Source: Flavobacterium sp. CG_23.5 (GTDB lineage: Bacteria; Bacteroidota; Bacteroidia; Flavobacteriales; Flavobacteriaceae). From it: 64,000 nucleotides of DNA. This document shows positions 1 through 64,000 of this stretch, piece by piece. A model generated the notes under the pieces. That model did not search any database and had not been told where the DNA came from. It saw nothing but the letters and a program-made list of their open reading frames with translations. The stretch is from NCBI RefSeq assembly GCF_017875765.1, contig NZ_JAGGNA010000001.1:2011001-2075000 (forward strand). Reading direction: 5' to 3'. Numbering within the stretch: position 1 is the stretch's first letter; every line of letters begins with the position of its first letter. The translations under genes were made by a program, and so were the position numbers.

Positions 1-194
1 AAAACCACATAATCTGTAATAACACGTGCAAATCCGATTTGCTTGTTATCGAGGTAAATTCCAAAACAAAAAGAATGATCGATAGTAGTTTGCACTTCTT
101 CAATGGTTCGTCCTGCGGCCCAATAAATATCCTTCAAAAAATGTTGGATAAACGGAATATCGAGCTTATTTTTATCGGTTGAAACGGTAATCAT
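1..194 (-). CDS. GNAT-family N-acetyltransferase (partial, N-terminal part only)
   Basis: Only the first 64 codons are present; the gene runs off the left edge. The visible protein has a short N-terminal segment with WAAGRTIEEV and then FCFGIYLDNKQIGFARVITD, which matches the beta2-beta3 region of small GNAT acetyltransferases. The substrate cannot be told. The start ATG overlaps the TGA of the upstream cyclase gene in an ATGA, so the two are probably translationally coupled. The acetyl-CoA binding motif would lie outside the window. Confidence 0.75.
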   Translation of the reverse strand, partial: MITVSTDKNKLDIPFIQHFLKDIYWAAGRTIEEVQTTIDHSFCFGIYLDNKQIGFARVITDYVV

Positions 195-943
195 ATTTTA
201 TACAAAATTGGTTTACTTGGACTCGCATCATTCTCAAACGAAGCAATTTGCAAATTCAACAAATAACTTCCGTCTTGCACTTCATTCGGAACAAAAATCA
301 TTTCAGTAATAGTTGCTTCCAATCTTGCATCTTCATTCAAATTATTAACGTCTTTTACATTCCAAAAAGCTTTATGCGCCAATAATTTTCCTTCATCATG
401 TTCTTTATCCACACTTGGCAAATCAATCAGCAAATGTTGTATTTTGCTTTCGCAAATGAACCGCGCAGCAACTTCATCCAGATAAGGCGGATTGGTATTG
501 GAATATTTTAAATGTTTTTTGGATTCTAAATTGGGCAACGTTCTAATTATTATTGCTTCTGGGGTTTTTCCATTCAAGGCTTTTTCAATCTGAATTTTAG
601 TAATCACCCAATCTTCCCCATGTAATTCCGGTTCTACCGAGACCAATTCCGCCAAGAAGAAAAACTGTTTCAACGATTGATTTATGCTGTAAAACTCTCG
701 TGTAATGTGGCCCAGACATTCCGTGTGAGTCCCGTGACCGTGCGGATTAAAGAAAATATTATTGAAATTAGTGGAAGCTCCTTTTTTCACGCTTCCAATC
801 CAATTGTCAAAAACTACGGGTTCAATTATCGGTTTATCAATATACCAAGCAATTGGATTTTCATCTGTATTCGTTAATGGAATCGAAATATCAATAGGTT
901 TTGATAGGTCTACTTGATATTTATTATCGATAATTGCTAGCAT
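191..943 (-). CDS. Cyclase family protein (kynurenine formamidase-like metal hydrolase)
   Basis: A 250-residue protein. It carries the family signature HGHGTHTE at about residues 68-75, where the histidines bind divalent metal in cyclase/arylformamidase-type hydrolases (PF04199 fold). The later segment LLIDLPSVDKEHDEGKLLAHKAFW also fits this fold. Family members hydrolyse amide or lactone-like bonds, kynurenine formamidase being the best known, but no tryptophan-catabolism neighbour supports that substrate here. It lies 92 bp downstream of hemW on the same strand and overlaps the next acetyltransferase by 4 bp. No signal peptide is seen, so it is likely cytoplasmic. Confidence 0.85.
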   Translation of the reverse strand: MLAIIDNKYQVDLSKPIDISIPLTNTDENPIAWYIDKPIIEPVVFDNWIGSVKKGASTNFNNIFFNPHGHGTHTECLGHITREFYSINQSLKQFFFLAELVSVEPELHGEDWVITKIQIEKALNGKTPEAIIIRTLPNLESKKHLKYSNTNPPYLDEVAARFICESKIQHLLIDLPSVDKEHDEGKLLAHKAFWNVKDVNNLNEDARLEATITEMIFVPNEVQDGSYLLNLQIASFENDASPSKPILYKI

Positions 944-950
944 AATTATT

Positions 951-1031
951 TAACCACAAAGGGCATTAAGATTATCACCAAGATCACAAAGCATAGTGGA
1001 GTTTGTGCCATCTTTGCGTACTTAGTGGTTA
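951..1031. repeat. AACCACAAAG...CTTAGTGGTT intergenic repeat
   Basis: The gap between hemW and the cyclase gene starts with AACCACAAAG and ends with CTTAGTGGTT, an imperfect inverted pair with ATCACCAAGATCACAAAG in between. I recognise this type as a dispersed intergenic repeat common in flavobacterial genomes. Only one copy is seen here, so the repeat status rests on outside knowledge. Confidence 0.4.
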
Positions 1032-1035
1032 TATT

Positions 1036-2169
1036 TTATTCCAAATTTAAATAAAATAAATCCGATGCAATTCCATCTGTCAAAAACTTTCCTTTTTTGG
1101 TGGTTTTTAAAATATTATTTTCAATGAAAAGCAAATTGTCATTCAAAAACTTCTGACTTTGTTTAAAAAGATAATCCAAAAATTCCTTTCCAAATTCCTT
1201 TTCAATTCTATCCAAAGAAACACCCCAAATTGTTCGCAACCCCGTCATAATATACTCGTTATATCGATCCGCAATCGAAAGAATTTCTATTTCGTTAGGC
1301 AACTTATCTTCCTGAATGGATTTTAAATAAAGAGAATTGTTAGAAACATTCCAACTTCGGGAAACGCCATCATAACTATGCGCCGAAGGACCAATTCCAA
1401 TATATTTTTTTCCTAACCAATACGCCGAATTATTTTTGGAGAAGTAATTTTCCTTTCCAAAATTCGACAATTCATAATGAATGAAATCATTGGCTTCGAG
1501 CGTTTCCACCAAAATAGCAAAATGTTCTTGGGCAACTTCATCTTTAGGCGCGGCAATTTTTCCCGTTTGAATCAGTTTGTTCAAAGCCGTTTTAGGTTCC
1601 ACCGTCAAGGCATAACTCGAAATATGCGGAATCCCAAAACTCAGAGCGGTTTCTATATTTTGCTTCCATTTTTCGTTGCTCGTTCCTGGAATTCCGTAAA
1701 TAAAGTCAAGAGAAATATTATCGAAATACTTTGTTGCTTCTTCTAAGCATTTTTTGGCTTCCGTCGAATTATGAGCGCGGTTCATCAATTGTAAATCGTC
1801 TTCAAAGAAAGACTGGATTCCAATGCTTAACCTATTGATTTTACTTTTAGACAATTCAATTATTCGTTCACTTGACAAATCATCAGGATTCGCTTCAAGC
1901 GTGATTTCAGGATTTTCTGAAACAGAATAGCTATTATAAACTGCAGCAATCAGAAAATTAATCTCTTCAGAAGTTAAAACCGAAGGAGTTCCACCACCAA
2001 AATAGATAGTTTCAATCATTTGATTTTCAGACTCATTTTTGCGCATTTCAATTTCTTTGACAATAGCCAAAACCATCTCTTCTTTCTTCTTCATCGAAGT
2101 AGAAAAATGAAAGTCGCAGTAGTGACATGCCTGCTTGCAAAAAGGGATATGAATGTAGATTCCTGACAT
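1036..2169 (-). CDS. hemW: Radical SAM family heme chaperone HemW
   Basis: A 377-residue protein of usual family length. Near the N-terminus GIYIHIPFCKQACHYCDF holds the radical SAM CxxxCxxC cluster-binding motif (Cys11, Cys15, Cys18). It is followed by IYFGGGTPS and NRLSIGIQSF, both typical of the HemN/HemW family. HemW proteins were long annotated as oxygen-independent coproporphyrinogen oxidases but act as heme-transfer chaperones; the CxxxCxxC lacks the extra cysteine of true HemN. The C-terminal HemN domain (EYIMTGLRTIWGVSL) is present. It follows a small membrane protein by 9 bp, probably in one operon with ruvC. Confidence 0.92.
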   Translation of the reverse strand: MSGIYIHIPFCKQACHYCDFHFSTSMKKKEEMVLAIVKEIEMRKNESENQMIETIYFGGGTPSVLTSEEINFLIAAVYNSYSVSENPEITLEANPDDLSSERIIELSKSKINRLSIGIQSFFEDDLQLMNRAHNSTEAKKCLEEATKYFDNISLDFIYGIPGTSNEKWKQNIETALSFGIPHISSYALTVEPKTALNKLIQTGKIAAPKDEVAQEHFAILVETLEANDFIHYELSNFGKENYFSKNNSAYWLGKKYIGIGPSAHSYDGVSRSWNVSNNSLYLKSIQEDKLPNEIEILSIADRYNEYIMTGLRTIWGVSLDRIEKEFGKEFLDYLFKQSQKFLNDNLLFIENNILKTTKKGKFLTDGIASDLFYLNLE

Positions 2170-2178
2170 AAATTATCT

Positions 2179-2565
2179 TTAACTTAATTTGATTATTAAA
2201 ACCATCGGTAACAGTATACTTAATAACATAAAAACAAACCCAAAAAATTTATCAGCAAAAAGACTTACATCTCCTGAATAAAATAATTCTCGTTGTGGAA
2301 TTTTTGGATCTCTTCTCTTTCTTGCCCAAAAAGGAATTAACATTAACCTGTAAAGCAATAACGAATATATGGGACAAAACCACAATAATATAAAGTTTGG
2401 CGAAGTGCTTTTATCATTGCTCATTTCAAAAAAAGATAGGATCGAAATTAAAATAGCGAAACTAAATATTATTAAAAATGGCATTCTCTCTCTCAATACT
2501 TTCCTACTAATTATAAAAATTAATGGAATAAACAATAAACCAATAAATGAGAACTCTTTAAACAT
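2179..2565 (-). CDS. Small membrane protein, function unknown
   Basis: A 128-residue, strongly hydrophobic protein with about four membrane segments: FIGLLFIPLIFIISRKV, FLIIFSFAILISILSFF, FILLWFCPIYSLLLYRLMLI and FGFVFMLLSILLPMVLII. A basic, proline-containing cytoplasmic stretch (ARKRRDPKIPQRELF) lies between the third and fourth. I do not recognise a family. It sits between ruvC (43 bp upstream) and hemW (9 bp downstream) on the same strand, so it is likely co-transcribed, but the neighbours do not suggest a role. Confidence 0.7.
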   Translation of the reverse strand: MFKEFSFIGLLFIPLIFIISRKVLRERMPFLIIFSFAILISILSFFEMSNDKSTSPNFILLWFCPIYSLLLYRLMLIPFWARKRRDPKIPQRELFYSGDVSLFADKFFGFVFMLLSILLPMVLIIKLS

Positions 2566-2608
2566 TATTACGAGATTTTTTATAAGTATTATAATTACAA
2601 AATGAAAA

Positions 2609-3163
2609 CTATTTTTTAACTCGTTCTTCGTTTTGTTTTACAAAAGCGTCCCAACCGGTATAACTTTTGGTGCCAGTCACTTTTCCCGAATTGAAAAAAT
2701 GACAAACTGCTGCTGCCAAACCATCCGTGCTATCAAGATTTTTAGGTAATTCTTTCAGTCCTAAAAGTTGCTGCAGCATTTTAGCGACTTGTTCTTTACT
2801 GGCATTTCCGTTTCCGGTAATCGCCATTTTTATCTTCTTGGGTTCGTATTCAGTAATAGGAATATCTCTCGAAAGTCCTGCTGCCATGGCCACACCTTGT
2901 GCACGTCCCAACTTCAACATCGATTGCACGTTTTTACCAAAGAAAGGCGCTTCAATTGCAATTTCATCTGGATTGTGCGTGTCAATTAACTCAATGGTAC
3001 GTTCAAAAATGATTTTCAGTTTTTGATAATGATTGTCATATTTAGATAATTGCAATTCATTCAATTGCAAAAATTCCATTTTTTTATTGACAATTTTTAT
3101 CAATCCAAAACCCATAATCGTCGTTCCGGGGTCAATTCCTAATATGATACGTTCGTTTGCCAA
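2609..3163 (-). CDS. ruvC: Crossover junction endodeoxyribonuclease RuvC
   Basis: A 184-residue Holliday-junction resolvase. The N-terminal ILGIDPGTTIMGFG holds the first catalytic aspartate (Asp11), DEIAIEAPFFGKN the catalytic glutamate, and NLDSTDGLAAAVCHFF the C-terminal acidic pair of the RNase H-like fold. It cleaves four-way junctions produced by RuvAB branch migration. It is the first gene of the minus-strand group that continues to hemW. Upstream, a tandem CAGGTTTAAAGTTT repeat and a GC-rich element separate it from the divergent flippase gene. Confidence 0.95.
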   Translation of the reverse strand: MANERIILGIDPGTTIMGFGLIKIVNKKMEFLQLNELQLSKYDNHYQKLKIIFERTIELIDTHNPDEIAIEAPFFGKNVQSMLKLGRAQGVAMAAGLSRDIPITEYEPKKIKMAITGNGNASKEQVAKMLQQLLGLKELPKNLDSTDGLAAAVCHFFNSGKVTGTKSYTGWDAFVKQNEERVKK

Positions 3164-3173
3164 GTTGATTTGT

Positions 3174-3253
3174 TTCAGGTTTAAAGTTTCAGGTTTAAAA
3201 GTTTATTCGTTATTTTACACCTTAATTATTCCCCTTCGGGGGCTAGGGGACTT
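3174..3253. repeat. TTTAAAGTT tandem plus CCCCTTCGGGGGCTAGGGG element
   Basis: The ruvC-flippase gap holds a duplicated CAGGTTTAAAGTTT tract (about 3176-3201), then a C-rich/G-rich element at 3231-3253. The second element is a variant, in reverse orientation, of the CCCCCTAACCCCCAAAGGGGG family seen at 4182, 23495, 23588 and 24804. It ends just before the flippase ATG. Confidence 0.6.
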
Positions 3254-4240
3254 ATGATTACAATTCCACACAAAACTAAACAATTCCTCGTTCTTATAAT
3301 CAAAATTTTGATTGTGGGCGGTGCCTTTTATTTTATTTACAATCAACTTGCCAATAACGACAAGCTCGATTGGCAGAAATTCCTTGTTTTGTTCCAGAAA
3401 AACCAATCAACTGGGGGAATCGCCTTTATTTTATTTTTCAGTTTTTTGAATCGATTTTTTGAAATCTTGAAATGGCAAAATTTGGTTCATTTTATCCATA
3501 AAATATCTATCGGCGAAGCCACTAAACAAGTTCTTGGCGCATTGACTGCCGGACTATTTACACCTAATGGTGTAGGAGAATATGCCGGAAAAGCTTTGTT
3601 TTTTGAAAAAAAAGACACTAAAAATATCCTTTTTTTAAACCTGATTTGCAACGGAATCCAAATGATTTTGACCGTTATTTTTGGAGTTTTCGGCTTATTG
3701 TATTTCAATGCAAAGTACAATGTGATTACTACAAAAACCGTGGCATTGCTATTTGGAATGCTATTACTCCTATTCGTTGTTTTATTTTTGGTTAAAAAAA
3801 TCGCAATCAAAGGCTATTCTATCGAAAAACTAATTATTAAGATTAATGAAATTCCAAAATCAATTCATCAAAAAAATATCTTTTTGGGAGTTTGTCGCTA
3901 TCTGGTTTTTTCACACCAATATTATTTCTTGTTTTTGGCTTTCGATGTTCATTTCCCTTATTTAATTATGATGTCGTGTATTTCGAGTGTATATTTCTTA
4001 GCGTCTTCCTTGCCTACTTTTCAGTTTCTAGACTTTGCTGTGAAGGGAAGTGTAGCCGTTTATTTTTTCGGGATTCTAGGCATAAATGAATGGATTGTAA
4101 TTTTTATTTCGACGTTAATGTGGTTTCTCAATGTGGTTTTACCAGTACTTATTGGGAGTTATTATGTGTTGAATTTTAAAAGCCCCCTAACCCCCAAAGA
4201 GGGAATCACAAAGGAGATTAATTTAACTCCTAAAGAATGA
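3254..4240 (+). CDS. Flippase-like integral membrane protein (lysylphosphatidylglycerol synthase TM-region family)
   Basis: A 328-residue protein with about eight hydrophobic segments. The conserved core reads GGIAFILFFSFLNRFFEILKWQNL and ALTAGLFTPNGVGEYAGKALFF; the latter matches the glycine-rich loop typical of the UPF0104/flippase-like family (PF03706). Members are inner-membrane proteins linked to lipid or lipid-linked sugar translocation. The next gene is a GT2 glycosyltransferase overlapping by 4 bp, which suggests joint work on a glycolipid or surface polymer. The last ~20 residues (SPLTPKEGITKE...LTPKE) are encoded by a dispersed GC-rich repeat and are probably a recently gained tail. 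Confidence 0.8.
   Translation: MITIPHKTKQFLVLIIKILIVGGAFYFIYNQLANNDKLDWQKFLVLFQKNQSTGGIAFILFFSFLNRFFEILKWQNLVHFIHKISIGEATKQVLGALTAGLFTPNGVGEYAGKALFFEKKDTKNILFLNLICNGIQMILTVIFGVFGLLYFNAKYNVITTKTVALLFGMLLLLFVVLFLVKKIAIKGYSIEKLIIKINEIPKSIHQKNIFLGVCRYLVFSHQYYFLFLAFDVHFPYLIMMSCISSVYFLASSLPTFQFLDFAVKGSVAVYFFGILGINEWIVIFISTLMWFLNVVLPVLIGSYYVLNFKSPLTPKEGITKEINLTPKE
4182..4205. repeat. CCCCCTAACCCCCAAAGAGGG repeat inside the 3' end of the flippase gene
   Basis: A copy of the C-rich/G-rich dispersed element lies in frame within the last codons of the flippase-like gene. It encodes SPLTPKEG. The same element encodes or overlaps the C-terminus of leuC (23495) and of the acetyltransferase gene before the leuA-like gene (24804). 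Confidence 0.7.
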
Positions 4241-5337
4241 TTACCTTAATTTTAAGTGCGATTGTAATAGTTTATCTTTTTACTATTTGCTTTTTGATTT
4301 ATGGCTTCACCAAAGTAAATACTGTTGATTACATTGGCTTAAAGCCAATAAATAAATTCTCGATTATTGTTCCTTTTCGGAATGAGGCCGAAAATTTGCC
4401 TATTTTGTTAGATAGTTTATCCAAGTTAAATTATCCGATGGAATTGTTTGAAGTTATTTTGGTGGATGATTTTTCCCAAGAAGAGTTTAAAGTTCAAAGT
4501 TTAAAGTTTAAAGTTTCGGTCATAAAGAACATTCGGGTTTCTAACTCCCCTAAGAAAGATGCGATTGTGACCGCGATGCAAATCGTAAAAACGGACTGGA
4601 TCATTACTACCGATGCAGATTGTCAGGTCAATAAGAACTGGTTACTGACATTGGATAATTACATTCAGCTTCACAATACTTCGATGATTGCAGGAGCTGT
4701 GACTTATGATTGCAAAAGTTCGTTTCTGCATCATTTCCAGCAATTAGATTTGGCGAGTTTACAAGGCACTACTTTCGGGAGTTTTGGTTTGCGAAAAGGA
4801 TTTATGTGCAATGGCGCGAACTTCGCTTATACCAAATCATTATTTTTATCACTAAATGGTTTTGAGGGAAATAACAAAATTGCAAGTGGCGATGACGTTT
4901 TCCTACTGCAAAAAGCAATTTCACGTTTTCCGGAAAAAGTACATTATTTGAAATCTGAAAACAATATTGTCATCACAAAACCATTGAATGATTGGATATC
5001 TTTGTTTTATCAAAGAGTGCGTTGGGCTTCAAAAACGAGTTCGTATGAAAGTAGTTTTGGAAAAGCTTTAGGTTTAGTCGTGTTTGGAGGGAATTTGAGT
5101 TTGATTTTAGCTGTTTTTTTATGGATTTCTGGTTATGTTACTTTGCATAACGTCTTTTTCTTATGGCTGTCAAAATTTGTTATTGACACTATTTTGATCC
5201 AAAAGTCCCACTTATTTTTGACCAAAAAAAGAATGCGGTATTTAATTATGAGCAGTTTTTTCTATCCGTTTTTCAGCGTAAGCGTAGCTTTATATTCGCT
5301 ATTTGGGAAATACGAATGGAAAGGGAGACGATTCTAG
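4237..5337 (+). CDS. Glycosyltransferase family 2
   Basis: A 366-residue membrane-associated glycosyltransferase. After an N-terminal membrane anchor (about residues 1-28) comes the GT-A fold: FSIIVPFRNEAENLPILLDSL, VILVDDFS, TTDADCQV (DxD-type metal/nucleotide-sugar site) and later QRVRWASK (QxxRW-like motif of processive GT2 enzymes). Two or three C-terminal membrane helices follow. ATGA overlap with the flippase-like gene suggests co-translation. Around residues 86-95 the reading frame runs through a TTTAAAGTT tandem (4487-4520) otherwise seen between genes; it adds FKVQSLKFKV after VDDFSQEE in what is normally a short loop. The sugar and acceptor are unknown. Confidence 0.88.
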   Translation: MITLILSAIVIVYLFTICFLIYGFTKVNTVDYIGLKPINKFSIIVPFRNEAENLPILLDSLSKLNYPMELFEVILVDDFSQEEFKVQSLKFKVSVIKNIRVSNSPKKDAIVTAMQIVKTDWIITTDADCQVNKNWLLTLDNYIQLHNTSMIAGAVTYDCKSSFLHHFQQLDLASLQGTTFGSFGLRKGFMCNGANFAYTKSLFLSLNGFEGNNKIASGDDVFLLQKAISRFPEKVHYLKSENNIVITKPLNDWISLFYQRVRWASKTSSYESSFGKALGLVVFGGNLSLILAVFLWISGYVTLHNVFFLWLSKFVIDTILIQKSHLFLTKKRMRYLIMSSFFYPFFSVSVALYSLFGKYEWKGRRF

Positions 5338-5387
5338 ATTTTTTATTTCAGATCTATGCAGAACGATACCTCTTGTTTTCACAAATG

Positions 5388-5468
5388 CCCTAGCCCAGAT
5401 GGAAACGGCATCCTTTTACTTTTTGATTAAAAAAGAAAAAGATATAGTGAACAGCTGGAAATAGCTCC
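5388..5468 (+). ncRNA. Structured repeat element, copy A (Flavo-1-like)
   Basis: Begins CCCTAGCCC-GATGG and ends GGAAATAGCTCC. Between them is an A/T-rich hairpin, ATCCTTTTACTTTTT against AAAAAGAAAAAGAT. Two other copies (minus-strand 10047-10146 and plus-strand 48651-48737) share TAGCC..GAT, ATCCTTTT, AAAAGA and AGC(A/T)GGAAATAGCT(C/T)C, while their hairpin arms differ in sequence but still pair. This copy follows the GT2 gene on the same strand. It resembles a widespread flavobacterial intergenic element, possibly the Flavo-1 RNA motif; I cannot run the covariance model. Confidence 0.6.
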
Positions 5469-5476
5469 TAGAAAAA

Positions 5477-5953
5477 CTATTCCACTTTAAGAATAACGGG
5501 AAGTATAAACTGCGTTTTTACTGGAATTCCACGTTTGATGGCTGGATTTACTTTTGGAAAATCGACCAAACGCGCCTGAAGAATGCTATCGATTTTTACT
5601 TTATCGTACGCCACCGAATCTTTAGGAAATTGGGGTTCGAATTTGATAGTGGAATTAGGAAAAACAGTGACTTTCACCTGAATGGTATCCAATTCCGGAT
5701 AGCGAACGGATAGCGTATCTACGCTCAATTTTTGCTGAATAAGCTGGGTTAAAACCTCAAAAAAACATTGTTGACGCTGTGTTTTATTATCTATTTTTTC
5801 ACAATCTGCGACTGATGGGTATTCGTCGACTTCTTTCCAATTGATTGTTTTCAATTCCTTTCGCAACAATTCCTTTTCTGAAGGAACTTGCTTGTCGAAA
5901 TATTGACAGGAATTGAAAAGTATAAGTGTTAATAAAAGGTAATATTGCTTCAA
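5477..5953 (-). CDS. Predicted lipoprotein, function unknown
   Basis: About 158 residues from the preferred start. A TTG at 5953 gives a compact lipoprotein signal (KQYYLLLTLILFNSC, lipobox FNSC); the longer frame from a TTG at 5995, right after the upstream TAA, would put 14 extra residues before it. The mature part holds ADCEKIDNKTQRQQCFFEVL, with two cysteines, and ends in a segment (VAYDKVKIDSILQARLVDFPKVNPAIKRGIPVKTQF) that resembles TonB C-terminal-type domains of flavobacterial 'energy transducer'-like proteins. That resemblance is tentative. It follows another small exported protein and is probably co-transcribed. Confidence 0.65.
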   Translation of the reverse strand: MKQYYLLLTLILFNSCQYFDKQVPSEKELLRKELKTINWKEVDEYPSVADCEKIDNKTQRQQCFFEVLTQLIQQKLSVDTLSVRYPELDTIQVKVTVFPNSTIKFEPQFPKDSVAYDKVKIDSILQARLVDFPKVNPAIKRGIPVKTQFILPVILKVE

Positions 5954-5995
5954 GATTAAGATTTTGAATGGGACTAATATTTTATAAAAATACAA

Positions 5996-6379
5996 TTATT
6001 TTTTTTGAGAAGCCTTATACCGCAAATAATCTTCATAGGACTCCGCAAACCACTTCTTTTTATTTTCATCGGCAATTTGTTTTTGGTCGGGATACAAAGC
6101 GGCTAAACGATCAGAGAAAACAGCAATTTGAATGGTATAGTTATAGAATTCTGTTCTGGTCAATAATAATTTTGTGTCTGATTTCTTTTCGAAAAATTCA
6201 AAAAAAAGATGATCGAACTCTTTTAGGGAATAATTTAATACTTTTACTTTATTCACCCTGTACAAAGAGTCTTTTAAAAGATCGTCCTTACCGGTTGTCT
6301 TTGTTTCTTGCGCAATTAAAGTGCCCAAAGAAAGCGTGAAATAGAGTAAAATGGAACAGGTTAAAATTATTTTTCTCAT
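5996..6379 (-). CDS. Small exported protein, function unknown
   Basis: A 127-residue protein with a clear signal peptide (MRKIILTCSILLYFTLSLGTLIAQ, cleavage after AQ likely). The rest is polar and probably helical (SLKEFDHLFFEFFEKKSDTKLLL, PDQKQIADENKKKWFAESYEDYLRYKASQKK). No family is recognised. It ends directly before the predicted lipoprotein gene, so the two probably form a small operon of envelope proteins. Confidence 0.7.
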   Translation of the reverse strand: MRKIILTCSILLYFTLSLGTLIAQETKTTGKDDLLKDSLYRVNKVKVLNYSLKEFDHLFFEFFEKKSDTKLLLTRTEFYNYTIQIAVFSDRLAALYPDQKQIADENKKKWFAESYEDYLRYKASQKK

Positions 6380-6436
6380 ATTCGTTTACTAAATAAGTGT
6401 TTCTTTAATGTTTTCAAAAATACTAAAAATTAATTT

Positions 6437-6934
6437 ATGGATTTACTGCTTTTGACTTTAGGTTTTATGTGCATGATTTTAGGAGTTTTTGGGAGTTTTT
6501 TGCCGGTTCTACCTGGCCCAAGCATTAGTTGGATTGGGTTGGTTTTGCTTTATTTCACCAATGCCATTGCAGCAAATTATTGGATTTTAGGAATAACTTT
6601 ATTGATTACTATTATTATTTCTGTGTTGGATTATGTGATTCCGGCCAAAGGCACTAAAAAATTTGGTGGAAGCTCATATGGAATTTGGGGAACTAATATT
6701 GGTCTAATCATTGGGATTTTGGCTCCTATTCCTTTCGGATTTATAATTGGACCTTTTGTCGGTGCCTTTGTGGGTGAACTAATTTATTCTAAAAACCATA
6801 AACAGGCTTTTAAAGCTGCAACAGGTTCATTTTTGGGCTTCCTAGCTTCTACGTTCATGAAATTTTTAGTTTGTATGATGTATTTGGGATTGTTTCTGGG
6901 AATTGTCTGGCAATATAAGCTGGAGTTGTTTTAA
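6437..6934 (+). CDS. DUF456 domain-containing membrane protein
   Basis: A 165-residue membrane protein matching the DUF456 family. The N-terminal GVFGSFLPVLPGPSISWIGLVLLYF and the glycine-rich central part (KKFGGSSYGIWGTNIGLIIGI) followed by GFIIGPFVGAFVGELIY are typical. About five membrane segments. Function unknown; family members contain glycine-zipper-like repeats. It is transcribed towards the minus-strand tRNA-Asp/GIY-YIG region. Confidence 0.85.
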   Translation: MDLLLLTLGFMCMILGVFGSFLPVLPGPSISWIGLVLLYFTNAIAANYWILGITLLITIIISVLDYVIPAKGTKKFGGSSYGIWGTNIGLIIGILAPIPFGFIIGPFVGAFVGELIYSKNHKQAFKAATGSFLGFLASTFMKFLVCMMYLGLFLGIVWQYKLELF

Positions 6935-6948
6935 ATATAGCAACTGAA

Positions 6949-6977
6949 AAAGCCTTTCCTTCGAAAGACTTTTTTAT
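6949..6977 (-). terminator. Terminator-like hairpin at the end of the tRNA-Asp locus
   Basis: Read on the minus strand, AAGTCTTTCGAAGGAAAGGCTTTTT folds into a hairpin followed by T residues. It is a variant of the GCCTTTCGTAACAGAAAGGC terminator found after each of the other tRNA-like units (7327, 7711, 8300). Confidence 0.55.
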
Positions 6978-6982
6978 ACTAG

Positions 6983-7059
6983 TCTCATTTTTGGAACGAG
7001 AGGACTCGAACCCGTCTCGTCCCAAAAGACGAGATGACATGCACGTATTTTAACCAAGG
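6983..7059 (-). pseudogene. tRNA-Asp-derived fragment (a)
   Basis: Minus-strand reading gives a D-arm/anticodon remnant (GGTTAAAATACGTGCATGTCATC), then a 7-bp hairpin TCTCGTC-TTTTGG-GACGAGA, then the T-arm sequence GGGTTCGAGTCC and TCTCGTTCC. The 5' acceptor strand is missing; its place is taken by the 3' end of the first GIY-YIG gene. It cannot form a normal cloverleaf. Confidence 0.6.
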
Positions 7060-7298
7060 AGAAAATCCCTTAACAACCTCTCTATCGAAGCGACATTCAA
7101 CTTTTTCAATCGCAATTCCTCTTTCAAAGCTAATGTTTTCGTTTCAAATTCTTTAAAATAAACCAAAACCCATGGACCTCTACCTGATGTATATCTGCTC
7201 AAGCTATTATTATGTTCAAAAACACGTTTTTCAACATCTTGAGTAAATCCTTTATAAAATATACCTTGCTCATTTTTAATTATATAAACGAAATACAT
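7050..7298 (-). CDS. GIY-YIG nuclease family protein, copy 1
   Basis: 82 residues from the ATG at 7298 (MYFVYIIKN). The GIY-YIG core is visible: VYIIKN, then FYKGFT, then an Arg-containing helix (EKRVFEHN) and a conserved KEELRLKK helix. Such single-domain proteins are small endonuclease-like proteins with unclear roles. A longer frame exists upstream, but those codons are the terminator hairpin of the adjacent tRNA-like unit, so the inner ATG is preferred. It differs at about 9 of 79 positions from the second copy at 7446, so the two arose by recent duplication. Its stop codon lies in a degenerate tRNA-Asp D-arm. Confidence 0.75.
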   Translation of the reverse strand: MYFVYIIKNEQGIFYKGFTQDVEKRVFEHNNSLSRYTSGRGPWVLVYFKEFETKTLALKEELRLKKLNVASIERLLRDFLLG

Positions 7299-7326
7299 AG
7301 CGGTGCTGATTAAAATTATTAAATAC

Positions 7327-7360
7327 AAAAAAAGCCTTTCTGTTACGAAAGGCTTTCCCA
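7327..7360 (-). terminator. Terminator after tRNA-like fragment (b)
   Basis: On the minus strand, AAAGCCTTTCGTAACAGAAAGGCTTTTTTT is a perfect-stem hairpin followed by a T run. It is the same hairpin that follows both intact tRNA-Asp genes. Confidence 0.8.
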
Positions 7361-7368
7361 AATATTAG

Positions 7369-7444
7369 TCTCGTTTTTGGAACGAGAGGACTCGAACCCG
7401 TCTCGTCCCAAAAGACGAGATGACAGGCAGGTATGCTAACCAAC
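7369..7444 (-). pseudogene. tRNA-Asp-derived fragment (b)
   Basis: Minus strand: AGTTGGTTAGCATACCTGCC (D-arm and 5' anticodon arm), TGTCATC, hairpin TCTCGTC/GACGAGA, T-arm GGGTTCGAGTCC, then TCTCGTTCC-AAAAA-CGAGA. The 5' acceptor strand and the start of the D-loop are replaced by the 3' end of GIY-YIG copy 2, whose TGA ends 4-5 bases before the tRNA homology. Not a functional tRNA. Confidence 0.65.
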
Positions 7445-7445
7445 T

Positions 7446-7685
7446 TCAAAAATTATTTAACAACCTTTCTATCGAAGCAACATTCAATTTTTTCAATCGC
7501 ACTTCCTCTTTTAAAGCTAATGTTTTAGTTTCAAATTCTTTAAAATAAACCAAAACCCATGGACCTTTACCTGATGTGTACCTGCTAAAGCCATTATTAT
7601 GTTCAAAAATACGTTTCTCAATATCTTGAGTGAATCCTTTATAAAATATACCTTGTCCATTTTTAATTATATAAACAAAATACAT
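7446..7685 (-). CDS. GIY-YIG nuclease family protein, copy 2
   Basis: 79 residues from the ATG at 7685. It is nearly identical to copy 1 (MYFVYIIKNGQGIFYKGFTQ..., KEEVRLKKLNVASIERLL). The open frame extends upstream through the tRNA-Asp T-arm and terminator, which is not coding. It lies between the terminator of the intact tRNA-Asp (7755-7828) and tRNA-like fragment (b). The arrangement tRNA, terminator, GIY-YIG ORF is repeated twice, which suggests the ORF was duplicated together with a tRNA unit. Confidence 0.75.
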   Translation of the reverse strand: MYFVYIIKNGQGIFYKGFTQDIEKRIFEHNNGFSRYTSGKGPWVLVYFKEFETKTLALKEEVRLKKLNVASIERLLNNF

Positions 7686-7710
7686 AGCACTGCTGATTAA
7701 AATTATTAAA

Positions 7711-7745
7711 CACAAAAAAACCTTTCTGTTACGAAAGGCTTTCCC
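7711..7745 (-). terminator. Terminator of tRNA-Asp copy 1
   Basis: Minus-strand GGGGAAAGCCTTTCGTAACAGAAAGGTTTTTTT: the stem AAAGCCTTTC/GAAAGG(T)TTT is followed by T residues, about 10 bases after the tRNA 3' end. Confidence 0.8.
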
Positions 7746-7754
7746 CAATATTAG

Positions 7755-7828
7755 CGGTCTGGACGGGACTCGAACCCGCGACCCCATGCGTGACAGGCAT
7801 GTATTCTAACCAACTGAACTACCAAACC
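7755..7828 (-). tRNA. tRNA-Asp (GTC), copy 1
   Basis: A 74-nt cloverleaf: acceptor GGTTTGG pairs with CCAGACC (one G-U), D-arm AGTTCAGTTGGTTAGAAT, anticodon arm CATGC-CTGTCAC-GCATG with anticodon GTC, T-arm GCGGG-TTCGAGT-CCCGT, discriminator G. CCA is not encoded. Identical to the copy at 8340. A terminator follows. Confidence 0.95.
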
Positions 7829-7872
7829 AATATTTTTAATCTATAACAATCTAATTCTGAACTCCCGATTTA

Positions 7873-7942
7873 GACTCGAACCCGTCTCGTCCCAAAAGAC
7901 GAGATGACAGGCATGTATTCTAACCAACTGAACTACCAAACC
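7873..7942 (-). pseudogene. Degenerate tRNA-Asp (c)
   Basis: The 5' half matches tRNA-Asp exactly (GGTTTGGTAGTTCAGTTGG..., CATGCCTGTCA). After the anticodon loop the 3' half is replaced by TCTCGTCTTTTGGGACGAGA plus CGGGTTCGAGTC and then unrelated bases, so neither the anticodon stem nor the acceptor stem can close. Confidence 0.7.
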
Positions 7943-7985
7943 AATATTTTAATCCATAACAATCTAATTCTGAACTCCCGATTTG

Positions 7986-8055
7986 GACTCGAACCCGTCT
8001 CGTCCCAAAAGACGAGATAACAGGCATGTATTCTAACCAACTGAACTACCGAACC
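7986..8055 (-). pseudogene. Degenerate tRNA-Asp (d), anticodon position reads GTT
   Basis: Same build as copy (c), but the acceptor 5' strand is GGTTCGG and the anticodon loop reads CTGTTAT, so the anticodon position is GTT instead of GTC. The 3' half carries the same hairpin replacement. Not expected to be charged or processed as a normal tRNA. Confidence 0.65.
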
Positions 8056-8074
8056 TGCTGTTTTATTGCGGTGG

Positions 8075-8082
8075 CAAAGATA
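8075..8082 (-). promoter_or_regulatory. TATCTTTG -7 element before the tandem tRNA-Asp units
   Basis: On the minus strand TATCTTTG (TAnnTTTG) lies about 20 bases before copy (d). The ~30 bp around it (GGAAATCTATTGTATCTTTG) duplicate the promoter region of the second tRNA-Asp. No TTG at the right distance is seen. Confidence 0.5.
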
Positions 8083-8299
8083 CAATAGATTTCCATTTAT
8101 ACACAGATAAGATGCAAAATCTTCACCCAAATGTTATATAACAAAATATCCAACTTCTTTAAATCAAAAAAGCCATCCGTAGGTTCTAAATAAATTTAGA
8201 AACATTGGAAAGCTTTTCATTGGTCTAACTACTAAACCCGGTCAGCTTACAAGACTGACCAAAACAACACAACTAGCTTTAGATACCTTTTATGGGGCA
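8083..8299. other. Intergenic stretch between the two tRNA-Asp units
   Basis: No coding or RNA gene is recognised. There is a small hairpin GGTCAG...CTGACC near 8240-8262. The rest is AT-rich and may be decayed sequence left from the duplication of the tRNA locus. Confidence 0.4.
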
Positions 8300-8333
8300 A
8301 AAAAGCCTTTCTGTTACGAAAGGCTTTCCCCAA
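8300..8333 (-). terminator. Terminator of tRNA-Asp copy 2
   Basis: Minus-strand GGGGAAAGCCTTTCGTAACAGAAAGGCTTTTTT is a strong stem-loop with a T tail directly after the tRNA. Confidence 0.85.
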
Positions 8334-8339
8334 TATTAG

Positions 8340-8413
8340 CGGTCTGGACGGGACTCGAACCCGCGACCCCATGCGTGACAGGCATGTATTCTAACCAACT
8401 GAACTACCAAACC
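8340..8413 (-). tRNA. tRNA-Asp (GTC), copy 2
   Basis: Identical over its length to the copy at 7755-7828, with acceptor GGTTTGG/CCAGACC, anticodon GTC in CTGTCAC and an intact T-arm. It has its own promoter (8433-8462) and terminator (8300-8333), so it is an independent transcription unit. Confidence 0.95.
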
Positions 8414-8432
8414 TGCTGCTTTATTGCGGTGG

Positions 8433-8462
8433 CAAAGATACAATAGATTTCCGTTTACGCAA
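8433..8462 (-). promoter_or_regulatory. Sigma-A-type promoter of tRNA-Asp copy 2
   Basis: On the minus strand TTG (8462-8460), 19 bases, then TATCTTTG (8440-8433). This fits the flavobacterial consensus and lies about 20 bases before the mature tRNA 5' end. Confidence 0.75.
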
Positions 8463-8500
8463 GTGTTTCTAGAAGAAATATTGAATAAAATTTTAACCTA

Positions 8501-9427
8501 TTATCCAAAGTTTTGTTTTTCAACTAAGTATGTCGTTAAAATATTTTCAAAACTTTCGCCAACACTCACCGGAATGTACTTTATTCTGTTTTGCGCACAA
8601 GTTAATGCTAGTTTTCTAAAATATTTTTCGGTCTGTTTTTCGTATTCCTGTTTCACATTATCGGCAAAAATAGCCACTTCTTCTCCAGTTTCCACATCAA
8701 TAAACTTCCTTGGAGCATTATCAAAATCAAAATTCAGTTCCGTTTTGTTATCAACCACATGGAATAAAACCACTTTATGCTTATTATGTTTCAAATGTTG
8801 TAAGGCATTAAACAGCGCTTCTTCTTTCCCAGACTGAAACATATCCGTAAACAAAATAATCATGGAACGACGGTGAATCTTTTCTGCGATTTGATGTAAA
8901 AAGGTAATTGTATCGGTACTTTTTTTAGTTGTTGGTTTTTCCAATAAGTTTTCAAGGGCATTCAATATCATTCGATGGTGACGATCACTGCCTTTTTCAG
9001 GAGCGTAATACTCATAAGTGTCCGAAAACACGCTTAGTCCTATCGCATCGCGTTGCTTCTTTAACAAATTCATTAAAACCGCCGAAGCCAAAACGGAGAA
9101 ACCTATTTTGTTTTCAAAAAAAGCTTGCTTGTCTTTTAATTTGGGATAATGCATCGAGGAGGAATTGTCAATAATAATATGACAACGCAAATTCGTCTCT
9201 TCTTCAAAACGTTTGGTGTACAAGCGATCAGTCTTTGCAAACAATTTCCAATCGATATGCTTGGTACTTTCTCCTACGTTATAGACTTTGTGCTCGGCAA
9301 ATTCAGCCGAAAACCCATGAAACGGACTTTTATGCATCCCCGAAATAAAACCTTCCACCACCTGATTGGCTAGCAATTCCAAATGCTGAAAGCTGGAAAT
9401 TTTCTCTATTTGCGATTCGATCTTCAT
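8501..9427 (-). CDS. DUF58 domain-containing protein (vWA-like)
   Basis: 308 residues. The N-terminal HKSPFHGFSAEFAEHKVYNVGESTKHIDWKLFAKTDRLYTKRFEEE is the DUF58 signature, followed by a von Willebrand A-like domain starting at HIIIDNSSSMHYP (DxSxS metal-site motif). DUF58 proteins usually stand next to MoxR AAA+ ATPases and Batl/BatA-type genes, but none is in the window; thioredoxin lies upstream and tRNA-Asp downstream. Cytoplasmic, no signal peptide. The role is likely in protein complex maturation or envelope stress, by analogy only. Confidence 0.88.
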   Translation of the reverse strand: MKIESQIEKISSFQHLELLANQVVEGFISGMHKSPFHGFSAEFAEHKVYNVGESTKHIDWKLFAKTDRLYTKRFEEETNLRCHIIIDNSSSMHYPKLKDKQAFFENKIGFSVLASAVLMNLLKKQRDAIGLSVFSDTYEYYAPEKGSDRHHRMILNALENLLEKPTTKKSTDTITFLHQIAEKIHRRSMIILFTDMFQSGKEEALFNALQHLKHNKHKVVLFHVVDNKTELNFDFDNAPRKFIDVETGEEVAIFADNVKQEYEKQTEKYFRKLALTCAQNRIKYIPVSVGESFENILTTYLVEKQNFG

Positions 9428-9521
9428 ATCTCAAATATAGTAAAAGATGAAATAATTAAAAAATTAAAAGATTAAAGAAACATAACTAAATCTGGAAGCC
9501 GAAATAAATTCAGTTTAAACC

Positions 9522-9554
9522 AAAAAAAAGGCTTGACTTTCGCCAAACCTTTCA
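9522..9554 (-). terminator. trxA terminator
   Basis: Minus-strand AGGTTTGGC-GAAA-GTCAAGCCT followed by a run of T: a 9-bp stem with a GAAA tetraloop, 43 bases after the trxA stop. Confidence 0.8.
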
Positions 9555-9596
9555 TATGAATAAATATCAGATTCTATATAAATCATAATCTACCGA

Positions 9597-9914
9597 TTAC
9601 AACAACGCGTCTAAACTATCAGCGTAGGTTTGTTTCGGAGCAACTCCTACTTGTTTTCCTACTACTTCTCCGTTATGAAAAACCAAAACCGTTGGGATGT
9701 TTCTCACTCCGTATTTTGCAGCAAATTCTTGGTTCGCGTCAACATCAACTTTCCCTATTACCACTTTACCCTCGTATTCCGTACTAAGTTCGTCAATGAT
9801 TGGACCAACCATTCTACAAGGTCCACACCATGCTGCCCAAAAATCTACCATTACTGGTTTGTCTGATTTCAAAACTACTTCTTCAAAAGTAGCGTCTGTT
9901 ATTGCTAATGCCAT
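9597..9914 (-). CDS. trxA: Thioredoxin
   Basis: 105 residues, the standard length. The active site WCGPC (Cys30, Cys33) and the cis-proline segment RNIPTVLVFHNGE are present. It reduces disulfides in cytoplasmic proteins with electrons from thioredoxin reductase (not in this window). A TAAATTTG element (9976-9969) with a TTG 16 bases before it lies upstream, and a hairpin terminator follows, so it is probably monocistronic. Confidence 0.96.
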   Translation of the reverse strand: MALAITDATFEEVVLKSDKPVMVDFWAAWCGPCRMVGPIIDELSTEYEGKVVIGKVDVDANQEFAAKYGVRNIPTVLVFHNGEVVGKQVGVAPKQTYADSLDALL

Positions 9915-9968
9915 ATTATATTTTTGTTTAAAGTTTAGTTTAAAGTTTCACGAACCTCAATTACAACG

Positions 9969-9995
9969 CAAATTTAGATATTAAAAACAAACCAA
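9969..9995 (-). promoter_or_regulatory. Probable trxA promoter
   Basis: Minus strand TTG (9995-9993), 16 bases, TAAATTTG (9976-9969). The spacing is one base short of the usual range. A TTTAAAGTTTAGTTTAAAGTTT tandem lies between it and the trxA start. Confidence 0.5.
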
Positions 9996-10046
9996 ACACC
10001 ATTCTCAAATTAGTTTTGATTATAAATGTATTGTCAATAGTTATTT

Positions 10047-10146
10047 GAAGCTATTTCCTGCTGTACAATGGGTCTTTTAAACTGTCCCGAACTGTCAGGA
10101 CAGTGTAAAAGGATTCCTCCCGAAACTTCGGGGCCATCACGGCTAC
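10047..10146 (-). ncRNA. Structured repeat element, copy C (Flavo-1-like)
   Basis: Minus strand: begins GTAGCCGTGATGG and ends AGCAGGAAATAGCTTC. Inner parts include a CCCCGAAGTTTCGGGAGG hairpin, AATCCTTTT, and a second hairpin ACTGTCC/GGACAGT followed by TTAAAAGA. It shares the end motifs and the ATCCTTTT/AAAAGA stem with copies at 5388 and 48651, but the distal stems are different sequences. It lies downstream of the outer-membrane barrel gene and its terminator, on the same strand. Confidence 0.55.
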
Positions 10147-10187
10147 AAAACCAAAACCAATAAACATCATCTTTAACAAATCCAATC

Positions 10188-10219
10188 AAAAAAAAAGGCT
10201 GTCTTTTCAGACAACCTTT
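10188..10219 (-). terminator. Terminator of the outer-membrane barrel gene
   Basis: Minus-strand AAGGTTGTCT-GAAA-AGACAGCCTT followed by a T run, 28 bases after the stop codon. Confidence 0.85.
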
Positions 10220-10246
10220 CATATGTGTAACTCCAATAACGTTTTA

Positions 10247-11140
10247 TTACAAACTGTATTTAAGACCAAGAGTTAATCCAACACCACTAATACTGATGTA
10301 TGAACTTAAATCATCTGTTGGTTTATTTTTATCAAAACCAGCTGCATTAGTTGACATATTGTTAGAAGTACTATTGATTTGATTTGAATAATTAGTATGG
10401 ATGTCAGATTGAGTTCTAGTAGCCATCGCATCCGCGCCATTCATAGTAAATTCAGTAGTTTCTTTTGTTTTACCATGTACTGTAAAATTACGGTACTCTA
10501 CTTCTCCAAACGCAGATAAGTTTTTTCCTAATTTATAAGAAGTACCTAAAGCTGCCATAAAACCTACCGTTGGGTTTGGTTTAACCTTATCAACGCTATG
10601 AACTGCAACCGTAGTAGTAGCACTAGTTGGAATTATTGCGTCAGTCTTAATAGTTAAAGTACCATTAACAGGAACTATAACACCTACTTTTGAATATGTT
10701 TCAAATCCTTTAACTTCTCCTAAAAACAAAACAAGAGCTGGAGCTAGATCTAAAGCTTTAACTTGTCCGTCTGATTTTAATACTGTAGTATTTTGAGAGA
10801 TAGTTTGCACCATTGTTTTACTATTACTATTGTAATAATTGATTCCCATTTCTACACCTAAACGATCAGTAAAACGATACCCAACATTACCTCCGTAACG
10901 AAAACCTTCTCCAAAAGATCCTGTAACGCTTTCTCTAGAATTTAATTTACCACCAACATAAACATCTTTATTGGCTGCTCTTCCTCCTACGGTAGGAAAT
11001 TCAGTTGCGGTAGCTTGCGTGAAGTATGAAGCTCCCAATTTAAAATACCAACTTTCTTTCTTGCTTTCTTTCTTATCAGTTTGGCCCATCATAGTCAACG
11101 AGCAAGCCATAAATCCTAATAATAATAAATTCTTTTTCAT
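10247..11140 (-). CDS. Outer membrane beta-barrel protein
   Basis: 297 residues with a signal peptide (MKKNLLLLGFMACSLTMMGQ). The mature part alternates polar and hydrophobic residues (WYFKLGASYFTQA, FRYGGNVGYRFTDRLGVEMGINYY, FSAFGEVEYRNFTVHG-like strands) and ends ISGVGLTLGLKYSL, with aromatic/hydrophobic terminal strand as in OmpA/OmpW-type barrels. A region rich in Thr, Asn and Ser near residues 230-270 may be an exposed loop. No ligand can be inferred. A TAAATTTG promoter element is found upstream and a strong terminator downstream. Confidence 0.8.
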   Translation of the reverse strand: MKKNLLLLGFMACSLTMMGQTDKKESKKESWYFKLGASYFTQATATEFPTVGGRAANKDVYVGGKLNSRESVTGSFGEGFRYGGNVGYRFTDRLGVEMGINYYNSNSKTMVQTISQNTTVLKSDGQVKALDLAPALVLFLGEVKGFETYSKVGVIVPVNGTLTIKTDAIIPTSATTTVAVHSVDKVKPNPTVGFMAALGTSYKLGKNLSAFGEVEYRNFTVHGKTKETTEFTMNGADAMATRTQSDIHTNYSNQINSTSNNMSTNAAGFDKNKPTDDLSSYISISGVGLTLGLKYSL

Positions 11141-11164
11141 AATATTATATTAATTAATTTACAC

Positions 11165-11198
11165 CAAATTTAAATCAATTTCACATAACATTTGACAA
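11165..11198 (-). promoter_or_regulatory. Probable promoter of the outer-membrane barrel gene
   Basis: Minus strand TTG (11198-11196), 23 bases, TAAATTTG (11172-11165), 24 bases before the start codon. The spacing is at the long end of the consensus. Confidence 0.45.
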
Positions 11199-11319
11199 CA
11201 CTTTAGCAATATCACTAGCAAATCATTACAGTATTTATTATTTTAACTGTAATATTATATTTACAGATTTATTTTTAACTAAATGAAAAGAATAAAATCT
11301 AAAATTTAACACCAAAACC

Positions 11320-14300
11320 CTAATTCAACTTAAAATTAATCTGCATTTTTTCTAATTCAAACAATAACTCGTTCGAAATCTTAATTTTCAGTTTTCTACT
11401 TGGCATCGACAATTTAGTGACCACCTTTATTTCTTCAATTTCGGTTACCGTACTGGTTTCGGGAATTTCCAAAACCCCCGATTCTGAATCTTCATTCTCT
11501 TCTACAAAATCTACGTCTTCACTTTCAATAACAACAGCTGCTGAAGCTACGATGCGTCTTGTTTTTTCCAATTCCATGATTTCAAAAGTCACTTGATTAT
11601 CTCCCTTGTTTTCTGAAAAAAGATGACTGAGTTTATGAATAAATTCGGTTTTCAAATCAGTAATATTTAATAAAACAACTAGCTTTTTGGCAAAAATACC
11701 CAATACATCCTGCAACTGTTTCGCATCCGTAAACTGCATTCTTGGTTCCGATTTTTTCCCACTATCTTTATTAACCCATCCGTCTTTTATCAGGATTTTA
11801 AAATAAACAAAATTATTAGGAAGTAAGTAACGGTGAAAATTCAAATACTCTTCATTAAATATTTTAAATTCAAAACTTTCGTCAAAACCTTCTAAGTTAA
11901 AAATCGCCCATTCCTTACCATTTTTGGCTATTCGTCTTTGCACATTAGAAACAATCCCTCCAAAAGCAAGGGTTTTCCCCACGTGGGACTCCATATTTTT
12001 AAGCATCTCCAATTTCGAATTGCAGAAATATTTCATTTCAAATTTAAAATCATCCAGCGGATGTCCCGAAATATAAATTCCAACAACCTCTTTTTCTTTG
12101 GCCAATTTTTCCATCGTACTCCAATCCTCGCATGGCGGCACAACTGGTTCCGCAATTTGCACTTCGCTGGCATCTCCGAATAAACTCACCTGCGACGAAT
12201 TTTCATTTTCCTGATACTTAGAACCATACCGAATCGCTTTTTCATAAAAAGTAATTCCATCACCGTCATCATGAAAATATTGCGCTCTGGTTGTATTTCC
12301 AAACGAATCAAAACCACCGGCCAACGCCAGATTCTCTAATGCTTTTTTATTCGCCGCACGCAAATCAATGCGTTTGGTCAAATCAAAAATCGATTTGTAT
12401 TTTCCATCTTTTCTTTTCTCAACAATAGTAGCCACTGCACCGGAACCCACTCCTTTTATAGCGCCCATTCCAAAACGCACTGCATAATCGTCATTTACAG
12501 TAAATTTATAAAACGACTCATTCACATCTGGTCCCAAAACTTGCAACCCCATGCGTTTACATTCCTCCATAAAGAATGAAACCTGCTTGATATCACTCAT
12601 ATTATTCGACAAAACCGCAGCCATATATTCGGCGGGATAATTAGCCTTCAAATAAGCTGTTTGGTATGCAATCCAAGCATAACAAGTAGAGTGTGATTTG
12701 TTAAAAGCGTATTCTGCGAAGGCTTCCCAGTCTTTCCAAATTTTCTCCAGTTTATCTTCGGCATGACCTTTGGCAGCAGCCTGACTGATAAATTTGGGTT
12801 TCATTTTGTCCAAAACGTCCTTTTGTTTTTTCCCCATCGCTTTACGCAAAACATCGGCATCACCTTTGGAGAAATCCGCCAGTTTTTGGGACAAAAGCAT
12901 AACCTGTTCTTGATAAACGGTAATCCCGTAGGTATCTTTTAGTAATTCTTCACAGGCATCCAAGTCATAAATAATTTCCTCTTCGCCATTTTTTCGCTTG
13001 ACGAAACTAGGGATATAAGCGATCGGTCCCGGGCGATACAAAGCATTCATCGCAATCAAATCGGGAAAAACTGTAGGCTTCAATTCCTTCATGTATTTTT
13101 GCATTCCCGGACTCTCATACTGAAAAATCCCCACTGTTTCTCCACGCTGAAAAAGCTCGTAAGTCTTTAAATCATCGATAGGAAACGTGTCTGGATCGAG
13201 ATCGATCCCATTTCGGTATTTCACTAATTTAACCGTATCTTTTATCAAGGTTAGGGTTTTCAAACCCAAGAAGTCCATTTTCAACAAACCCGCCGTTTCT
13301 ACCACCGAGTTATCAAACTGGGTTACATATAAATCCGAATCTTTGGCGGTGGCAACAGGAACAAATTCGGTAATATCACTGGGAGTAATAATCACTCCAC
13401 AGGCGTGAATTCCGGTATTTCTTAAATTCCCTTCCAGAACTTTTGCTTGCTGAATAGTTTCACCACTCAAACCACTTTCGTTGGCCAGCGCAATTAATTC
13501 TTTTATTTTATCAAATTCCTCCGGACGAACCGCCTTCTTTATTAAGGCATCATCTTCACTCAAGAACCGGGCAAGATTCCATTTTCCGGGCATCATCCCG
13601 GGAATTAATTTGGCAATTTTATCGGCTTCAAATAAAGGTAAATCCAGTACACGAGCCGTATCTCGAATGGCTGATTTAGTCGCCATTTTACCATAAGTGA
13701 TAATTTGAGCCACTTGTTTCGAACCGTATTTCCGAATCACATAATCCATGACACTGCTACGTCCTTCATCATCAAAATCGATATCAATATCGGGTAGTGA
13801 CACACGATCCGGATTCAGGAAACGCTCAAAAAGCAGGTTATATTTTAAAGGGTCTATATTCGTAATTTTCAAACAATACGCCACCACGGAACCCGCTGCA
13901 GAACCCCGACCAGGACCTACTGAAACCCCCATACTTCGCGCTTCGGCAATTAAATCCTGTACAATCAGGAAATATCCCGGATAACCCGAATTAGAAATTG
14001 TCAATAATTCAAAATCCAGTCGTTCCTGAATTTCTTCTGTAATTTCAGGATATCTTCTATTTGCACCTTCAAAAGTAAGATGTCTTAAATACGCATTCTC
14101 TCCTCGAACGCCTCCATCAACAGCGTCTTCGGGAATTTCAAACTCGGTTGGAATTTCAAATTTGGGCAACAAAACTTCGCGCGCTAAATCGAAAATTTCT
14201 ATTTTATCGACAATTTCGGAAATATTCGAAATCGCTTCCGGTAAATCGTTGAAGAGCTTTTTCATCTCATCACCCGACTTGAAATAATATTCTTGGTTGG

Positions 14301-15855
14301 GTAATCCGTAACGATAACCACGGCCACGGCCTATTGGCGTCGTTTGTTTTTCGCCATCACGCACACAAAGCAAAATATCGTGTGCATTTGCATTTCCTTT
14401 ATCTATATAAAAAATATTATTAGTCGCAATTAGCTTCACATCATGCTTTCTTGCCAAAGAAATCAATGAGGTATTCACTCGATTTTCATCCTCTTGATTG
14501 TGACGCATCAACTCGATATAAAAATCTTCTTTGAATTCATCTTTCCACCAAAGCAAAGCTTCCTCTGCTTGGTTTTCACCAAGATTTAAAACCTTATTTG
14601 GAATTTCACCATAAAGATTACCGGACAAGACGATGATATCCTCTTTGTATTGCTGAATGACTTTTCGGTCGATTCTTGGTACATAATAGAACCCTTCCGT
14701 ATAAGCAATAGAAGACATTTTGGCCAAATTATGATAGCCTTTTTTGGTCTTCGCCAAAAGTACTATTTGGTAACCATTATCCTTAACCGACTTGTTTTTA
14801 TGGTCTTCGCAAACAAAAAATTCGCAACCTACAATAGGTTTCATAGGAACTTCGGTAGGTTCTTCACCGTTTTCAATCGCTGTTTTATTCTTGGCTTCGG
14901 CGGCTTTGTTATGGTACAATATATCCCGTACAAAATGAAAAGCTCCCATCAAATTGGCATGATCGGTCATGGCCACCGCAGGCATTTTTTGTTGCGCTGC
15001 CGCTTTGACCAATGCCGCAATACTAATGGTAGATTGTAACACCGAAAATTGTGTGTGATTATGCAAATGCACAAAAGGCGCATCTACAAGTACTTTTTTA
15101 TTCTCTGAAAGTGCTGCCTTTGAAACTGCTGGCGCTTGCTTTTCTCCAAACTGCTGACGAATTTTATCAGAAGCTTCTTTGAGATTAATGTGTTTTAAGC
15201 CAATAAGCTTTATCTCGGCTGGATTCCTGTTTTGAAAGTCTTTGAAATAACCAACCTCAACATCAAGCTCTTCTTTGGTGAAAATTTCACGTCGGATTAA
15301 TTCCAAGAAACAACGCGTAGTTGCCTCCACATCGGCAGTGGCGTTGTGCGCTTCGCCAAAAGGTTTATTAAAAAGATAAGAGTGTAATTCAGTAAGTGTT
15401 GGCAATTTGAATTTTCCTCCACGGCCACCAGGCAATCTTAATAAGGAAGCAGTAACTTCGGTACAAGTGTCTAGAATAGGCATTGAACTCATAATAGAAT
15501 CAACGCCCATTCTGTAAAATTCGCAACCCATAATATTGATGTCAAAACCTAAATTCTGACCTACAATATATTTGGCTTTGCCTAAAGCAATATTGAATTT
15601 TTCCAAAACTTCACTCAAAGAAATTCCCTCGGCTTCGGCCAATTCCGTAGAGATTCCGTGAATTCTTTCGGCATCATACGGAATATTAAATCCTTCGGGC
15701 TTGACCAAATAATCCTGATGCTCGATGAGTTTTCCCATATCATCGTGCAACTGCCAAGCGATTTGAATACAACGCGGCCAGTTGTCCATATCAGAAATGG
15801 GTGCGCCCCAACGCTTTGGTAATCCTGTAGTTTCGGTATCGAATATTAAGTACAT
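11320..15855 (-). CDS. dnaE: DNA polymerase III alpha subunit with N-terminal proofreading exonuclease domain
   Basis: 1511 residues, longer than the ~1160 of E. coli DnaE. Residues 1-~185 form a DnaQ-type 3'-5' exonuclease (LIFDTETTGLP with the DxE site; HNATADVEAT near the end). A PHP domain follows (FVHLHNHTQFSVL at about 265), then the C-family polymerase with the catalytic PDIDIDFDDEGR near residue 687, helix-hairpin-helix and OB-fold regions. This single-chain polymerase/exonuclease arrangement is typical of Bacteroidota. It replicates the chromosome with the beta clamp. A TAAATTTG element lies about 50 bp upstream. Confidence 0.96.
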   Translation of the reverse strand: MYLIFDTETTGLPKRWGAPISDMDNWPRCIQIAWQLHDDMGKLIEHQDYLVKPEGFNIPYDAERIHGISTELAEAEGISLSEVLEKFNIALGKAKYIVGQNLGFDINIMGCEFYRMGVDSIMSSMPILDTCTEVTASLLRLPGGRGGKFKLPTLTELHSYLFNKPFGEAHNATADVEATTRCFLELIRREIFTKEELDVEVGYFKDFQNRNPAEIKLIGLKHINLKEASDKIRQQFGEKQAPAVSKAALSENKKVLVDAPFVHLHNHTQFSVLQSTISIAALVKAAAQQKMPAVAMTDHANLMGAFHFVRDILYHNKAAEAKNKTAIENGEEPTEVPMKPIVGCEFFVCEDHKNKSVKDNGYQIVLLAKTKKGYHNLAKMSSIAYTEGFYYVPRIDRKVIQQYKEDIIVLSGNLYGEIPNKVLNLGENQAEEALLWWKDEFKEDFYIELMRHNQEDENRVNTSLISLARKHDVKLIATNNIFYIDKGNANAHDILLCVRDGEKQTTPIGRGRGYRYGLPNQEYYFKSGDEMKKLFNDLPEAISNISEIVDKIEIFDLAREVLLPKFEIPTEFEIPEDAVDGGVRGENAYLRHLTFEGANRRYPEITEEIQERLDFELLTISNSGYPGYFLIVQDLIAEARSMGVSVGPGRGSAAGSVVAYCLKITNIDPLKYNLLFERFLNPDRVSLPDIDIDFDDEGRSSVMDYVIRKYGSKQVAQIITYGKMATKSAIRDTARVLDLPLFEADKIAKLIPGMMPGKWNLARFLSEDDALIKKAVRPEEFDKIKELIALANESGLSGETIQQAKVLEGNLRNTGIHACGVIITPSDITEFVPVATAKDSDLYVTQFDNSVVETAGLLKMDFLGLKTLTLIKDTVKLVKYRNGIDLDPDTFPIDDLKTYELFQRGETVGIFQYESPGMQKYMKELKPTVFPDLIAMNALYRPGPIAYIPSFVKRKNGEEEIIYDLDACEELLKDTYGITVYQEQVMLLSQKLADFSKGDADVLRKAMGKKQKDVLDKMKPKFISQAAAKGHAEDKLEKIWKDWEAFAEYAFNKSHSTCYAWIAYQTAYLKANYPAEYMAAVLSNNMSDIKQVSFFMEECKRMGLQVLGPDVNESFYKFTVNDDYAVRFGMGAIKGVGSGAVATIVEKRKDGKYKSIFDLTKRIDLRAANKKALENLALAGGFDSFGNTTRAQYFHDDGDGITFYEKAIRYGSKYQENENSSQVSLFGDASEVQIAEPVVPPCEDWSTMEKLAKEKEVVGIYISGHPLDDFKFEMKYFCNSKLEMLKNMESHVGKTLAFGGIVSNVQRRIAKNGKEWAIFNLEGFDESFEFKIFNEEYLNFHRYLLPNNFVYFKILIKDGWVNKDSGKKSEPRMQFTDAKQLQDVLGIFAKKLVVLLNITDLKTEFIHKLSHLFSENKGDNQVTFEIMELEKTRRIVASAAVVIESEDVDFVEENEDSESGVLEIPETSTVTEIEEIKVVTKLSMPSRKLKIKISNELLFELEKMQINFKLN

Positions 15856-16286
15856 ATCTGGAATTGAAGTGTTTGTAATTGTTCAAAATCACAAAAATTG
15901 AATTTCAAATTTAGGTTTTTTTACTCTAAAAAAAGAGGTGAGTTATTAACAATCCAAAGAAATTATAATAGAATTATTTTGCTTGACAAAGTTAAAATCA
16001 AAATTTGGATTTAGCTATATTTTAATTTTTTTAAAACAATAAGCCTAAAAACAGAACTTTATTAATCGACAATTAATATTATAAACGCTAAATATTTTTG
16101 GCCCAATCACAAAAGGTAAATTGGTAAAAACAAGAAAACTATTTCGTGAATTACGAAACAGCTTTCTTGTTTTTAGGGTTTTGATTGTCTATTAATAAAA
16201 CCTTCAAAATTCACTACTAAAAAAAATTCATCGCGATTACTTTTTAATCATAATTGCCAAAGTACGATAAAAAATTTAATATCCAT
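15856..16286. other. dnaE-dabA intergenic region
   Basis: 431 bp without a gene. It contains a TAAATTTG -7 element for dnaE on the minus strand (15913-15906), AT-rich sequence, and the strong inverted repeat at 16126-16174. No small ORF with a convincing start is seen. Confidence 0.6.
16126..16174 (-). terminator. Bidirectional-type terminator after dabA
   Basis: AAAAACAAGAAA(A)CTATTTCGT-GAATT-ACGAAACAG(CT)TTCTTGTTTTT: a long near-perfect stem ending in T runs on either strand. It lies 110 bp after the dabA stop and probably ends the dab operon. Confidence 0.75.
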
Positions 16287-18680
16287 TTATACCAGATTTT
16301 CAACAGCATCTTCAATCCTATTTTTTTTCAAATCTTTAGACCATTTCCCATTTTTATTAGCAGGAATCCAGTTTAGATCTTTTTGATAAAGCTGTATTAC
16401 ATTTTCATCCAAAGTATCCATAACCATTAAATAAATCCATTCGTTATCTAGCAAGTTTTTGAGGTGTTCGTTTCTTAAAAGTATCTCGCTTACCCTAGAT
16501 AAAGGTGCTTGAATGAAAACCGATAATCGTAAGGGTTGGTGGTACATTTCTAAATCTGATTCCATAACCGATTGAAGAGGAAGTCCCATTTTTAAGTCCC
16601 CTCCATTACCTTTTACCACACCAAATTTACCGGTAACATTATGAGTTATTTTAGAACCACCACCAAAAACCTCATTATCAACAGTTGAAAAATAATAGTG
16701 GTTGTTTATCCATTGGGTAACCACCATAGGACCTTGCATGATACCTTCTAATGCTTTTCCATTTGTATCGGTTTCCCAGTTATAGGAATGTAAAAAGCAA
16801 CGTCCGTCCAGATTATTGTTTTTTGTTAATTCTCGTGGGCCAATAATAAATCCTGCATTTTTAGCCAAACCCCATTCAGGTCTGGTTTCTCCCCAGTTAC
16901 TCGCTTTTTTCTGAGCAAAAGCAACACTGTTATTAGCAATACCCAGCCTTTCTTGAGTTGCGGTTTGTTGGGTTTTTATCAAATTTAATTTCAACTTCTG
17001 CAGTTGATTTTTGTGAGAATCTGGCACCTCTGCGTCGAAAAGCAAAATGGCATCTGTCGTCGTATTGTGTTCTCCTCCAATGAAAATAGTGCTCGCAGGA
17101 ATATCAATATTATGATTCTCTCTCAAGGCCTGTTTCACTACTGGGATATTCGCTATTTTTGCAAGCATTCTCGCATTATGCCTGCCCGGGCTTGCAGCAC
17201 AAGCGCCACAATCTAAACTGGAGCCAAAAGGGTTGTTGGCAGAATGGCTTCCATGACCTATAAAAAGAACTAGTGGGGCAAATTTTTTCCATCCCATTAA
17301 ATCAAAGGCCCCTTTTACAATCGCTACCTTCTCTGCTAAAGAAATATCTAAATCTGTCGATTCGAACGTGCAAGTATTCTTAATCTGTGGTTCACAAATA
17401 GATTCATAATCCATTGTGTTCTTTTGATTAAACCTGTATAAATAAGCTGGCGTAAGTGTTCTTGCAATTAAAGACATTCCATAAAAGAAGCCCGAACCTT
17501 CAACATACCCAAAGGCAGAAGGAAGCATGTTTTTCATTCTTTTTAGAAAATATTCCTTAAAGTTTAAAACGTCATTTTTGCGCTTATATGCTCGTACTTC
17601 TTTAGATTGATTCCTTTGTGGAATTTCTGAAACATGGTAAGCAGAATTTAAAATCGGGGGACAAGATTTACGTGTTAAACCATCTTTTAAATCTTCATAA
17701 TCCATTGCGATTCCAAAAAAACCTGCATATCCAAAAGTTTCATATTGCCCTTTATTCTCTACATGTCTTCGTATCAACTCTGATCGTGTATCAATACAAA
17801 AAACCATTTGAGCATCTGGAATCTCCGCTTCTTTTTCGGATGTTTGTTTAACTATTTGTTGGTTGTCCAACAGTTTTACAAGCTCATTTTGCCAGCTTTT
17901 TTCCCATGCTTTTAAAAAGATGTATTGCAGCTTTGATACAGATGAAGAGGTTGCAGTATCATTGTTTTCTGGAAAAATTTCAGCTCCTATTTTTTTTGCC
18001 ACCCAAAGTCTAACAGCTAGATAGTCCTGTAATGTTATTGGATATAGTTGTTGCCATTGGGAATCAAAGGTGTTTCGATGATTTATATATCCCGTCCAGC
18101 CCGGCAATGCGGCTAAATGAAAGGTCAGTATTTTAGTGAAATCGGCTGTTGCATATCCATTAAGCACATCCGTTAGCGCTTCGACGCTCGTTTTTGGTAT
18201 CTCTGCAATAGTCATTTTGGGCATCTCACTATCATATACCGCAAGTTTGCGCCAAGCACCGTAAAACCCTTCGTTTTTATTGGGCATGTTCCATTCTGCC
18301 AAACCTTCGTCCATAAATGCGGCGAGCCATTTTGCCATGATTCGATCTAGGTCATGATGGCTATTTTTGGCATCGATTGTTTTTTGAGATGCCATTTTTT
18401 GTAAATAATGGTCTGGTGATTCTGACAGTTGATTTTCTTCAAGCAATTCTAAAAGCACATTTTTATCAATTTCACCTTTTTCCCACGCTTGACGGAATAG
18501 CGCGCTTTCTGGAAACACATTTGCGTTAAGAGCTTTTTGCGCCTGTTTTACTGCTTTTTCAAAAGGCATTTTCTCCTGACCTGATAATGGATTCGACGCG
18601 ACAAAAGAATACAGTGGCCAAGTCTTTCCTATAACCTGAGCTGCTTCTTCAATACTATTTTGAATGCTTAGATTTATCAT
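16287..18680 (-). CDS. dabA: DabA-type inorganic carbon transporter subunit (DUF2309)
   Basis: 797 residues. DabA is the carbonic-anhydrase-like cytoplasmic subunit of the DAB two-protein system that accumulates bicarbonate. The zinc site can be read: CIDTRSE gives Cys295 and Asp297, FIGHGSHS gives His476, and LDCGACAAS gives Cys491. The His-Cys gap of 15 equals that reported for Halothiobacillus DabA (His524, Cys539), and the Cys-x-Asp is conserved. The N-terminal EEAAQVIGKTWPLYSFVASNPLSG is also typical. It overlaps dabB by 4 bp. Known DAB systems couple CO2 hydration to a cation gradient through DabB; in a heterotrophic flavobacterium it would feed bicarbonate to carboxylases at air CO2. 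Confidence 0.92.
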   Translation of the reverse strand: MINLSIQNSIEEAAQVIGKTWPLYSFVASNPLSGQEKMPFEKAVKQAQKALNANVFPESALFRQAWEKGEIDKNVLLELLEENQLSESPDHYLQKMASQKTIDAKNSHHDLDRIMAKWLAAFMDEGLAEWNMPNKNEGFYGAWRKLAVYDSEMPKMTIAEIPKTSVEALTDVLNGYATADFTKILTFHLAALPGWTGYINHRNTFDSQWQQLYPITLQDYLAVRLWVAKKIGAEIFPENNDTATSSSVSKLQYIFLKAWEKSWQNELVKLLDNQQIVKQTSEKEAEIPDAQMVFCIDTRSELIRRHVENKGQYETFGYAGFFGIAMDYEDLKDGLTRKSCPPILNSAYHVSEIPQRNQSKEVRAYKRKNDVLNFKEYFLKRMKNMLPSAFGYVEGSGFFYGMSLIARTLTPAYLYRFNQKNTMDYESICEPQIKNTCTFESTDLDISLAEKVAIVKGAFDLMGWKKFAPLVLFIGHGSHSANNPFGSSLDCGACAASPGRHNARMLAKIANIPVVKQALRENHNIDIPASTIFIGGEHNTTTDAILLFDAEVPDSHKNQLQKLKLNLIKTQQTATQERLGIANNSVAFAQKKASNWGETRPEWGLAKNAGFIIGPRELTKNNNLDGRCFLHSYNWETDTNGKALEGIMQGPMVVTQWINNHYYFSTVDNEVFGGGSKITHNVTGKFGVVKGNGGDLKMGLPLQSVMESDLEMYHQPLRLSVFIQAPLSRVSEILLRNEHLKNLLDNEWIYLMVMDTLDENVIQLYQKDLNWIPANKNGKWSKDLKKNRIEDAVENLV

Positions 18681-20116
18681 ATTGATTTCGATTTATACAT
18701 TAAAACAGTTTTTTTGTACGGTTGAGATATGTTTAACAATTTCACATACAGCCAAGGGTACTTGCGGTAAATACCTAACTTCATTATAAAAAAGCCCGCA
18801 AGAAATAGAATACCAAACGCTATTTGAATCACAGATAGTGGCAAAGGCACAACCGCCATAGGCATATCGCTCATTACTAACGTCACGCCTTTATATATTA
18901 AGGCATAGGTTACCATGCCACATACAAACAAAAGTGGTGGTAAAAATGACTTTTGCAAAATGCTTAGGCTTTGTTCTTTTACAATATTGTAAGTAGCCTG
19001 ACCAACAGTAATTGCAACAATAAGTATTAGAAAAATACCGCTGTTTAATTTAGTGCCTTTTCCCGTCAAGAAGGCAAACATAAAAGCGCCCACAATACCA
19101 TAGAAGAGCACAATTATAGCCTGTGATGGTTTGATTTTAATAGTCATCAAATTTTGTGGTTTTGAAAGTCCAATCTCTTCTCCTGCTGATAAAAATAAGT
19201 AGGCTTTATAAAACCCATGAAGGATTAAGTGAACAACAGCCGCATTAAAAAATCCCAAACCACACTGCATAATCATAAAACCCATTTGGGCAATGGTTGA
19301 ACATGCTAATTTTTGCTTCACATTTACCTGCAGAAGTTTGGCAAATTGGGCTGCGACTGCTGTTAAACCTCCAATAATAAAGAGGATGATCAACGTATTC
19401 GAGGCAAATAACACGGTTGAGAATAGTGTCAATAAAATCCCGGAACCGTTCACAAACCCTGCGTGCATCAAAGCTGAGGCAGGTGTCGGCGCTGTCATTG
19501 CCGAAAGCAACCAACGATGGAAAGGGTAAATTGCCGATTGAATTAGAGCGGCAATAATAATGCACAAACCCGAGATAATCGTGATGTGTTGAGGCACCTC
19601 GCTTATCTTGGAAATAATTTCGCTTAAAGCCAAAGAATCTACTTGACAAGCCAATAATAGCACTCCAAAACTTAAGAAAAAACTTCCCGCCACAAAATAT
19701 TTAAGAGCAAATTTCGAAGCCTCTCTTGCTTCTCCCCATGTAGCATCTACACCTATTAATTTAGACATAAAAACACCCATCAATAACCACATAATTAGTA
19801 AAAGCAATACATGATTAGACATTACAAAAACCATGATAGAAAAGGTAAACCCTAAACATAGCATTGAAAATTTGGCGTGATATCTGAACCCTTCCAAATA
19901 GCTTTTCCCATAGCTACCAATTAGTGCGCTAAAAAACGTTACAAGCGTCCAAATAAGAACAGTAAAACCATTAATTTTTAAAACACTGCCATAATTCCAT
20001 ACTGGAATATTAGGGAAGTTGTATATTAAGTAAGATAGATTAATTATAAAAAGCAGCCATAATGCGTAATTGATAATCTTGGCAAAAGACAGAAGTTGAT
20101 GATTTTTTAATATCAT
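18677..20116 (-). CDS. dabB: DabB, NuoL-like membrane subunit of the DAB system
   Basis: 479 residues, about 13 membrane segments. It belongs to the proton-conducting NADH-quinone oxidoreductase subunit 5/MrpA family; the core PFHRWLLSAMTAPTPASALMHAGFVNGSGILL is diagnostic, and ACSTIAQMGFMIMQCGLGFFNAAVVHLILHGFYKAYLFL follows. It lacks the long lateral helix of true NuoL. Adjacent dabA and ATGA overlap show it is the DAB partner, not a Complex I gene. It would pass H+ or Na+ to energise CO2 hydration by DabA. Confidence 0.92.
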   Translation of the reverse strand: MILKNHQLLSFAKIINYALWLLFIINLSYLIYNFPNIPVWNYGSVLKINGFTVLIWTLVTFFSALIGSYGKSYLEGFRYHAKFSMLCLGFTFSIMVFVMSNHVLLLLIMWLLMGVFMSKLIGVDATWGEAREASKFALKYFVAGSFFLSFGVLLLACQVDSLALSEIISKISEVPQHITIISGLCIIIAALIQSAIYPFHRWLLSAMTAPTPASALMHAGFVNGSGILLTLFSTVLFASNTLIILFIIGGLTAVAAQFAKLLQVNVKQKLACSTIAQMGFMIMQCGLGFFNAAVVHLILHGFYKAYLFLSAGEEIGLSKPQNLMTIKIKPSQAIIVLFYGIVGAFMFAFLTGKGTKLNSGIFLILIVAITVGQATYNIVKEQSLSILQKSFLPPLLFVCGMVTYALIYKGVTLVMSDMPMAVVPLPLSVIQIAFGILFLAGFFIMKLGIYRKYPWLYVKLLNISQPYKKTVLMYKSKSI

Positions 20117-20130
20117 TTTTTTGGATTTTA

Positions 20131-20445
20131 TTATTGATTATCTACAATTGTGATTTCAAGAGTTCCATTTATTTTTAATTTGGTTTTCCCGTTTATAGCA
20201 TTGGAGATAAACTCTTTCGCAGCTTGTTTTTCATTTTCAAGTTGGGTGATACGATCATTTAGTTCATCTGAATTGCTTTCGTGGTTCTCTTCCCATTTTT
20301 GAATTTTTTGTCTTTGATGAAAATTAATTTTTTGATCAATCAAAGACATAATTATATTCGAAGCTTCAAAAGGAGTAAACTCCCCCTTTACCAATTGAAT
20401 TTTTTGCATAATTTTATCAGTTTTAGTTAATTCGTTTGTTGCCAT
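20131..20445 (-). CDS. Small coiled-coil protein of the dab operon, function unknown
   Basis: 104 residues from the ATG at 20445 (MATNELTK). A longer frame from 20505 would place its first codons on top of the divergent regulatory region, so the inner start is preferred. The protein is hydrophilic: a helix-forming LVKGEFTPFEASNIIMSLIDQKINFHQRQKIQKWEE, then ELNDRITQLENEKQAAKEFI (likely coiled coil), then a short beta-rich end, KLKINGTLEITIVDN. I recall similar small proteins only as hypotheticals. It is 14 bp before dabB, so it is probably expressed with DAB and may regulate or assemble it; that is inference. Confidence 0.7.
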   Translation of the reverse strand: MATNELTKTDKIMQKIQLVKGEFTPFEASNIIMSLIDQKINFHQRQKIQKWEENHESNSDELNDRITQLENEKQAAKEFISNAINGKTKLKINGTLEITIVDNQ

Positions 20446-20503
20446 TGTTGCTGTTTTAGTGATTAGACTTTTAATTTCGGTACAAATATTATATATTATA
20501 TTC

Positions 20504-20551
20504 ATAAATTTTTATTTATATTTGTTATGCTATCCATAAAAAATATTTATG
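20504..20551. promoter_or_regulatory. Divergent dab/lysR regulatory region with two operator-like palindromes
   Basis: Palindrome 1, ATAAAT-TTTT-ATTTAT, is at 20504-20519. Palindrome 2, CATAAA-AAATA-TTTATG, is at 20535-20551 and includes the lysR ATG. Their starts are 31 bp apart, close to three helical turns. A TATATTTG -7 element for lysR lies between (20518-20525). Such paired AT-rich dyads fit LysR-type binding and autoregulation. Confidence 0.55.
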
Positions 20552-21472
20552 AACTTTACTTTACATCAACTGCAAATTTTTTTGAAAATAACTCAAATAC
20601 AAAGTATTACAAAAGCTTCGGAAGAACTCCATCTTACTCAACCAGCAGTTTCAATACAACTTAAAAATTTCCAGGATCAATTCCCTATTCCTCTCACCGA
20701 AGTAGTAGGAAGAAAACTTTATATAACTGAATTTGGAAAAGAAATAGCACAAGTCGCTGAGAAAATCTTAAATGAAGTATCTACAATTAATTACAAAACC
20801 TCAGCTTATCAAGGAGAACTCTCAGGGCGACTAAATATATCAATAGTGTCTACTGGTAAATATGTAATGCCCTATTTTTTATCAGATTTTATAAAGCAAA
20901 ATCCTGCAGTAGACCTTATTATTGACGTAACAAATAAATCGGGAGTTTTAGAAAACTTAGAAGTGAATCAAGTAGATTTTGCTTTGGTTTCTGTTTTGCC
21001 AAAAAAATTAAAAATTAAAAAAATAGAACTTATGCAAAACAGGCTATTCCTCTTAGGCAGCAGCCAGTTAACTCTAAAGAAGCAAAACGATAAAAAAAAC
21101 TTATTAGAAAACATTTCTCTAATCTATCGTGAACAAGGGTCGGCAACCCGAAATGCTATGGAAAAATTCATTTCAACCAATGGATTTTCAGTACAAAAAA
21201 AAATTGAACTCTCTTCTAATGAAGCTGTAAAACAAGCCGTTATTTCTGGATTGGGATGTTCTATTATGCCTTTAATTGGTGTGAAAAATGAACTAAAAAA
21301 CAACGATTTGCAGATTATACCAGTACAAGGACTTCCTATTATTACGACATGGAATTTGATATGGCTCCAATCTAAAAAATTATCACCTGTTGCATCTGCC
21401 TATCTTGATTTTATAAACTCTAAAAAGGAAGAAATCATCAATGAAAAATTTTCTTGGATTGACTTTTATTAA
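20549..21472 (+). CDS. LysR-family transcriptional regulator, probable regulator of the dab genes
   Basis: 307 residues. The winged helix-turn-helix occupies residues 1-65 (LHQLQIFLKITQIQSITKASEELHLTQPAVSIQLKNFQ), followed by the periplasmic-binding-like effector domain (GRLNISIVSTGKYVMPYFLSDF, IYREQGSATRNAMEKF, SNEAVKQAVISGLGCSIMPL). It resembles CbbR/RbcR-type regulators of CO2 fixation genes, which often stand next to DAB operons. It is divergent from the dab operon with a short shared region, the usual LysR layout. Effector unknown. Confidence 0.88.
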   Translation: MNFTLHQLQIFLKITQIQSITKASEELHLTQPAVSIQLKNFQDQFPIPLTEVVGRKLYITEFGKEIAQVAEKILNEVSTINYKTSAYQGELSGRLNISIVSTGKYVMPYFLSDFIKQNPAVDLIIDVTNKSGVLENLEVNQVDFALVSVLPKKLKIKKIELMQNRLFLLGSSQLTLKKQNDKKNLLENISLIYREQGSATRNAMEKFISTNGFSVQKKIELSSNEAVKQAVISGLGCSIMPLIGVKNELKNNDLQIIPVQGLPIITTWNLIWLQSKKLSPVASAYLDFINSKKEEIINEKFSWIDFY

Positions 21473-22001
21473 TTTTTTAAAACACAGTTGGATATAATTA
21501 TACAAATCAACTTTATTGCCAACCCGAAAATTTTTAAGCAGATACAACTTTAAACTATCTCTAGCAACAAGTTATAATTTATTTTGACATATAAAATTTA
21601 AAAAATCTTTGTTTTTTTGAATCAAAAAAACAAAGATTTTATGATTTGGTTGCCGTACTTTTTTATCAAATAAAATCAGGAAAGCGAACACCAAACCATC
21701 CTTTATGACTTATATTTAAAAGAGTAATGCGATGGCTTTTTATAAAATAATTTCTTCAACTTATTACGATAATTAGACAAAAATGATTAATTACTCCCCT
21801 TAAAATTAAATAAAATTGTTAAATTACCACGTAAAATTGATAATTTAATAAATTATATGAAAATCGTCTTTACCACCAAAAGCGGGATTTAAAAAAATAA
21901 ATTCAAACTAAAACAACCAATATTCCATCATAAATTAACAAACGACAGAAGTAAAGTATCGTAAAAACAGTTTGGGTATCGTATATAATGAAATACTGAA
22001 A
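21473..22001. other. Long intergenic region between lysR and leuC
   Basis: AT-rich, about 530 bp. It holds the terminator hairpin at 21600-21640. The remainder has no ORF with a plausible start and no recognised RNA; a leucine-rich leader peptide or T-box-like structure for the leu operon was looked for and not seen. Confidence 0.55.
21600..21640 (+). terminator. lysR terminator (near-perfect long hairpin)
   Basis: AAAAATCTTTGTTTTTTTG-AAT-CAAAAAAACAAAGATTTT: an inverted repeat of about 19 bp per arm ending in T residues, about 130 bp after lysR. Confidence 0.75.
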
Positions 22002-22031
22002 TTGAAGACTTTATTTCTTTTTTTAAATTTG
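22002..22031 (+). promoter_or_regulatory. leuC operon promoter
   Basis: TTG (22002-22004), 19 bases, TAAATTTG (22024-22031). A perfect fit to the flavobacterial consensus; start of transcription would be near 22038, leaving a leader of about 65 nt before leuC. Confidence 0.8.
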
Positions 22032-22102
22032 CACTCATTGCTGCACCTATAGTTGATAATTAGGATTGCAAAAAGAAGAAATACAATTAAAAATAGTTAA
22101 AA

Positions 22103-23503
22103 ATGAGTACTACATTATTCGACAAAGTATGGGATTCGCACGTGGTGCGTAAAATTGAAGATGGACCCGATGTGTTTTTTATTGACCGTCATTTCATCCA
22201 TGAAGTTACTAGTCCTGTTGCTTTTTTAGGCTTAAAATCAAGAAATATCAAGGTTTTGTATCCAGAACGCACTTTTGCGACTGCCGATCACAATACTCCA
22301 ACTATAAATCAACATTTACCTGTTCAAGATGCTTTATCAGCAAATCAGCTAAAGGCATTGGAAGATAATGCAGCAGAATACGGCATTTCTCACTGGGGAT
22401 TAGGAGATCCTAAAAACGGAATTGTACACGTTGTAGGTCCTGAAAACGGAATCACTTTACCCGGCGCTACCATTGTTTGTGGGGATTCACACACTTCTAC
22501 TCATGGTGCTTTTGGTGCTATTGCTTTTGGTATTGGAACTTCAGAGGTAGAAATGGTCATGGCCACACAATGTATCATGCAACCGAAACCAAAGAAAATG
22601 CGTATCAACGTAAATGGAGAGTTGAGTAAAGGTGTTGGTCCAAAAGACGTTGCACTTTATATTATTTCGCAATTAACAACTTCTGGAGGTACCGGATATT
22701 TTGCAGAATATGCCGGAGACGTTTTCGAAAATATGTCAATGGAAGGTCGTATGACCGTTTGTAATTTAAGTATCGAAATGGGTGCTCGCGGTGGTATGAT
22801 TGCGCCTGATCAAAAAACATTCGATTTTTTGGAAGGAAGATTATACGCTCCAAAAGGCGAAGCTTGGGATACCGCAGTGACCTATTGGAAAACATTAAAA
22901 ACGGATGACGACGCGATTTTCGATGCAGAATTAAATATCGATGCAGCTGATATTGAACCAATGATTACGTACGGCACCAATCCAGGAATGGGAATTGGCA
23001 TCTCAAAAAACATTCCGAATGCCAGCCAAGTCGAAGGTGGCGAGGAAACTTATAAAAAATCTTTAGCCTACATGGGCTTTGAAGAAAACGACGTCATGAT
23101 TGGGAAACCGATTGATTTTGTTTTCTTGGGAAGTTGCACCAATGGTAGAATTGAAGATTTTAGAGCTTTTACAGAAATTGTAAAAGGCAGAAAAAAAGCA
23201 GACAATGTTACGGCTTGGTTGGTTCCGGGTTCTCATGTAGTGGAAGCACAGATTAAAGAAGAAGGACTTTTGGACATTCTAACCGAAGCTGGTTTTGTAT
23301 TGCGTCAGCCAGGTTGTTCCGCTTGTTTAGCGATGAACGATGACAAAGTACCTGCTGGAAAATATGCGGTAAGTACGTCAAACAGAAACTTTGAAGGGCG
23401 TCAAGGTCCTGGTTCCAGAACATTATTGGCAAGTCCAATTATGGCGGCAGCGGCGGCGGTTACCGGAGTGTTGACAGATCCACGAGAGCTACTAGCCCCC
23501 TAA
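22103..23503 (+). CDS. leuC: 3-isopropylmalate dehydratase large subunit
   Basis: 466 residues, full length. The aconitase-superfamily [4Fe-4S] cysteines are seen in [12 protein letters not shown] and in [12 protein letters not shown]; the substrate-binding [32 protein letters not shown] is intact. With LeuD it isomerises 2- to 3-isopropylmalate in leucine synthesis. First gene of the leu operon. The last codons (ELLAP, stop) run into a dispersed CCCCCTAACCCCCAAAGGGGG repeat. Confidence 0.97.
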
Positions 23504-23612
23504 CCCCCAAAGGGGGAATTCTCAAGATAGTAAACTGAATTTGTAAAAAAAGACACATTATAAAAAACAACATACGTCTCTAACAACTCCCCCTTTGGGG
23601 GTTGGGGGGCTA
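23495..23612. repeat. Facing pair of GC-rich repeats between leuC and leuD
   Basis: GCCCCCTAACCCCCAAAGGGGGA (23495-23517) and its reverse-complement-like partner at 23588-23610 face each other across about 70 bases. In the mRNA they can form a 23-bp stem with one G-U pair. The first copy contains the leuC stop codon and the second ends 12-15 bases before the leuD ATG. Confidence 0.8.
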
Positions 23613-23624
23613 ATCACAAATCAA

Positions 23625-24221
23625 ATGGCATACGATAAATTTAATATCCTTACCAGTAGTGGAGTACCGCTACCTATAGAAAACGTAGATACAGATCAAA
23701 TCATCCCAGCTCGTTTCTTAAAAGCAACAGAACGTGTTGGTTTTGGCGATAACCTTTTCCGCGACTGGAGATACAACGCAGACGAAACTCCAAAAGCAGA
23801 TTTCGTTTTGAATGACGCAACTTATAGCGGGAAAATATTAGTGGGCGGGAAAAACTTTGGTTCGGGTTCTTCAAGAGAGCACGCAGCTTGGGCAGTTTAC
23901 GATTACGGTTTTCGTGCTGTAGTTTCCAGTTTTTTCGCAGACATCTTTAAAGGAAATTGCTTAAACATTGGCGTTTTGCCAGTTCAAGTAAGCCCAAAAT
24001 TTGCTGATAAAATTTTCAAAGCGATTGAAGCTGATCCAAAAACAGAATTAGAAATCAACCTTCCGGAGCAAACTATCACTCTTTTGACCACAGGAGAAAA
24101 AGAAACATTTGACATTTCCGGTTACAAAAAAGACAATATGATCAATGGTTTTGACGACATTGATTATTTACAAAACATCAAAGAAGAAATTGTAACGTTT
24201 GCTGACAAGCAACTTATTTAA
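23625..24221 (+). CDS. leuD: 3-isopropylmalate dehydratase small subunit
   Basis: 198 residues from the ATG at 23625 (MAYDKFNILTSSGVPLP). The family signature NVDTDQIIPARFLKA and GKNFGSGSSREHAAWAVYDYGFRAVVS (swivelling-domain anion site) are present. Pairs with LeuC. The frame is open further upstream, but that part is the GC-rich repeat, so this start is preferred. It is separated from leuC by the repeat pair, unusual within an operon that is otherwise tight. Confidence 0.96.
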   Translation: MAYDKFNILTSSGVPLPIENVDTDQIIPARFLKATERVGFGDNLFRDWRYNADETPKADFVLNDATYSGKILVGGKNFGSGSSREHAAWAVYDYGFRAVVSSFFADIFKGNCLNIGVLPVQVSPKFADKIFKAIEADPKTELEINLPEQTITLLTTGEKETFDISGYKKDNMINGFDDIDYLQNIKEEIVTFADKQLI

Positions 24222-24306
24222 TTTATTCCCTATAGTTTAAGGTTTGAAATTTAAGTCTGGTGTTTTATTGTGCCGAGCTTTAAACCTTAATATTTATCCA
24301 TTTTAT

Positions 24307-24855
24307 ATGACATTTGAAGCAAGTACCATAGAGGATATTGATTCCATTTTTCATTTTTATGATATGGCGGTCGAATATCAAAAAACCAAATTCAACAAAC
24401 ATTGGCAGGGTTTTGAAAGAAATTTGGTGAAAAAAGAAATCGCAGAAGAACGGCAATGGAAAATAATTATTGACAATGAAATCGCGTGTGTTTTTGCAAT
24501 CACATTTGATGACGAAAGCATTTGGAAAGAAAAAAATAATGACAAAGCAGTTTACTTTCACAGGATTGTGACCCATACAAAATTTCGAGGACAAAATTTT
24601 GTAAAAAAAATTACGGAATGGGCAAAACCATTTGCCCAAGAAAAAGGACTCGATTATTTGAGACTGGATACTTGGGGAGATAATGAAGAATTAATTGAGT
24701 ATTATCAAAAATGTGGGTTTGACTTTTTAGGAATTATAACCCCAGATTATAACGGATTACCCAAACATTACGACGGAATAACTTTGAGTTTGTTTGAAAT
24801 AAAATGCCCCACAACCCCCAAAGGGGAAGTTAGTGAGGAAAATATAGTAGCCTAA
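24307..24855 (+). CDS. GNAT-family N-acetyltransferase in the leu operon
   Basis: 182 residues from the ATG at 24307 (MTFEASTIEDIDSIFHFYDMA). The GNAT core is visible: CVFAITFDDESIWKE (beta4), AVYFHRIVTHTKFRGQNFVKKITEWAKPFAQEKGLDYLRLDTWGDNEELIEYYQKCGFDFLG with the R/Q-x-x-G-like acetyl-CoA loop (FRGQNF). It lies between leuD and the leuA-like gene, 8 bp before the latter. Its substrate is unknown; nothing in leucine synthesis needs it. The last ~19 residues (CPTTPKGEVSEENIVA) are encoded by a GC-rich dispersed repeat. Confidence 0.85.
   Translation: MTFEASTIEDIDSIFHFYDMAVEYQKTKFNKHWQGFERNLVKKEIAEERQWKIIIDNEIACVFAITFDDESIWKEKNNDKAVYFHRIVTHTKFRGQNFVKKITEWAKPFAQEKGLDYLRLDTWGDNEELIEYYQKCGFDFLGIITPDYNGLPKHYDGITLSLFEIKCPTTPKGEVSEENIVA
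24804..24836. repeat. CCCCACAACCCCCAAAGGGG repeat at the 3' end of the GNAT gene
   Basis: A further copy of the family at 4182, 23495 and 23588, again in frame at the end of a gene, encoding CPTTPKGE. It is followed by GTTAGTGAGGAAA, as in other flavobacterial copies I know. Confidence 0.65.
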
Positions 24856-24863
24856 GCAAAACA

Positions 24864-26450
24864 ATGGAAAAAAGAAAGATTGAAATAATGGATACGACAC
24901 TTCGTGATGGTGAACAAACCTCAGGAGTATCCTTTTCTGCTGCAGAAAAACTGACCATTGCACAATTATTGTTGGAAGAATTAAATGTTGATAGAATCGA
25001 AATTGCTTCGGCACGTGTCAGCGAAGGCGAATTTCAAGGCGTAAAAGGTATCATGACTTGGGCTGAGGAAAAAGGATATAGTAACCGAATTGAAGTTTTA
25101 ACTTTTGTTGACGGAGGACTTTCGATAGAATGGATGAAAAATACTGGCGCGAAAGTTCAGAATTTATTAACCAAAGGATCTTTGAATCATTTGACCCATC
25201 AGTTAAAAAAAATACCCGAACAACATTTTACTGAAATTGCACAAGCCATTTCTTTGGCTAAAGAAAATAATATAGAGACGAATGTCTATTTAGAAGACTG
25301 GAGCAATGGAATGCGCAACTCACCTGAATATGTATTTCAGTTCTTAGATTTTTTAGTGACTCAACCCGTTAAAAGAATATTATTACCGGATACTTTAGGC
25401 GTTCTTATTCCAACAGAAACATTTGAATTTATTTCGAAAATTACTGCAAAATATCCAAATATCCATTTTGATTTTCATGCACACAATGATTATGATTTAA
25501 GCATTGCTAATGTTATGGAAGCGGTAAAAGCGGGTATCAAAGGACTTCACGTAACCGTAAACGGAATGGGAGAACGCGCTGGAAACGCACCGCTTGAAAG
25601 TACTGTGGCAGTAATCAATGACTTTTTACCGGAAATAGAAATCAGTGTAAAAGAATCTTCCTTATATTCTGTGAGTAAGTTGGTAGAAACTTTCACAGGA
25701 TATAGAATTCCCGCCAACAAACCTATCGTGGGTGACAATGTATTTACGCAAACAGCTGGAATTCACGCAGATGGAGATAACAAAAATAATTTATATTTTA
25801 ATGATTTGCTTCCGGAACGTTTTGGAAGAAAACGAAAATATGCGCTTGGTAAAACATCCGGCAAGGCCAATATTGAGAAAAATCTTCAGGAATTAGGATT
25901 GAAATTAAATCAAGAAGATCTAAAATTAGTTACCCAAAGGATTATCGAATTAGGGGACAAAAAAGAAACCGTTACCAAGGAAGATTTACCTTATATCATA
26001 TCTGATGTTTTGGACAGTCAGACCTATGAAGAAAAAATCGTAGTAGAATCATATATTTTATCCCATGCTAAAGGAATGCGCCCATCCACCACCCTTTCCT
26101 TAAAAATTGACGGAGAAGTAATTGAAGAACACGCGCAAGGTGACGGACAATTTGACGCTTTTATGAATGCATTGGCAAAAATATATAAAAGTAAAAATTT
26201 AGAACTGCCTAAATTGATCGATTATGCAGTTCGAATTCCTCCGGGAAGTAGTTCTGATGCTTTATGCGAAACGATAATAACATGGACTAATAAAGGTAAA
26301 GAATTTAAAACAAGAGGATTAGATTCGGACCAAACGGTAGCCGCAATTATTGCTACTCAAAAAATGTTAAATGTAATCCCCTCTCCTCCCGATGCGTCAG
26401 AAATCTTAGAAATTCAAGGAGACAAGATCCAATCGCAGATTAAAATTTAG
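24864..26450 (+). CDS. 2-isopropylmalate synthase family enzyme (LeuA-like, with C-terminal LeuA dimer/regulatory domain)
   Basis: 528 residues. The HMGL-like TIM barrel starts IMDTTLRDGEQTSGVSF (metal-binding Asp and catalytic Arg), with FHAHNDYDLSIANVMEAVKAG (HxH metal site) and VNGMGERAGNAPLE. The C-terminal ~130 residues (VVESYILSHAKGMRPSTTLSLKIDGEVIEEHAQGDGQFDAFMNAL) are the allosteric dimer domain. Position between leuD and leuB argues for the acetyl-CoA + 2-oxoisovalerate condensation. The sequence type is not classic LeuA (e.g. IEIASARVSEGEF in place of the usual helix), so a citramalate synthase role is possible. Confidence 0.85.
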   Translation: MEKRKIEIMDTTLRDGEQTSGVSFSAAEKLTIAQLLLEELNVDRIEIASARVSEGEFQGVKGIMTWAEEKGYSNRIEVLTFVDGGLSIEWMKNTGAKVQNLLTKGSLNHLTHQLKKIPEQHFTEIAQAISLAKENNIETNVYLEDWSNGMRNSPEYVFQFLDFLVTQPVKRILLPDTLGVLIPTETFEFISKITAKYPNIHFDFHAHNDYDLSIANVMEAVKAGIKGLHVTVNGMGERAGNAPLESTVAVINDFLPEIEISVKESSLYSVSKLVETFTGYRIPANKPIVGDNVFTQTAGIHADGDNKNNLYFNDLLPERFGRKRKYALGKTSGKANIEKNLQELGLKLNQEDLKLVTQRIIELGDKKETVTKEDLPYIISDVLDSQTYEEKIVVESYILSHAKGMRPSTTLSLKIDGEVIEEHAQGDGQFDAFMNALAKIYKSKNLELPKLIDYAVRIPPGSSSDALCETIITWTNKGKEFKTRGLDSDQTVAAIIATQKMLNVIPSPPDASEILEIQGDKIQSQIKI

Positions 26451-26499
26451 AATAAAATTAAAGAAATACAATCAAATAATAAAAATAATCCATCAACAC

Positions 26500-26548
26500 C
26501 CAGTCTTCCCCTCCATCGGAGGTTCCCGACCTTTGGGAGGGGTGAGGA
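26500..26548. repeat. CCCCTCC...GGAGGGG dispersed repeat before leuB
   Basis: The 113-bp gap between the leuA-like gene and leuB contains TTCCCCTCCATCGGAGG...CCTTTGGGAGGGG, an inverted repeat. It is a longer variant of the GC-rich elements at 23495 and 24804. Confidence 0.6.
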
Positions 26549-26563
26549 ATAAACATAATTAGT

Positions 26564-27625
26564 ATGAAATTTAATATCGCCCTTTTAGCCGGAGACGGAA
26601 TTGGACCTGAAGTAATTAATGAAGCCGTAAAAGTTTCGGATGCCATTGCAAAAAAATTTAACCATGAAATCATTTGGATGCCTGCATTAACAGGCGCTTG
26701 TGCGATTGATGCTGTTGGAGTTCCTTACCCTGACGAAACGCACGAAATCTGCCTAAAAGCAGATGCTGTTTTATTTGGCGCTGTTGGACATCCAAAATAT
26801 GACAATGATCCAAAAGCAACAGTAAGACCCGAACAAGGATTATTGTTAATGCGAAAAAAATTAGGTTTGTTTGCCAATGTTCGACCAACATTTACCTTTC
26901 CATCTTTGATTGACAATTCTCCATTAAAAAGAGAACGAATTGAAGGAACGGATTTAGTTTTCTTGAGAGAACTTACCGGTGGAATTTATTTTGGTGAAAA
27001 AGGAAGGAAAGATGATGGCGAAACTGCTTATGACACTTGTACTTACACCAGAGTCGAAGTGCAACGATTGGCAAAAAAAGGTTTTGAATTGGCTATGACA
27101 CGAACTAAAAAACTGTGTTGCGTGGACAAAGCCAATGTATTGGAAACATCCCGTTTATGGAGAGAAACCGTTCAAGCGATGGAGAAAGATTACCCGGAAG
27201 TTACAGTAAGTTACGAATTTGTTGATGCTGTAGCGATGCGTTTGGTTCAGTGGCCTAATTCCTATGACGTATTAATTACAGAAAACTTATTCGGTGATAT
27301 TTTAACCGATGAAGCTTCAGTGATTTCAGGATCTATGGGATTAATGCCTTCCGCATCTGTTGGAGAACACACTTCATTATTTGAACCAATTCACGGTTCG
27401 TATCCACAAGCTACGGGATTGAATATTGCCAATCCATTGGCGACAGTATTATCGGCAGCAATGATGTTTGAAGATGCTTTTGGTTTAAAAGAAGAAGCGG
27501 CAGCAATTAGAATAGTTGTAAATAAATCCTTAGAACAAGGAATTGTAACAGAAGATTTAGCTATAAAAGAAGCAAAAGCATATAAAACCAGCGAAGTTGG
27601 TGACTGGTTAGTGGCTAATTTGTAA
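26564..27625 (+). CDS. leuB: 3-isopropylmalate dehydrogenase
   Basis: 353 residues, full length. LLAGDGIGPEVINEAVKV (N-terminus), GGIYFGEKGRKDDG (substrate loop), CCVDKANVLETSRLWRE, and the Asp-rich TENLFGDILTDEASVISGSMGLMPSASVG (metal site) with FEPIHGSYPQATG (NAD site) mark LeuB. It oxidises and decarboxylates 3-isopropylmalate. Last gene of the leu operon; a perfect palindrome and a terminator follow. Confidence 0.96.
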   Translation: MKFNIALLAGDGIGPEVINEAVKVSDAIAKKFNHEIIWMPALTGACAIDAVGVPYPDETHEICLKADAVLFGAVGHPKYDNDPKATVRPEQGLLLMRKKLGLFANVRPTFTFPSLIDNSPLKRERIEGTDLVFLRELTGGIYFGEKGRKDDGETAYDTCTYTRVEVQRLAKKGFELAMTRTKKLCCVDKANVLETSRLWRETVQAMEKDYPEVTVSYEFVDAVAMRLVQWPNSYDVLITENLFGDILTDEASVISGSMGLMPSASVGEHTSLFEPIHGSYPQATGLNIANPLATVLSAAMMFEDAFGLKEEAAAIRIVVNKSLEQGIVTEDLAIKEAKAYKTSEVGDWLVANL

Positions 27626-27637
27626 AATATTAGATGT

Positions 27638-27673
27638 TTTAGAAGAGATGCACTGCAGTGCATCTCTTCTAAA
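27638..27673. repeat. 36-bp perfect palindrome (GAGATGCACTGCAGTGCATCTC family)
   Basis: A perfect palindrome centred on CTGCAG at 27655/27656. Related, less perfect copies are at 53827 and 59771. It lies 13 bp after the leuB stop and could form a cruciform or a long RNA hairpin. Confidence 0.85.
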
Positions 27674-27709
27674 CAAAAAAGGTGTCAATTTACATTGACA
27701 CCTTTTTTT
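27674..27709. terminator. Bidirectional terminator between leuB and the RNA-binding protein gene
   Basis: AAAAAAGGTGTCAA-TTTACA-TTGACACCTTTTTTT: a 14-bp perfect stem with A and T runs on both sides, suited to the convergent leuB (+) and RRM protein (-) genes. Confidence 0.9.
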
Positions 27710-27728
27710 ATAGTTGTAGAGAAAAATA

Positions 27729-28091
27729 TTAATATCCACCTCTGTTTCCACCACCACGGTTTTCTCCACCACGGCTGTTTCCACCACCATAACCACCGCG
27801 TGAATCTCCACCACGACTGTTATTGTTAAAACTTCTTCTTTCGCCTTCTGGTTTTGGCTCAGATTTGTTTACTACGATTGCACGTCCTTGAACAGTAGCA
27901 CCATTCAATTCGTCAATAGCTTTTTGAGCTTCCTCATCATTTGGCATCTCAACAAAACCAAATCCTTTACTTCTTCCAGTAAATTTATCAGTAATAATCT
28001 TAACTGAATCAACTGCTCCGTAAGCCTCGAAAGACTCTCTTAAATCTGCTTCCTCAATACTGAATGGAAGACTTCCAACAAAAATATTCAT
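27729..28091 (-). CDS. RRM-domain RNA-binding protein with RGG tail
   Basis: 120 residues. One RNA recognition motif (residues 1-~80) with RNP2 NIFVGSLPF and RNP1 KGFGFVEMP, followed by an Arg/Gly-rich tail (RGGDSRGGYGGG...). Such small RRM proteins are found in cyanobacteria and Bacteroidota and are linked to cold response or RNA binding; the exact RNA targets are unknown. A TACATTTG -7 element (28122-28115) is upstream. Confidence 0.92.
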   Translation of the reverse strand: MNIFVGSLPFSIEEADLRESFEAYGAVDSVKIITDKFTGRSKGFGFVEMPNDEEAQKAIDELNGATVQGRAIVVNKSEPKPEGERRSFNNNSRGGDSRGGYGGGNSRGGENRGGGNRGGY

Positions 28092-28244
28092 ATGTACTTA
28101 TTTAAATAATAGAACAAATGTACAGCTATTTATTTCTAAAACACTATCTATTAGCTTATTTATGTTTTTATTTTGAAATATTACGCAAAAAAATATCGCT
28201 AACACATCTTACATAAGTGTTTTAAGATTAATTTTTACCTTAAT

Positions 28245-28724
28245 TTACTGAACAAGTTTACTTACCGGAACTTTATAAAAAACGCCTTGTTGAAAATTTA
28301 TTGTTGCACTCGCAATTGCGTTATTGTCAGTATTTACTGCGTTAAATTTAAATTTTCCAGTCACAGTATTGTTTACAGCATCATATTCTTCTATCACAAT
28401 TTGACCATCGCCAACACCAAAACCCGTAGAAAAAGTAATTAATCCGCTTGGATCATTTAAAATGTAAGTGACTTTTTTTGATTCACTGGTTCCTAAAAAA
28501 TATGTTTGAGGTTTTGTAGAAGTGGTTTTTAAGGATAGGGTTTCATTCCCGGTATAAGCTTGTATAAGCAAAGACCCATCAGGAGCTAAAGTCGCCCTAG
28601 ATTCTATCGCTCTCCAAAATACATTGTCTTTCATCCCTTGCAAAGAAGGATTATTGAAACGAACATCTTCTTGGCATGATAGAAATGCAAAGAGAACAAT
28701 AATAATTAAAAAAAGCTTTTTCAT
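28245..28724 (-). CDS. Predicted lipoprotein (DUF6252-like)
   Basis: 159 residues from the ATG at 28724. Signal peptide with lipobox (LFLIIIVLFAFLSC). The mature part starts QEDVRFNNPSLQGMKDNVFWRAIESRATLAPDGSLLIQAYTGNETLSL, which resembles the flavobacterial DUF6252 group; the rest is beta-rich. A longer start (28748) overlaps a TACTTTTG promoter element (28753-28746), which favours the inner ATG. Function unknown, likely outer-membrane anchored. Confidence 0.75.
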   Translation of the reverse strand: MKKLFLIIIVLFAFLSCQEDVRFNNPSLQGMKDNVFWRAIESRATLAPDGSLLIQAYTGNETLSLKTTSTKPQTYFLGTSESKKVTYILNDPSGLITFSTGFGVGDGQIVIEEYDAVNNTVTGKFKFNAVNTDNNAIASATINFQQGVFYKVPVSKLVQ

Positions 28725-28745
28725 AATAGTGGCTATTGATCTACA

Positions 28746-28753
28746 CAAAAGTA
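28746..28753 (-). promoter_or_regulatory. TACTTTTG -7 element of the lipoprotein gene
   Basis: Minus strand TAnnTTTG match, 22 bases before the chosen start of the lipoprotein gene. No TTG at 17-23 bases is seen. Confidence 0.4.
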
Positions 28754-28866
28754 AATTATTTTAGTTAGAAAATTTAAAACAAAAATAAAAAACACAGTCA
28801 TTTTTCCCGTAACTTATTATGAGTCATTAAAATACTAATCCGATTAGTATTTACCAATAAAAAATG

Positions 28867-28874
28867 TATCTTTG
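28867..28874 (+). promoter_or_regulatory. rpsP -7 element (TATCTTTG)
   Basis: TATCTTTGCACCC is a strong TAnnTTTG match about 50 bp before rpsP. The -33 TTG is not evident. Confidence 0.6.
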
Positions 28875-28923
28875 CACCCTTAATTAATAGAGGTCGAGTA
28901 CCTCAAAATTTAATCACAAGATT

Positions 28924-29481
28924 ATGTCAGTAAAAATTAGATTACAAAGACACGGTAAAAAAGGAAAACCTTTTTACTGGGTTGTAGCAGCGGATGCTCG
29001 CTCAAAAAGAGATGGTAAATACTTAGAGAAAATCGGTACTTACAATCCAAACACAAACCCAGCAACTATCGATTTAAACATTGATAGCGCAGTTAAATGG
29101 TTGCACAATGGTGCTCAACCAACTGATACTGCTAGAGCAATTCTTTCTTACAAAGGAGCTTTATTGAAACATCACCTTGATGGTGGTATCCGTAAAGGTG
29201 CTTTAACTCAAGAACAAGCTGATGCAAAATTAGCAACTTGGTTAGAAGAAAAAACAGGAACAGTTGATGCTAAAAAAGAAGGTTTGACAAAAGCACAAGC
29301 GGATGTTAAAGCGAAAGCTTTCAAAGCAGAACAAGATGTAAACGCAAAACGTTTAGCTGCAGCTGCACAAGCTGAAGCAGATGCTATTGCTGCTGCTACT
29401 CCTGCTGTAGAAGAAGAAGTTGAAGCTTCGGCTGAAGAAACTCCTGCTGCAGAAGAAAATAACGAAACAACTGAAGCATAA
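28924..29481 (+). CDS. rpsP: 30S ribosomal protein S16
   Basis: 185 residues. The first ~80 are the S16 core (VKIRLQRHGKKGKPFYWVVAADARSKRDGKYLEKIGTYNPN). The remaining ~100 are an Ala/Glu/Lys-rich extension (EADAIAAATPAVEEEVEASAEE...) of the kind seen in Bacteroidota S16. It assembles into the 30S body. rimM follows at 15 bp, the conserved rpsP-rimM order. Confidence 0.97.
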   Translation: MSVKIRLQRHGKKGKPFYWVVAADARSKRDGKYLEKIGTYNPNTNPATIDLNIDSAVKWLHNGAQPTDTARAILSYKGALLKHHLDGGIRKGALTQEQADAKLATWLEEKTGTVDAKKEGLTKAQADVKAKAFKAEQDVNAKRLAAAAQAEADAIAAATPAVEEEVEASAEETPAAEENNETTEA

Positions 29482-29496
29482 TTTTAGAAGGCGAAG

Positions 29497-30021
29497 ATGC
29501 GTAAAGAAGATTGTTTCTATTTAGGTAAAATCGCTAAAAAATTTAGTTTCAAAGGGGAAGTTCTTGCCTATTTAGATACGGACGAACCTGAGTTATACGA
29601 AAACTTGGAATCAGTGTTTGTTGAATGCAACAAACACTTGGTTCCTTTTTTTATTGAGAGCAGTTCACTGCACAAAAACGATTTCCTTAGAATTCGTTTT
29701 GAAGACATGAATACCGAAGAAGATGCAGATGCCATAATAGGCAATGACATTTACCTTCCATTAAAAATGTTACCAAAACTTACCGGTAACAAATTCTACT
29801 TCCACGAAGTTATAGGATTTGAAGTTGAAGACAAACGTCTTGGCGTTGTTGGAAAAATAGAATCTATAAATGATTCAACCGCACAGCCCCTTTTTGAAGT
29901 GCTAAATGGCGAAGTTGAAATTCTAATCCCAATGATTGATCATTTTCTTGTAAAAATTGATCGTGAAAACAAAAAAGTGGTCATGGATTTACCAGAAGGC
30001 TTAATCGAAATGTACTTATAA
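29497..30021 (+). CDS. rimM: Ribosome maturation factor RimM
   Basis: 174 residues. The N-terminal RimM domain starts CFYLGKIAKKFSFKGEVLAYLDTDEPELYENL, and the C-terminal PRC barrel-like domain holds FYFHEVIGFEVEDKRLGVVGKIESI and EILIPMIDHFLVKIDRENKKVVMDLPEGLIEMY. It helps 16S processing and 30S assembly and binds S19. Co-transcribed with rpsP. Confidence 0.96.
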   Translation: MRKEDCFYLGKIAKKFSFKGEVLAYLDTDEPELYENLESVFVECNKHLVPFFIESSSLHKNDFLRIRFEDMNTEEDADAIIGNDIYLPLKMLPKLTGNKFYFHEVIGFEVEDKRLGVVGKIESINDSTAQPLFEVLNGEVEILIPMIDHFLVKIDRENKKVVMDLPEGLIEMYL

Positions 30022-30130
30022 ACAGTATTCAGTGTTCAGTCGCAGTGTTCAGTTTCTAAAAAACCTGAAATGCTTCGCCCGTTCGCTATCGCTCGGGTCA
30101 AAAATCGTTAATCTACAATCTTAAATCGCT
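30022..30130. repeat. Intergenic repeats between rimM and the methyltransferase gene
   Basis: CAGTGTTCAG occurs twice (about 30033-30055), followed by GCTTCGCCCGTTCGCTATCGCTCGGGTC, which has a CCCG...CGGG hairpin. Both are of a type common between flavobacterial genes. Confidence 0.5.
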
Positions 30131-30838
30131 TTGTTTACCTTCAAAAAGTTTATCGTTCATCAAGACAAATCCGCCATGAAAATTGGAACTGACGGTGTGT
30201 TACTTGGCGCATGGACACCAATAGAAAATAATCCATTTAGCATTTTGGATATCGGTGCTGGAACTGGTGTAATCGCTTTGATGTTGGCACAACGAACTCA
30301 TGCCGAACAAATTGATGCTTTAGAAATTGATGAAGATGCCTACGAACAAGCAGTAGATAATTTTGAAAACTCGCCTTGGAGCGACCGATTATTCTGTTTT
30401 CATGCCGGTTTAGATGAATTTGTGGAAGAACCAGAAGACGAATATGACTTAATCGTTTCCAATCCTCCTTTTTATACCGATGATTTTAAATCCGCAACGG
30501 AACAACGCGATTTAGCTCGTTTTGCTGACTCAATGCCTTTTGTAGATTTGATTGAAGCCGCTGCATTATTACTTTCAGAAAACGGGATTTTTTCCATAAT
30601 CATTCCATTCAAAGAGGAAGAAAATTTCTTGGCTTTAGCCGCAGCATATGAATTATACCCTTTTAAAATAACTCGTGTAAAAGGAACTCCAACAACAGAA
30701 ATCAAAAGAAGCTTATTGGCTTTTAGCCGAAATGAAAACATTGATTTCCCAATTGATGAACTAATCATCGAAACGGCAAGACACATTTATACCGCCGAAT
30801 ATATTGAATTGACGAAAGAATTCTATTTGAAAATGTAA
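30131..30838 (+). CDS. trmN6: tRNA1(Val) (adenine(37)-N6)-methyltransferase
   Basis: 235 residues, TTG start (the only start after an in-frame TAA at 30122). FTFKKFIVHQDKSAMKIGTDGVLLGAWT is the family N-terminus; ILDIGAGTGVIALMLAQ is the SAM-binding loop and VSNPPFYTDDF carries the NPPF amino-methyltransferase motif. It methylates A37 of tRNA1-Val in E. coli (YfiC/TrmN6). Downstream of rpsP-rimM; repeats separate it. Confidence 0.88.
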   Translation: MFTFKKFIVHQDKSAMKIGTDGVLLGAWTPIENNPFSILDIGAGTGVIALMLAQRTHAEQIDALEIDEDAYEQAVDNFENSPWSDRLFCFHAGLDEFVEEPEDEYDLIVSNPPFYTDDFKSATEQRDLARFADSMPFVDLIEAAALLLSENGIFSIIIPFKEEENFLALAAAYELYPFKITRVKGTPTTEIKRSLLAFSRNENIDFPIDELIIETARHIYTAEYIELTKEFYLKM

Positions 30839-31028
30839 ATTCAAAAAGATTTTATTTCGATTAACATCGTCAATTTCTATTTTTAAATCATCTAATTATT
30901 TATATTTTTTGCTTTCTCTGCAAAGGACAATTCTTGTGTGGAAAATAAACATTAAATTTATTCGAAGAAACATTTCGACAAAGCCATCATTTTTGAATTA
31001 TTTAAAAATATAACATTTTATAATGGTT

Positions 31029-31054
31029 TTGTTATATTTCTTTATGTAAATTTG
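31029..31054 (+). promoter_or_regulatory. Possible promoter of the glutaryl-CoA dehydrogenase gene
   Basis: TTG (31029-31031), 15 bases, TAAATTTG (31047-31054). The -7 box is a perfect match; the spacing is short. Confidence 0.4.
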
Positions 31055-31074
31055 TTCCTTTAAAATTAGCGATC

Positions 31075-32253
31075 ATGAAACCAGACTTATTCCAAGCTCC
31101 AGATTATTATAACCTAGACGATTTATTGACAGAAGAACATAAATTAGTTCGCGACTCCGCCCGTGCATGGGTGAAACGCGAAGTGTCTCCTATTATAGAA
31201 GAATACGCTCAAAGAGCTGAATTTCCTAAGCAAATCATAAAAGGTTTGGGTGAAATTGGCGGTTTTGGTCCTTACATTCCAGAAGAATATGGAGGAGCTG
31301 GATTAGACCAAATTTCTTATGGTTTAATTATGCAAGAAATTGAACGCGGCGATTCAGGAGTGAGATCTACTTCTTCGGTACAATCGTCTTTAGTAATGTA
31401 TCCTATTTGGAAATACGGAAACGAAGAACAACGTATGAAATACTTACCAAAACTGGCTACCGGCGAGTTTATGGGATGTTTCGGATTGACTGAACCGAAT
31501 TACGGCTCTGATCCAGGAAGTATGATTACCAACTTTAAAGATATGGGAGACCATTATTTATTGAATGGTGCCAAAATGTGGATTTCAAACGCTCCTTTTG
31601 CAGATATCGCTATTGTTTGGGCAAAAAGTGAAGAAGGTAGAATTCACGGCTTAATAGTAGAACGTGGAATGGAGGGATTTACAACTCCAGAAACGCATAA
31701 CAAATGGTCGCTACGCGCATCATCAACTGGAGAATTAATATTTGATAACGTTAAAGTACCAAAAGAAAATTTATTGCCAAACAAATCAGGACTTGGTGCT
31801 CCACTAGGCTGTTTAGATTCAGCTCGTTATGGAATTGCCTGGGGTGCTATTGGTGCGGCAATGGATTGCTACGATACCGCTTTGCGTTATGCCAAAGAGA
31901 GAATTCAATTTGACAAGCCAATTGCTGGAACGCAATTACAGCAAAAGAAATTAGCCGAAATGATTACCGAAATTACCAAAGCACAACTATTAACTTGGCG
32001 TTTAGGAGTTTTAAGAAACGAAGGACGAGCTACAACAGCCCAAATATCGATGGCTAAAAGAAATAATGTAGACATGGCCATTCACATTGCTCGTGAAGCC
32101 AGACAAATTTTAGGTGGAATGGGAATTACTGGAGAATACTCTATTATGCGTCACATGATGAACCTAGAATCTGTGATTACTTATGAAGGAACACACGATA
32201 TTCACTTGTTGATTACTGGAATGGACATTACTGGTATTCCGGCATTTAAATAA
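31075..32253 (+). CDS. Glutaryl-CoA dehydrogenase (acyl-CoA dehydrogenase family)
   Basis: 392 residues. The blocks YGLIMQEIERGDSGVRSTSSVQSSLVMYPIW, FMGCFGLTEPNYGSDPGSM and ILGGMGITGEYSIMRHMMNLESVITYEGTHDIH are those of glutaryl-CoA dehydrogenases; the Arg of GVRS and the catalytic Glu (about Glu371, in YEGT) are in place. It is a FAD enzyme oxidising and decarboxylating glutaryl-CoA to crotonyl-CoA in lysine/tryptophan breakdown, with electrons to ETF. A single gene with its own -7 box and terminator. Confidence 0.9.
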   Translation: MKPDLFQAPDYYNLDDLLTEEHKLVRDSARAWVKREVSPIIEEYAQRAEFPKQIIKGLGEIGGFGPYIPEEYGGAGLDQISYGLIMQEIERGDSGVRSTSSVQSSLVMYPIWKYGNEEQRMKYLPKLATGEFMGCFGLTEPNYGSDPGSMITNFKDMGDHYLLNGAKMWISNAPFADIAIVWAKSEEGRIHGLIVERGMEGFTTPETHNKWSLRASSTGELIFDNVKVPKENLLPNKSGLGAPLGCLDSARYGIAWGAIGAAMDCYDTALRYAKERIQFDKPIAGTQLQQKKLAEMITEITKAQLLTWRLGVLRNEGRATTAQISMAKRNNVDMAIHIAREARQILGGMGITGEYSIMRHMMNLESVITYEGTHDIHLLITGMDITGIPAFK

Positions 32254-32291
32254 TAGAAAACGACTATTAGAGTGTTTATAAAATTGATAGC

Positions 32292-32321
32292 AAAAGCTTC
32301 TTGGAAACAAGAAGCTTTTTT
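32292..32321 (+). terminator. Terminator of the glutaryl-CoA dehydrogenase gene
   Basis: AAAGCTTCTTG-GAAA-CAAGAAGCTTTTT, an 11-bp perfect stem with T tail. Confidence 0.9.
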
Positions 32322-32345
32322 ATATTTACAGTAAAAAATACCATT

Positions 32346-33125
32346 ATGAATATTGAAGCTATTAACAAAACGATTCAGTCTCAAAAAGAATCTTTGTTAC
32401 AACATTCCTTATACAAAAAAGTACAAACAATTGACGACTTACACACTTTTTTGGAAAATCACGTTTATGCAGTTTGGGATTTCATGTCCTTATTAAAAGC
32501 GCTACAATCTAAGCTAACTTGCACTACAACTCCATGGTTTGCTACCGAAAATCCAGAAACAAGATATTTGATTAACGAAATTGTTTTGGCGGAAGAAACT
32601 GATTTGACAATTGATGGCCGTCACCAAAGTCACTACGAAATGTATATTGAAGCGATGCACGCTTGCGGCGCAAATACGCAAGGAATCGAACAATTTTTAT
32701 CAGAAGTTCATTCTCTTCAAAATATATTTGTAGCCATAAAAAAAAGTAATTTACATCCTAATATTAAAGCCTTCTTAGACTTTACTTTCCGAGTTATTGA
32801 CGAAGGAAAAACGCATGAAATCGCAGCCGCATTTACTTTTGGAAGAGAAGATCTGATTCCGAGCATGTTTACCGCCATCTTAAAAAACTTTCAAGAAAAC
32901 TTCCCGGAAACTGATTTAAGTAAACTAATTTATTATTTCGAAAGACATATCGAATTGGACGCTGACGAGCACGGACCAATGGCGATGAAAATGATAACCG
33001 AGCTTTGTGGAACCAACCCTCAAAAATGGTCAGAAGTGTCGGCAATCTCCGTTTTAGCTTTAGAAAAAAGAATTGGACTTTGGGATGCCATCGAAGAAAC
33101 AATTATGAAAGTGGAAATGGTTTAA
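32346..33125 (+). CDS. DUF3050 domain-containing protein (heme-oxygenase-like fold)
   Basis: 259 residues from the ATG at 32346. HSLYKKVQTIDDLHTFLENHVYAVWDFMSLLKALQ and the conserved DGRHQSHYEMYIEAMHACGA, together with YFERHIELDADEHGPMAMKMI, match the DUF3050 family, which adopts a heme-oxygenase-like helical bundle. The His/Glu/Asp-rich motifs suggest a diiron-type site as in related oxygenases, but no substrate is known. The upstream frame covers the terminator hairpin, so the inner ATG is used. Confidence 0.85.
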   Translation: MNIEAINKTIQSQKESLLQHSLYKKVQTIDDLHTFLENHVYAVWDFMSLLKALQSKLTCTTTPWFATENPETRYLINEIVLAEETDLTIDGRHQSHYEMYIEAMHACGANTQGIEQFLSEVHSLQNIFVAIKKSNLHPNIKAFLDFTFRVIDEGKTHEIAAAFTFGREDLIPSMFTAILKNFQENFPETDLSKLIYYFERHIELDADEHGPMAMKMITELCGTNPQKWSEVSAISVLALEKRIGLWDAIEETIMKVEMV

Positions 33126-33192
33126 AAAAAACCATTTTCTTCAAAATAACGTAACTATTATCTAGAAATGAATCATTCTTAATTTCAAAATA

Positions 33193-33966
33193 ATGAAAAA
33201 ACAATTTCAAATAATAGTTACGTTCTTTTTACTCTTTTTTATTATTGGTTGCAGCAGTGAAAATCCAGTTCCAAAAACAAATTCTGCGCCAATACTCACA
33301 AATCCCACGACTCCGTCTAATCCTGTACCGGTAACAGTCCCGCAAACACAAAATCTAACCTTTAGCTATTTAGCACTTGGTGACAGTTACACTATTGGAC
33401 AAAGCGTATGTGAAACGTGTAGATTTCCGGAACAACTCAAGAAAAGTCTGCGCAATTTAAATCCAAATAATACTTATCCTTTACAGATTATTGCACAAAC
33501 GGGCTGGACAACTACCAACTTAATTTCGGCAATTAATTTACAAAATCCAAGTTCAGATTATGACTTGGTCACCTTATTAATTGGCGTAAACAATCAATAT
33601 CAAAACAAACCTTTTTCGTTATATGAAAAAGAGTTTCCTGAATTAGTAGCTAAAGCTATTGCTTTCGCAAAAGGAGACAAGACCAATGTCATTGTCGTTT
33701 CTATTCCAGATTATGCCTATACACCCTTTGGCCAAGCGTCAGGAAATCAAACGAGGATTTCCACGGAAATTGATGCTTATAATGCATTCGCAAAAAAGTA
33801 TTGCAACGACAACTCCATTGAATTTATAAATATTACTGATATCACCAGACAAGGTTTAGCAAATACAAATCTTGTAGCTCAAGACGGGTTACATCCTTCG
33901 GAATTAGCCTATTCATTATTTGTAGAACGTATTTTGCCAAAAGCGGCTTCAGCCATACAAAAATAA
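33193..33966 (+). CDS. SGNH/GDSL hydrolase lipoprotein
   Basis: 257 residues. Lipobox FIIGC (Cys20) after a hydrophobic signal, then a Pro/Thr/Asn-rich linker (residues 24-55). The catalytic block YLALGDSYTIGQ carries the serine (about Ser65), LLIGVNNQ is block III, and DGLHPSELAY carries the Asp-His pair near the C-terminus. It is likely an outer-membrane-anchored esterase or lipase. The DUF3050 gene lies 67 bp upstream on the same strand. Confidence 0.9.
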   Translation: MKKQFQIIVTFFLLFFIIGCSSENPVPKTNSAPILTNPTTPSNPVPVTVPQTQNLTFSYLALGDSYTIGQSVCETCRFPEQLKKSLRNLNPNNTYPLQIIAQTGWTTTNLISAINLQNPSSDYDLVTLLIGVNNQYQNKPFSLYEKEFPELVAKAIAFAKGDKTNVIVVSIPDYAYTPFGQASGNQTRISTEIDAYNAFAKKYCNDNSIEFINITDITRQGLANTNLVAQDGLHPSELAYSLFVERILPKAASAIQK

Positions 33967-34053
33967 AAACAAGCTATATTTTAAAGAAGTCACGCTATAA
34001 AACAAATATCATAGGTGTTTTTATATATCTTTATTTTTTTTTAAAATAAATAA

Positions 34054-34950
34054 ATGTCTTCCCAAGAACGATTAACAAGAGCCTATAAAGAAGCCCAAAG
34101 AATTCCTTTTGATGATCAATCAAAATTTATCCTTTTTAGTGACTGCCACAGAAGCGACAATAGTTTTGCTGATGACTTTGCAAACAATCGAAATGTCTAT
34201 TTTCACGCTATGAACCAATATTTTAATGATGGTTTTACTTATTGTGAATTGGGTGATGGGGACGAATTATGGGAAAATATATTCTTTAAAACCATTTTTG
34301 AAGCCCATAAAAATGTCTATTTACTTTTGAAGAAATTTCATGACTCCAAAAGGTACTACAAAATTTGGGGCAATCATGATATGGTTTTTCGAGATAAAGA
34401 TCACGCAGAAAAAACACTTACGACTTATATAAATACCCAAAATGACCGAATCGAACCATTATTTACCGGTATAAAATGTCACGAAGCCATCGTTTTAGTC
34501 CATCAGGAAACCAAGCAAGAGCTATTTTTAACGCATGGCCACCAAGCCGATTTCATGAATTATATCGGTTGGAAAATTAACCGATTCATGGTTGCTGTAT
34601 TATGGAAACCATTACAAATTTGGGGTATCTCTGACCCAACAAGTCCAGCAAAAAATTATATAGAACGTATAAAAATCGAACTGCGCATAAAAAAATGGAT
34701 TGAAAACAACAATAGAAAAATCACCATTGTAGGACATACCCACCGTCCCAGTTTTTCGTACCCAAGTCAAAACTCAACTCCTTATTTTAATGACGGTAGC
34801 TGCGTACACCCGAGAAGTATTACAGGTATTGAGATTGCAAACGGAACCCTAACATTAATAAAATGGTACATTGACACAAGGGATAATGGTATTTTACAAA
34901 TTGTGAGAGAAGTGCTAGAAGGTCCAACCAATCTTAAAGATTACAAATAA
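34054..34950 (+). CDS. Metallophosphoesterase family protein
   Basis: 298 residues with the calcineurin-like motifs in order: FSDCHRSDN (DxH), GDGDELWEN (GDxxD-like), WGNHDMVF (GNHD), LTHGHQADF and VGHTHRPSF (GHTH). These bind two metals. The overall shape (ELGDGDELWE, long helical insert WKINRFMVAVLWKPLQIWG) is like UDP-2,3-diacylglucosamine hydrolase-type or sphingomyelinase-type phosphoesterases, but no lipid A gene is near. No signal peptide. Confidence 0.88.
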   Translation: MSSQERLTRAYKEAQRIPFDDQSKFILFSDCHRSDNSFADDFANNRNVYFHAMNQYFNDGFTYCELGDGDELWENIFFKTIFEAHKNVYLLLKKFHDSKRYYKIWGNHDMVFRDKDHAEKTLTTYINTQNDRIEPLFTGIKCHEAIVLVHQETKQELFLTHGHQADFMNYIGWKINRFMVAVLWKPLQIWGISDPTSPAKNYIERIKIELRIKKWIENNNRKITIVGHTHRPSFSYPSQNSTPYFNDGSCVHPRSITGIEIANGTLTLIKWYIDTRDNGILQIVREVLEGPTNLKDYK

Positions 34951-34980
34951 AAAGGCGAGAATTTCTTCTCGCCTTTTTTA
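34949..34980. terminator. Bidirectional terminator
   Basis: AAAAGGCGAGAA-TTTC-TTCTCGCCTTTTT: a 12-bp stem exactly between the convergent metallophosphoesterase (+) and ferredoxin (-) genes, overlapping both ends. Confidence 0.9.
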
Positions 34981-35295
34981 GTTTTCTGGAGCCAACTCCA
35001 GTTCTAATCCTTCTAAACTTTCGGTGATTGGGATTTGACAGCCCAAACGACTATTTGATTTCACGTAAAATGCTTCTGATAACATAGCTTCTTCGTCATC
35101 ACCCATTTCCGGTAATGCTACATCATTAAGCACATAACATTGACAAGAAGCACACATTGCCATACCACCGCAAGTTCCTTCGACAGGAAGCTCGTAGGCC
35201 TTGCATAATTCCATGATGTTCATCGCCATATCTGTGGGAGCTTGCAATTCATGAACAACTCCTTCTCGATCTTTAATCTTTATTAATACATCCAT
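34978..35295 (-). CDS. 2Fe-2S ferredoxin
   Basis: 105 residues. Cluster ligands Cys42, Cys48, Cys51 (GTCGGMAMCASCQC) and Cys86 (RLGCQIPI) give the C-x5-C-x2-C-xn-C spacing of adrenodoxin/Isc-type ferredoxins. It transfers electrons, probably to Fe-S cluster assembly since NifU-like and Mrp genes lie upstream on the same strand. A gap of 178 bp with repeats and a terminator separates it from the NifU-like gene. Confidence 0.92.
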   Translation of the reverse strand: MDVLIKIKDREGVVHELQAPTDMAMNIMELCKAYELPVEGTCGGMAMCASCQCYVLNDVALPEMGDDEEAMLSEAFYVKSNSRLGCQIPITESLEGLELELAPEN

Positions 35296-35299
35296 AAAT

Positions 35300-35403
35300 C
35301 AGTTATGAGTTATAAGTTATGAGTTGTGGGTTTTCATCAGGGATAAAAGCTAGTCCAATCATTTTACGGGACAAGGATATCCCAAAATTTCGGGACGAAC
35401 CTT
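35300..35403. repeat. Intergenic repeats upstream of the ferredoxin gene
   Basis: AGTTATGAGTTATAAGTTATGAGTT tandem-like tract (about 35301-35325) and GGGACAAGGATATCCC...TTTCGGGACG (35369-35397). Both are types of small flavobacterial intergenic repeats. No gene. Confidence 0.45.
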
Positions 35404-35452
35404 TTAAGAAAAAAGCAACTACTCATTATTTTTTGATTAGCCTTTTTTCTTA
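35404..35452 (-). terminator. Terminator after the NifU-like gene
   Basis: TTAAGAAAAAAGG(C)TAAT...AGTTGCTTTTTTCTTAA on the minus strand, a long inverted repeat with T-rich 3' arm, 22 bases after the NifU-like stop. Confidence 0.7.
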
Positions 35453-35473
35453 AAAAGAGCACGCCAAAATCCT

Positions 35474-35713
35474 CTATAGGATATTTACAACAGTTTCTAT
35501 TTGCGGTGCAAACTTTTTGATGGTGGTTTCCACTCCCGCTCTCAATGTCATTTGGTTGACACTGCAACTGGTACACGCTCCTTCGAGACGCACTTTTACA
35601 TGTTTACCGTCTTCGATGGAAATCAATGTAATGTCACCGCCATCAGAATTCAAAAAAGGTCTAATTTCTTCGAGTGCTTTTTGAACTTCTACTGTTAATT
35701 CTTCTGTTGTCAT
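35474..35713 (-). CDS. NifU-like Fe-S scaffold (NifU C-terminal domain)
   Basis: 79 residues, just the Nfu domain. VRLEGACTSCSVNQMTLRAGVETTIKKFAP holds the CxxC (Cys47, Cys50) that carries a [4Fe-4S] cluster for delivery to target proteins. It lies 68 bp downstream of the Mrp-type ATPase on the same strand, a usual Bacteroidota pairing. Confidence 0.93.
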   Translation of the reverse strand: MTTEELTVEVQKALEEIRPFLNSDGGDITLISIEDGKHVKVRLEGACTSCSVNQMTLRAGVETTIKKFAPQIETVVNIL

Positions 35714-35781
35714 TTTCTTTATTTAAAGATTGAAAGATTAAAAAATTGAAAGATTAGAGATCATTTCAAAGATTTTAATTT

Positions 35782-36930
35782 CTATTTTTTATTTACTGCG
35801 GAACAACCCGCCATCGTTGTAATTTTAACGGCTTCGGTTGCAGGTAAATTTTCATTTCTGCTTATTACTTCTTGAACAACATTTCTTGTGATTTCCTCAA
35901 AAACGGTCTCAATTACTGAACCTGTTTGCATTGCTGCCGGACGACCGTAATCGCCAGCTTCGCGAATAGATTGTACAATTGGCACTTCCCCAAGGAATGG
36001 AACGGCTAAATCTTCAGCAAGGTTTCTTGCTCCTTCTTTTCCAAAAATGTAATATTTGTTATTTGGCAATTCTTCTGGTGTAAAATACGCCATGTTTTCT
36101 ATAATTCCCAAAACAGGAACATTTATCGCATCAGACAAAAACATAGAAACCCCTTTTTTCGCATCAGCTAATGCTACTACTTGCGGAGTACTCACCACTA
36201 CAACACCGGTTATAGGCAAAGCTTGTACGATTGAGAGATGAATATCTCCTGTTCCTGGAGGTAAATCGATTAACATAAAATCCAATTCTCCCCAATCAGC
36301 ATCAAAAATCATTTGGTTCAAAGCTTTAGAAGCCATTGGACCTCTCCAGATTACGGCTTGACTTGGTGCCGTGAAAAATCCTATAGACAGAATCTTCACT
36401 TCGTAGCTTTCAACTGGTTTCATTTTGGATTTTCCATCAACCGTTACTGAGATCGGTTTTTCGGTTTCTACGTCAAACATGATTGGCATAGATGGCCCGT
36501 AAATATCGGCATCTAAAACTCCAACTGAAAATCCCATTTTAGCAAGCGTTACCGCTAAATTTGCTGTAACAGTAGATTTCCCTACTCCTCCTTTACCAGA
36601 AGCTACTGCAATGATATTTTTGATTCCAGGTATTGCTTTCCCTTTTATTTGATTAGCTGTATCCCCAGCATTCTTTTCTGCTACCTCAACTTTGCTGTTT
36701 ATTTTAACCTTGGCATCTGGCGAAACTAAATCGTGGATTGTTTTTTTGATATCGTCTTCCGCACGCTTTTTAATGTGCATTGCAGGTGTATGTAACACCA
36801 AATCTACTACTACCTCATCGCCAAAAGTGATTACATTTGCTATCGCTCCACTCTCCACCATATTTTTTCCTTCTCCAGCTATAGTAATTGTTTCTAAAGC
36901 TTTAAGAATATCTTTTCTGTCTAATTTCAT
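35782..36930 (-). CDS. Mrp/NBP35-type P-loop ATPase, Fe-S cluster carrier
   Basis: 382 residues. An N-terminal MIP18/DUF59 domain (residues ~1-90) precedes the deviant Walker A IAVASGKGGVGKSTVTANL; DADIYGPSMPIM and LIDLPPGTGDIHLS complete the nucleotide site. The CPxC usually found after ENMSYF is not present here (ENMAYFTPEELPNNKYYIFG instead), as I recall for other Bacteroidota; cysteines remain at the C-terminus (MAGCSA). A TATCTTTG element (37010-37003) is upstream. Confidence 0.92.
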   Translation of the reverse strand: MKLDRKDILKALETITIAGEGKNMVESGAIANVITFGDEVVVDLVLHTPAMHIKKRAEDDIKKTIHDLVSPDAKVKINSKVEVAEKNAGDTANQIKGKAIPGIKNIIAVASGKGGVGKSTVTANLAVTLAKMGFSVGVLDADIYGPSMPIMFDVETEKPISVTVDGKSKMKPVESYEVKILSIGFFTAPSQAVIWRGPMASKALNQMIFDADWGELDFMLIDLPPGTGDIHLSIVQALPITGVVVVSTPQVVALADAKKGVSMFLSDAINVPVLGIIENMAYFTPEELPNNKYYIFGKEGARNLAEDLAVPFLGEVPIVQSIREAGDYGRPAAMQTGSVIETVFEEITRNVVQEVISRNENLPATEAVKITTMAGCSAVNKK

Positions 36931-37252
36931 TTTTGTGTACTGTTTTTCTATTTACGATTTACCGTAGAAAATATTATGTTTATTTAAACTGATTTCAGAT
37001 TGCAAAGATAACGGATTAAGTTCTTAATATAAAGGAATTGGATTGGATTTATTGATTGAGAGATTGGTGGGGTTTATTGATTCTTTCCCATTTTTAAAAA
37101 GACTTTGGTATGGCCTTTAAAAGTAAAATCTTCAATTAATTTTTAAAAAACACAAACCCAAAAATAATAGGTTCAAAAAACCAAGTGTTGCATTTTCCTT
37201 GGAGAATTAGAATTGCTAAATATTAGCCCTTCTTTTACAATTTTCGAAATTA
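36931..37252. other. Intergenic region upstream of the Mrp ATPase gene
   Basis: 322 bp. It contains the TATCTTTG -7 element for the Mrp gene on the minus strand (37003-37010) and otherwise AT-rich sequence. No small gene or RNA is recognised. Confidence 0.5.
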
Positions 37253-37579
37253 TTAAAACTTCATTTCCGGTTGCCAAAAATGCTTTTCAAAATCTATAAT
37301 CTGATTATTAATTACTATGATTCCTTCGTTTTCGAGTAATTGTTGCATAAGATTCGTTCCGTCAAAATGGAGTTTTCCAGTGAGTAAACCGTTTCTATTC
37401 ACCACACGATGCGCTGGAACATCATCCAAGTTATGTGAAGCATTCATCGCCCAGCCAACCATTCTGGCAGAGCGCGCTGTTCCCAAAGCCTTCGCAATTG
37501 CACCATAAGAAGTGACTTTGCCGTAAGGAATTTGTCTGGCGATTACATATACTCTTTCGAAAAAATTATCTTCTGACAT
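37253..37579 (-). CDS. Alkyltransferase-like protein (MGMT family without the acceptor cysteine)
   Basis: 108 residues, only the MGMT DNA-binding/active-site domain. IPYGKVTSYGAIAKALGTARSARMVGWAMNAS matches the helix-turn-helix and Arg finger of MGMT/Ogt. The active site reads VPAHRVVNRNG, so the acceptor Cys of PCHR is replaced by Ala56. Such ATL proteins bind O6-alkylguanine and hand lesions to nucleotide excision repair; they do not transfer the alkyl group themselves. Confidence 0.9.
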   Translation of the reverse strand: MSEDNFFERVYVIARQIPYGKVTSYGAIAKALGTARSARMVGWAMNASHNLDDVPAHRVVNRNGLLTGKLHFDGTNLMQQLLENEGIIVINNQIIDFEKHFWQPEMKF

Positions 37580-37635
37580 GAATTTAATTTTAATAAAAAT
37601 CGTGGACTCTACTCGATTGTTTTAGGCCAGCGAAC

Positions 37636-38271
37636 CTATCCTAGGTAATGTTTTATAATATTAATTAAAGTCACGACCGCAATTAATCCTGTTATACTAC
37701 CAATGATGGTGTTCATATTTCTCATAAGATAGTCGGCTTTGATTTGTATTTTTTGAAAAAAGGTGATGTAGCAATAAAATACTAGAAAAGCCCCCAAAAT
37801 CACTCCATTAACAAAAACAAAAATAAAAGTAGTATCGAATGAAAATAGATTATACGATGATAGCGTGATGCTTACTAAAACATAATATGGAATAGGAAAA
37901 AAATTCAGGGCTGAAAGCAACATTCCCAAAAAAAATCGAGAAGTTTTACTGTGCTTTTTTATTTTTCCTTTAATCTTCTTTGGTTTTTTGGCAATCAAAA
38001 GAAAATAAACCGTCAAACATGAGAAAACAACACAACCAATTTCACGCAACAACAGCACTAAATCAGGACGGTCATCAATAAATCTGGCAAAAAGTATCGC
38101 CAGATACGCTTGTAAAAAAATTATAACAATTGCCCCAAAAACAAACCATAACGCACTCCTCTTTCCTTCTTTCAGATTTACTTTGGCCGCTGTCATATTG
38201 AGCAATCCCGGCGGAGTAATCCCTATAAAAGCAGTTATAAAACCGGAAAGCAAAGATATAATTAGATTCAT
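37636..38271 (-). CDS. LysE-family exporter
   Basis: 211 residues from the ATG at 38271 (MNLIISLLSGFITAFIGITPPGLLNM); an upstream TTG at 38301 is less likely. The GITPPGLLNM corresponds to the G-x-x-x-G-P-G-P motif region of LysE/RhtB translocators. About six membrane helices, with a basic loop KKPKKIKGKIKKHSK. Members export amino acids or related compounds; the substrate is not indicated by neighbours. Confidence 0.8.
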   Translation of the reverse strand: MNLIISLLSGFITAFIGITPPGLLNMTAAKVNLKEGKRSALWFVFGAIVIIFLQAYLAILFARFIDDRPDLVLLLREIGCVVFSCLTVYFLLIAKKPKKIKGKIKKHSKTSRFFLGMLLSALNFFPIPYYVLVSITLSSYNLFSFDTTFIFVFVNGVILGAFLVFYCYITFFQKIQIKADYLMRNMNTIIGSITGLIAVVTLINIIKHYLG

Positions 38272-38325
38272 AGGCAATGTGTAATCATTTAAAAAAGACA
38301 ACCAGTTAAGGTTAAAAAAGTAAAT

Positions 38326-39003
38326 CTATTCTTTAATTTTGAATCGAATATACGTAATTGCTTTGTTTACTTCCAAATATTGTTTTTCGTAAAAAGTCTG
38401 AAAAGCAGTTACTTCCTCAGGACTTCCTTCATTTACATAGACATTATGATTGGCATATAAAACTTCGTGTCCCTCACCATGCAGCAATCCAAGGGTATAA
38501 CCATGCATAAATTCGCTATCTGTTTTAAGGTTTACGACACCGTCTTTTTTAAGTACTTTTTTATACAACTGCAAAAACTCGGAATTGGTCATTCTGTGCT
38601 TTGTACGTTTGTATTTTATTTGAGGATCTGGAAAAGTAATCCAAATTTCATCCACTTCATTTTCGGCAAAAATATGATTAATTAATTCGATTTGAGTTCG
38701 AATAAAAGCCACATTATGAAGTCCCGTTTCAACAGCAGTTTTGGCACCACGCCAAAAACGAGCCCCTTTGATATCAATTCCAACAAAATTTTTATCGGGA
38801 TATCTTTCGGCAAGACCCACTGAATATTCGCCTTTCCCACAACCTAATTCCAATACCAATGGATTATCGTTTTTGAAAAATTCAGAATTCCACTTCCCTC
38901 TCAGCGGAAATAAATCTCCTACTACTTCTTCCCTCGTTGGTTGAAAAACGTTAGTGAATGTTTCGTTTTCCTTGAATCTCTTTAATTTATTTTTACTTCC
39001 CAC
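38326..39003 (-). CDS. trmB: tRNA (guanine-N7-)-methyltransferase
   Basis: 225 residues. LVLELGCGKGEYSVGLAERYPDKNFVGIDIKGARFWRGAKTA is the SAM-binding region and EIWITFPDPQIKYKRTKHRMTNSEFL carries the TrmB FPDPxxKxRHxKRR-like motif. Makes m7G46 in tRNA. It lies 54 bp upstream of the LysE-type gene on the same strand. Confidence 0.95.
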   Translation of the reverse strand: MGSKNKLKRFKENETFTNVFQPTREEVVGDLFPLRGKWNSEFFKNDNPLVLELGCGKGEYSVGLAERYPDKNFVGIDIKGARFWRGAKTAVETGLHNVAFIRTQIELINHIFAENEVDEIWITFPDPQIKYKRTKHRMTNSEFLQLYKKVLKKDGVVNLKTDSEFMHGYTLGLLHGEGHEVLYANHNVYVNEGSPEEVTAFQTFYEKQYLEVNKAITYIRFKIKE

Positions 39004-39161
39004 GCTTTTACAAATATTTCGGCAAAATTAAGGAATTATATAAGACCGAAGGCTTTGGTGAAGAAAAATTAATATAGCGCATTTCATTCGAAATTATTTC
39101 AAAATAAATCACCCAAGAAATTCGAACTTAAAAGAACACTTTCAGCTAATTGATTAGTTTA

Positions 39162-39668
39162 CTATTTCTTCTGAAGCCTTACAATCAAAGGTTCTTCTAT
39201 TGGTGTTTTTATTTTCACCACCTCATTTGAATTATCATTTGGAATCGTCATTGACAAAACATACTGTCTTATTTTCCATTCATTACCCATTCTTACCATT
39301 ACTCCAGAGCCACGACAAATTTTCATTTGGGTATTTAACAACTCGTCAAACCAGGCAGTTTCTCCAGTCTTGTCAAAATAAATATGACGCTCTAATGAGG
39401 TGAAATTCCACGCTTTCCCTTTGTCGAAATGCGGTTTTGCATATGCTTGTAAAGCTGTTTTATTCCAGTTCTCTGTCGCATCGGTACCAATAAAAATAGC
39501 ATCCTCCGCCATCAAACTGAAATAATCGTCGTACTTAGCATCTGCTGCAGCTTTGTGCCAAGCATCTACTGTAACATTGATTTTTTGTTTTGAAATTGTT
39601 TGGTTTTCCATCATGCTTTTGCAAGCGGATAAAGTCAAAACGATAAGAACAGCCAATATTTTTTTCAT
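39162..39668 (-). CDS. NTF2/SnoaL-like domain lipoprotein
   Basis: 168 residues. Lipobox LTLSAC after a short hydrophobic signal. The mature part (VDAWHKAAADAKYDDYFSLMAEDAIFIGTDATENWNKTALQAYAKPHF) is typical of SnoaL_3/DUF4440-type NTF2-like domains, which are small ligand-binding or structural cones. It lies 13 bp after the AsmA-like gene on the same strand, so it may be co-transcribed with it. Function unknown. Confidence 0.85.
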   Translation of the reverse strand: MKKILAVLIVLTLSACKSMMENQTISKQKINVTVDAWHKAAADAKYDDYFSLMAEDAIFIGTDATENWNKTALQAYAKPHFDKGKAWNFTSLERHIYFDKTGETAWFDELLNTQMKICRGSGVMVRMGNEWKIRQYVLSMTIPNDNSNEVVKIKTPIEEPLIVRLQKK

Positions 39669-39681
39669 GTGATTTAGTTAT

Positions 39682-42138
39682 TTATTCATGGTTTTTATTC
39701 CATCGGATTTTTATTTTTCCATCAACGTCAACAGCCAGTAAATGCAACACAATTCCCTTATTGCGCTTTTCGGCTTTTTCGATTTTATCGGCAATCAACT
39801 CATCATTTTTGGGATTTCTCAGCGGAATAGTCATCGCTAAGTTCGTCCCTCTGTTAAAAGAATACACGCCATTTACATCCAAGTTCAAAACGCTAGAACT
39901 CACTTTCAAATCATTTACATCCACTAAATCTCCATTGATTTTAAAGTTTCCAGACAAATCACTAAAAACGATATTCTTGACATCTCTTAAAGGAAAAGCA
40001 ATTTTCCCAATATTTGCAATGGGCTTAAAATCGACCAAAGCCCCTTGAATCACATCAAATGTAGCAGCACCAGAAAGTGAGTTTGTTTTTATTTGCCCTC
40101 CGGAAAGTAGCGTTCCTTTAAGCGAGGCGGAGGCCGATAAAAATCCCTTTATGTTTTTGGGTTGGAAGGACTGAATGCCAAAATTGTTCAACGAAGTCAG
40201 GAAACGGGCAATATCTACCCTATTAATTTTTGCATTAGACTGCAGAAGGAAGTTATCGCCATTTGGAGCCAACTGTCCGTCAAAAGAAATTATACCGCCG
40301 GAACTTTGAACCCGACCATTTTTCACAATCAATTTATTATTGAGCAATAAAACCGTGGCTTTGGCATTAGTAGCTAGCAATTTACCATACGCCATTTTAT
40401 CTGCTTTTAGGTTCATCACCACTTGGCATTTGTCAATTACAGAATACAATTCCTCAGAAAAATCATCTTTTTTACCCTTCTTTTTTGGGGATTTTTTCCC
40501 TGAACTGGTAACAATGCCAACAAATTGTTTCACATCCAGAAAAGGAGCATATATTTCCCAATTCACCAGCATTTTTTCAGGATTTTCGTAATATAACGTA
40601 AGGAAGTTATCAATTTTACCCTTCATAAAAACCATATTCTTTCGGTCTTTAAAATTTATTTTTTTGATAAGTAACGCTTGCTCCGTAAAATCCAACTGAA
40701 TATCTGTTTTTAAAAAAGTTAAATTGCGAGGTCCGTAATTTACAATGGCATTTGTAACGTAAACATTACCGGTAAATAATGGCTTTTGTATTTTTAGATT
40801 CAAAACGTCAAATTTAAAATCCAAATTCACTTTGGCTTGACCATCAGAAAAATGCATGAAATCCTTGTTGATTACCTCATTCAGTCGGGAAACATCAAAA
40901 TCAGACCTAAAACTTCCTGCCACTGTTGTTTTTTCAAAATTAGAAATCTTTCCTACCGGAATTGTAAACGGAATCGTCTTGTATTTTCCGGTAAAGCCTG
41001 TTAAAGTGATGGTAGAATTGATGTCATTGCAACCCGCACCTTTTTTGTATTGATTGGTAAACGTGGCATCAAAATTACAGTCAGTAACAATTCCATCCGG
41101 TATGGTGAGTTCATTATCTTTTATTTTTGTAGTGACCCTAATTTCAGGATCGCCCGTGGCATTCATATCACCTATGATTGTACAACCCACATTTATTGGT
41201 CTTTTCAAATCAAACTGATTGACTCTAGCGCTAATATTAGCGCTCAATAAAGCAGAAGCGTTGCGCCACAATATTGAAGTTTTTATAGCAATATCAAATG
41301 GAGATTTGTTTTTATCCAAGCTAAAATGGCCATTGATATCAAAAAACTCTTTCCCTATTGCGAGATGATCAGTGGCAACACTAATTTGGTTTTTAGGTTT
41401 CGAGAAATCAACCTCCAAAACACCTTCTACAATCCTGTTTTTAATAAAACTCCCTCTTTGAGTATTGAAAGCCATACTTTTAGCTAGGGTTTTTAGATAC
41501 AGATTGGTGCGCCAATTTTCGTCATCGTAATAAATTTTGCTCTTTAAAGTAAGGATATCAAAATCAAATAACTTATTCCCCATTTGATTTTCGGAAATGA
41601 AATGTACTTGGTGCAAAAGGATTTCCTTGATTTTAGAATCGGTCGAACTTTTTGATTTTTCGTTTTTTGGCTTAGCCCGAAAAATATTGGTGTTTACAAT
41701 TCCGTTCTTTCCTTTAAAAAGATATAAAGTGGCGTTCTGAATTTCAATTTTATCGATATTAATCTCATTAGAGAGCAAACCCAAAATATTGACACGAACC
41801 TCTATTTGCGCAGCTTTAAGCAAGGTACGCTTATGAAAGGACCATAAACTGTCCTTTAACTCTACTTGGCTTAACGCCAAAGTCATATTAGGGAAACCCT
41901 TGAAAAACTTATAATTAATATCGCCAATAGCGGCTGTACCCGAAATATTTTCGTTGATTTTGGCATTGATTTGCGTTACAATTTCTGCCTTATTATTCTT
42001 AAAATACACGGATAAAACCCCTGAAGTTATTAACAAAAGTGCTACTATTCCCAGAAATAAAAAACCAATTCTTTTGATTATTTTTCTAAAATTTACACTT
42101 TTAAAATAGCTATTTATGCTCTGCCAAAATTGATTCAT
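39682..42138 (-). CDS. AsmA-like family protein
   Basis: 818 residues from the ATG at 42138 (MNQFWQSINSYFKSV). One N-terminal membrane helix (FLFLGIVALLLITSGVLSVYF) and then a long periplasmic beta-rich body. VNILGLLSNEINIDKIEIQNATLYLFKGKNGIVN at the N-terminus and KTNSLSGAATFDVIQGALVDFKPI... at the C-terminus match the AsmA N- and C-terminal domains. AsmA-type proteins are bridge-like lipid transporters between the two membranes. A KKSPKKKGKKDDF basic insert occurs around residue 560. Confidence 0.87.
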   Translation of the reverse strand: MNQFWQSINSYFKSVNFRKIIKRIGFLFLGIVALLLITSGVLSVYFKNNKAEIVTQINAKINENISGTAAIGDINYKFFKGFPNMTLALSQVELKDSLWSFHKRTLLKAAQIEVRVNILGLLSNEINIDKIEIQNATLYLFKGKNGIVNTNIFRAKPKNEKSKSSTDSKIKEILLHQVHFISENQMGNKLFDFDILTLKSKIYYDDENWRTNLYLKTLAKSMAFNTQRGSFIKNRIVEGVLEVDFSKPKNQISVATDHLAIGKEFFDINGHFSLDKNKSPFDIAIKTSILWRNASALLSANISARVNQFDLKRPINVGCTIIGDMNATGDPEIRVTTKIKDNELTIPDGIVTDCNFDATFTNQYKKGAGCNDINSTITLTGFTGKYKTIPFTIPVGKISNFEKTTVAGSFRSDFDVSRLNEVINKDFMHFSDGQAKVNLDFKFDVLNLKIQKPLFTGNVYVTNAIVNYGPRNLTFLKTDIQLDFTEQALLIKKINFKDRKNMVFMKGKIDNFLTLYYENPEKMLVNWEIYAPFLDVKQFVGIVTSSGKKSPKKKGKKDDFSEELYSVIDKCQVVMNLKADKMAYGKLLATNAKATVLLLNNKLIVKNGRVQSSGGIISFDGQLAPNGDNFLLQSNAKINRVDIARFLTSLNNFGIQSFQPKNIKGFLSASASLKGTLLSGGQIKTNSLSGAATFDVIQGALVDFKPIANIGKIAFPLRDVKNIVFSDLSGNFKINGDLVDVNDLKVSSSVLNLDVNGVYSFNRGTNLAMTIPLRNPKNDELIADKIEKAEKRNKGIVLHLLAVDVDGKIKIRWNKNHE

Positions 42139-42180
42139 GCGTATTCCTTTACTAATTAAAATAAAGGTAGCTAAAAACAT

Positions 42181-42774
42181 TAGTTTATGGACTTAATATT
42201 ACAAAAACTGGTTTGAATACTGCATTTAAGCGCACAAATGGTCCTTTACATTCCCGGCAATCCACCTTGATTGAGCCGTATTTGTTTAAAAAAAAATCAA
42301 GTTCCTGTAAATTAATTCGAGTAAAGTAGTAAGAATTGTGTTTGATTTTTTAAACCGCTACTTAATGAAAAACAGATTTAACCCGCTTAAGCAATACCAG
42401 CTTTGATTCCTATTTTACTGTGATCAATACAATAGAAAATGATAATTTTTTCTTACAAAATTCTTGTGTTTTTATACTGTACCGACCAAAGTGGGCAGCA
42501 GGAACAATTTTACATAAAAAATGCTATTTATTTCATAATTTTTGGATTTACAAACATTTACTAGACAAATAATTTCGAATTAAAAAATAAATTCAAAATT
42601 CAAAATGTTGATATACAACTACTTAATATTTAAATTAAATTAATTTAAATACAAAAAGTAAAAACAGTACAAGAAGCTCAAAAAATTCCGCTTTTGAAAA
42701 CTGACATTTCAATACTTGATTTGACTTATTTTTGTACAGTTCTAAATAATTTATTACGCATTAAAGTTTAACCT
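42181..42774. other. 594-bp intergenic region before the L,D-transpeptidase cluster
   Basis: AT-rich. A TATTTTTG -7 element is at 42727-42734, about 40 bp before the first transpeptidase. No ORF with a family resemblance and no RNA gene are recognised in the remaining sequence. Confidence 0.5.
42727..42734 (+). promoter_or_regulatory. TATTTTTG -7 element of the first L,D-transpeptidase gene
   Basis: A TAnnTTTG match 40 bases before the start codon. No TTG at proper spacing is seen. Confidence 0.4.
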
Positions 42775-44346
42775 ATGAAAAAGTTACTATTCCCAATTAT
42801 AAGTTTCGTTTTGACATTTTTGTTCCTAATTGTTTCCTGTAAAAAACAGGACAAAAAAGAAGCAGAAGCCAATAAAGTTTCGCTTGAAACTCCTTTTGAC
42901 AGTACGTTGGTAAAAACATTTTTTGTTAATCATCCAAAACTAAAAAAATACCAATCTGATGTGGAGAAATTGTACCGCAAACATCAATTTCATTATGTAT
43001 GGTATGATGAGAACGGAATCAACGATTTCGGTAATCTATTATATGACAAGATTAATAATCTTGAAGAAGAGGGTGTTCAAGTCGATGTTCCTTATAAAAA
43101 ACAATTAGCAGATATTTACGAAGATCCAGATAATGACCAAAAACCGGACATTGATACGGAACTGCTAAGTTCATCCCTTTACTTTTTTTACGCAGACAAA
43201 GTATATCATGGAATACCTGCCAATAAAACGACGGATTTAGGATGGTATCTTCCAAGAAAAAAACAATCGTATGTCAGTTATTTGGACTCACTTTTAATCG
43301 AGCCTACTTTAATTAACAAAGACGAAAAAGGGGTTTTAAGTCAATATTATCTTCTTAAAGATGTGCTGCAAAAATACCGTCAAATAGAAAAAAAAGGCGG
43401 ATGGAAAACTATTACCATTGATCCTAGTGTAAAGTCATATAAATTAGGAGACAGCTCTAAAACAATTGCACAAATAAGACAACGATTATTCATTACGGGT
43501 GATATTTCAAGGGATTCAAAAAGCAACATTTATGACGCTGCATTGGTCGATGGAATTTTGAAATACAAAATGAGAAGCGGTAATACTGTTAATAAACTTA
43601 TTTTACCAGAACACATAAAAGACATGAATATCTCTGTTGCGCAGCGTATAAAAACACTTACAGTCAACATGGAACGTTGCCGATGGATTTCAAATGACAT
43701 CACCAAGTCCAAAGAGTTAATCGTCATCAATATCCCTGCTTATGAGTTAACTTATTTTAACAACGGAAAACCGGAGTTACGCTCTAAAGTAGTCGTTGGG
43801 AAAGCTTTGAATAAAACGGTGGTTTTTAGTGCTTCAATGCGATACATTGCATTTAGTCCTTATTGGAACGTGCCAACGAGTATTTTGAAAAAAGAGATAC
43901 TTCCTGCTATTGAAGAAAACGAAAACTATTTAGCCGAACACAATATGGAATGGAACGGCAACGATGTAAGACAAAAACCAGGAGGTGATAATTCCCTAGG
44001 CAAAGTGAAATTTTTGTTTCCAAATTCCAATAATATTTATTTGCACGACACGCCTTCAAAAAGCTTATTCAACAGCGAAGACAGAGCCTTTAGTCATGGT
44101 TGCATCCGAGTTGCTAAACCAAAAGACCTAGCGAATATCATTTTGAAAAATGACCCAAATTGGACTCCGAAAAAAATTGACGAAGCCATGAATAGAGATA
44201 CGGAAACGATGTATACATTAAAAAATAAAATTCCAGTTTATATTGGTTATTTTACTTCTTGGGTAGATGACAAAGGAATTGTTCATTTTTATGAAGACAT
44301 TTACAATAGAGACCAAAGACTGGCTTCTTTGATATATGCTAAATAA
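42775..44346 (+). CDS. L,D-transpeptidase (YcbB-like), lipoprotein, paralogue 1
   Basis: 523 residues. Lipobox LIVSC after the signal. A scaffold domain (residues ~55-300) includes NMERCRWI, the conserved motif of the YcbB-type scaffold; the YkuD catalytic domain follows with LHDTPSKSLF and SHGCIRVAKP (catalytic Cys443, His in SHG). These enzymes cross-link peptidoglycan by 3-3 bonds or attach proteins to it. It is one of three tandem paralogues (42775, 44990, 46856). The C-terminus YIGYFTSWVDDKGIVHFYEDIYNRDQRL is shared by all three. Confidence 0.92.
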   Translation: MKKLLFPIISFVLTFLFLIVSCKKQDKKEAEANKVSLETPFDSTLVKTFFVNHPKLKKYQSDVEKLYRKHQFHYVWYDENGINDFGNLLYDKINNLEEEGVQVDVPYKKQLADIYEDPDNDQKPDIDTELLSSSLYFFYADKVYHGIPANKTTDLGWYLPRKKQSYVSYLDSLLIEPTLINKDEKGVLSQYYLLKDVLQKYRQIEKKGGWKTITIDPSVKSYKLGDSSKTIAQIRQRLFITGDISRDSKSNIYDAALVDGILKYKMRSGNTVNKLILPEHIKDMNISVAQRIKTLTVNMERCRWISNDITKSKELIVINIPAYELTYFNNGKPELRSKVVVGKALNKTVVFSASMRYIAFSPYWNVPTSILKKEILPAIEENENYLAEHNMEWNGNDVRQKPGGDNSLGKVKFLFPNSNNIYLHDTPSKSLFNSEDRAFSHGCIRVAKPKDLANIILKNDPNWTPKKIDEAMNRDTETMYTLKNKIPVYIGYFTSWVDDKGIVHFYEDIYNRDQRLASLIYAK

Positions 44347-44381
44347 TCATTTCATTGGAACAGCATAAATTTGTATTCCAC

Positions 44382-44427
44382 AAAAAAATGACACTATCTT
44401 TTTTAAGAGATACTGTCATTTTTTTTA
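44382..44427. terminator. Bidirectional terminator between L,D-transpeptidase 1 and hpf
   Basis: AAAAAAATGACA(C)TATCT...AGAGATA(C)TGTCATTTTTTTT: an 11-13 bp stem flanked by A and T runs between convergent genes. Confidence 0.85.
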
Positions 44428-44449
44428 TGCCTTCCAAAAAGGGGATTCT

Positions 44450-44764
44450 TTAGTGTGCTTTCATTTTATCAAAAGTGGTTCCCAATACTTTTTTCATCTT
44501 CTCTAACGAACCTTGAAAAGCTTTCTCAGTAGTATCAGCATGATTAGTGACTACGATAGGCTGCATATTTGCGGCACGAACTTCAATAAGACATCGTTTG
44601 TCATTAATCCCTGACTTGTCACTGTTTTCATCTCCAAGATGTACTTCAAGACGTGTAATTTTATCTTCAAAACGTGATAGCCCTTTTTCCAGTTCATTAG
44701 AAAAATAAGATTCTAATCTCTCGTGTCCTTCTACATTTTTGTCCGTGTTGATTTGAATTTTCAT
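44450..44764 (-). CDS. hpf: Ribosome hibernation-promoting factor (HPF/YfiA family, short form)
   Basis: 104 residues, the short HPF type with a beta-alpha-beta-beta-beta-alpha fold. KIQINTDKNVEGHERLESYFSNELEKGLSRFEDKITRLEVHLGDEN and AEVRAANMQPIVVTNHADTTEKAF-like segments match the family. It binds the 30S A/P sites in stationary phase. It sits on the opposite strand between two paralogous L,D-transpeptidase genes and has its own consensus promoter (44791-44819) and a shared terminator. Confidence 0.9.
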   Translation of the reverse strand: MKIQINTDKNVEGHERLESYFSNELEKGLSRFEDKITRLEVHLGDENSDKSGINDKRCLIEVRAANMQPIVVTNHADTTEKAFQGSLEKMKKVLGTTFDKMKAH

Positions 44765-44790
44765 ATTATTTTATATTTATTATTGATTCT

Positions 44791-44819
44791 CAAATTTAAC
44801 GATACTCAAGTAAAAACAA
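44791..44819 (-). promoter_or_regulatory. hpf promoter
   Basis: Minus strand TTG (44819-44817), 18 bases, TAAATTTG (44798-44791); 27 bases before the hpf start. Confidence 0.75.
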
Positions 44820-44989
44820 AGGCAATTAATAAAATCTTATGAAAACAAATCTTATTATGTCCTGATTAAAACTAATCAGGTAGAGCGGGTCTTTTATTTA
44901 TCTTAAGATATTCATAAAACACCAAACAATTAGGGTTTTTTTTTATATTGAAAATATAATTTTTTTATCTTTATATATTCAATCATACT

Positions 44990-46594
44990 ATGAAAAACTA
45001 TGTTTTATCCATCGTAGTAGTATTATGTGGTGTATCAGTTGCTACGATCTACCATAACCGAAATGAAAATCTAACGGTTAAAGTTATTTCTGTTGCCAAA
45101 AAGCTTCAGGAATATACCTTTGGAAAATCTGAAGTTCCCCTTAGCAAAGCCATTGTCTCCGAATTTTTTAGTAAATATCCCGATTTAAAAAAATACCAGT
45201 CCGATGTTATTGCTGTTTACAAAAAAAGAAATTACAAATCGATTTGGTACGATGAAAAAGGACTTCTTGAATTTGCTGATTTGCTATATTCTAAAGTAAA
45301 TCTAATCGAAGAAGAAGGTCTAAAATCGAATCTCGCCTATAAAGACAAAATTGACGGAATCTTCGATTCGGAATTCAAAGATGAACTCTCCAGAACTGAC
45401 ACCGAAATATTTTTGTCAACCATGTATGTGTTTTATGCTAAAAAAGTTTTTCGCGGCATTGACTCTAAAAAAATTAAAGAAATTGGATGGTTTCTTCCAA
45501 GGAAGGACTTGTCTTACGAGAATTTATTGGATTCATTACTGGTGGATACTAAATTACTAAGCAAGAATGAGAAAACCTTGTATGAACAATATTATAAGTT
45601 GCGTGATTATTTAAAAATATACAGACAGATAGAAAAAAGCGGTGAATGGACTCCCATTGAAGCAAATGCTTCCGTACAATTCTACAAACCTTCTGACAGC
45701 TCAAAAGTCATTGGCCAAATAAGACATCGCCTTACAGTTACCGGAGATTTAAAACAGGATTCCAAGAGCAATGTGTACGATAATGATTTAATGGCAGGAG
45801 TATTGAATTACAAAAAACGAAATGGTTATCAACCTAATTACCAAATCTCAATTTGGCAAATTCAGCGAATGAATGTACCGATTAAGAAATACATTCAAAC
45901 AATTATGGTCAACATGGAACGTTGCCGATGGATTGATCCCGCTTTGACAAAATCGGATGAGATCATAATCATAAACATTCCGGCATTTAACTTAATTTAT
46001 AGAAAAAACGGCATAAAAGAATTAGAGTCAAATTTGTTGGTGGGCAAAAACATAACTGAAACAGTTGTTTTTAGCAGTTATATAAGTTCTATTGTGTTCA
46101 GTCCTTATTGGAATATTCCCCAAAGCATCGTTGAAAACGAATTGTCATTGGCGTTGTTTGCTGATAAAGATTACTTAGCCAAACATAATATGGAATCCAA
46201 CAAAGGGAAAGTCAGACAAAAACCTGGAGGAAAGAACCCAATGGGACTCGTTAAATTTATGTTTCCAAATACTAATGATATTTATTTACACGATACACCA
46301 TCCAAAAGTTTATTTGAATTCAATTACCGTGCATTAAGTCACGGTTGCATCAATATGGACAAAGCCAAGGAATTGGCGGTTTTATTGTTAAAAAACGATC
46401 CTGAATGGCCTATCGAACGTATAAACGAAGCTATGAAAGGGGAAAAAGAAACCACCTATATTCTGAAAAAAAAGATACCGCTTTACATTGGATATTTTAC
46501 CTCTTGGGTAGACGACAAAGGGGAAATTCATTTTTATGAAGATATCTACGATAGAGATGAAAGATTAGCGTCCTTGTTATATGAGGAAGATTAG
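44990..46594 (+). CDS. L,D-transpeptidase (YcbB-like), paralogue 2, diverged
   Basis: 534 residues. The N-terminus (NYVLSIVVVLCGVSVATIY) is a signal anchor without a clean lipobox, unlike paralogues 1 and 3. The scaffold (NMERCRWI) and YkuD domain (LHDTPSKSLFEF, SHGCINMDKA; catalytic Cys453) are present. The residue after HGCI is Asn instead of Arg, and the region from residue ~300 is the most diverged of the three (ISIWQIQRMNVPIKKY). HGCxN is allowed in other YkuD enzymes, so activity is likely. Confidence 0.9.
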   Translation: MKNYVLSIVVVLCGVSVATIYHNRNENLTVKVISVAKKLQEYTFGKSEVPLSKAIVSEFFSKYPDLKKYQSDVIAVYKKRNYKSIWYDEKGLLEFADLLYSKVNLIEEEGLKSNLAYKDKIDGIFDSEFKDELSRTDTEIFLSTMYVFYAKKVFRGIDSKKIKEIGWFLPRKDLSYENLLDSLLVDTKLLSKNEKTLYEQYYKLRDYLKIYRQIEKSGEWTPIEANASVQFYKPSDSSKVIGQIRHRLTVTGDLKQDSKSNVYDNDLMAGVLNYKKRNGYQPNYQISIWQIQRMNVPIKKYIQTIMVNMERCRWIDPALTKSDEIIIINIPAFNLIYRKNGIKELESNLLVGKNITETVVFSSYISSIVFSPYWNIPQSIVENELSLALFADKDYLAKHNMESNKGKVRQKPGGKNPMGLVKFMFPNTNDIYLHDTPSKSLFEFNYRALSHGCINMDKAKELAVLLLKNDPEWPIERINEAMKGEKETTYILKKKIPLYIGYFTSWVDDKGEIHFYEDIYDRDERLASLLYEED

Positions 46595-46855
46595 TTTTAT
46601 TTCGCAACTTCACAACTGTTGAAACACATTTTATTTGATTAATTTATTTAGTATTGACCGAGAATGCGCCCGTTATTTCACGCAATTCAAGAACATTAAT
46701 TGCGATATTAAATTTGGTTGTTTGAATATACTTTGATTTTGTTCATGCATTTCTTATAGCAATAAAACAGCATTGGTAATCAACATCTTAACGTCTTGTT
46801 GTTTAGTCAATACCATTAATTTTTGTAAATTTATAAGTCCTTTAAAGAAGTAGCC

Positions 46856-48466
46856 ATGAAAAAGTCAATCCTCCCCATTATGGTTATCGTCTTGCTGTTT
46901 TTGTTGACTTCCATATTTTGTAAAAACAATAACAACAAAAAAGAAATCGTAAAAACGGCCACTTTAAAATCAGCAGTGATTTCACAAGATGTTATTGTTC
47001 CAAAAATGTTGCCTTTTGACAGCACTTTGGTACAGGCTTTTTTTATCAAGAATCCAGAACTAAAAAAGTATCAATCTGATGTAATAACGCTGTATCGCAA
47101 ACATCAATACAATTACATTTGGTATGATAAAAACAGAATCAGCGAAGTTGGGAATTTCTTATACAACAAGTTAAATAATTTAGAGGGAGAAGGGATTGAC
47201 GCAGTGGTTCCGTATAAAGATAAACTAGACCTTATTTTTCAAACTTCGGGAGAGAGTCAAAACCCAAATGAAGATGCTGAACTGCTCCTATCCTCTTTGT
47301 ATTTCTTTTATGCCGATAAAGTTTACCGTGGATTAGATTCTGATAAAATTGAAGAGATGGGATGGTATCTTCCTCGAAAAAAACAATCGTATGTTGATTA
47401 TCTTGGTTCTATTTTGGCAAAGCCTTCCCTAATTTACAAAGACGAAAGCGAGGTTTACGGGCAGTATTACCGACTTCGGGAACAGTTAAAAAAATATCGT
47501 GAAATGGATCAAAAAGGGGAATGGAATCCCATAGAGGTGGATCGAAAGGTAAAGTCCTTCAAACTTGGAGACTCTTCAAAAACGATAGCACAAATAAGAC
47601 AACACTTATATCTTACGGAAGATATTCAAAGCGATTCTAAAAGTGCCGTTTATGATGACGCACTGGCGACCGGGATTTTGAAATACAAAAAAAGAACTGC
47701 CTTCAACCTTGACAAAGTGATTTTGCCAAAACACATCGCGGCAATGAACGTGCCATTGAAGGAACGCATAAAAACCATCATGGTCAATATGGAACGTTGC
47801 CGATGGCTATGCAGTTGCGTTTCCTCCTTGAAAGGTTTGATATTCATCAACATTCCAGCCTACCAATTGACCTATTTTAGTAAAGGGAAAAAGGAATTAG
47901 TTTCTAATGTAGTCGTTGGAAAGGTCATGAATAAAACGGTAGTTTTTAGTGCCGACATAAAATACATCGTTTTCAGTCCCTACTGGAATGTGCCCAACAG
48001 TATTTTAAGAAAAGAAATCCTGCCCGCTCTTGCCAAAAACCCTAATTACATGGTCAAACATGACATGGAATGGTTCGACGGCCGTGTCAGACAAAGACCC
48101 GGACCCGAAAATTCCCTAGGATTGGTAAAATTTTTATTCCCTAACAACAATGCCATTTATTTGCATGACACACCTTCAAAGAATTTATTTGATGAAGAAA
48201 AAAGAGCCTTCAGTCATGGCTGCATTCGAGTGGCTAAACCCGTGGAACTTGCCAATCTTATTTTGAAAGACGACAAGGCATGGAATCCTGAAAAGATTGC
48301 TGAAGCCATGTCTAGCGGAGTTGAAACCTGGTATCCCCTTAAAAACAAGATTCCTGTTTATATTGGTTATTTTACCGCTTGGGTCGATGATGACGGCATC
48401 CTTCACTTCTATGAGGATGTTTACAATCGAGACAAACAACTTGCCTCGTTGATATTTACAAAATAA
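46856..48466 (+). CDS. L,D-transpeptidase (YcbB-like), lipoprotein, paralogue 3
   Basis: 536 residues. Lipobox-like LTSIFC after the signal. Closer to paralogue 1: LKKYQSDVITLYRKHQYNYIWYD, GWYLPRKKQSYVDYL, NMERCRWL, LHDTPSKNLFDEEKRAFSHGCIRVAKP (catalytic Cys456) and YIGYFTAWVDDDGILHFYEDVYNRD. Peptidoglycan cross-linking is the likely role. A 261-bp AT-rich gap with no recognised feature separates it from paralogue 2. A terminator and a structured repeat element follow. Confidence 0.92.
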   Translation: MKKSILPIMVIVLLFLLTSIFCKNNNNKKEIVKTATLKSAVISQDVIVPKMLPFDSTLVQAFFIKNPELKKYQSDVITLYRKHQYNYIWYDKNRISEVGNFLYNKLNNLEGEGIDAVVPYKDKLDLIFQTSGESQNPNEDAELLLSSLYFFYADKVYRGLDSDKIEEMGWYLPRKKQSYVDYLGSILAKPSLIYKDESEVYGQYYRLREQLKKYREMDQKGEWNPIEVDRKVKSFKLGDSSKTIAQIRQHLYLTEDIQSDSKSAVYDDALATGILKYKKRTAFNLDKVILPKHIAAMNVPLKERIKTIMVNMERCRWLCSCVSSLKGLIFINIPAYQLTYFSKGKKELVSNVVVGKVMNKTVVFSADIKYIVFSPYWNVPNSILRKEILPALAKNPNYMVKHDMEWFDGRVRQRPGPENSLGLVKFLFPNNNAIYLHDTPSKNLFDEEKRAFSHGCIRVAKPVELANLILKDDKAWNPEKIAEAMSSGVETWYPLKNKIPVYIGYFTAWVDDDGILHFYEDVYNRDKQLASLIFTK

Positions 48467-48590
48467 TTTTAGTAAGAATCAAGAGGTTAATTCCGTCTAC
48501 TTTTTGACCTGATTTTTCTTTTATTTTCCTATTTAATAAAGTTAGTTTTTGGTTTTCAATTTGATTTGTCAAAACAAAATGATCAGAAAC

Positions 48591-48622
48591 AAAAAACGCC
48601 AATCTCTCGATGGGCGTTTTTG
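48591..48622 (+). terminator. Terminator of L,D-transpeptidase 3
   Basis: AAAAAACGCC-AATCTCTCGAT-GGGCGTTTTT, a stem of about 9 bp with T tail. Confidence 0.8.
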
Positions 48623-48650
48623 AAAATTATAGTTCTTGTTGAATCGGATA

Positions 48651-48737
48651 CCCTAGCCCTGATTGCAATGAAAATCCTTTTTATCTCGTTCTCAAAACGA
48701 GATAAAAAGATTGCAATAAAAAGCAGGAAATAGCTCC
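48651..48737 (+). ncRNA. Structured repeat element, copy B (Flavo-1-like)
   Basis: Begins CCCTAGCCCTGATTGCAAT and ends AGCAGGAAATAGCTCC. The central hairpin CTTTTTATCTCGTT/AACGAGATAAAAAG is 14 bp, and an outer GCAAT/ATTGC pair encloses it. The ends match the copy at 5388 base for base over CCCTAGCCC.GAT and GGAAATAGCTCC. It lies after transpeptidase 3 and its terminator on the same strand. Confidence 0.6.
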
Positions 48738-48764
48738 AAATTAATTTATTCCTCGCAATGACTG

Positions 48765-50885
48765 CTACAGTTTTGGCAACGCGGTAAAGCCCATATTATA
48801 CAAGGTAAATGCCTGTATGTCCACGTTTTCCTGAATGGTTGCCGCCACGGCTTTCCCCGCGCCATGTCCCGCATTAATATCAATTCGAATTAAAGTGGGA
48901 TTTGGTCCAGTTTGTTTTTCCTGTAATTCGGCTGCAAATTTAAAACTATGTGCTGGCACTACTCTATCGTCATGATCGCCCGTTGTGACCATCGTGGCCG
49001 GATATTGGGTTCCTTGTTTTACATTATTCACCGGAGAATACCCCTTGATGTAGGCAAACATTTCCTTGCTATCCTGTGATGTTCCGTAATCGTACGCCCA
49101 ACCCGCTCCCGAGGTAAAGGTGTGGTAGCGCAACATATCCATAACGCCCACCGCGGGTAACGCTACCTTCATTAAATCCGGGCGTTGCGTCATGGTAGCT
49201 CCCACTAACAATCCGCCGTTTGAACCACCACGAATGGCAAGAAAACTAGAGGATGTGTACTTTTGAGCAATCAGATATTCAGCCGCTGCGATGAAATCAT
49301 CAAACACATTTTGCTTTTGCATTTTGGTGCCTGCATCATGCCATTTTTTTCCGTATTCGCCTCCGCCACGCAAATTAGGAACGGCATAAACGCCGCCGTT
49401 TTCCATCCAAACGGCATTGGCAATACTGAAACTTGGCGTTAAGCTTACGTTGAAACCGCCATATCCATACAATATCGTTGGGTTTTTGCCATCGAGTTTC
49501 AATCCTTTTTTATGGGTAATCATCATCGGGATTTTGGTTCCGTCTTTGGAAGTGTAAAACACTTGTTTCGACACATAATCTTCGGTTTTAAAATCTACTT
49601 TTGGTTTTTCATACACGGCCGATTTTCCTGATTTTGGTTCGAATGAATAAATAGTTCCTGGGCTAACATAATTGGTAAAAGAATAATAGAGCATTTTTTC
49701 TTTTTTCTTTCCGCCAAAACCGCCTGCAGTTCCAAGATCCGGCAACTGTATCTCCCGAATCATTTTTCCTGAATAATCATATTGTTTCACCACCGAAACC
49801 GCATCTTTCATATAATTAGCAAAAACATAACCGCCGCCGGTTGTTGGTGTCAAAACATTATCGGTTTCTGCAATAAAGTCTTTCCAGTTTTCGGGTTTTG
49901 GGTTACTGACATCTACCGTAACAATGCGTTTATTGGGCGCATTTAAGTCGGTATCTATGAATAATTTAGTGCCTTCGTTGTCAATTATACTGTTGTCACT
50001 TTTGAAATTATCGACAATGGTAATAATGGGGCTATTTGGTTTTGTCAGGTCTTTGATATACAATTCATTCCCATAGGTTGAAGTCGAAGCGTTGATGACC
50101 AAATAATGATCGTCTTCTGTCACACTTCCACCAACATATCTTCTTTTTTGGTCTGCGCCAAAGATGATTTGATCTTCTTTTTGCGCCGTTCCAAGTTTGT
50201 GAAAATACAGTTTGTGTTGGTCCGTTTTAGCCGACAATTCACTTCCTTTTGGTTTGTCATAACTGGAATAGTAAAATCCTTTATTCCCGTGCCAAGAAAC
50301 CCCGCTGAATTTTACATCGACAATGGTATCTTCTATTATTTTTTGAGTGATGGCATCCATGATAATCACTTTTCTCCAGTCGCTTCCGCCCTCTGAAATG
50401 GCATACGCGACTTTGGAACCATCTCTTGAGAAATCCAATCCTCCCAGTGAAGTAGTTCCGTCCTTAGAAAAAGTATTTGGATCTAGAAAAACCGTCTCTT
50501 TTCCTTTAAAGTCTTTTCTATACAACACCGATTGGTTTTGTAAACCATTATTTTTGTAGTAGTACGTATAATTCCCTTCAATGAAAGGCGCTCCTATCTT
50601 CTCGTAATTCCATAGTTTTTCCAATCTTGCTTTCAATGCATCACGAAACGGGATTTTAGCTAAATAGTCATAAGTAACCTTGTTTTGCGTTTTTACCCAA
50701 TCACCCGTCTCAGCAGATTTATCGTCTTCGAGCCAGCGATACGGATCCGCAACTTTGGTATCAAAATAGACGTCAACCGTTTCGCCTTTATTGGTATGTG
50801 GATACTTCATTGTATTTATTTTTTGGTTTTGACCAAAACTTGCGAATGTGGCAGATACAGCCATTATTAAAAAAGTTTTTTTCAT
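48765..50885 (-). CDS. Prolyl oligopeptidase (S9A family serine peptidase)
   Basis: 706 residues with a signal peptide ([19 protein letters not shown]), so probably periplasmic. [28 protein letters not shown] starts the beta-propeller part; the alpha/beta hydrolase domain holds the nucleophile in [12 protein letters not shown] (Ser555), the Asp in [15 protein letters not shown] and the His in NAGHGAGK. Cleaves after Pro in short peptides. A TATTTTTG -7 element (50917-50910) lies 25 bases upstream. Confidence 0.95.
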
Positions 50886-50962
50886 TCTATGTGGTTTAGT
50901 TAGTTATAACAAAAATAGGAAAATAGTTTTCATTCCCATTGAAGACAAGTCGCTAAAAAACC

Positions 50963-50996
50963 AAAAACGTTACTCTTTCGAATAACGTTTTTTTTA
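50963..50996 (-). terminator. Terminator of the TonB-dependent receptor gene
   Basis: Minus strand AAAAACGTTA-TTCGAAAGAG-TAACGTTTTT with T/A runs, 37 bases after the receptor stop. Confidence 0.8.
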
Positions 50997-51032
50997 TGTA
51001 AAAGTAAAAGAGTTTGAAATTAGAAACTCATT

Positions 51033-53252
51033 CTACAAATTAAAATTTACGCCCAAAACGACGTTTCTTCCTATGTTAGGAATGCCGTCTCTTTTTAATC
51101 TTGAAAGATGCGCGATATAGCTTTTGTCTAATAAATTGTTTCCGTTGAGATTAACATCAAAAGAAGTTTTACCCAATTTTATTTTCCCTCCAAAACCTAA
51201 ATTCACTAATGAATATCCATTTGATTTTGTTTCAAAACCACTGACATTATTTTGATTGAAAGTAGAAGAAACATTAAAGGTCGCAAAACCGTCTTCCAAC
51301 CAATTTTTGATTTTAAATTCAGTTCGAATGGTATTGCTCCAATTGTTGGCAGGAATTAACGGCAAATAATCACCATTTTTTTTCTTACCGGTAACCGTTT
51401 CAAAACTTGTTTCAAAATGCAACCAGTCTAAAGGGTGCGGATGAAAATGCAATCCAATTTCACCACCATACAGTTTAGCATTATTCTGAATATAATCGAA
51501 AACATCGTTTCCAGCAATTACTATTCCTGCTGGCGAGGTATAGATATAATTGTTGATATGATTGTAAAATCCATTGGCAAAAAACTCAAAATGACTGTTT
51601 TTATATTCTAAATTGATATCCGTTTGTACGTTTTGCTCGGTTTTCAAATCGCTGTTACCAATTTCATAGCGATTGGTTCCTTCATGAACTCCATTGGATG
51701 TTAATTCGGCCAGATTCGGTGATCTAAAACCAGAAGCCATATTCAATCGCAAAGTCAAATCTTCGGCTAAATTGGTTTTGTAACCCAGGGAAGCATTAAA
51801 ACTATCGTAGGTTTTATCAATGGCTTTAAAGTAGCCTTCTTCTCCGGCAGTTCCGTGTTCTTGCGTGGTGATTTGTCTGTTATCGAAACGCAATCCTCCT
51901 TGTAACACATTAGATTCCCACTCATAATTAGCAGTTCCAAAAACACCAAAATCATTGGTTTCAGCATCCGGAATCAAATATTCCTCACCTGAATTGGTGT
52001 TGGTTTGGTGCATCCCCTGAATTCCTACGATAGATTCTACTTTGCCTATTTTTGGCAAATGGTATTTTGCATCGTAATTGAAGGTTTTCAATTTCATATG
52101 CAAACTGGCTACATCACTATCTGTGAACTCAGATCGGTCATTGGCAACATAACCCAAATCGACATCCAGTTTTGAATTTTGGAAAAAGAAGATATTATTT
52201 AAACTCAATAAATGATTAAAAACACCTTGTTTAGGAAAACCCGTTTTTTTGCTTGTAGATTGTTCTCCTGTCGAAGCTTCGGGACCGTTCTCTGGAATTC
52301 CTAAATCTAATTTGTTGTAATTGTAACGCAATACTGTTGAAAATTTAGCATTGCTATAACCAATTCCCGTTTTGAAATCTGCTTCACTGTAACGAGTATT
52401 TGTCACTCGATCACCATCGGCAATGCTATAATCGGAATGGGTATTGTAACTCCCACGGGTCATGAATTTCCAATTTTCGGTTGATGTTTTCAATCCCAAA
52501 GAAGAATTACTTCCTAGCGTATTCGAAAAAAGTTTCTGACTGAAATTAGCTTTGAATGTATTGGCTTCGGCAAATTTCTCTGGATTAAAATACAAAACTC
52601 CACCCAAAGCATCGGAGCCATAAAGTAAAGAAGCAGGGCCTTTTATCACCTCAACACTTTCTATTCCTGCGTCGTTTAGTCCTAAGCCATGTTCGTCGCC
52701 AAACTGTTGGTTTTCCATTCTAACACCTTGCGAATAGACCAAAACACGATTCCCGCTCAAACCACGAATAACGGGTTTACCGATAGAAGTTCCCGTAGAA
52801 ACTTGCGAAACTCCTGGAATAGTCGCCAATCCTTCGATTAAAGTAGCAGTTCCTTTTCGTTGTAACTCTTTCATACTTTGATGTTCAACTTTCATCACGT
52901 TTTGCGATTGTAATTTATTGAAAGCGGTGGAAACAATCACCTCATCCATCTGGAATATGGTTTCTTCCAGAATTACATCCAGCGTATTCTCTTTTTGTGC
53001 ATTATTTATCGTTTTGTTTTGGATTCCAAAACCAACGAAATTGAAAGTAAGTTTTATGCTTCCATTTGGAAGATTGGACATGTTATATTTTCCGTTTTCA
53101 TCTGTTATGGCTCCTTTGTGTAATTCTGTTGCATAAACCGAAACGCCTTTAATAGGCTGATTTTTTAAATCAGTCACGGTTCCTGATACCGAATTCTGTG
53201 CTTGAAGCATAACTGAAAACCCCAAGAATAGGGTTATAATAAATTTTTTCAT
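51033..53252 (-). CDS. TonB-dependent receptor with CarboxypepD-regulatory-like domain
   Basis: 739 residues. Signal peptide, then a carboxypeptidase-regulatory-like domain (VSGTVTDLKNQPIKGVSVYATELHKGAITDENGKYNMSNLPNG), the plug (GTATLIEGLATIPGVSQVSTGTSIGKPVIRGLSGNRVLVYSQGVRMENQQFGDEHGLGLNDAGIESVEVIKGPASLLYGSDALGGVLYF), and a 22-strand barrel ending IPNIGRNVVLGVNFNL. The plug is like receptors for metal or metallophore uptake. The upstream small gene on the same strand encodes a His/Cys-rich exported protein, which supports a transition-metal link; that is inference. Confidence 0.93.
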   Translation of the reverse strand: MKKFIITLFLGFSVMLQAQNSVSGTVTDLKNQPIKGVSVYATELHKGAITDENGKYNMSNLPNGSIKLTFNFVGFGIQNKTINNAQKENTLDVILEETIFQMDEVIVSTAFNKLQSQNVMKVEHQSMKELQRKGTATLIEGLATIPGVSQVSTGTSIGKPVIRGLSGNRVLVYSQGVRMENQQFGDEHGLGLNDAGIESVEVIKGPASLLYGSDALGGVLYFNPEKFAEANTFKANFSQKLFSNTLGSNSSLGLKTSTENWKFMTRGSYNTHSDYSIADGDRVTNTRYSEADFKTGIGYSNAKFSTVLRYNYNKLDLGIPENGPEASTGEQSTSKKTGFPKQGVFNHLLSLNNIFFFQNSKLDVDLGYVANDRSEFTDSDVASLHMKLKTFNYDAKYHLPKIGKVESIVGIQGMHQTNTNSGEEYLIPDAETNDFGVFGTANYEWESNVLQGGLRFDNRQITTQEHGTAGEEGYFKAIDKTYDSFNASLGYKTNLAEDLTLRLNMASGFRSPNLAELTSNGVHEGTNRYEIGNSDLKTEQNVQTDINLEYKNSHFEFFANGFYNHINNYIYTSPAGIVIAGNDVFDYIQNNAKLYGGEIGLHFHPHPLDWLHFETSFETVTGKKKNGDYLPLIPANNWSNTIRTEFKIKNWLEDGFATFNVSSTFNQNNVSGFETKSNGYSLVNLGFGGKIKLGKTSFDVNLNGNNLLDKSYIAHLSRLKRDGIPNIGRNVVLGVNFNL

Positions 53253-53380
53253 TGAAAATTATTGTATTGTTCTTCTTCTCAGCGAACTCATAAAGGAGAA
53301 AGGGCTGAGACCGGAATTATTTAGTAAAAAAAATAGAAATGATACCTGCTGAAATAAATTCAAAAGAAGCTGAAATAAAT

Positions 53381-53734
53381 TCAGCTTAAACTATTTACAG
53401 GAGGCCCGCGAAGGGAATATAAACTTCCCGAGAAAGAAACAAAAGCCGTCTTTGCAGTAAAGAAATAAGGTATTTCTTTATAGGAAGAATTTAATTGGTA
53501 CGAGAATTCATTTGGAGAAATATAACTACCAAAAGTAAATTGACAAATAGAACAGTTATCAAAATTATGATGCTGATGCGTTATCTCAGAATTGGTAACA
53601 TTGTAAGTATGGTGGCATCTTTTTTCGGAAAACTGCTTTACCAAATGGGTATAACTATGAACCGATTGAAACAGCATTGAAAACAATACTGCAACTACCA
53701 AAGTAAGATTAATTATGCCCTGCTTTTTTTTCAT
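53381..53734 (-). CDS. Small exported His/Cys-rich protein
   Basis: 117 residues from the ATG at 53734; the TTG at 53743 lies inside a TACCTTTG promoter element (53748-53741) and is unlikely. A signal-like N-terminus (INLTLVVAVLFSMLFQSVHS) precedes KRCHHTYN, THQHHNFDNCSICQF and a C-terminal LRGPP. Clustered His and a CxxC suggest metal binding. I recall similar proteins with the same RGPP end near metal-related TonB receptors in flavobacteria; the gene lies 128 bp before one here. Confidence 0.75.
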   Translation of the reverse strand: MKKKQGIINLTLVVAVLFSMLFQSVHSYTHLVKQFSEKRCHHTYNVTNSEITHQHHNFDNCSICQFTFGSYISPNEFSYQLNSSYKEIPYFFTAKTAFVSFSGSLYSLRGPPVNSLS

Positions 53735-53782
53735 ACTTCGCAAAGGTAAGAAAACAAAAAAATGTTACGCCTATTTAAAAAC

Positions 53783-53816
53783 AAAAAAAACTACAACATG
53801 ATACGTTGTAGTTTTT
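53783..53816 (-). terminator. asd terminator
   Basis: Minus strand AAAAACTACAAC-GTATCAT-GTTGTAGTTTTT: a 12-bp stem with T run, after the repeat that follows asd. Confidence 0.8.
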
Positions 53817-53826
53817 ATATAATATT

Positions 53827-53871
53827 TAGAGATGCACTGCCGATGTAGAAACGCACTTCAGTGCATCTCTA
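53827..53871. repeat. GAGATGCACTG...CAGTGCATCTC repeat downstream of asd
   Basis: AGAGATGCACTG (53828-53839) faces CAGTGCATCTCT (53859-53870) across a 19-base loop. Same arms as the 36-bp palindrome at 27638 and the copy at 59771. Confidence 0.75.
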
Positions 53872-53893
53872 CTGCGTCAAAATTTAATTTAGG

Positions 53894-54883
53894 TTAAACC
53901 AATTTAGCGGCCCTAAGGTATTCTGCGATTTGAATCGTATTGGTCGCCGCTCCTTTTCTTAAATTATCGGCTACTATCCACATGTTCAAAGTATTTGGTT
54001 GGCTTTCGTCACGACGGATTCTGCCTACAAAAACATCATCTTTTCCTTGCGCATACATTGGCATTGGATACGTATAGGTATCATTGTTATCCTGAACCAC
54101 AACTCCATCAGTATGATGTAAAATGTTCTGAACTTCAGACACTTCAAAATCTTTAGTAAACTCAACATTTACCGCTTCACTGTGTCCACCAACAATGGGC
54201 ACACGAACAGCAGTTGCCGTAACAGCAATCGTTTTATCGCCAAGAATTTTTTGAGTTTCACGAACCAATTTCATCTCTTCTTTGGTGTACCCGTTATCTT
54301 CAAAAGAATCACATTGTGGAATTGCATTTCTATGAATTGGGTATTTGTAAGCCATTTCACCTTGAATTCCTGCATATTCATTTTCCAATTGTTGTACTGC
54401 TTTCACGCCTGTTCCAGTGATGGATTGATACGTAGAAACAATCACACGTTTGATATTGTATTTTTTATGCAAAGGTGCCAAAACCAAAACCATTTGAATA
54501 GTCGAACAGTTAGGATTAGCAATAATTTTATCTTCTTTTGTTAATTCGCCTGCATTGATTTCAGGAACAATTAATTTTTTGGTTGGATCCATTCTCCAAG
54601 CCGATGAATTATCGATAACTGTAGTTCCTGCTGCTGCAAATTTTGGAGCCCATTCCAATGAAGTGTCACCACCAGCTGAGAATAAAGCAATATCGGCTTT
54701 CATATCTACTGCGGTTTGCATTCCTACAACGGTATAACTCTTCCCTTTAAATTCGATTTGTTTTCCCACTGATTTCTCAGAAGCAACAGGAATTAATTCT
54801 GTTACAGGAAAATTTCTTTCTGCCAATACTTTTAACATTACTTCGCCAACCATTCCAGTAGCGCCTACAACTGCTATTCTCAT
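53894..54883 (-). CDS. asd: Aspartate-semialdehyde dehydrogenase
   Basis: 329 residues. RIAVVGATGMVGEVMLKVL is the NADP-binding loop; NPNCSTIQMV carries the acyl-forming cysteine (Cys126), GGHSEAVNVEF the catalytic His. It makes aspartate semialdehyde for lysine, threonine, methionine and diaminopimelate. A consensus promoter is upstream (54919-54948). Confidence 0.97.
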   Translation of the reverse strand: MRIAVVGATGMVGEVMLKVLAERNFPVTELIPVASEKSVGKQIEFKGKSYTVVGMQTAVDMKADIALFSAGGDTSLEWAPKFAAAGTTVIDNSSAWRMDPTKKLIVPEINAGELTKEDKIIANPNCSTIQMVLVLAPLHKKYNIKRVIVSTYQSITGTGVKAVQQLENEYAGIQGEMAYKYPIHRNAIPQCDSFEDNGYTKEEMKLVRETQKILGDKTIAVTATAVRVPIVGGHSEAVNVEFTKDFEVSEVQNILHHTDGVVVQDNNDTYTYPMPMYAQGKDDVFVGRIRRDESQPNTLNMWIVADNLRKGAATNTIQIAEYLRAAKLV

Positions 54884-54918
54884 AGTATATATTTATTATT
54901 GAATCTTATTTTGAACTA

Positions 54919-54948
54919 CAAAAGTAAGTAATATTCAAATCAATACAA
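54919..54948 (-). promoter_or_regulatory. asd promoter
   Basis: Minus strand TTG (54948-54946), 19 bases, TACTTTTG (54926-54919); 36 bases before the start codon. Confidence 0.75.
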
Positions 54949-54992
54949 GAGTCTTCACAAAAAATAACAAAATGTTATAATTATAACAAAGC

Positions 54993-55021
54993 AAAAAACC
55001 ATCAGCTGTGGCGGATGGTTT
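54993..55021 (-). terminator. mscL terminator
   Basis: Minus strand AAACCATC-CGCCACAGCT-GATGGTTTTTT with T tail, 24 bases after the mscL stop. Confidence 0.85.
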
Positions 55022-55044
55022 AACGGAACATAAGTGTTGTGCTC

Positions 55045-55458
55045 TTATTTTTGTAACAAGTCTCTAATTTGTATAAGTAATTCTACTTCAGTTGGTCCGG
55101 CAGGTACCACAACCACTTCTTCTTTCTTTTTGGCTTTTTCGGCAGCTCTTAAAATAATGAAAATGAAAAAAGCAATAATAACAAAATTGATGATAGCTTG
55201 GACTAAATTACCGTAAGTAATAACCGCTGCACCTGCTTTTTTTGCTTCAGCCAAAGTCTCATACCTGTTACCGTTGAGCGCAATAAATTTTTGGGTAAAA
55301 TCGATACCTCCAGTTATCAATCCAATTATTGGCATAATAACATCATCCACAGCAGAAGCGATAATTTTACCAAAAGCAGCACCAATAACTACGGCAGTCG
55401 CTAAACTCAACACATCACCTTTCATTAAAGATGTTTTAAAATCACTGAAAAATCCCAT
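55045..55458 (-). CDS. mscL: Large-conductance mechanosensitive channel MscL
   Basis: 137 residues. TM1 ([30 protein letters not shown]) with the pore constriction glycine/alanine pattern, periplasmic loop, TM2 ([25 protein letters not shown]) and a C-terminal helical bundle ([13 protein letters not shown]). A pentameric emergency valve in osmotic downshock. A possible promoter (TTG, 18 bases, TATGTTCG) is at 55500-55528. Confidence 0.96.
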
Positions 55459-55499
55459 AATTGCTTAGTTTTAGGTTAAAATCTCTTTTTTTTAAGTAA

Positions 55500-55528
55500 C
55501 GAACATAGTTAAAATTTTAACATAACAA
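55500..55528 (-). promoter_or_regulatory. Possible mscL promoter
   Basis: Minus strand TTG (55528-55526), 18 bases, TATGTTCG (55507-55500), with one mismatch in the -7 box. Confidence 0.4.
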
Positions 55529-55551
55529 ACTTCTTTTTATTACAAAAAAAA

Positions 55552-58008
55552 TTATTCCCGATAAAACACACGTTTTACCCGCTGAGATATACTTGTAAGA
55601 ATTTCATAAGGAATAGTATTTAGTTTTTGCGCAATCTCATTTACGGTTGGGCTTTCGCCAAAAATAATCACAGCATCTCCTTCTTTGCAATCAATTCCGT
55701 TGACATCCACCATTAGCATATCCATGCAAACGCTACCTAAAATAGTTGCTTTACTATTTTTAATTGTTACAAAACCCACTCCATTCCCCCAACCTCTGGA
55801 AATCCCGTCAGCATAACCTATAGGAATTGTAGCAATTTTTGTTGGTTTCTCTGCCATAAATCTTCTGCCATAACCAACACTATCTCCGGCAGGAATGGTT
55901 CTGATTTGAGAAATAATAGATTTTAATGTCCCTACATTCTCCAGTTGTTTTTGCTCTTCGTTATCATTTGAAACTCCGTAAAGACCTATTCCAAGGCGCA
56001 CCATATCATATTGCGAATCCGGATAATTACTAATTCCCGAAGTGTTTAATATATGGCGAATGGGTTTTATTTGTAATTCGCTCATCAGTTTTGAAGACAA
56101 TTTCTCGAATAAATCAATTTGTGATTGTGCGAAATCCTTATGTTCTAAATCGTCACTTGTGGCCATGTGCGACAAAATACTTTTAACCTGAATGGTTTGA
56201 TTTCCCTTTAATGTAGCTATCAAGTCGTCAATAGTATTGGCTTCAAAACCCAAACGATGCATTCCCGTATCGAGTTTGATATGGATAGGAAAATGTTTTA
56301 ATTCCTTTTGTTCCGCGATCTTAAGAAAAGCGCGAAGTCCCTTCAAGCTATAAATTTCTGGTTCTAATTGATGTTGAATAATGGCAGGAAAACTGGTGTT
56401 TTCAGGATTCAGCACCATAATTGGCAAATGAATTCCCAGATTTTTCAATGAAATCCCTTCATCGGCGAAAGCCACACCCAAATAATCCACTTTGTGATGT
56501 TCCAATAATTTGGCAATTTCAAATCCTCCATTACCATATCCAAAAGCCTTAACCATTACCATCATTTTGGTTGTTGGTTTCAACTTCGATTTAAAGAAAT
56601 TTAAATTATGACTGATTGAATTCAGATTAATTTCAAGAACCGTTTCATGCGTTTTCTCTTCTAATAGAGCCACAATCTCTTCAAATTGAAAAGTTCTTGC
56701 CCCTTTTATTAAAATGGTTTCATTATTGAAAATTAAATCGTCAAAATTAGCAATAAAATCTGCTGTATTTTTGAAAGTTAAACAGTTGGTGAATTTATTT
56801 TTGAATTCAGAAATAGTTTCACCAATCCCGATTACTCGACTAATTTTATTGGAAATAATTAATTCTGCAACTTTTGAATATAGTTCGGCATTAGAAAAAC
56901 CACTTTGGAAAATATCAGATAAAATCACTGTTTTCTTTTGGTATTGCTTCTGGCTTTCGAGAAAATCCAAGGCTATTTTCAGTGATTGGAAATCGGAACT
57001 GTAACTGTCGTCAATAATACTGCAATTGTTGATTCCGTTCTTGACTTTCAAACGCATTTCAACTGGATATAATAATTCCATTCGATTTTGAATCGTTATT
57101 TGATCATATTCAAAATACAACAAAACCATCAAGCACGAAATCGCATTTTCAATAGAAGCTTCGTCTTGAAAAGGGATTTTTATTTCGAAATTTTCTTTCT
57201 CTTGACGGATATCTAAAATTGTTTTATCCAAAATAGATCTTTTTGTGATAAAAACATCGGCACTCTCCTCTTTTAAACTCCAAGTGAAAGTTACTTTATT
57301 TCCGTTTTTAAAATCCGCGAAATGTGGATCTACCATTTCGTTTTTCTGATAAATAACCACTTCAGAATCCTTGAAAAGAATGAGTTTCTCTGTTATTTTT
57401 TGTTCCAAATTTTCAAAACCTTCATCATGTGCAGAACCGATATTTGTTAAGATTCCGATCGTTGGCTTGATGATTTTTTCCAGTTTTCCCATCTCATAAA
57501 AAGTAGAAATACCTGCTTCAAAAATACCGAGATTATGCTGCTCATTAATCCCAAGTACGGATAAGGGAACACCCACTTGTGAGTTGTAACTTTTAGGACT
57601 TCGAATGATATTATAATCCGGACTTAGCAGAAAATTGAGCCATTCCTTTACAATAGTTTTACCATTGCTTCCCGTCAATCCAATAACAGGAAAATCGAAA
57701 AGACCGCGATAATACTTCGCAAATTGTTGCAAGGCTAACAATGTGTTTTCAACAACCAGAAAATTAGCGTTGCCGGCACAATCATCCGGAATATGGGCAA
57801 CCACGAAGTTTTGTACGCCTTTTAAAATTAAGTTTTTAATATACAAATGCGCATCGTTATTGGGTCCAACCAAGGCGAAAAACAACGTCTGCGACCCATT
57901 TTGCAAGGAGCGACTGTCTATAGAAACGGCATCTATCGTTGCATCAGCATTATTATCTACAAATACGGCCTGAATTTGCGGAATTATATTTTGGATTTTT
58001 AGAATCAT
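55552..58008 (-). CDS. Bifunctional UDP-N-acetylmuramoyl-tripeptide:D-Ala-D-Ala ligase / alanine racemase
   Basis: 818 residues, a MurF-Alr fusion. Residues ~1-440 are MurF: FALVGPNNDAHLYI, the ATP loop VIGLTGSNGKTIVKEW, NIGSAHDEGFENLEQK, DDSYSSDFQSLKIALDFL. From ~445 the alanine racemase begins (VLEINLNSISHNLNFFKSKL), with the PLP lysine in VMVKAFGYGNG (Lys487) and the catalytic Tyr region (DSVGYGRRFMAEKP). It makes D-Ala and adds D-Ala-D-Ala to the UDP-muramyl tripeptide. This fusion is widespread in Bacteroidota. Confidence 0.95.
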   Translation of the reverse strand: MILKIQNIIPQIQAVFVDNNADATIDAVSIDSRSLQNGSQTLFFALVGPNNDAHLYIKNLILKGVQNFVVAHIPDDCAGNANFLVVENTLLALQQFAKYYRGLFDFPVIGLTGSNGKTIVKEWLNFLLSPDYNIIRSPKSYNSQVGVPLSVLGINEQHNLGIFEAGISTFYEMGKLEKIIKPTIGILTNIGSAHDEGFENLEQKITEKLILFKDSEVVIYQKNEMVDPHFADFKNGNKVTFTWSLKEESADVFITKRSILDKTILDIRQEKENFEIKIPFQDEASIENAISCLMVLLYFEYDQITIQNRMELLYPVEMRLKVKNGINNCSIIDDSYSSDFQSLKIALDFLESQKQYQKKTVILSDIFQSGFSNAELYSKVAELIISNKISRVIGIGETISEFKNKFTNCLTFKNTADFIANFDDLIFNNETILIKGARTFQFEEIVALLEEKTHETVLEINLNSISHNLNFFKSKLKPTTKMMVMVKAFGYGNGGFEIAKLLEHHKVDYLGVAFADEGISLKNLGIHLPIMVLNPENTSFPAIIQHQLEPEIYSLKGLRAFLKIAEQKELKHFPIHIKLDTGMHRLGFEANTIDDLIATLKGNQTIQVKSILSHMATSDDLEHKDFAQSQIDLFEKLSSKLMSELQIKPIRHILNTSGISNYPDSQYDMVRLGIGLYGVSNDNEEQKQLENVGTLKSIISQIRTIPAGDSVGYGRRFMAEKPTKIATIPIGYADGISRGWGNGVGFVTIKNSKATILGSVCMDMLMVDVNGIDCKEGDAVIIFGESPTVNEIAQKLNTIPYEILTSISQRVKRVFYRE

Positions 58009-58226
58009 TAATTTTGAGAGCGAATGACGCCAATTTTAAGAATTTATGTAAACTGCTGTAATAAGACTTCATCAAAAATAACACTTCTTTTTATAATGAA
58101 GCCCTTGTAACATCACAATTAATTTCCCCTTCCATTTAAAAAAAAGCAAAATAAAACCCCGTTAAAAGTCACCGTTAAAAAAAATACAACTAATTGAATT
58201 TACAACAACACTTTTGCAAAAATCTC

Positions 58227-58234
58227 TATATTTG
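58227..58234 (+). promoter_or_regulatory. TATATTTG -7 element
   Basis: TAnnTTTG match 25 bases before the PAP2-like membrane protein gene; TTG triplets occur at 10 and 30 bases but not in the normal range. Confidence 0.4.
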
Positions 58235-58259
58235 TTAGTGACAATCAACAATAGAACTT

Positions 58260-58865
58260 TTGAAAAAAATACTTCCATTATTTTCTTATATTTTTCATCC
58301 GATATTTATTCCGGCGATGGCCACCGTGTTTTATCTTTTTTTAAATACATCCAATTTTGCAACTGAAGAAAAGCTATTCATTTTTTTTCAAGTCTCGATT
58401 ATTACCACATGCATCCCCGTACTGTTTTTTTTGGTCTTAAGAGCTCTCGGTAAAATTGATTCCATCATGATTGCTGAAGTATCACAACGCAAACTACCAC
58501 TGATTCTTCAATGTTTTCTTATCATTTTATTGGTTCGAAAAAGCATTACTATCGATAGGTATCCTGAGCTGCATTTCTTCTTTTTGGGAGCATTGCTTAC
58601 TACTATTCTGGCACTTTTATTTTTATTTACAAATATAAAAGCCAGTCTTCACATGATGGCAATAAGCGGTTTGACCGTATTTGTTATTGCACTGAGTTTG
58701 CATTTTCAAATTCAAAATACTTTTGTCATTGCCTTTTTAATCCTTATAAATGGAATTGTAGCTTCTTCACGTATAGAAATGAAAGCGCACACGACTAAAG
58801 AATTAATTATAGGTTTTTTTCTAGGAAGCATTCCGCAGTTGCTTATCCTTTTTTTGTGGTTATAG
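58260..58865 (+). CDS. Multi-pass membrane protein, PAP2-like
   Basis: 201 residues, TTG start (KKILPLFSYIFHPIFIPAMATVFYLF). About six membrane helices. The segments KASLHMMAISGLTVFVIALSLHF and NGIVASSRIEMKAHTTKELIIGFFLGSIPQLL resemble the second half of PAP2-type phosphatases (SRxxxxxHxxxD-like SRIEMKAHTTKE), but the KxxxxxxRP motif is not evident. Function unknown. It overlaps the end of the convergent barrel gene by 6 bp. Confidence 0.7.
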   Translation: MKKILPLFSYIFHPIFIPAMATVFYLFLNTSNFATEEKLFIFFQVSIITTCIPVLFFLVLRALGKIDSIMIAEVSQRKLPLILQCFLIILLVRKSITIDRYPELHFFFLGALLTTILALLFLFTNIKASLHMMAISGLTVFVIALSLHFQIQNTFVIAFLILINGIVASSRIEMKAHTTKELIIGFFLGSIPQLLILFLWL

Positions 58866-59561
58866 AATATAGAAAATAAGTCCAATATTCAATGACTTCA
58901 AAACAATCGGTTCCCCGTCTATTTTCGCCGATTTAAATAAGGAATTTAAACCATAATAAGCATACACATTAATAGTATTATAACCCGTCGCAATATACGC
59001 CCCATAAAGAAGTTTATTGAAATCCTTATTGCTTGTAACTATGATTTTACCTTGCGCATCTTGAAAAATAGATCGGTCATGAATCACATAACTGAATTTC
59101 AACCCTCCATAAATTCTCCAAAACTTATGGCTTTCATAAGTCGAAGTCCGCCATCTAAACTCTAGAGGTACCTCCACTAAAATCTGGGAAAATTTATTTT
59201 TATTGTAACTTGTTTCGGAATCAATAATCGAATAGGTTGGCGCCTGATCTGATTTATAAATGGCTAGATTTTGATTGTAATTGTTATACGCAAAACCAAT
59301 TCCAGAAGCTATTGCAACCGTTCTATTTTTGTTTATAGGCATGTCTCTTACGAAGCCCCCTGAAAATCCAGTTGACAATTTGCTTTGAGACAAATCAGCA
59401 GGTTTATTTGTTAACGTATTATATGTAAATCCAAAATAAAATTGATCTTCTCTATATAATGAATCGATTTTTACTTTTGAATCACTCTCAACAGCGGTCT
59501 TTTCTTGTGAAAAAACATTGGAAATGGAAAGAAAAAGAAAACAACTTAGAAATAATCGCAT
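58860..59561 (-). CDS. Outer membrane beta-barrel protein (PorT-family-like)
   Basis: 233 residues. Signal peptide (MRLFLSCFLFLSISNVFSQ). DSLYREDQFYFGFTYNTLTNKP and SQILVEVPLEFRWRTS, YIATGYNTINVYAYYGLNSLFK and the hydrophobic last strand LKSLNIGLIFYIL fit the PorT/OMP_b-brl_2 barrels. A role in type IX secretion (as PorT) is possible but not shown; the gene context is not that of sprT. Confidence 0.78.
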   Translation of the reverse strand: MRLFLSCFLFLSISNVFSQEKTAVESDSKVKIDSLYREDQFYFGFTYNTLTNKPADLSQSKLSTGFSGGFVRDMPINKNRTVAIASGIGFAYNNYNQNLAIYKSDQAPTYSIIDSETSYNKNKFSQILVEVPLEFRWRTSTYESHKFWRIYGGLKFSYVIHDRSIFQDAQGKIIVTSNKDFNKLLYGAYIATGYNTINVYAYYGLNSLFKSAKIDGEPIVLKSLNIGLIFYIL

Positions 59562-59770
59562 ACAGTTTTAGTTTTTAAAATGATTTATTCTTATTATTTT
59601 CCTTTTTGATGATACAAATATAAGATATTGGTGGTTTTCTAAGGCCTTTCACTATCAAATTTTGTAGGAGCCAACATAAATTATGGATTAGAAACAAATC
59701 TTTTTAAAAAATATAGAGAAAACCTGAGGATTTAAAAATCGTCAGGTTTTACATTTTTTCGGTATCGTGA

Positions 59771-59825
59771 AGATGCACGATTGTAGGGATGCACGATTGT
59801 AGAGATGCACTGCAGTCATCTCTAC
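59771..59825. repeat. GATGCACGATTGTAG tandem plus GAGATGCACTGCAGT element
   Basis: GATGCACGATTGTAG occurs twice, followed by AGAGATGCACTGCAGTCATCTCTAC, a version of the palindrome family at 27638 and 53827 that lacks GC in one arm. It follows the PfkB kinase gene (minus) and lies in the 281-bp gap, which otherwise has no recognised feature. Confidence 0.7.
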
Positions 59826-59842
59826 ATCTGAATTATATTTAT

Positions 59843-60775
59843 TTATTTATTTTTCAACCAATCAAACAATCGTTGTGCATCTTCTCGTTTAAACAATTGG
59901 GTTCCTTCATTCATCGTAGCCGCTGATCCACATGCCACTCCCCAACGGATTACTTCTTTCAGACTTTTATTCTGCGATAGCGCCCAAACCATTCCTCCCA
60001 CCATACTGTCACCCGCACCAACGGTACTTTTTTTGGCTACATGAGGAGCAGGGACAAATTCGTAAGAGTCTTTTGTGACTAAAACCGCTCCCTGTGGACC
60101 GAGCGAAACCACCACAATTTCGGCTCCGCCATTTGAGATAATTTGCTTGGCTGCGGCATTTACTTCTTCCAGTTCCAATCTTTCTACACCAATGAGTTTT
60201 GCCAGTTCGCCCACATTGGGTTTGATTAAGTAAACACCCACTTCCAAAACCTTTTTTAAGGCTTCTCCAGAAGTATCCACAATCACTTTTACATCAGATT
60301 CTTTTGCTGTCTCTGCAATTTTTTGATAAAAATCAACCGATAAATCTTTGTTCAAACCCCCGCTTACAACCAAAAATTTAGGTTTTAGTTCTTGAATAGT
60401 TTGAATTATTTTGCCTTTTTCAGCAGCGGTAATTGTTGGTCCCGGAAAACTAAAACGATACTGAGAATTGGTATTGTCATCAACAGCAACGAAACTTTCT
60501 CTTGTCCAATCCTGAATTTCTATAGCTTTATATTCTATTGATTCTTTATTTACCAGCTCTTTCAGCATTGTGCCCATTGGTCCACCAGAAGTAAATACAG
60601 CCAAGGAAGTCCCTCCTAATCGAGAAATTGCTTTTGACACATTGATTCCTCCGCCACCGGCATCGTATAGTGGTTCTTCGCATCGAATTTTCTGCTCGGC
60701 TACCAGACCTTTAAAATGAGTGCTTTTGTCCAAAGCCGGATTAACCGTTATGGTAACTATATCAAATGGTTTCAT
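59843..60775 (-). CDS. 1-phosphofructokinase-family hexose kinase (PfkB)
   Basis: 310 residues. VTITVNPALDKSTHFKGLV at the N-terminus, GGGGINVSKAISRLGG (substrate loop) and KKSTVGAGDSMVGGMVWAL (PfkB signature 2 with the catalytic Asp of GAGD) mark the 1-PFK/tagatose-6-P kinase subgroup. It phosphorylates a sugar phosphate, probably fructose 6- or 1-phosphate. No PTS genes are adjacent, so a role in F6P phosphorylation is more likely than fructose PTS. Confidence 0.88.
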   Translation of the reverse strand: MKPFDIVTITVNPALDKSTHFKGLVAEQKIRCEEPLYDAGGGGINVSKAISRLGGTSLAVFTSGGPMGTMLKELVNKESIEYKAIEIQDWTRESFVAVDDNTNSQYRFSFPGPTITAAEKGKIIQTIQELKPKFLVVSGGLNKDLSVDFYQKIAETAKESDVKVIVDTSGEALKKVLEVGVYLIKPNVGELAKLIGVERLELEEVNAAAKQIISNGGAEIVVVSLGPQGAVLVTKDSYEFVPAPHVAKKSTVGAGDSMVGGMVWALSQNKSLKEVIRWGVACGSAATMNEGTQLFKREDAQRLFDWLKNK

Positions 60776-60850
60776 TTTTATAAATTTAATAACTTAAAGA
60801 TGCGAAAAAAACGGCGAAAATTGATGCAATTCAAGGCGAAAATTTCTTTG

Positions 60851-60858
60851 TATATTTG
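60851..60858 (+). promoter_or_regulatory. thiL -7 element (TATATTTG)
   Basis: TAnnTTTG match, about 70 bases before the chosen thiL start. Confidence 0.4.
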
Positions 60859-60924
60859 CAGCCTGAAAACTTTTGTAAATTAACATAAATGAATGAAGCG
60901 ATTGCTTCGTTCCTCGCAACAATC

Positions 60925-61974
60925 ATGATCGAAGATAAAACCCCACAACGCACGAGTATCGCACAATTAGGAGAATTTGGATTGATAGACCATTTGACAA
61001 AAAACTTTGAAATCAACCAGCCTTCCACTATAAAAGGAATTGGTGATGATGCTGCTGTTTTGGATTTTAAAGACAAGAAAGTAGTAGTCTCTACCGATTT
61101 ATTGATTGAAGGCGTACATTTTGATTTGGCTTATATGCCGTTAAAACATTTAGGGTATAAAGCAGTCGTTGTAAATATCTCTGATATTTGTGCGATGAAT
61201 GCTAAAGCGACACAAATTACGGTTTCAGTGGCCGTTTCTAATCGTTTTCCATTAGAAGCTTTAGACGAATTATTTGCAGGAATTACGCATGCTGCCAATG
61301 AATATAAAGTAGACGTTATTGGTGGTGATACTACCTCATCACAAAAAGGATTAATCATCAGTATTACCGCTATTGGCGAGGCTAATGAAGAAGAAATCAT
61401 TTATAGAAATGGTGCAAAACAAACTGATTTATTAGTCGTAACAGGTGATCTTGGTGCTGCGTATATGGGTTTACAGGTTTTGGAACGCGAGAAACAAGTA
61501 TTTCAGGTGAATCCAAATTCACAGCCTGATTTAGACGCTTACACCTATCTTATAGAACGACAATTAAAACCCGAAGCACGAAAAGATGTACGTACTCTGT
61601 TACATGCCTTAGAAATAAAACCAACTTCAATGATTGACATTTCGGACGGATTATCATCTGAAATTATGCATTTGTGCAAACAGTCAAAAGTGGGTTGTAA
61701 TTTATATGAAGATAAATTGCCAATCGATCCGCAGTTTATAAACGTATGCGAAGAATTCAATATTGATAGCACAACGGTAGCAATAAACGGTGGTGAAGAT
61801 TATGAATTACTTTTCACTATTGCCATGGAAGATTTTGAAAAAATAAAAGGAAATCCAAATTTTACCATTATTGGTCACATGACACAAGAAAGTGAAGGAA
61901 TTCATTTAGTGACTAGAGCTAATACTCGAATTGCTTTAAAAGCACGCGGATGGGATGCTATCCGAGAAGAATAA
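60925..61974 (+). CDS. thiL: Thiamine-phosphate kinase
   Basis: 349 residues from the ATG at 60925 (MIEDKTPQRTSIAQLGEFGLIDHLTKNF). The upstream ATG at 60889 adds 12 residues encoded by a GAAGCGATTGCTTC repeat-like stretch and is less likely. KGIGDDAAVLDF, STDLLIEGVHFDL, VVNISDICAMNAKATQITVSVAVS and GGDTTSSQKGLIIS give the Asp-rich metal/ATP sites of the PurM-like fold. It phosphorylates thiamine monophosphate to thiamine diphosphate. Confidence 0.94.
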   Translation: MIEDKTPQRTSIAQLGEFGLIDHLTKNFEINQPSTIKGIGDDAAVLDFKDKKVVVSTDLLIEGVHFDLAYMPLKHLGYKAVVVNISDICAMNAKATQITVSVAVSNRFPLEALDELFAGITHAANEYKVDVIGGDTTSSQKGLIISITAIGEANEEEIIYRNGAKQTDLLVVTGDLGAAYMGLQVLEREKQVFQVNPNSQPDLDAYTYLIERQLKPEARKDVRTLLHALEIKPTSMIDISDGLSSEIMHLCKQSKVGCNLYEDKLPIDPQFINVCEEFNIDSTTVAINGGEDYELLFTIAMEDFEKIKGNPNFTIIGHMTQESEGIHLVTRANTRIALKARGWDAIREE

Positions 61975-61989
61975 AAATTTTAAATAAAC

Positions 61990-62025
61990 AAAAAAAACGA
62001 CATTTGAGAAAATGTCGTTTTTTTT
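61990..62025. terminator. Bidirectional terminator between thiL and the response regulator
   Basis: AAAAAAACGACAT-TTGAGAAA-ATGTCGTTTTTTTT: a stem of about 14 bp with A and T runs on both sides. Confidence 0.88.
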
Positions 62026-62046
62026 GTTTATTGAATTTAAAAAGCA

Positions 62047-62742
62047 TTAAAAAAGTAACCCTCTGCTTTTAGCTTCTCGAACTAATTCAATGTCGCTACC
62101 TTCTTCTACTTTTAACAATTCTTTTAAGTTTATTTTTCTTCTTTCAATTGCACCTAAAGATATTGGGATATATTGCGGAATATCATTCATCTTGGTTCCT
62201 TTTGATAAATGAAACAAAATTTGTTTGTCAAATTGGTCAATTTCGATAGTATCTTCTTCAGACAAGTTCAGCATTTTTACAACTGATTCGCTATAATAGG
62301 TTTTGCCTTTTATAACTTTATCAAAAGCAAAAAGTAATTCGTCAAATGTCAAATCATTTTTTATTACCAAACCACTTGGGTTGATGGTTTTGATAATGGT
62401 TTTAATTTTCAACAATTCAGTATACATCGTAAGCAAAATAATTTTGCAACTGGGCATGTATTCAGAAATCAATTTAGCTAAATCCTCTCCGTTATAAATC
62501 CCTTTTTCTTCGTACGGCGGCATACTTATATCTAAAAAAGCAATGTCAAAAATTGTTGAATCTGGGTTTGTAACAATATTATATGCCGATTCACAATCTT
62601 TGGCCTGACTAATAAAAAATTCAAATTCTTTTGGATTATATCTTGTAATCGCATTTTTATACCCTTCAATAATAAAAGGATGATCATCAACAATCAGTAT
62701 ATTATTTTTAATCATTGTCTTTGCATTTGAGGCAATTGTCAT
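62047..62742 (-). CDS. Two-component response regulator
   Basis: 231 residues (222 from an inner ATG at 62715, MIKNNILIVDDHPFI, which fits the domain start better). Receiver domain with the Asp pair in LIVDDHP, the phosphorylation site in IAFLDISMPPYEEKG, and ILLTMYTE plus GLVIKND for the conserved Thr/Lys. The C-terminal ~70 residues (DQFDKQILFHLSKGTKMNDIPQYIPISLGAIERRKINLKELL) look like a diverged LuxR-type HTH. It follows the kinase gene by 2 bp and is its likely partner. Confidence 0.88.
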   Translation of the reverse strand: MTIASNAKTMIKNNILIVDDHPFIIEGYKNAITRYNPKEFEFFISQAKDCESAYNIVTNPDSTIFDIAFLDISMPPYEEKGIYNGEDLAKLISEYMPSCKIILLTMYTELLKIKTIIKTINPSGLVIKNDLTFDELLFAFDKVIKGKTYYSESVVKMLNLSEEDTIEIDQFDKQILFHLSKGTKMNDIPQYIPISLGAIERRKINLKELLKVEEGSDIELVREAKSRGLLF

Positions 62743-62744
62743 TT

Positions 62745-64000
62745 CTATGTAAGTATTTGTGTGTTTTCAAATGGAACTGCAATCGTAATAATTGTTCCGT
62801 TTCCTTTTTTTGATTGTATATCAACCGTTCCATTGCATTCTATGGTACGAGATTGTATGTTTTGCAATCCAATTCCTTTTTTCATTTTATTTATATCGAA
62901 TCCCTTTCCATCATCACTTATGGTTAAAAATAAATCGCCATCCATTTTTTTGAGTTCCACTTTAATGGTATTTGCTTCAGCATACTTGTTGATATTTTGA
63001 AGTGATTCTTGAATAATTCGATATAAATTTATTTTACTGGAATTGCTCAATAACTCCCATTTTATTTTCCGATCAATGACCGCTATCAATTTGGGTTTGA
63101 ATGTCTTTTTTTGATCTTCAAGTAAATTATCTACAATCGCAACGAAGTTATTAATTAATTCCGATTTCTCTCTATTCAAATCATGCGAAATTTCACGAAT
63201 ATCCTGTTCTATATTTTTTAATTCCGACAGATAATTATTTCTTCTTTGAATTGCAGTTTCATCATCAATTTTATTTAAACTATCTAAGTTCATCCTAATG
63301 CCAAACATTCGTCCCAACACGCCATCATGCAACTCCTGGGCAACACGTTTCTTCTCTTTAACTCTATTGGTTTCTATGGTGTTTTGCTGCGAAATCATCA
63401 GATTATAGATTTCCTCATTCACCTTTTGCTGTTCTTGTTTGAATACCAATTCTCTGTTTTTAGTTTTTTGAGCCTTGATTATGTATAAAAACAGCCCCAC
63501 TAATGCAAATGCACTAAAACCAAATAACAAATTCCGGTTTTTAGCCGCCAAGTCTGTATTTTCATCTTTTATTACATCTGTCTCATACTCGATCCTAGAG
63601 AATTTATCTCCCATTTTTCGTTCTGCCTTTTGCAACTCTTCATTGATACGAATATATTCTTTACTATAAATCGCTTCCTTTTTGGGTTCAATAATTGCCA
63701 ATTGATTCAATGCAACCAAAACATCTCTAGAAACACTAGTATTTCTAGCTAGGAGAAGTGCTTGTTTAGAATATTTAATCGCCTTGACAGTATCGCTTTT
63801 TGAAGCAAAATATTCTGATAAATGGATTTTATTGATAAATATTCCAGAAGTTAATTTTAAACTATCTCTCAGTTTCAACGACTGGTAAAATAGTTGCGGC
63901 AAGCCTTCAGTTTCTTTTAATTTAAATTTAGAATAGGCCAAATTATCCAACAACATCGCATAAATGGTTGGTTTTTCAATAGCTAGGTTGTTTTGTTCCA
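62745..64000 (-). CDS. Sensor histidine kinase with TPR-like sensor part (partial)
   Basis: At least 418 residues, open to the window edge, so the N-terminus is missing. The visible N-terminal part has TPR-like helices (DNLAYSKFKLKETEGLPQLFYQSLKLRDSL, KAIKYSKQALLLARNTS), then one membrane helix (LLFGFSAFALVGLFLYII), a coiled coil, the HisKA_3 phosphoacceptor KKRVAQELHDGVLGRMFGIRMNLDSL and the HATPase with NLYRIIQESLQNINKYAEA and DDGKGFD...GIGLQNIQSR. This is the NarL/DesK-like class, common in flavobacteria. Signal unknown. Confidence 0.92.
   Translation of the reverse strand, partial: EQNNLAIEKPTIYAMLLDNLAYSKFKLKETEGLPQLFYQSLKLRDSLKLTSGIFINKIHLSEYFASKSDTVKAIKYSKQALLLARNTSVSRDVLVALNQLAIIEPKKEAIYSKEYIRINEELQKAERKMGDKFSRIEYETDVIKDENTDLAAKNRNLLFGFSAFALVGLFLYIIKAQKTKNRELVFKQEQQKVNEEIYNLMISQQNTIETNRVKEKKRVAQELHDGVLGRMFGIRMNLDSLNKIDDETAIQRRNNYLSELKNIEQDIREISHDLNREKSELINNFVAIVDNLLEDQKKTFKPKLIAVIDRKIKWELLSNSSKINLYRIIQESLQNINKYAEANTIKVELKKMDGDLFLTISDDGKGFDINKMKKGIGLQNIQSRTIECNGTVDIQSKKGNGTIITIAVPFENTQILT

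Follow-up and report, generated by a model that had tools for sequence, protein, structure and literature searches.

Small GIY-YIG nuclease genes beside hairpin-bearing tRNA fragments in Flavobacterium suggest a family of selfish DNA living on the tRNA genes of Bacteroidota

The window analyzed here, a 64,000-nucleotide stretch of the Flavobacterium sp. CG_23.5 genome, carries an array of tRNA-Asp sequences and small GIY-YIG open reading frames (ORFs) on its minus strand, flanked by two protein-coding genes. The 5′ neighbor (ORF 8501..9427, minus strand), which we take to be a DUF58-like gene, was detected in 55 of the 61 genomes of the genus and serves as the landmark for the orthologous locus in relatives, while the 3′ neighbor (ORF 6437..6934, plus strand) forms the right boundary of the empty site. 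All remaining features lie on the minus strand. The first intact tRNA-Asp(gtc) (8339..8413), called by ARAGORN and scoring 66.4 bits with Rfam, is kept at empty sites too and is followed by a terminator-like hairpin (8299..8327) that was read from the sequence as a repeat copy and is absent from the terminator scan. Between this tRNA and the array lies a conserved sRNA-like sequence with a terminator-like hairpin at its end (8161..8274), recognized by eye across 30 orthologous loci and missed by the initial annotation. At loci L027 and L028, the affected gene appears to be the sRNA-like sequence and not the tRNA. Neither this sequence nor the tRNA fragments matched an Rfam family at the gathering score, and permissive matches below the cut-off were dismissed as chance.

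The array opens at 8020..8099 with a repeat (96% over 80 nt) of the first tRNA-Asp, covering its promoter region and 5′ part. Two damaged tRNA-Asp copies, identified from the sequence and its repeats (7984..8055 and 7871..7942), each consist of the whole 5′ part, a palindrome and the T-arm, with the palindrome TCTCGTCTTTTGGGACGAGA matched at 7998..8017 in the former and its counterpart at 7885..7904 in the latter. A second intact tRNA-Asp(gtc) (7754..7828, ARAGORN) is followed by a terminator-like hairpin from the terminator scan (7714..7745) and by GIY-YIG nuclease ORF 1 (7446..7685; 79 aa), which abuts a tRNA-Asp 3′ fragment starting in the D-loop (fragment 3, 7369..7445, found through repeats). 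This fragment holds palindromes at 7401-7420 and 7369-7387, the latter doubling as a terminator-like match in the terminator scan. A further terminator-like hairpin (7328..7359, terminator scan) leads to GIY-YIG nuclease ORF 2 (7050..7298; 82 aa), whose stop lies within tRNA D-loop sequence, then to a tRNA-Asp 3′ fragment (fragment 4, 6983..7057) with a palindrome at 7015-7034 and an imperfect second one at 6983-7001, and to the last terminator-like hairpin (6946..6975), seen from sequence and fold and absent from the terminator scan. Every minus-strand element named by the initial annotation, from the intact and damaged tRNA-Asp copies to the GIY-YIG ORFs, fragments and terminators, is present; a second, unrelated locus with identical layout at a tRNA-Leu of the same genome had escaped it. 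One cassette unit measures about 350-390 bp, with a single ORF in each unit read, and arrays hold 2-6 similar units.

The description of the two ORFs as close GIY-YIG relatives was borne out by matches to Pfam PF01541 above the cut-off (E 6.1e-13 for ORF 1 and 1.4e-13 for ORF 2) and by 89% identity (dN 0.054, dS 0.291). An AlphaFold2 model of ORF 1 reached a pLDDT of 95.2, and Foldseek retrieved GIY-YIG folds with it. Residues Y5, Y15, G17, R25 and E61 are invariant among 23 diverse members, so that both the domain and the conserved Tyr, Tyr, Arg and Glu place the proteins in the GIY-YIG superfamily. At about 80 aa, the cassette ORFs hold little beyond this domain. Their best sequence and fold matches are UPF0213/SLX1-type GIY-YIG domains (1zg2, 1ywl, 6seh), and the similarity to UPF0213 (1zg2 at E 1.9e-14, Foldseek 5e-5) implies no function. 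SLX1 acts with SLX4 on branched DNA, and we know of no link between UPF0213/SLX1-type domains and tRNA genes. The small proteins are under purifying selection, with a median dN/dS of 0.135 over 30 tandem pairs (repeated loci and one tRNA-free-clade pair among them) and 0.10 over 285 between-locus pairs, no pair reaching 1.

In the tRNA fragments, a short palindrome takes the place of a loop or arm, and in most cases it is of the TCCCGA..TCGGGA type. All four damaged copies in the window, where the hairpin is of the TCTCGTC..GACGAGA type, carry one 20-nt palindrome, which in each of them stands in for tRNA positions 39-50; its sequence has four matches in the window against none in 100 shuffles. 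The ORF-linked window fragments carry a second, related palindrome 3′ of the T-arm. Across the collected fragments, a perfect hairpin of at least 6 bp occupies 164 of 181 breaks, with a mean arm of 7.1 against 3.7 in shuffled sequence. Hairpin position in tRNA-Asp fragments (45 in the anticodon or variable region, 9 in the T-loop) changes once on the nuclease tree, compared with 8.6 times after shuffling, while 13 of 15 tRNA-Val fragments fall in one class, leaving the same comparison uninformative. The initial annotation had also described the ORF as joined to D-loop sequence: a fragment starting in the D-arm does follow each window ORF, but this is not general, the first matched tRNA position ranging from 1 to 81 among 206 fragments, weak matches included.

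Beyond the window, the analysis of 61 Flavobacterium genomes reveals an identical layout at 10 tRNA kinds, in which a small GIY-YIG ORF usually lies 3′ of an intact tRNA and its terminator, separated from them by tens of bases, and is followed by a fragment of the same tRNA. Nucleases were present in 38 of these genomes, with none at E 1e-20 in the other 23. On the genus nuclease tree, tRNA kind requires 10 changes for 11 labels, the fewest possible, against a shuffled mean of 63.4; this tree holds 129 of 143 ORFs (those below 75 aa and two long fusions were left out), counts Lys(ttt) fragment matches as Val where no intact tRNA stands upstream, and labels L027 and L028 as Asp, although their cassette lies 3′ of the sRNA-like gene behind tRNA-Asp. 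The fit across the phylum is strong, not perfect, with 31 changes for 18 labels (minimum 17, shuffled mean 86.2) on a tree of 160 rows, one per locus, drawn from 375 ORFs with an intact tRNA required within 1600 bp upstream and including members of the window's own genus. Putative matches in MAGs also fall outside Bacteroidota.

A fragment of the very tRNA preceding the ORF was detected within 200 bp 3′ of 203 of 242 ORFs at E 1e-3, compared with 0 for shuffled tRNA and 7 for another kind; at the loose threshold of E 0.5, the same 242 ORFs gave 219, 29 and 105, respectively. A scan of genome contigs for the Asp clade by protein only placed the ORF beside a tRNA at 58 of 66 usable loci, with the tRNA overlapping the ORF end at three of the other eight; a tRNA lay within 250 bp upstream at 51 of the 66, and in 48 of these 51 it was tRNA-Asp, loci with less than 350 bp upstream being left out of the adjacency counts (10 of 89 and 11 of 77). 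An Rfam recheck of tRNA-less loci, covering five of six and five of eight from two locus sets, returned no tRNA at L175, L218, L236, L319 and L327, which stand as exceptions to the rule. A more distant sister clade of ORFs has no tRNA, and its members at the loci read by eye (L003 and six further loci) lie amid long inverted repeats. Because tRNA-linked seeds served to rank both samples by similarity, these association rates hold for the tRNA-linked clade and not for all GIY-YIG proteins; the samples also overlap, L173, L176 and L184 repeating L080, L049 and L004 and some contigs occurring in both sets.

Comparison of the orthologous locus in relatives shows the site to be polymorphic. It is filled in the window and cleanly empty in two close relatives (G006 and G038), which lack the second intact tRNA-Asp along with the whole array, so that empty and filled alleles exist at one site, as for a homing gene. 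Among the 30 DUF58 loci read, at least three have a GIY-YIG ORF within reach. This is a lower bound, as loci on contigs that stop short or with a split site (L152 and G027, the G027 locus being divided between contigs) were scored as lacking the ORF. In the initial annotation, homing had been made to depend on empty sites in related genomes and on related ORFs lying beside tRNA sequence, and with both observed neither condition refutes the idea, the tRNA-free ORFs of the sister clade being more distant. A candidate case of transfer is seen in G027, where the nuclease is 54% identical to that of the window and 86% to that of G045, while the DUF58-like gene is 89% identical to the window's and 83% to G045's; these are identity percentages of one genome, a draft that has the two genes on separate contigs. 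Loci of one tRNA kind often have the same upstream neighbors (5 of 6 loci for Asp, 5 of 6 for Ala, 6 of 12 for Val and 3 of 7 for Met), and part of the pattern is thus explained by vertical inheritance at a fixed site, combined with frequent loss. At the sensitivities used, the search for a phage or plasmid vehicle was negative: viral contigs scanned with Asp-clade peptide patterns gave no match, and one Val-type protein as query gave none among phage records and, among plasmid records, two distant ones at 38-39% identity.

Taken together, these loci look like an undescribed family of selfish DNA living on tRNA genes, and we regard it as an even question whether the window is one member of a large, homing-type family of nuclease cassettes on the tRNA genes of Bacteroidota. 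Each nuclease lineage would have a single recognition site in or around one tRNA gene, most often in the anticodon arm, variable region or T-loop. Breaks made there would be repaired by recombination with cassette-bearing copies, which would set the ORF beside the tRNA and leave an intact tRNA together with a hairpin-bearing fragment; the hairpin, by interrupting the target, would make the fragment resistant to further cutting. Repeated breaks and recombination among the tRNA and terminator repeats could then expand or shrink the array. Homing on tRNA-Asp had been offered in the initial annotation as one explanation, and it is the best-supported reading of the present data, with the cutting being what we infer rather than demonstrate. 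Several observations count against it, among them the shared upstream neighbors, the loci without a tRNA, the negative vehicle searches and the dispersed palindromes, which do not significantly track nuclease number. The presumed target is hairpin-interrupted in the fragment, but an intact copy stays adjacent, so cutting of the host tRNA gene itself would be expected, barring very low expression or masking of the site; and the protein of about 80 aa has no separate DNA-binding part, unlike homing enzymes.

Several other explanations account for portions of the same evidence. The initial annotation had preferred tandem duplication, in which recombination between tRNA and terminator repeats passively copied a neighboring GIY-YIG gene that works elsewhere in the cell. 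The multi-unit arrays, an ORF-less remnant seen by eye at L044 and the common upstream neighbors do indicate that recombination and in-place inheritance are active, and duplication accounts for array growth; it predicts neither the matching of nuclease clade to tRNA kind at many kinds nor a clade-specific hairpin position, leaves the recurrence of the layout unexplained, and as the full cause was set aside; we hold the passive version improbable. An RNA-level system, in which the nuclease cleaves the matching tRNA as a toxin or defence and the hairpin-bearing fragments act as decoy or antitoxin RNAs, would suit the replacement of arms and loops that are exposed in tRNA, the correspondence of clades with tRNA kinds and the terminator copies 3′ of the fragments at the loci read. 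However, SLX1, the nearest relative of known activity, cuts DNA, judging by the entry titles, most ORF-linked fragments are without the 5′ acceptor strand and would be unable to adopt a tRNA fold, and presence among the genomes is patchy; we consider this reading very unlikely. Less credible still is a guarding role: tRNA genes are common integration sites, and the nuclease might cut incoming phages or integrative elements that carry the tRNA gene in question. Purifying selection on the ORFs and the lack of a match to the one Val-type query in phage records are consistent with such a guard, yet the host's own intact tRNA gene would suffer cuts too, and the single ORF of each unit read leaves no protecting gene in the unit.

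A further alternative, unlikely in our view, centers on the palindromes. The nuclease may act on the TCCCGA..TCGGGA hairpin as a DNA hairpin or cruciform, in the manner of a REP-like element, so that cassettes and dispersed palindromes would form one mobile system preferring hairpin-forming sites such as tRNA arms. TCCCG-starting hairpins occur in fragments of 11 tRNA labels, and TCCCGAT..ATCGGGA is dispersed in all 61 genomes (912 copies against 30 in the reversed control). At L167, two palindromes at non-tRNA sites, absent by eye from L163 and L170, look to have been inserted there. The inverted repeats around the tRNA-free sister clade and a fold nearest UPF0213 and SLX1, a structure-specific nuclease, point the same way. 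Against this, palindrome number does not significantly track nuclease number over the 61 genomes (rho 0.25, p 0.053; per Mb rho 0.18, p 0.17), G005 has 53 palindromes and no nuclease at E 1e-20, and the restriction of each nuclease clade to one tRNA kind is not explained by palindromes themselves. Spread of the palindromes by tRNA-linked nucleases was accordingly rejected as a finding and survives only as this rival.

Homing-type cassettes can also be set against known systems. Double-hairpin elements of fungal mitochondria, small mobile hairpins inserted in structured RNA genes, resemble the cassettes in that respect, and to our knowledge they have no nuclease gene or tRNA fragments. Genomic islands that integrate at tRNA genes keep an intact tRNA with a partial 3′ copy on the far side, as the cassettes do, whereas the cassette units read lack an integrase gene, have a hairpin-interrupted partial copy and are about 350-390 bp long. 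The nearest known system is SegB, a free-standing GIY-YIG homing endonuclease of T4-like phages whose cuts were mapped inside tRNA genes, with the motif RAWTSGAAC at 23 of 83 cut sites, and whose nuclease activity, together with phage recombination genes, is needed for tandem amplification of tRNA and segB (PMC13096335). By our reading, RAWTSGAAC appears to be the reverse complement of the T-loop. Both systems place a GIY-YIG nuclease near tRNA genes; SegB is phage-borne, whereas the cassettes lie in bacterial genomes, largely keep to one tRNA kind per clade and leave hairpin scars. The SegB paper reports no favored tRNA isotype, and its sections drawn on here do not mention hairpin-interrupted tRNA fragments such as those of the cassettes; a truncated variant described there indicates a C-terminal part that the cassette ORFs lack, as compared by description only (PMC13096335). 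REP sequences and REP-associated tyrosine transposases (PMC2817692, PMC3116915, PMC8266576) likewise combine short dispersed palindromes and a small gene, the product of which may mobilize the palindromes. Their enzyme is a tyrosine (HUH) transposase, whereas the cassette protein is a GIY-YIG protein, and in the cassettes the palindrome is found within tRNA fragments, at positions specific to the nuclease, its link to the dispersed copies being unproven. Among the papers listed in full-text literature searches, no title or opening of an abstract presents this arrangement, a scope that excluded most subscription papers and all preprints and is not proof of absence.

More tentatively, the tRNA cassettes, dispersed palindromes and tRNA-free sister clade could be one system, a new minimal class of mobile element in Bacteroidota and perhaps beyond, in which a bare GIY-YIG domain would combine isotype-specific tRNA-gene recognition with one hairpin type (TCCCGA..TCGGGA) as both insertion signature and shared recognition element; we hold this doubtful, but worth stating. 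If the homing interpretation is true, the tRNA genes of much of the phylum would be the habitat of a hidden, gene-drive-like nuclease family, and the unusual tRNA pseudogenes and tandem arrays of these genomes would be explained. It would also provide a set of small nucleases, every one paired with a single tRNA gene and a single site within it, from which to learn how sequence is read by a bare GIY-YIG domain, and would carry over to bacterial chromosomes the SegB principle known from phages, in which breaks in tRNA genes drive amplification nearby. For the short palindromes common in Flavobacterium, there would likewise be a concrete candidate for what moves them. The window's own hairpin type, TCTCGTC..GACGAGA, occurs in 18 of the 61 genomes, with 12 matches (some nested) in the window genome against one in the control.

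The tRNA-Asp array of the window lies on the minus strand between a gene at 8501-9427 (minus strand), which we take to encode a DUF58-like protein and which forms its upstream border, and a downstream neighbour gene at 6437-6934 that forms its far border. The upstream half comprises an intact tRNA-Asp with its terminator, followed by a conserved sRNA-like sequence, a copy of the promoter region, and two damaged tRNA-Asp copies; the downstream half comprises a second intact tRNA-Asp with its terminator and two units, in each of which a GIY-YIG ORF (ORF 1, 7446-7685; ORF 2, 7050-7298) precedes a 3' fragment of tRNA-Asp and a terminator. The layout described in the initial annotation was correct, all of its elements being found again. 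It did not note that all four damaged copies share the palindrome TCTCGTCTTTTGGGACGAGA, which takes the place of tRNA positions 39-50 and gave four matches in the window versus none in 100 shuffles; with up to three mismatches, 18 copies occur genome-wide versus none in the control. A further palindrome of the same sort lies 3' of the T-arm in both ORF-linked fragments, where the pair is predicted to form a single long hairpin enclosing the T-arm (z -2.6 and -5.6). The sRNA-like sequence (8161-8274, minus strand), which runs AGTTGTGTTGTTT..GGTTTAGTAGTTAGACCAATGAAAAGCTTTCC and ends in a terminator-like hairpin, was delineated by comparing the 30 loci orthologous to the window site (DUF58 loci, L141-L170). 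It lies immediately 3' of the first tRNA-Asp in all 30, and its first hairpin is variable in sequence with pairing apparently kept throughout (by eye); Rfam at the gathering score gave no match for it. The window also holds two Flavo-1 RNAs (RF01705; 5388-5465 and 48651-48734, both plus strand) and an S16 leader (RF03138; 28883-28914).

The association of such ORFs with pieces of their own tRNA was counted over the collected loci, some of which are counted twice. An intact tRNA lies within 1600 bp upstream of 246 of 375 ORFs, and a piece of that tRNA lies within 200 bp past the stop in 203 of the 242 ORFs tested (E 1e-3), versus 0/242 for shuffled tRNA and 7/242 for a tRNA of another kind; at a loose E of 0.5, the counts were 219, 29 and 105. 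For two of the 23 ORFs without a tRNA piece (L027, L028), what follows is, by eye, a part of the sRNA-like gene with a hairpin in it. The tRNA match starts within the ORF in 85 of 206 fragments. Where the break in the fragment is filled with 8-60 nt (n = 181), the mean length of the best perfect hairpin arm is 7.1 bp versus 3.7 bp in shuffled sequence, and 164 have an arm of at least 6 bp. Hairpins with arms of at least 6 bp make up 132 distinct locus-hairpin pairs; 48 of these start with TCCCG (a start found with 11 tRNA labels), 28 with TCTCG and 11 with TTCCG, and 95 start with pyrimidines followed by CG. Hairpin position is largely constant within a tRNA kind: Phe at 56-62 (6/6), Leu at 71-75 (4/4, two units both counted twice), Ala between 25-28 and 42-46 (11/13), and Asp at 38-51 (36/76, most others being close by or in the T-loop). 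The position varies for Gly and Asn. The two regions that hairpins occupy in tRNA-Asp divide the nucleases of this kind into two clades (45 rows and 9 rows) at a cost of a single change, versus a mean of 8.6 for shuffles, which argues that the hairpin marks the site read by the nuclease. At L044, units of about 110 bp made of a tRNA-Ala fragment and terminator stand in array with the ORF absent (by eye), like non-autonomous derivatives.

The suggestion that these ORFs spread by cutting tRNA-Asp genes was set against related Flavobacterium genomes, and empty sites were found in two, G006 and G038, where the DUF58-like protein shares 94.5% and 89% identity, respectively, with that of the window. 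In both, the downstream gene comes right after the first tRNA-Asp and the sRNA-like sequence, and the second tRNA-Asp and the entire array are absent. A third genome (G026) has a second tRNA-Asp and one hairpin-bearing copy, with no ORF ahead of the downstream gene. A GIY ORF is in reach at at least 3 of the 30 DUF58 loci, and array make-up varies among the closest relatives, which have 1 to 3 ORFs, shortened in some cases, with 0 to 3 damaged copies upstream. In G027, a draft genome with the two genes on different contigs, the nuclease is 54% identical to that of the window and 86% to that of G045, whereas its DUF58-like gene is nearer to the window's (89%) than to that of G045 (83%). Upstream neighbour genes are often common to loci of one tRNA kind, which speaks against mobility.

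Overall, the architecture, empty alleles and interrupted copies fit a homing nuclease acting on tRNA genes. Such a putative nuclease would read one site in one tRNA gene; the carrier retains a working tRNA, the far copy of the presumed target is interrupted at a position particular to the nuclease clade, and arrays lengthen and shorten through recombination. The weak point of homing is that an intact target stays beside the cassette (the ORF, tRNA fragment and terminator); the carrier might survive this if the ORF, placed behind the tRNA terminator, is expressed at a low level. SegB of T4-like phages cuts within tRNA genes and causes tRNA and its own gene to be amplified in a process that depends on recombination (PMC13096335), an experimentally tested precedent for the putative tRNA-gene cutting and array amplification by cassettes. 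Homing nucleases at tRNA genes are already known in phages; no account of the cassette arrangement was found in the literature searched (titles and abstract openings, with preprints and most subscription papers outside), and neither the isotype-bound nuclease family of bacterial genomes nor its tRNA fragments with hairpin scars seem to have been described before.

The closest named relatives belong to Flavobacterium, where a relative of ORF 1 is present in 48 of 61 genomes at E 1e-3 (own genome included) and one of the tRNA type in 38 of 61 at E 1e-20. A profile search of the genus loci gave 143 ORFs. Where an intact tRNA precedes the first ORF, it is mostly 36-70 bp away, and ten tRNA kinds are represented; 69 of the 143 had no tRNA match over 500 bp of upstream and 300 bp of downstream sequence. 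A tree was built from 129 of these ORFs; its 11 labels (ten tRNA kinds plus none) take 10 changes, the minimum possible, versus a mean of 63.4 for shuffled labels (0/200 as low as 10), a clustering that near-copies among the ORFs inflate. Pro, counted by itself, takes two changes. In this labelling, fragment matches to Lys(ttt) counted as Val where no intact upstream tRNA exists, and L027 and L028 were set as Asp though their cassette follows the sRNA-like gene; single groupings are not firm because of few columns and 43 open forks. At L046 and L091, such a GIY-YIG domain lies within far longer open frames (640 and 440 aa) rather than standing alone.

Across Bacteroidota, a profile built from 23 tRNA-linked proteins (E 1e-10) matched 250 of 392 genomes and 126 of 178 genera. 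In a sample of 90 of the listed loci, 60 hand-picked and some from the window's own genus, the 250 bp upstream contain a tRNA 3' end of the same strand in 65 of the 79 loci with enough upstream sequence (median distance 48 bp), where chance would give about 0.2% assuming 60 tRNA genes in 4 Mb; widening the range to 1600 bp upstream and 150 bp downstream gives 73 of 79. Among five of the six misses inspected, an intact tRNA overlaps the ORF end in two (L216, L222) and no tRNA was found in three (L175, L218, L236). On a 160-row tree, 18 tRNA labels take 31 changes (minimum 17, shuffled mean 86.2); the coupling of nuclease to tRNA kind is therefore strong, with some switching. A scan of named genomes with Asp-clade protein patterns (one genome per species, 84,980 species) gave 79 loci, the six closest species (81-85% identical) being F. 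sinopsychrotolerans, F. psychrolimnae, F. sp. 11, F. yafengii, F. petrolei and F. limicola. A tRNA lies within 250 bp upstream in 51 of 66 usable loci (tRNA-Asp in 48 of the 51), and the wider range of 1600 bp upstream and 150 bp downstream gives 58; by record title these loci belong to Flavobacterium, Chryseobacterium, Chitinophagales, Pedobacter, Paludibacter and others. Among five of the eight misses inspected, an intact tRNA overlaps the ORF end in L332, L336 and L337, and no tRNA was found at L319 and L327. A few MAG matches outside Bacteroidota with a tRNA adjoining the ORF (L287, L329, L330, L338) may be contamination.

The cassette ORFs are under purifying selection, with median dN/dS of 0.135 in 30 tandem pairs and 0.10 in 285 between-locus pairs, none at or above 1. 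The confidently predicted structure of ORF 1 (pLDDT 95.2) is a bare GIY-YIG domain, and the model is nearest to UPF0213 and SLX1. Active-site tyrosines, arginine and glutamate, which we take to be the catalytic residues, are invariant among 23 diverse members.

At E 1e-3, five GIY-YIG matches turn up in the window's own genome. Two lie 50 and 428 bp 3' of a tRNA-Leu(taa); behind each come a tRNA-Leu 3' fragment that bears a 16-nt palindrome and then a copy of the tRNA-Leu terminator, the same layout as at the tRNA-Asp locus in unrelated sequence. The fifth (L003) is without a tRNA and has long inverted repeats around it (by eye); it and the six other tRNA-less loci examined sit among long repeats. 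These seven (L003, L030, L032, L034, L035, L040, L052) form a sister clade of GIY-YIG ORFs of about 95-115 aa, surrounded by many long repeats that are mostly of the inverted type GTCACTTCGAGTG..TATCGAGAAC, with another type at L030 (by eye), and are possibly a separate repeat-and-nuclease system.

The palindrome TCCCGAT..ATCGGGA is present in 61/61 Flavobacterium genomes at 1 to 107 per genome, with 912 copies in total versus 30 in the reversed control. Its number does not significantly track nuclease number across the 61 genomes (rho 0.25, p 0.053; per Mb p 0.17), so the nuclease as palindrome mover is an idea, not a finding. Upstream of the second tRNA-Asp, L167 has two extra TCCCGA..TCGGGA palindromes relative to L163, L164 and L170 (by eye), apparently in place of a few bases in otherwise alike intergenic sequence, which suggests a recent insertion. 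In the own genome, a TCTCGTC..CACGAGA palindrome (L012, C1:476464-476483) lies within an apparent RNase P RNA gene. The same palindrome or a near variant tips longer hairpin repeats of that genome at L011, L014, L016, L018, L019, L021 and L022, and these longer repeats are nested palindromes.
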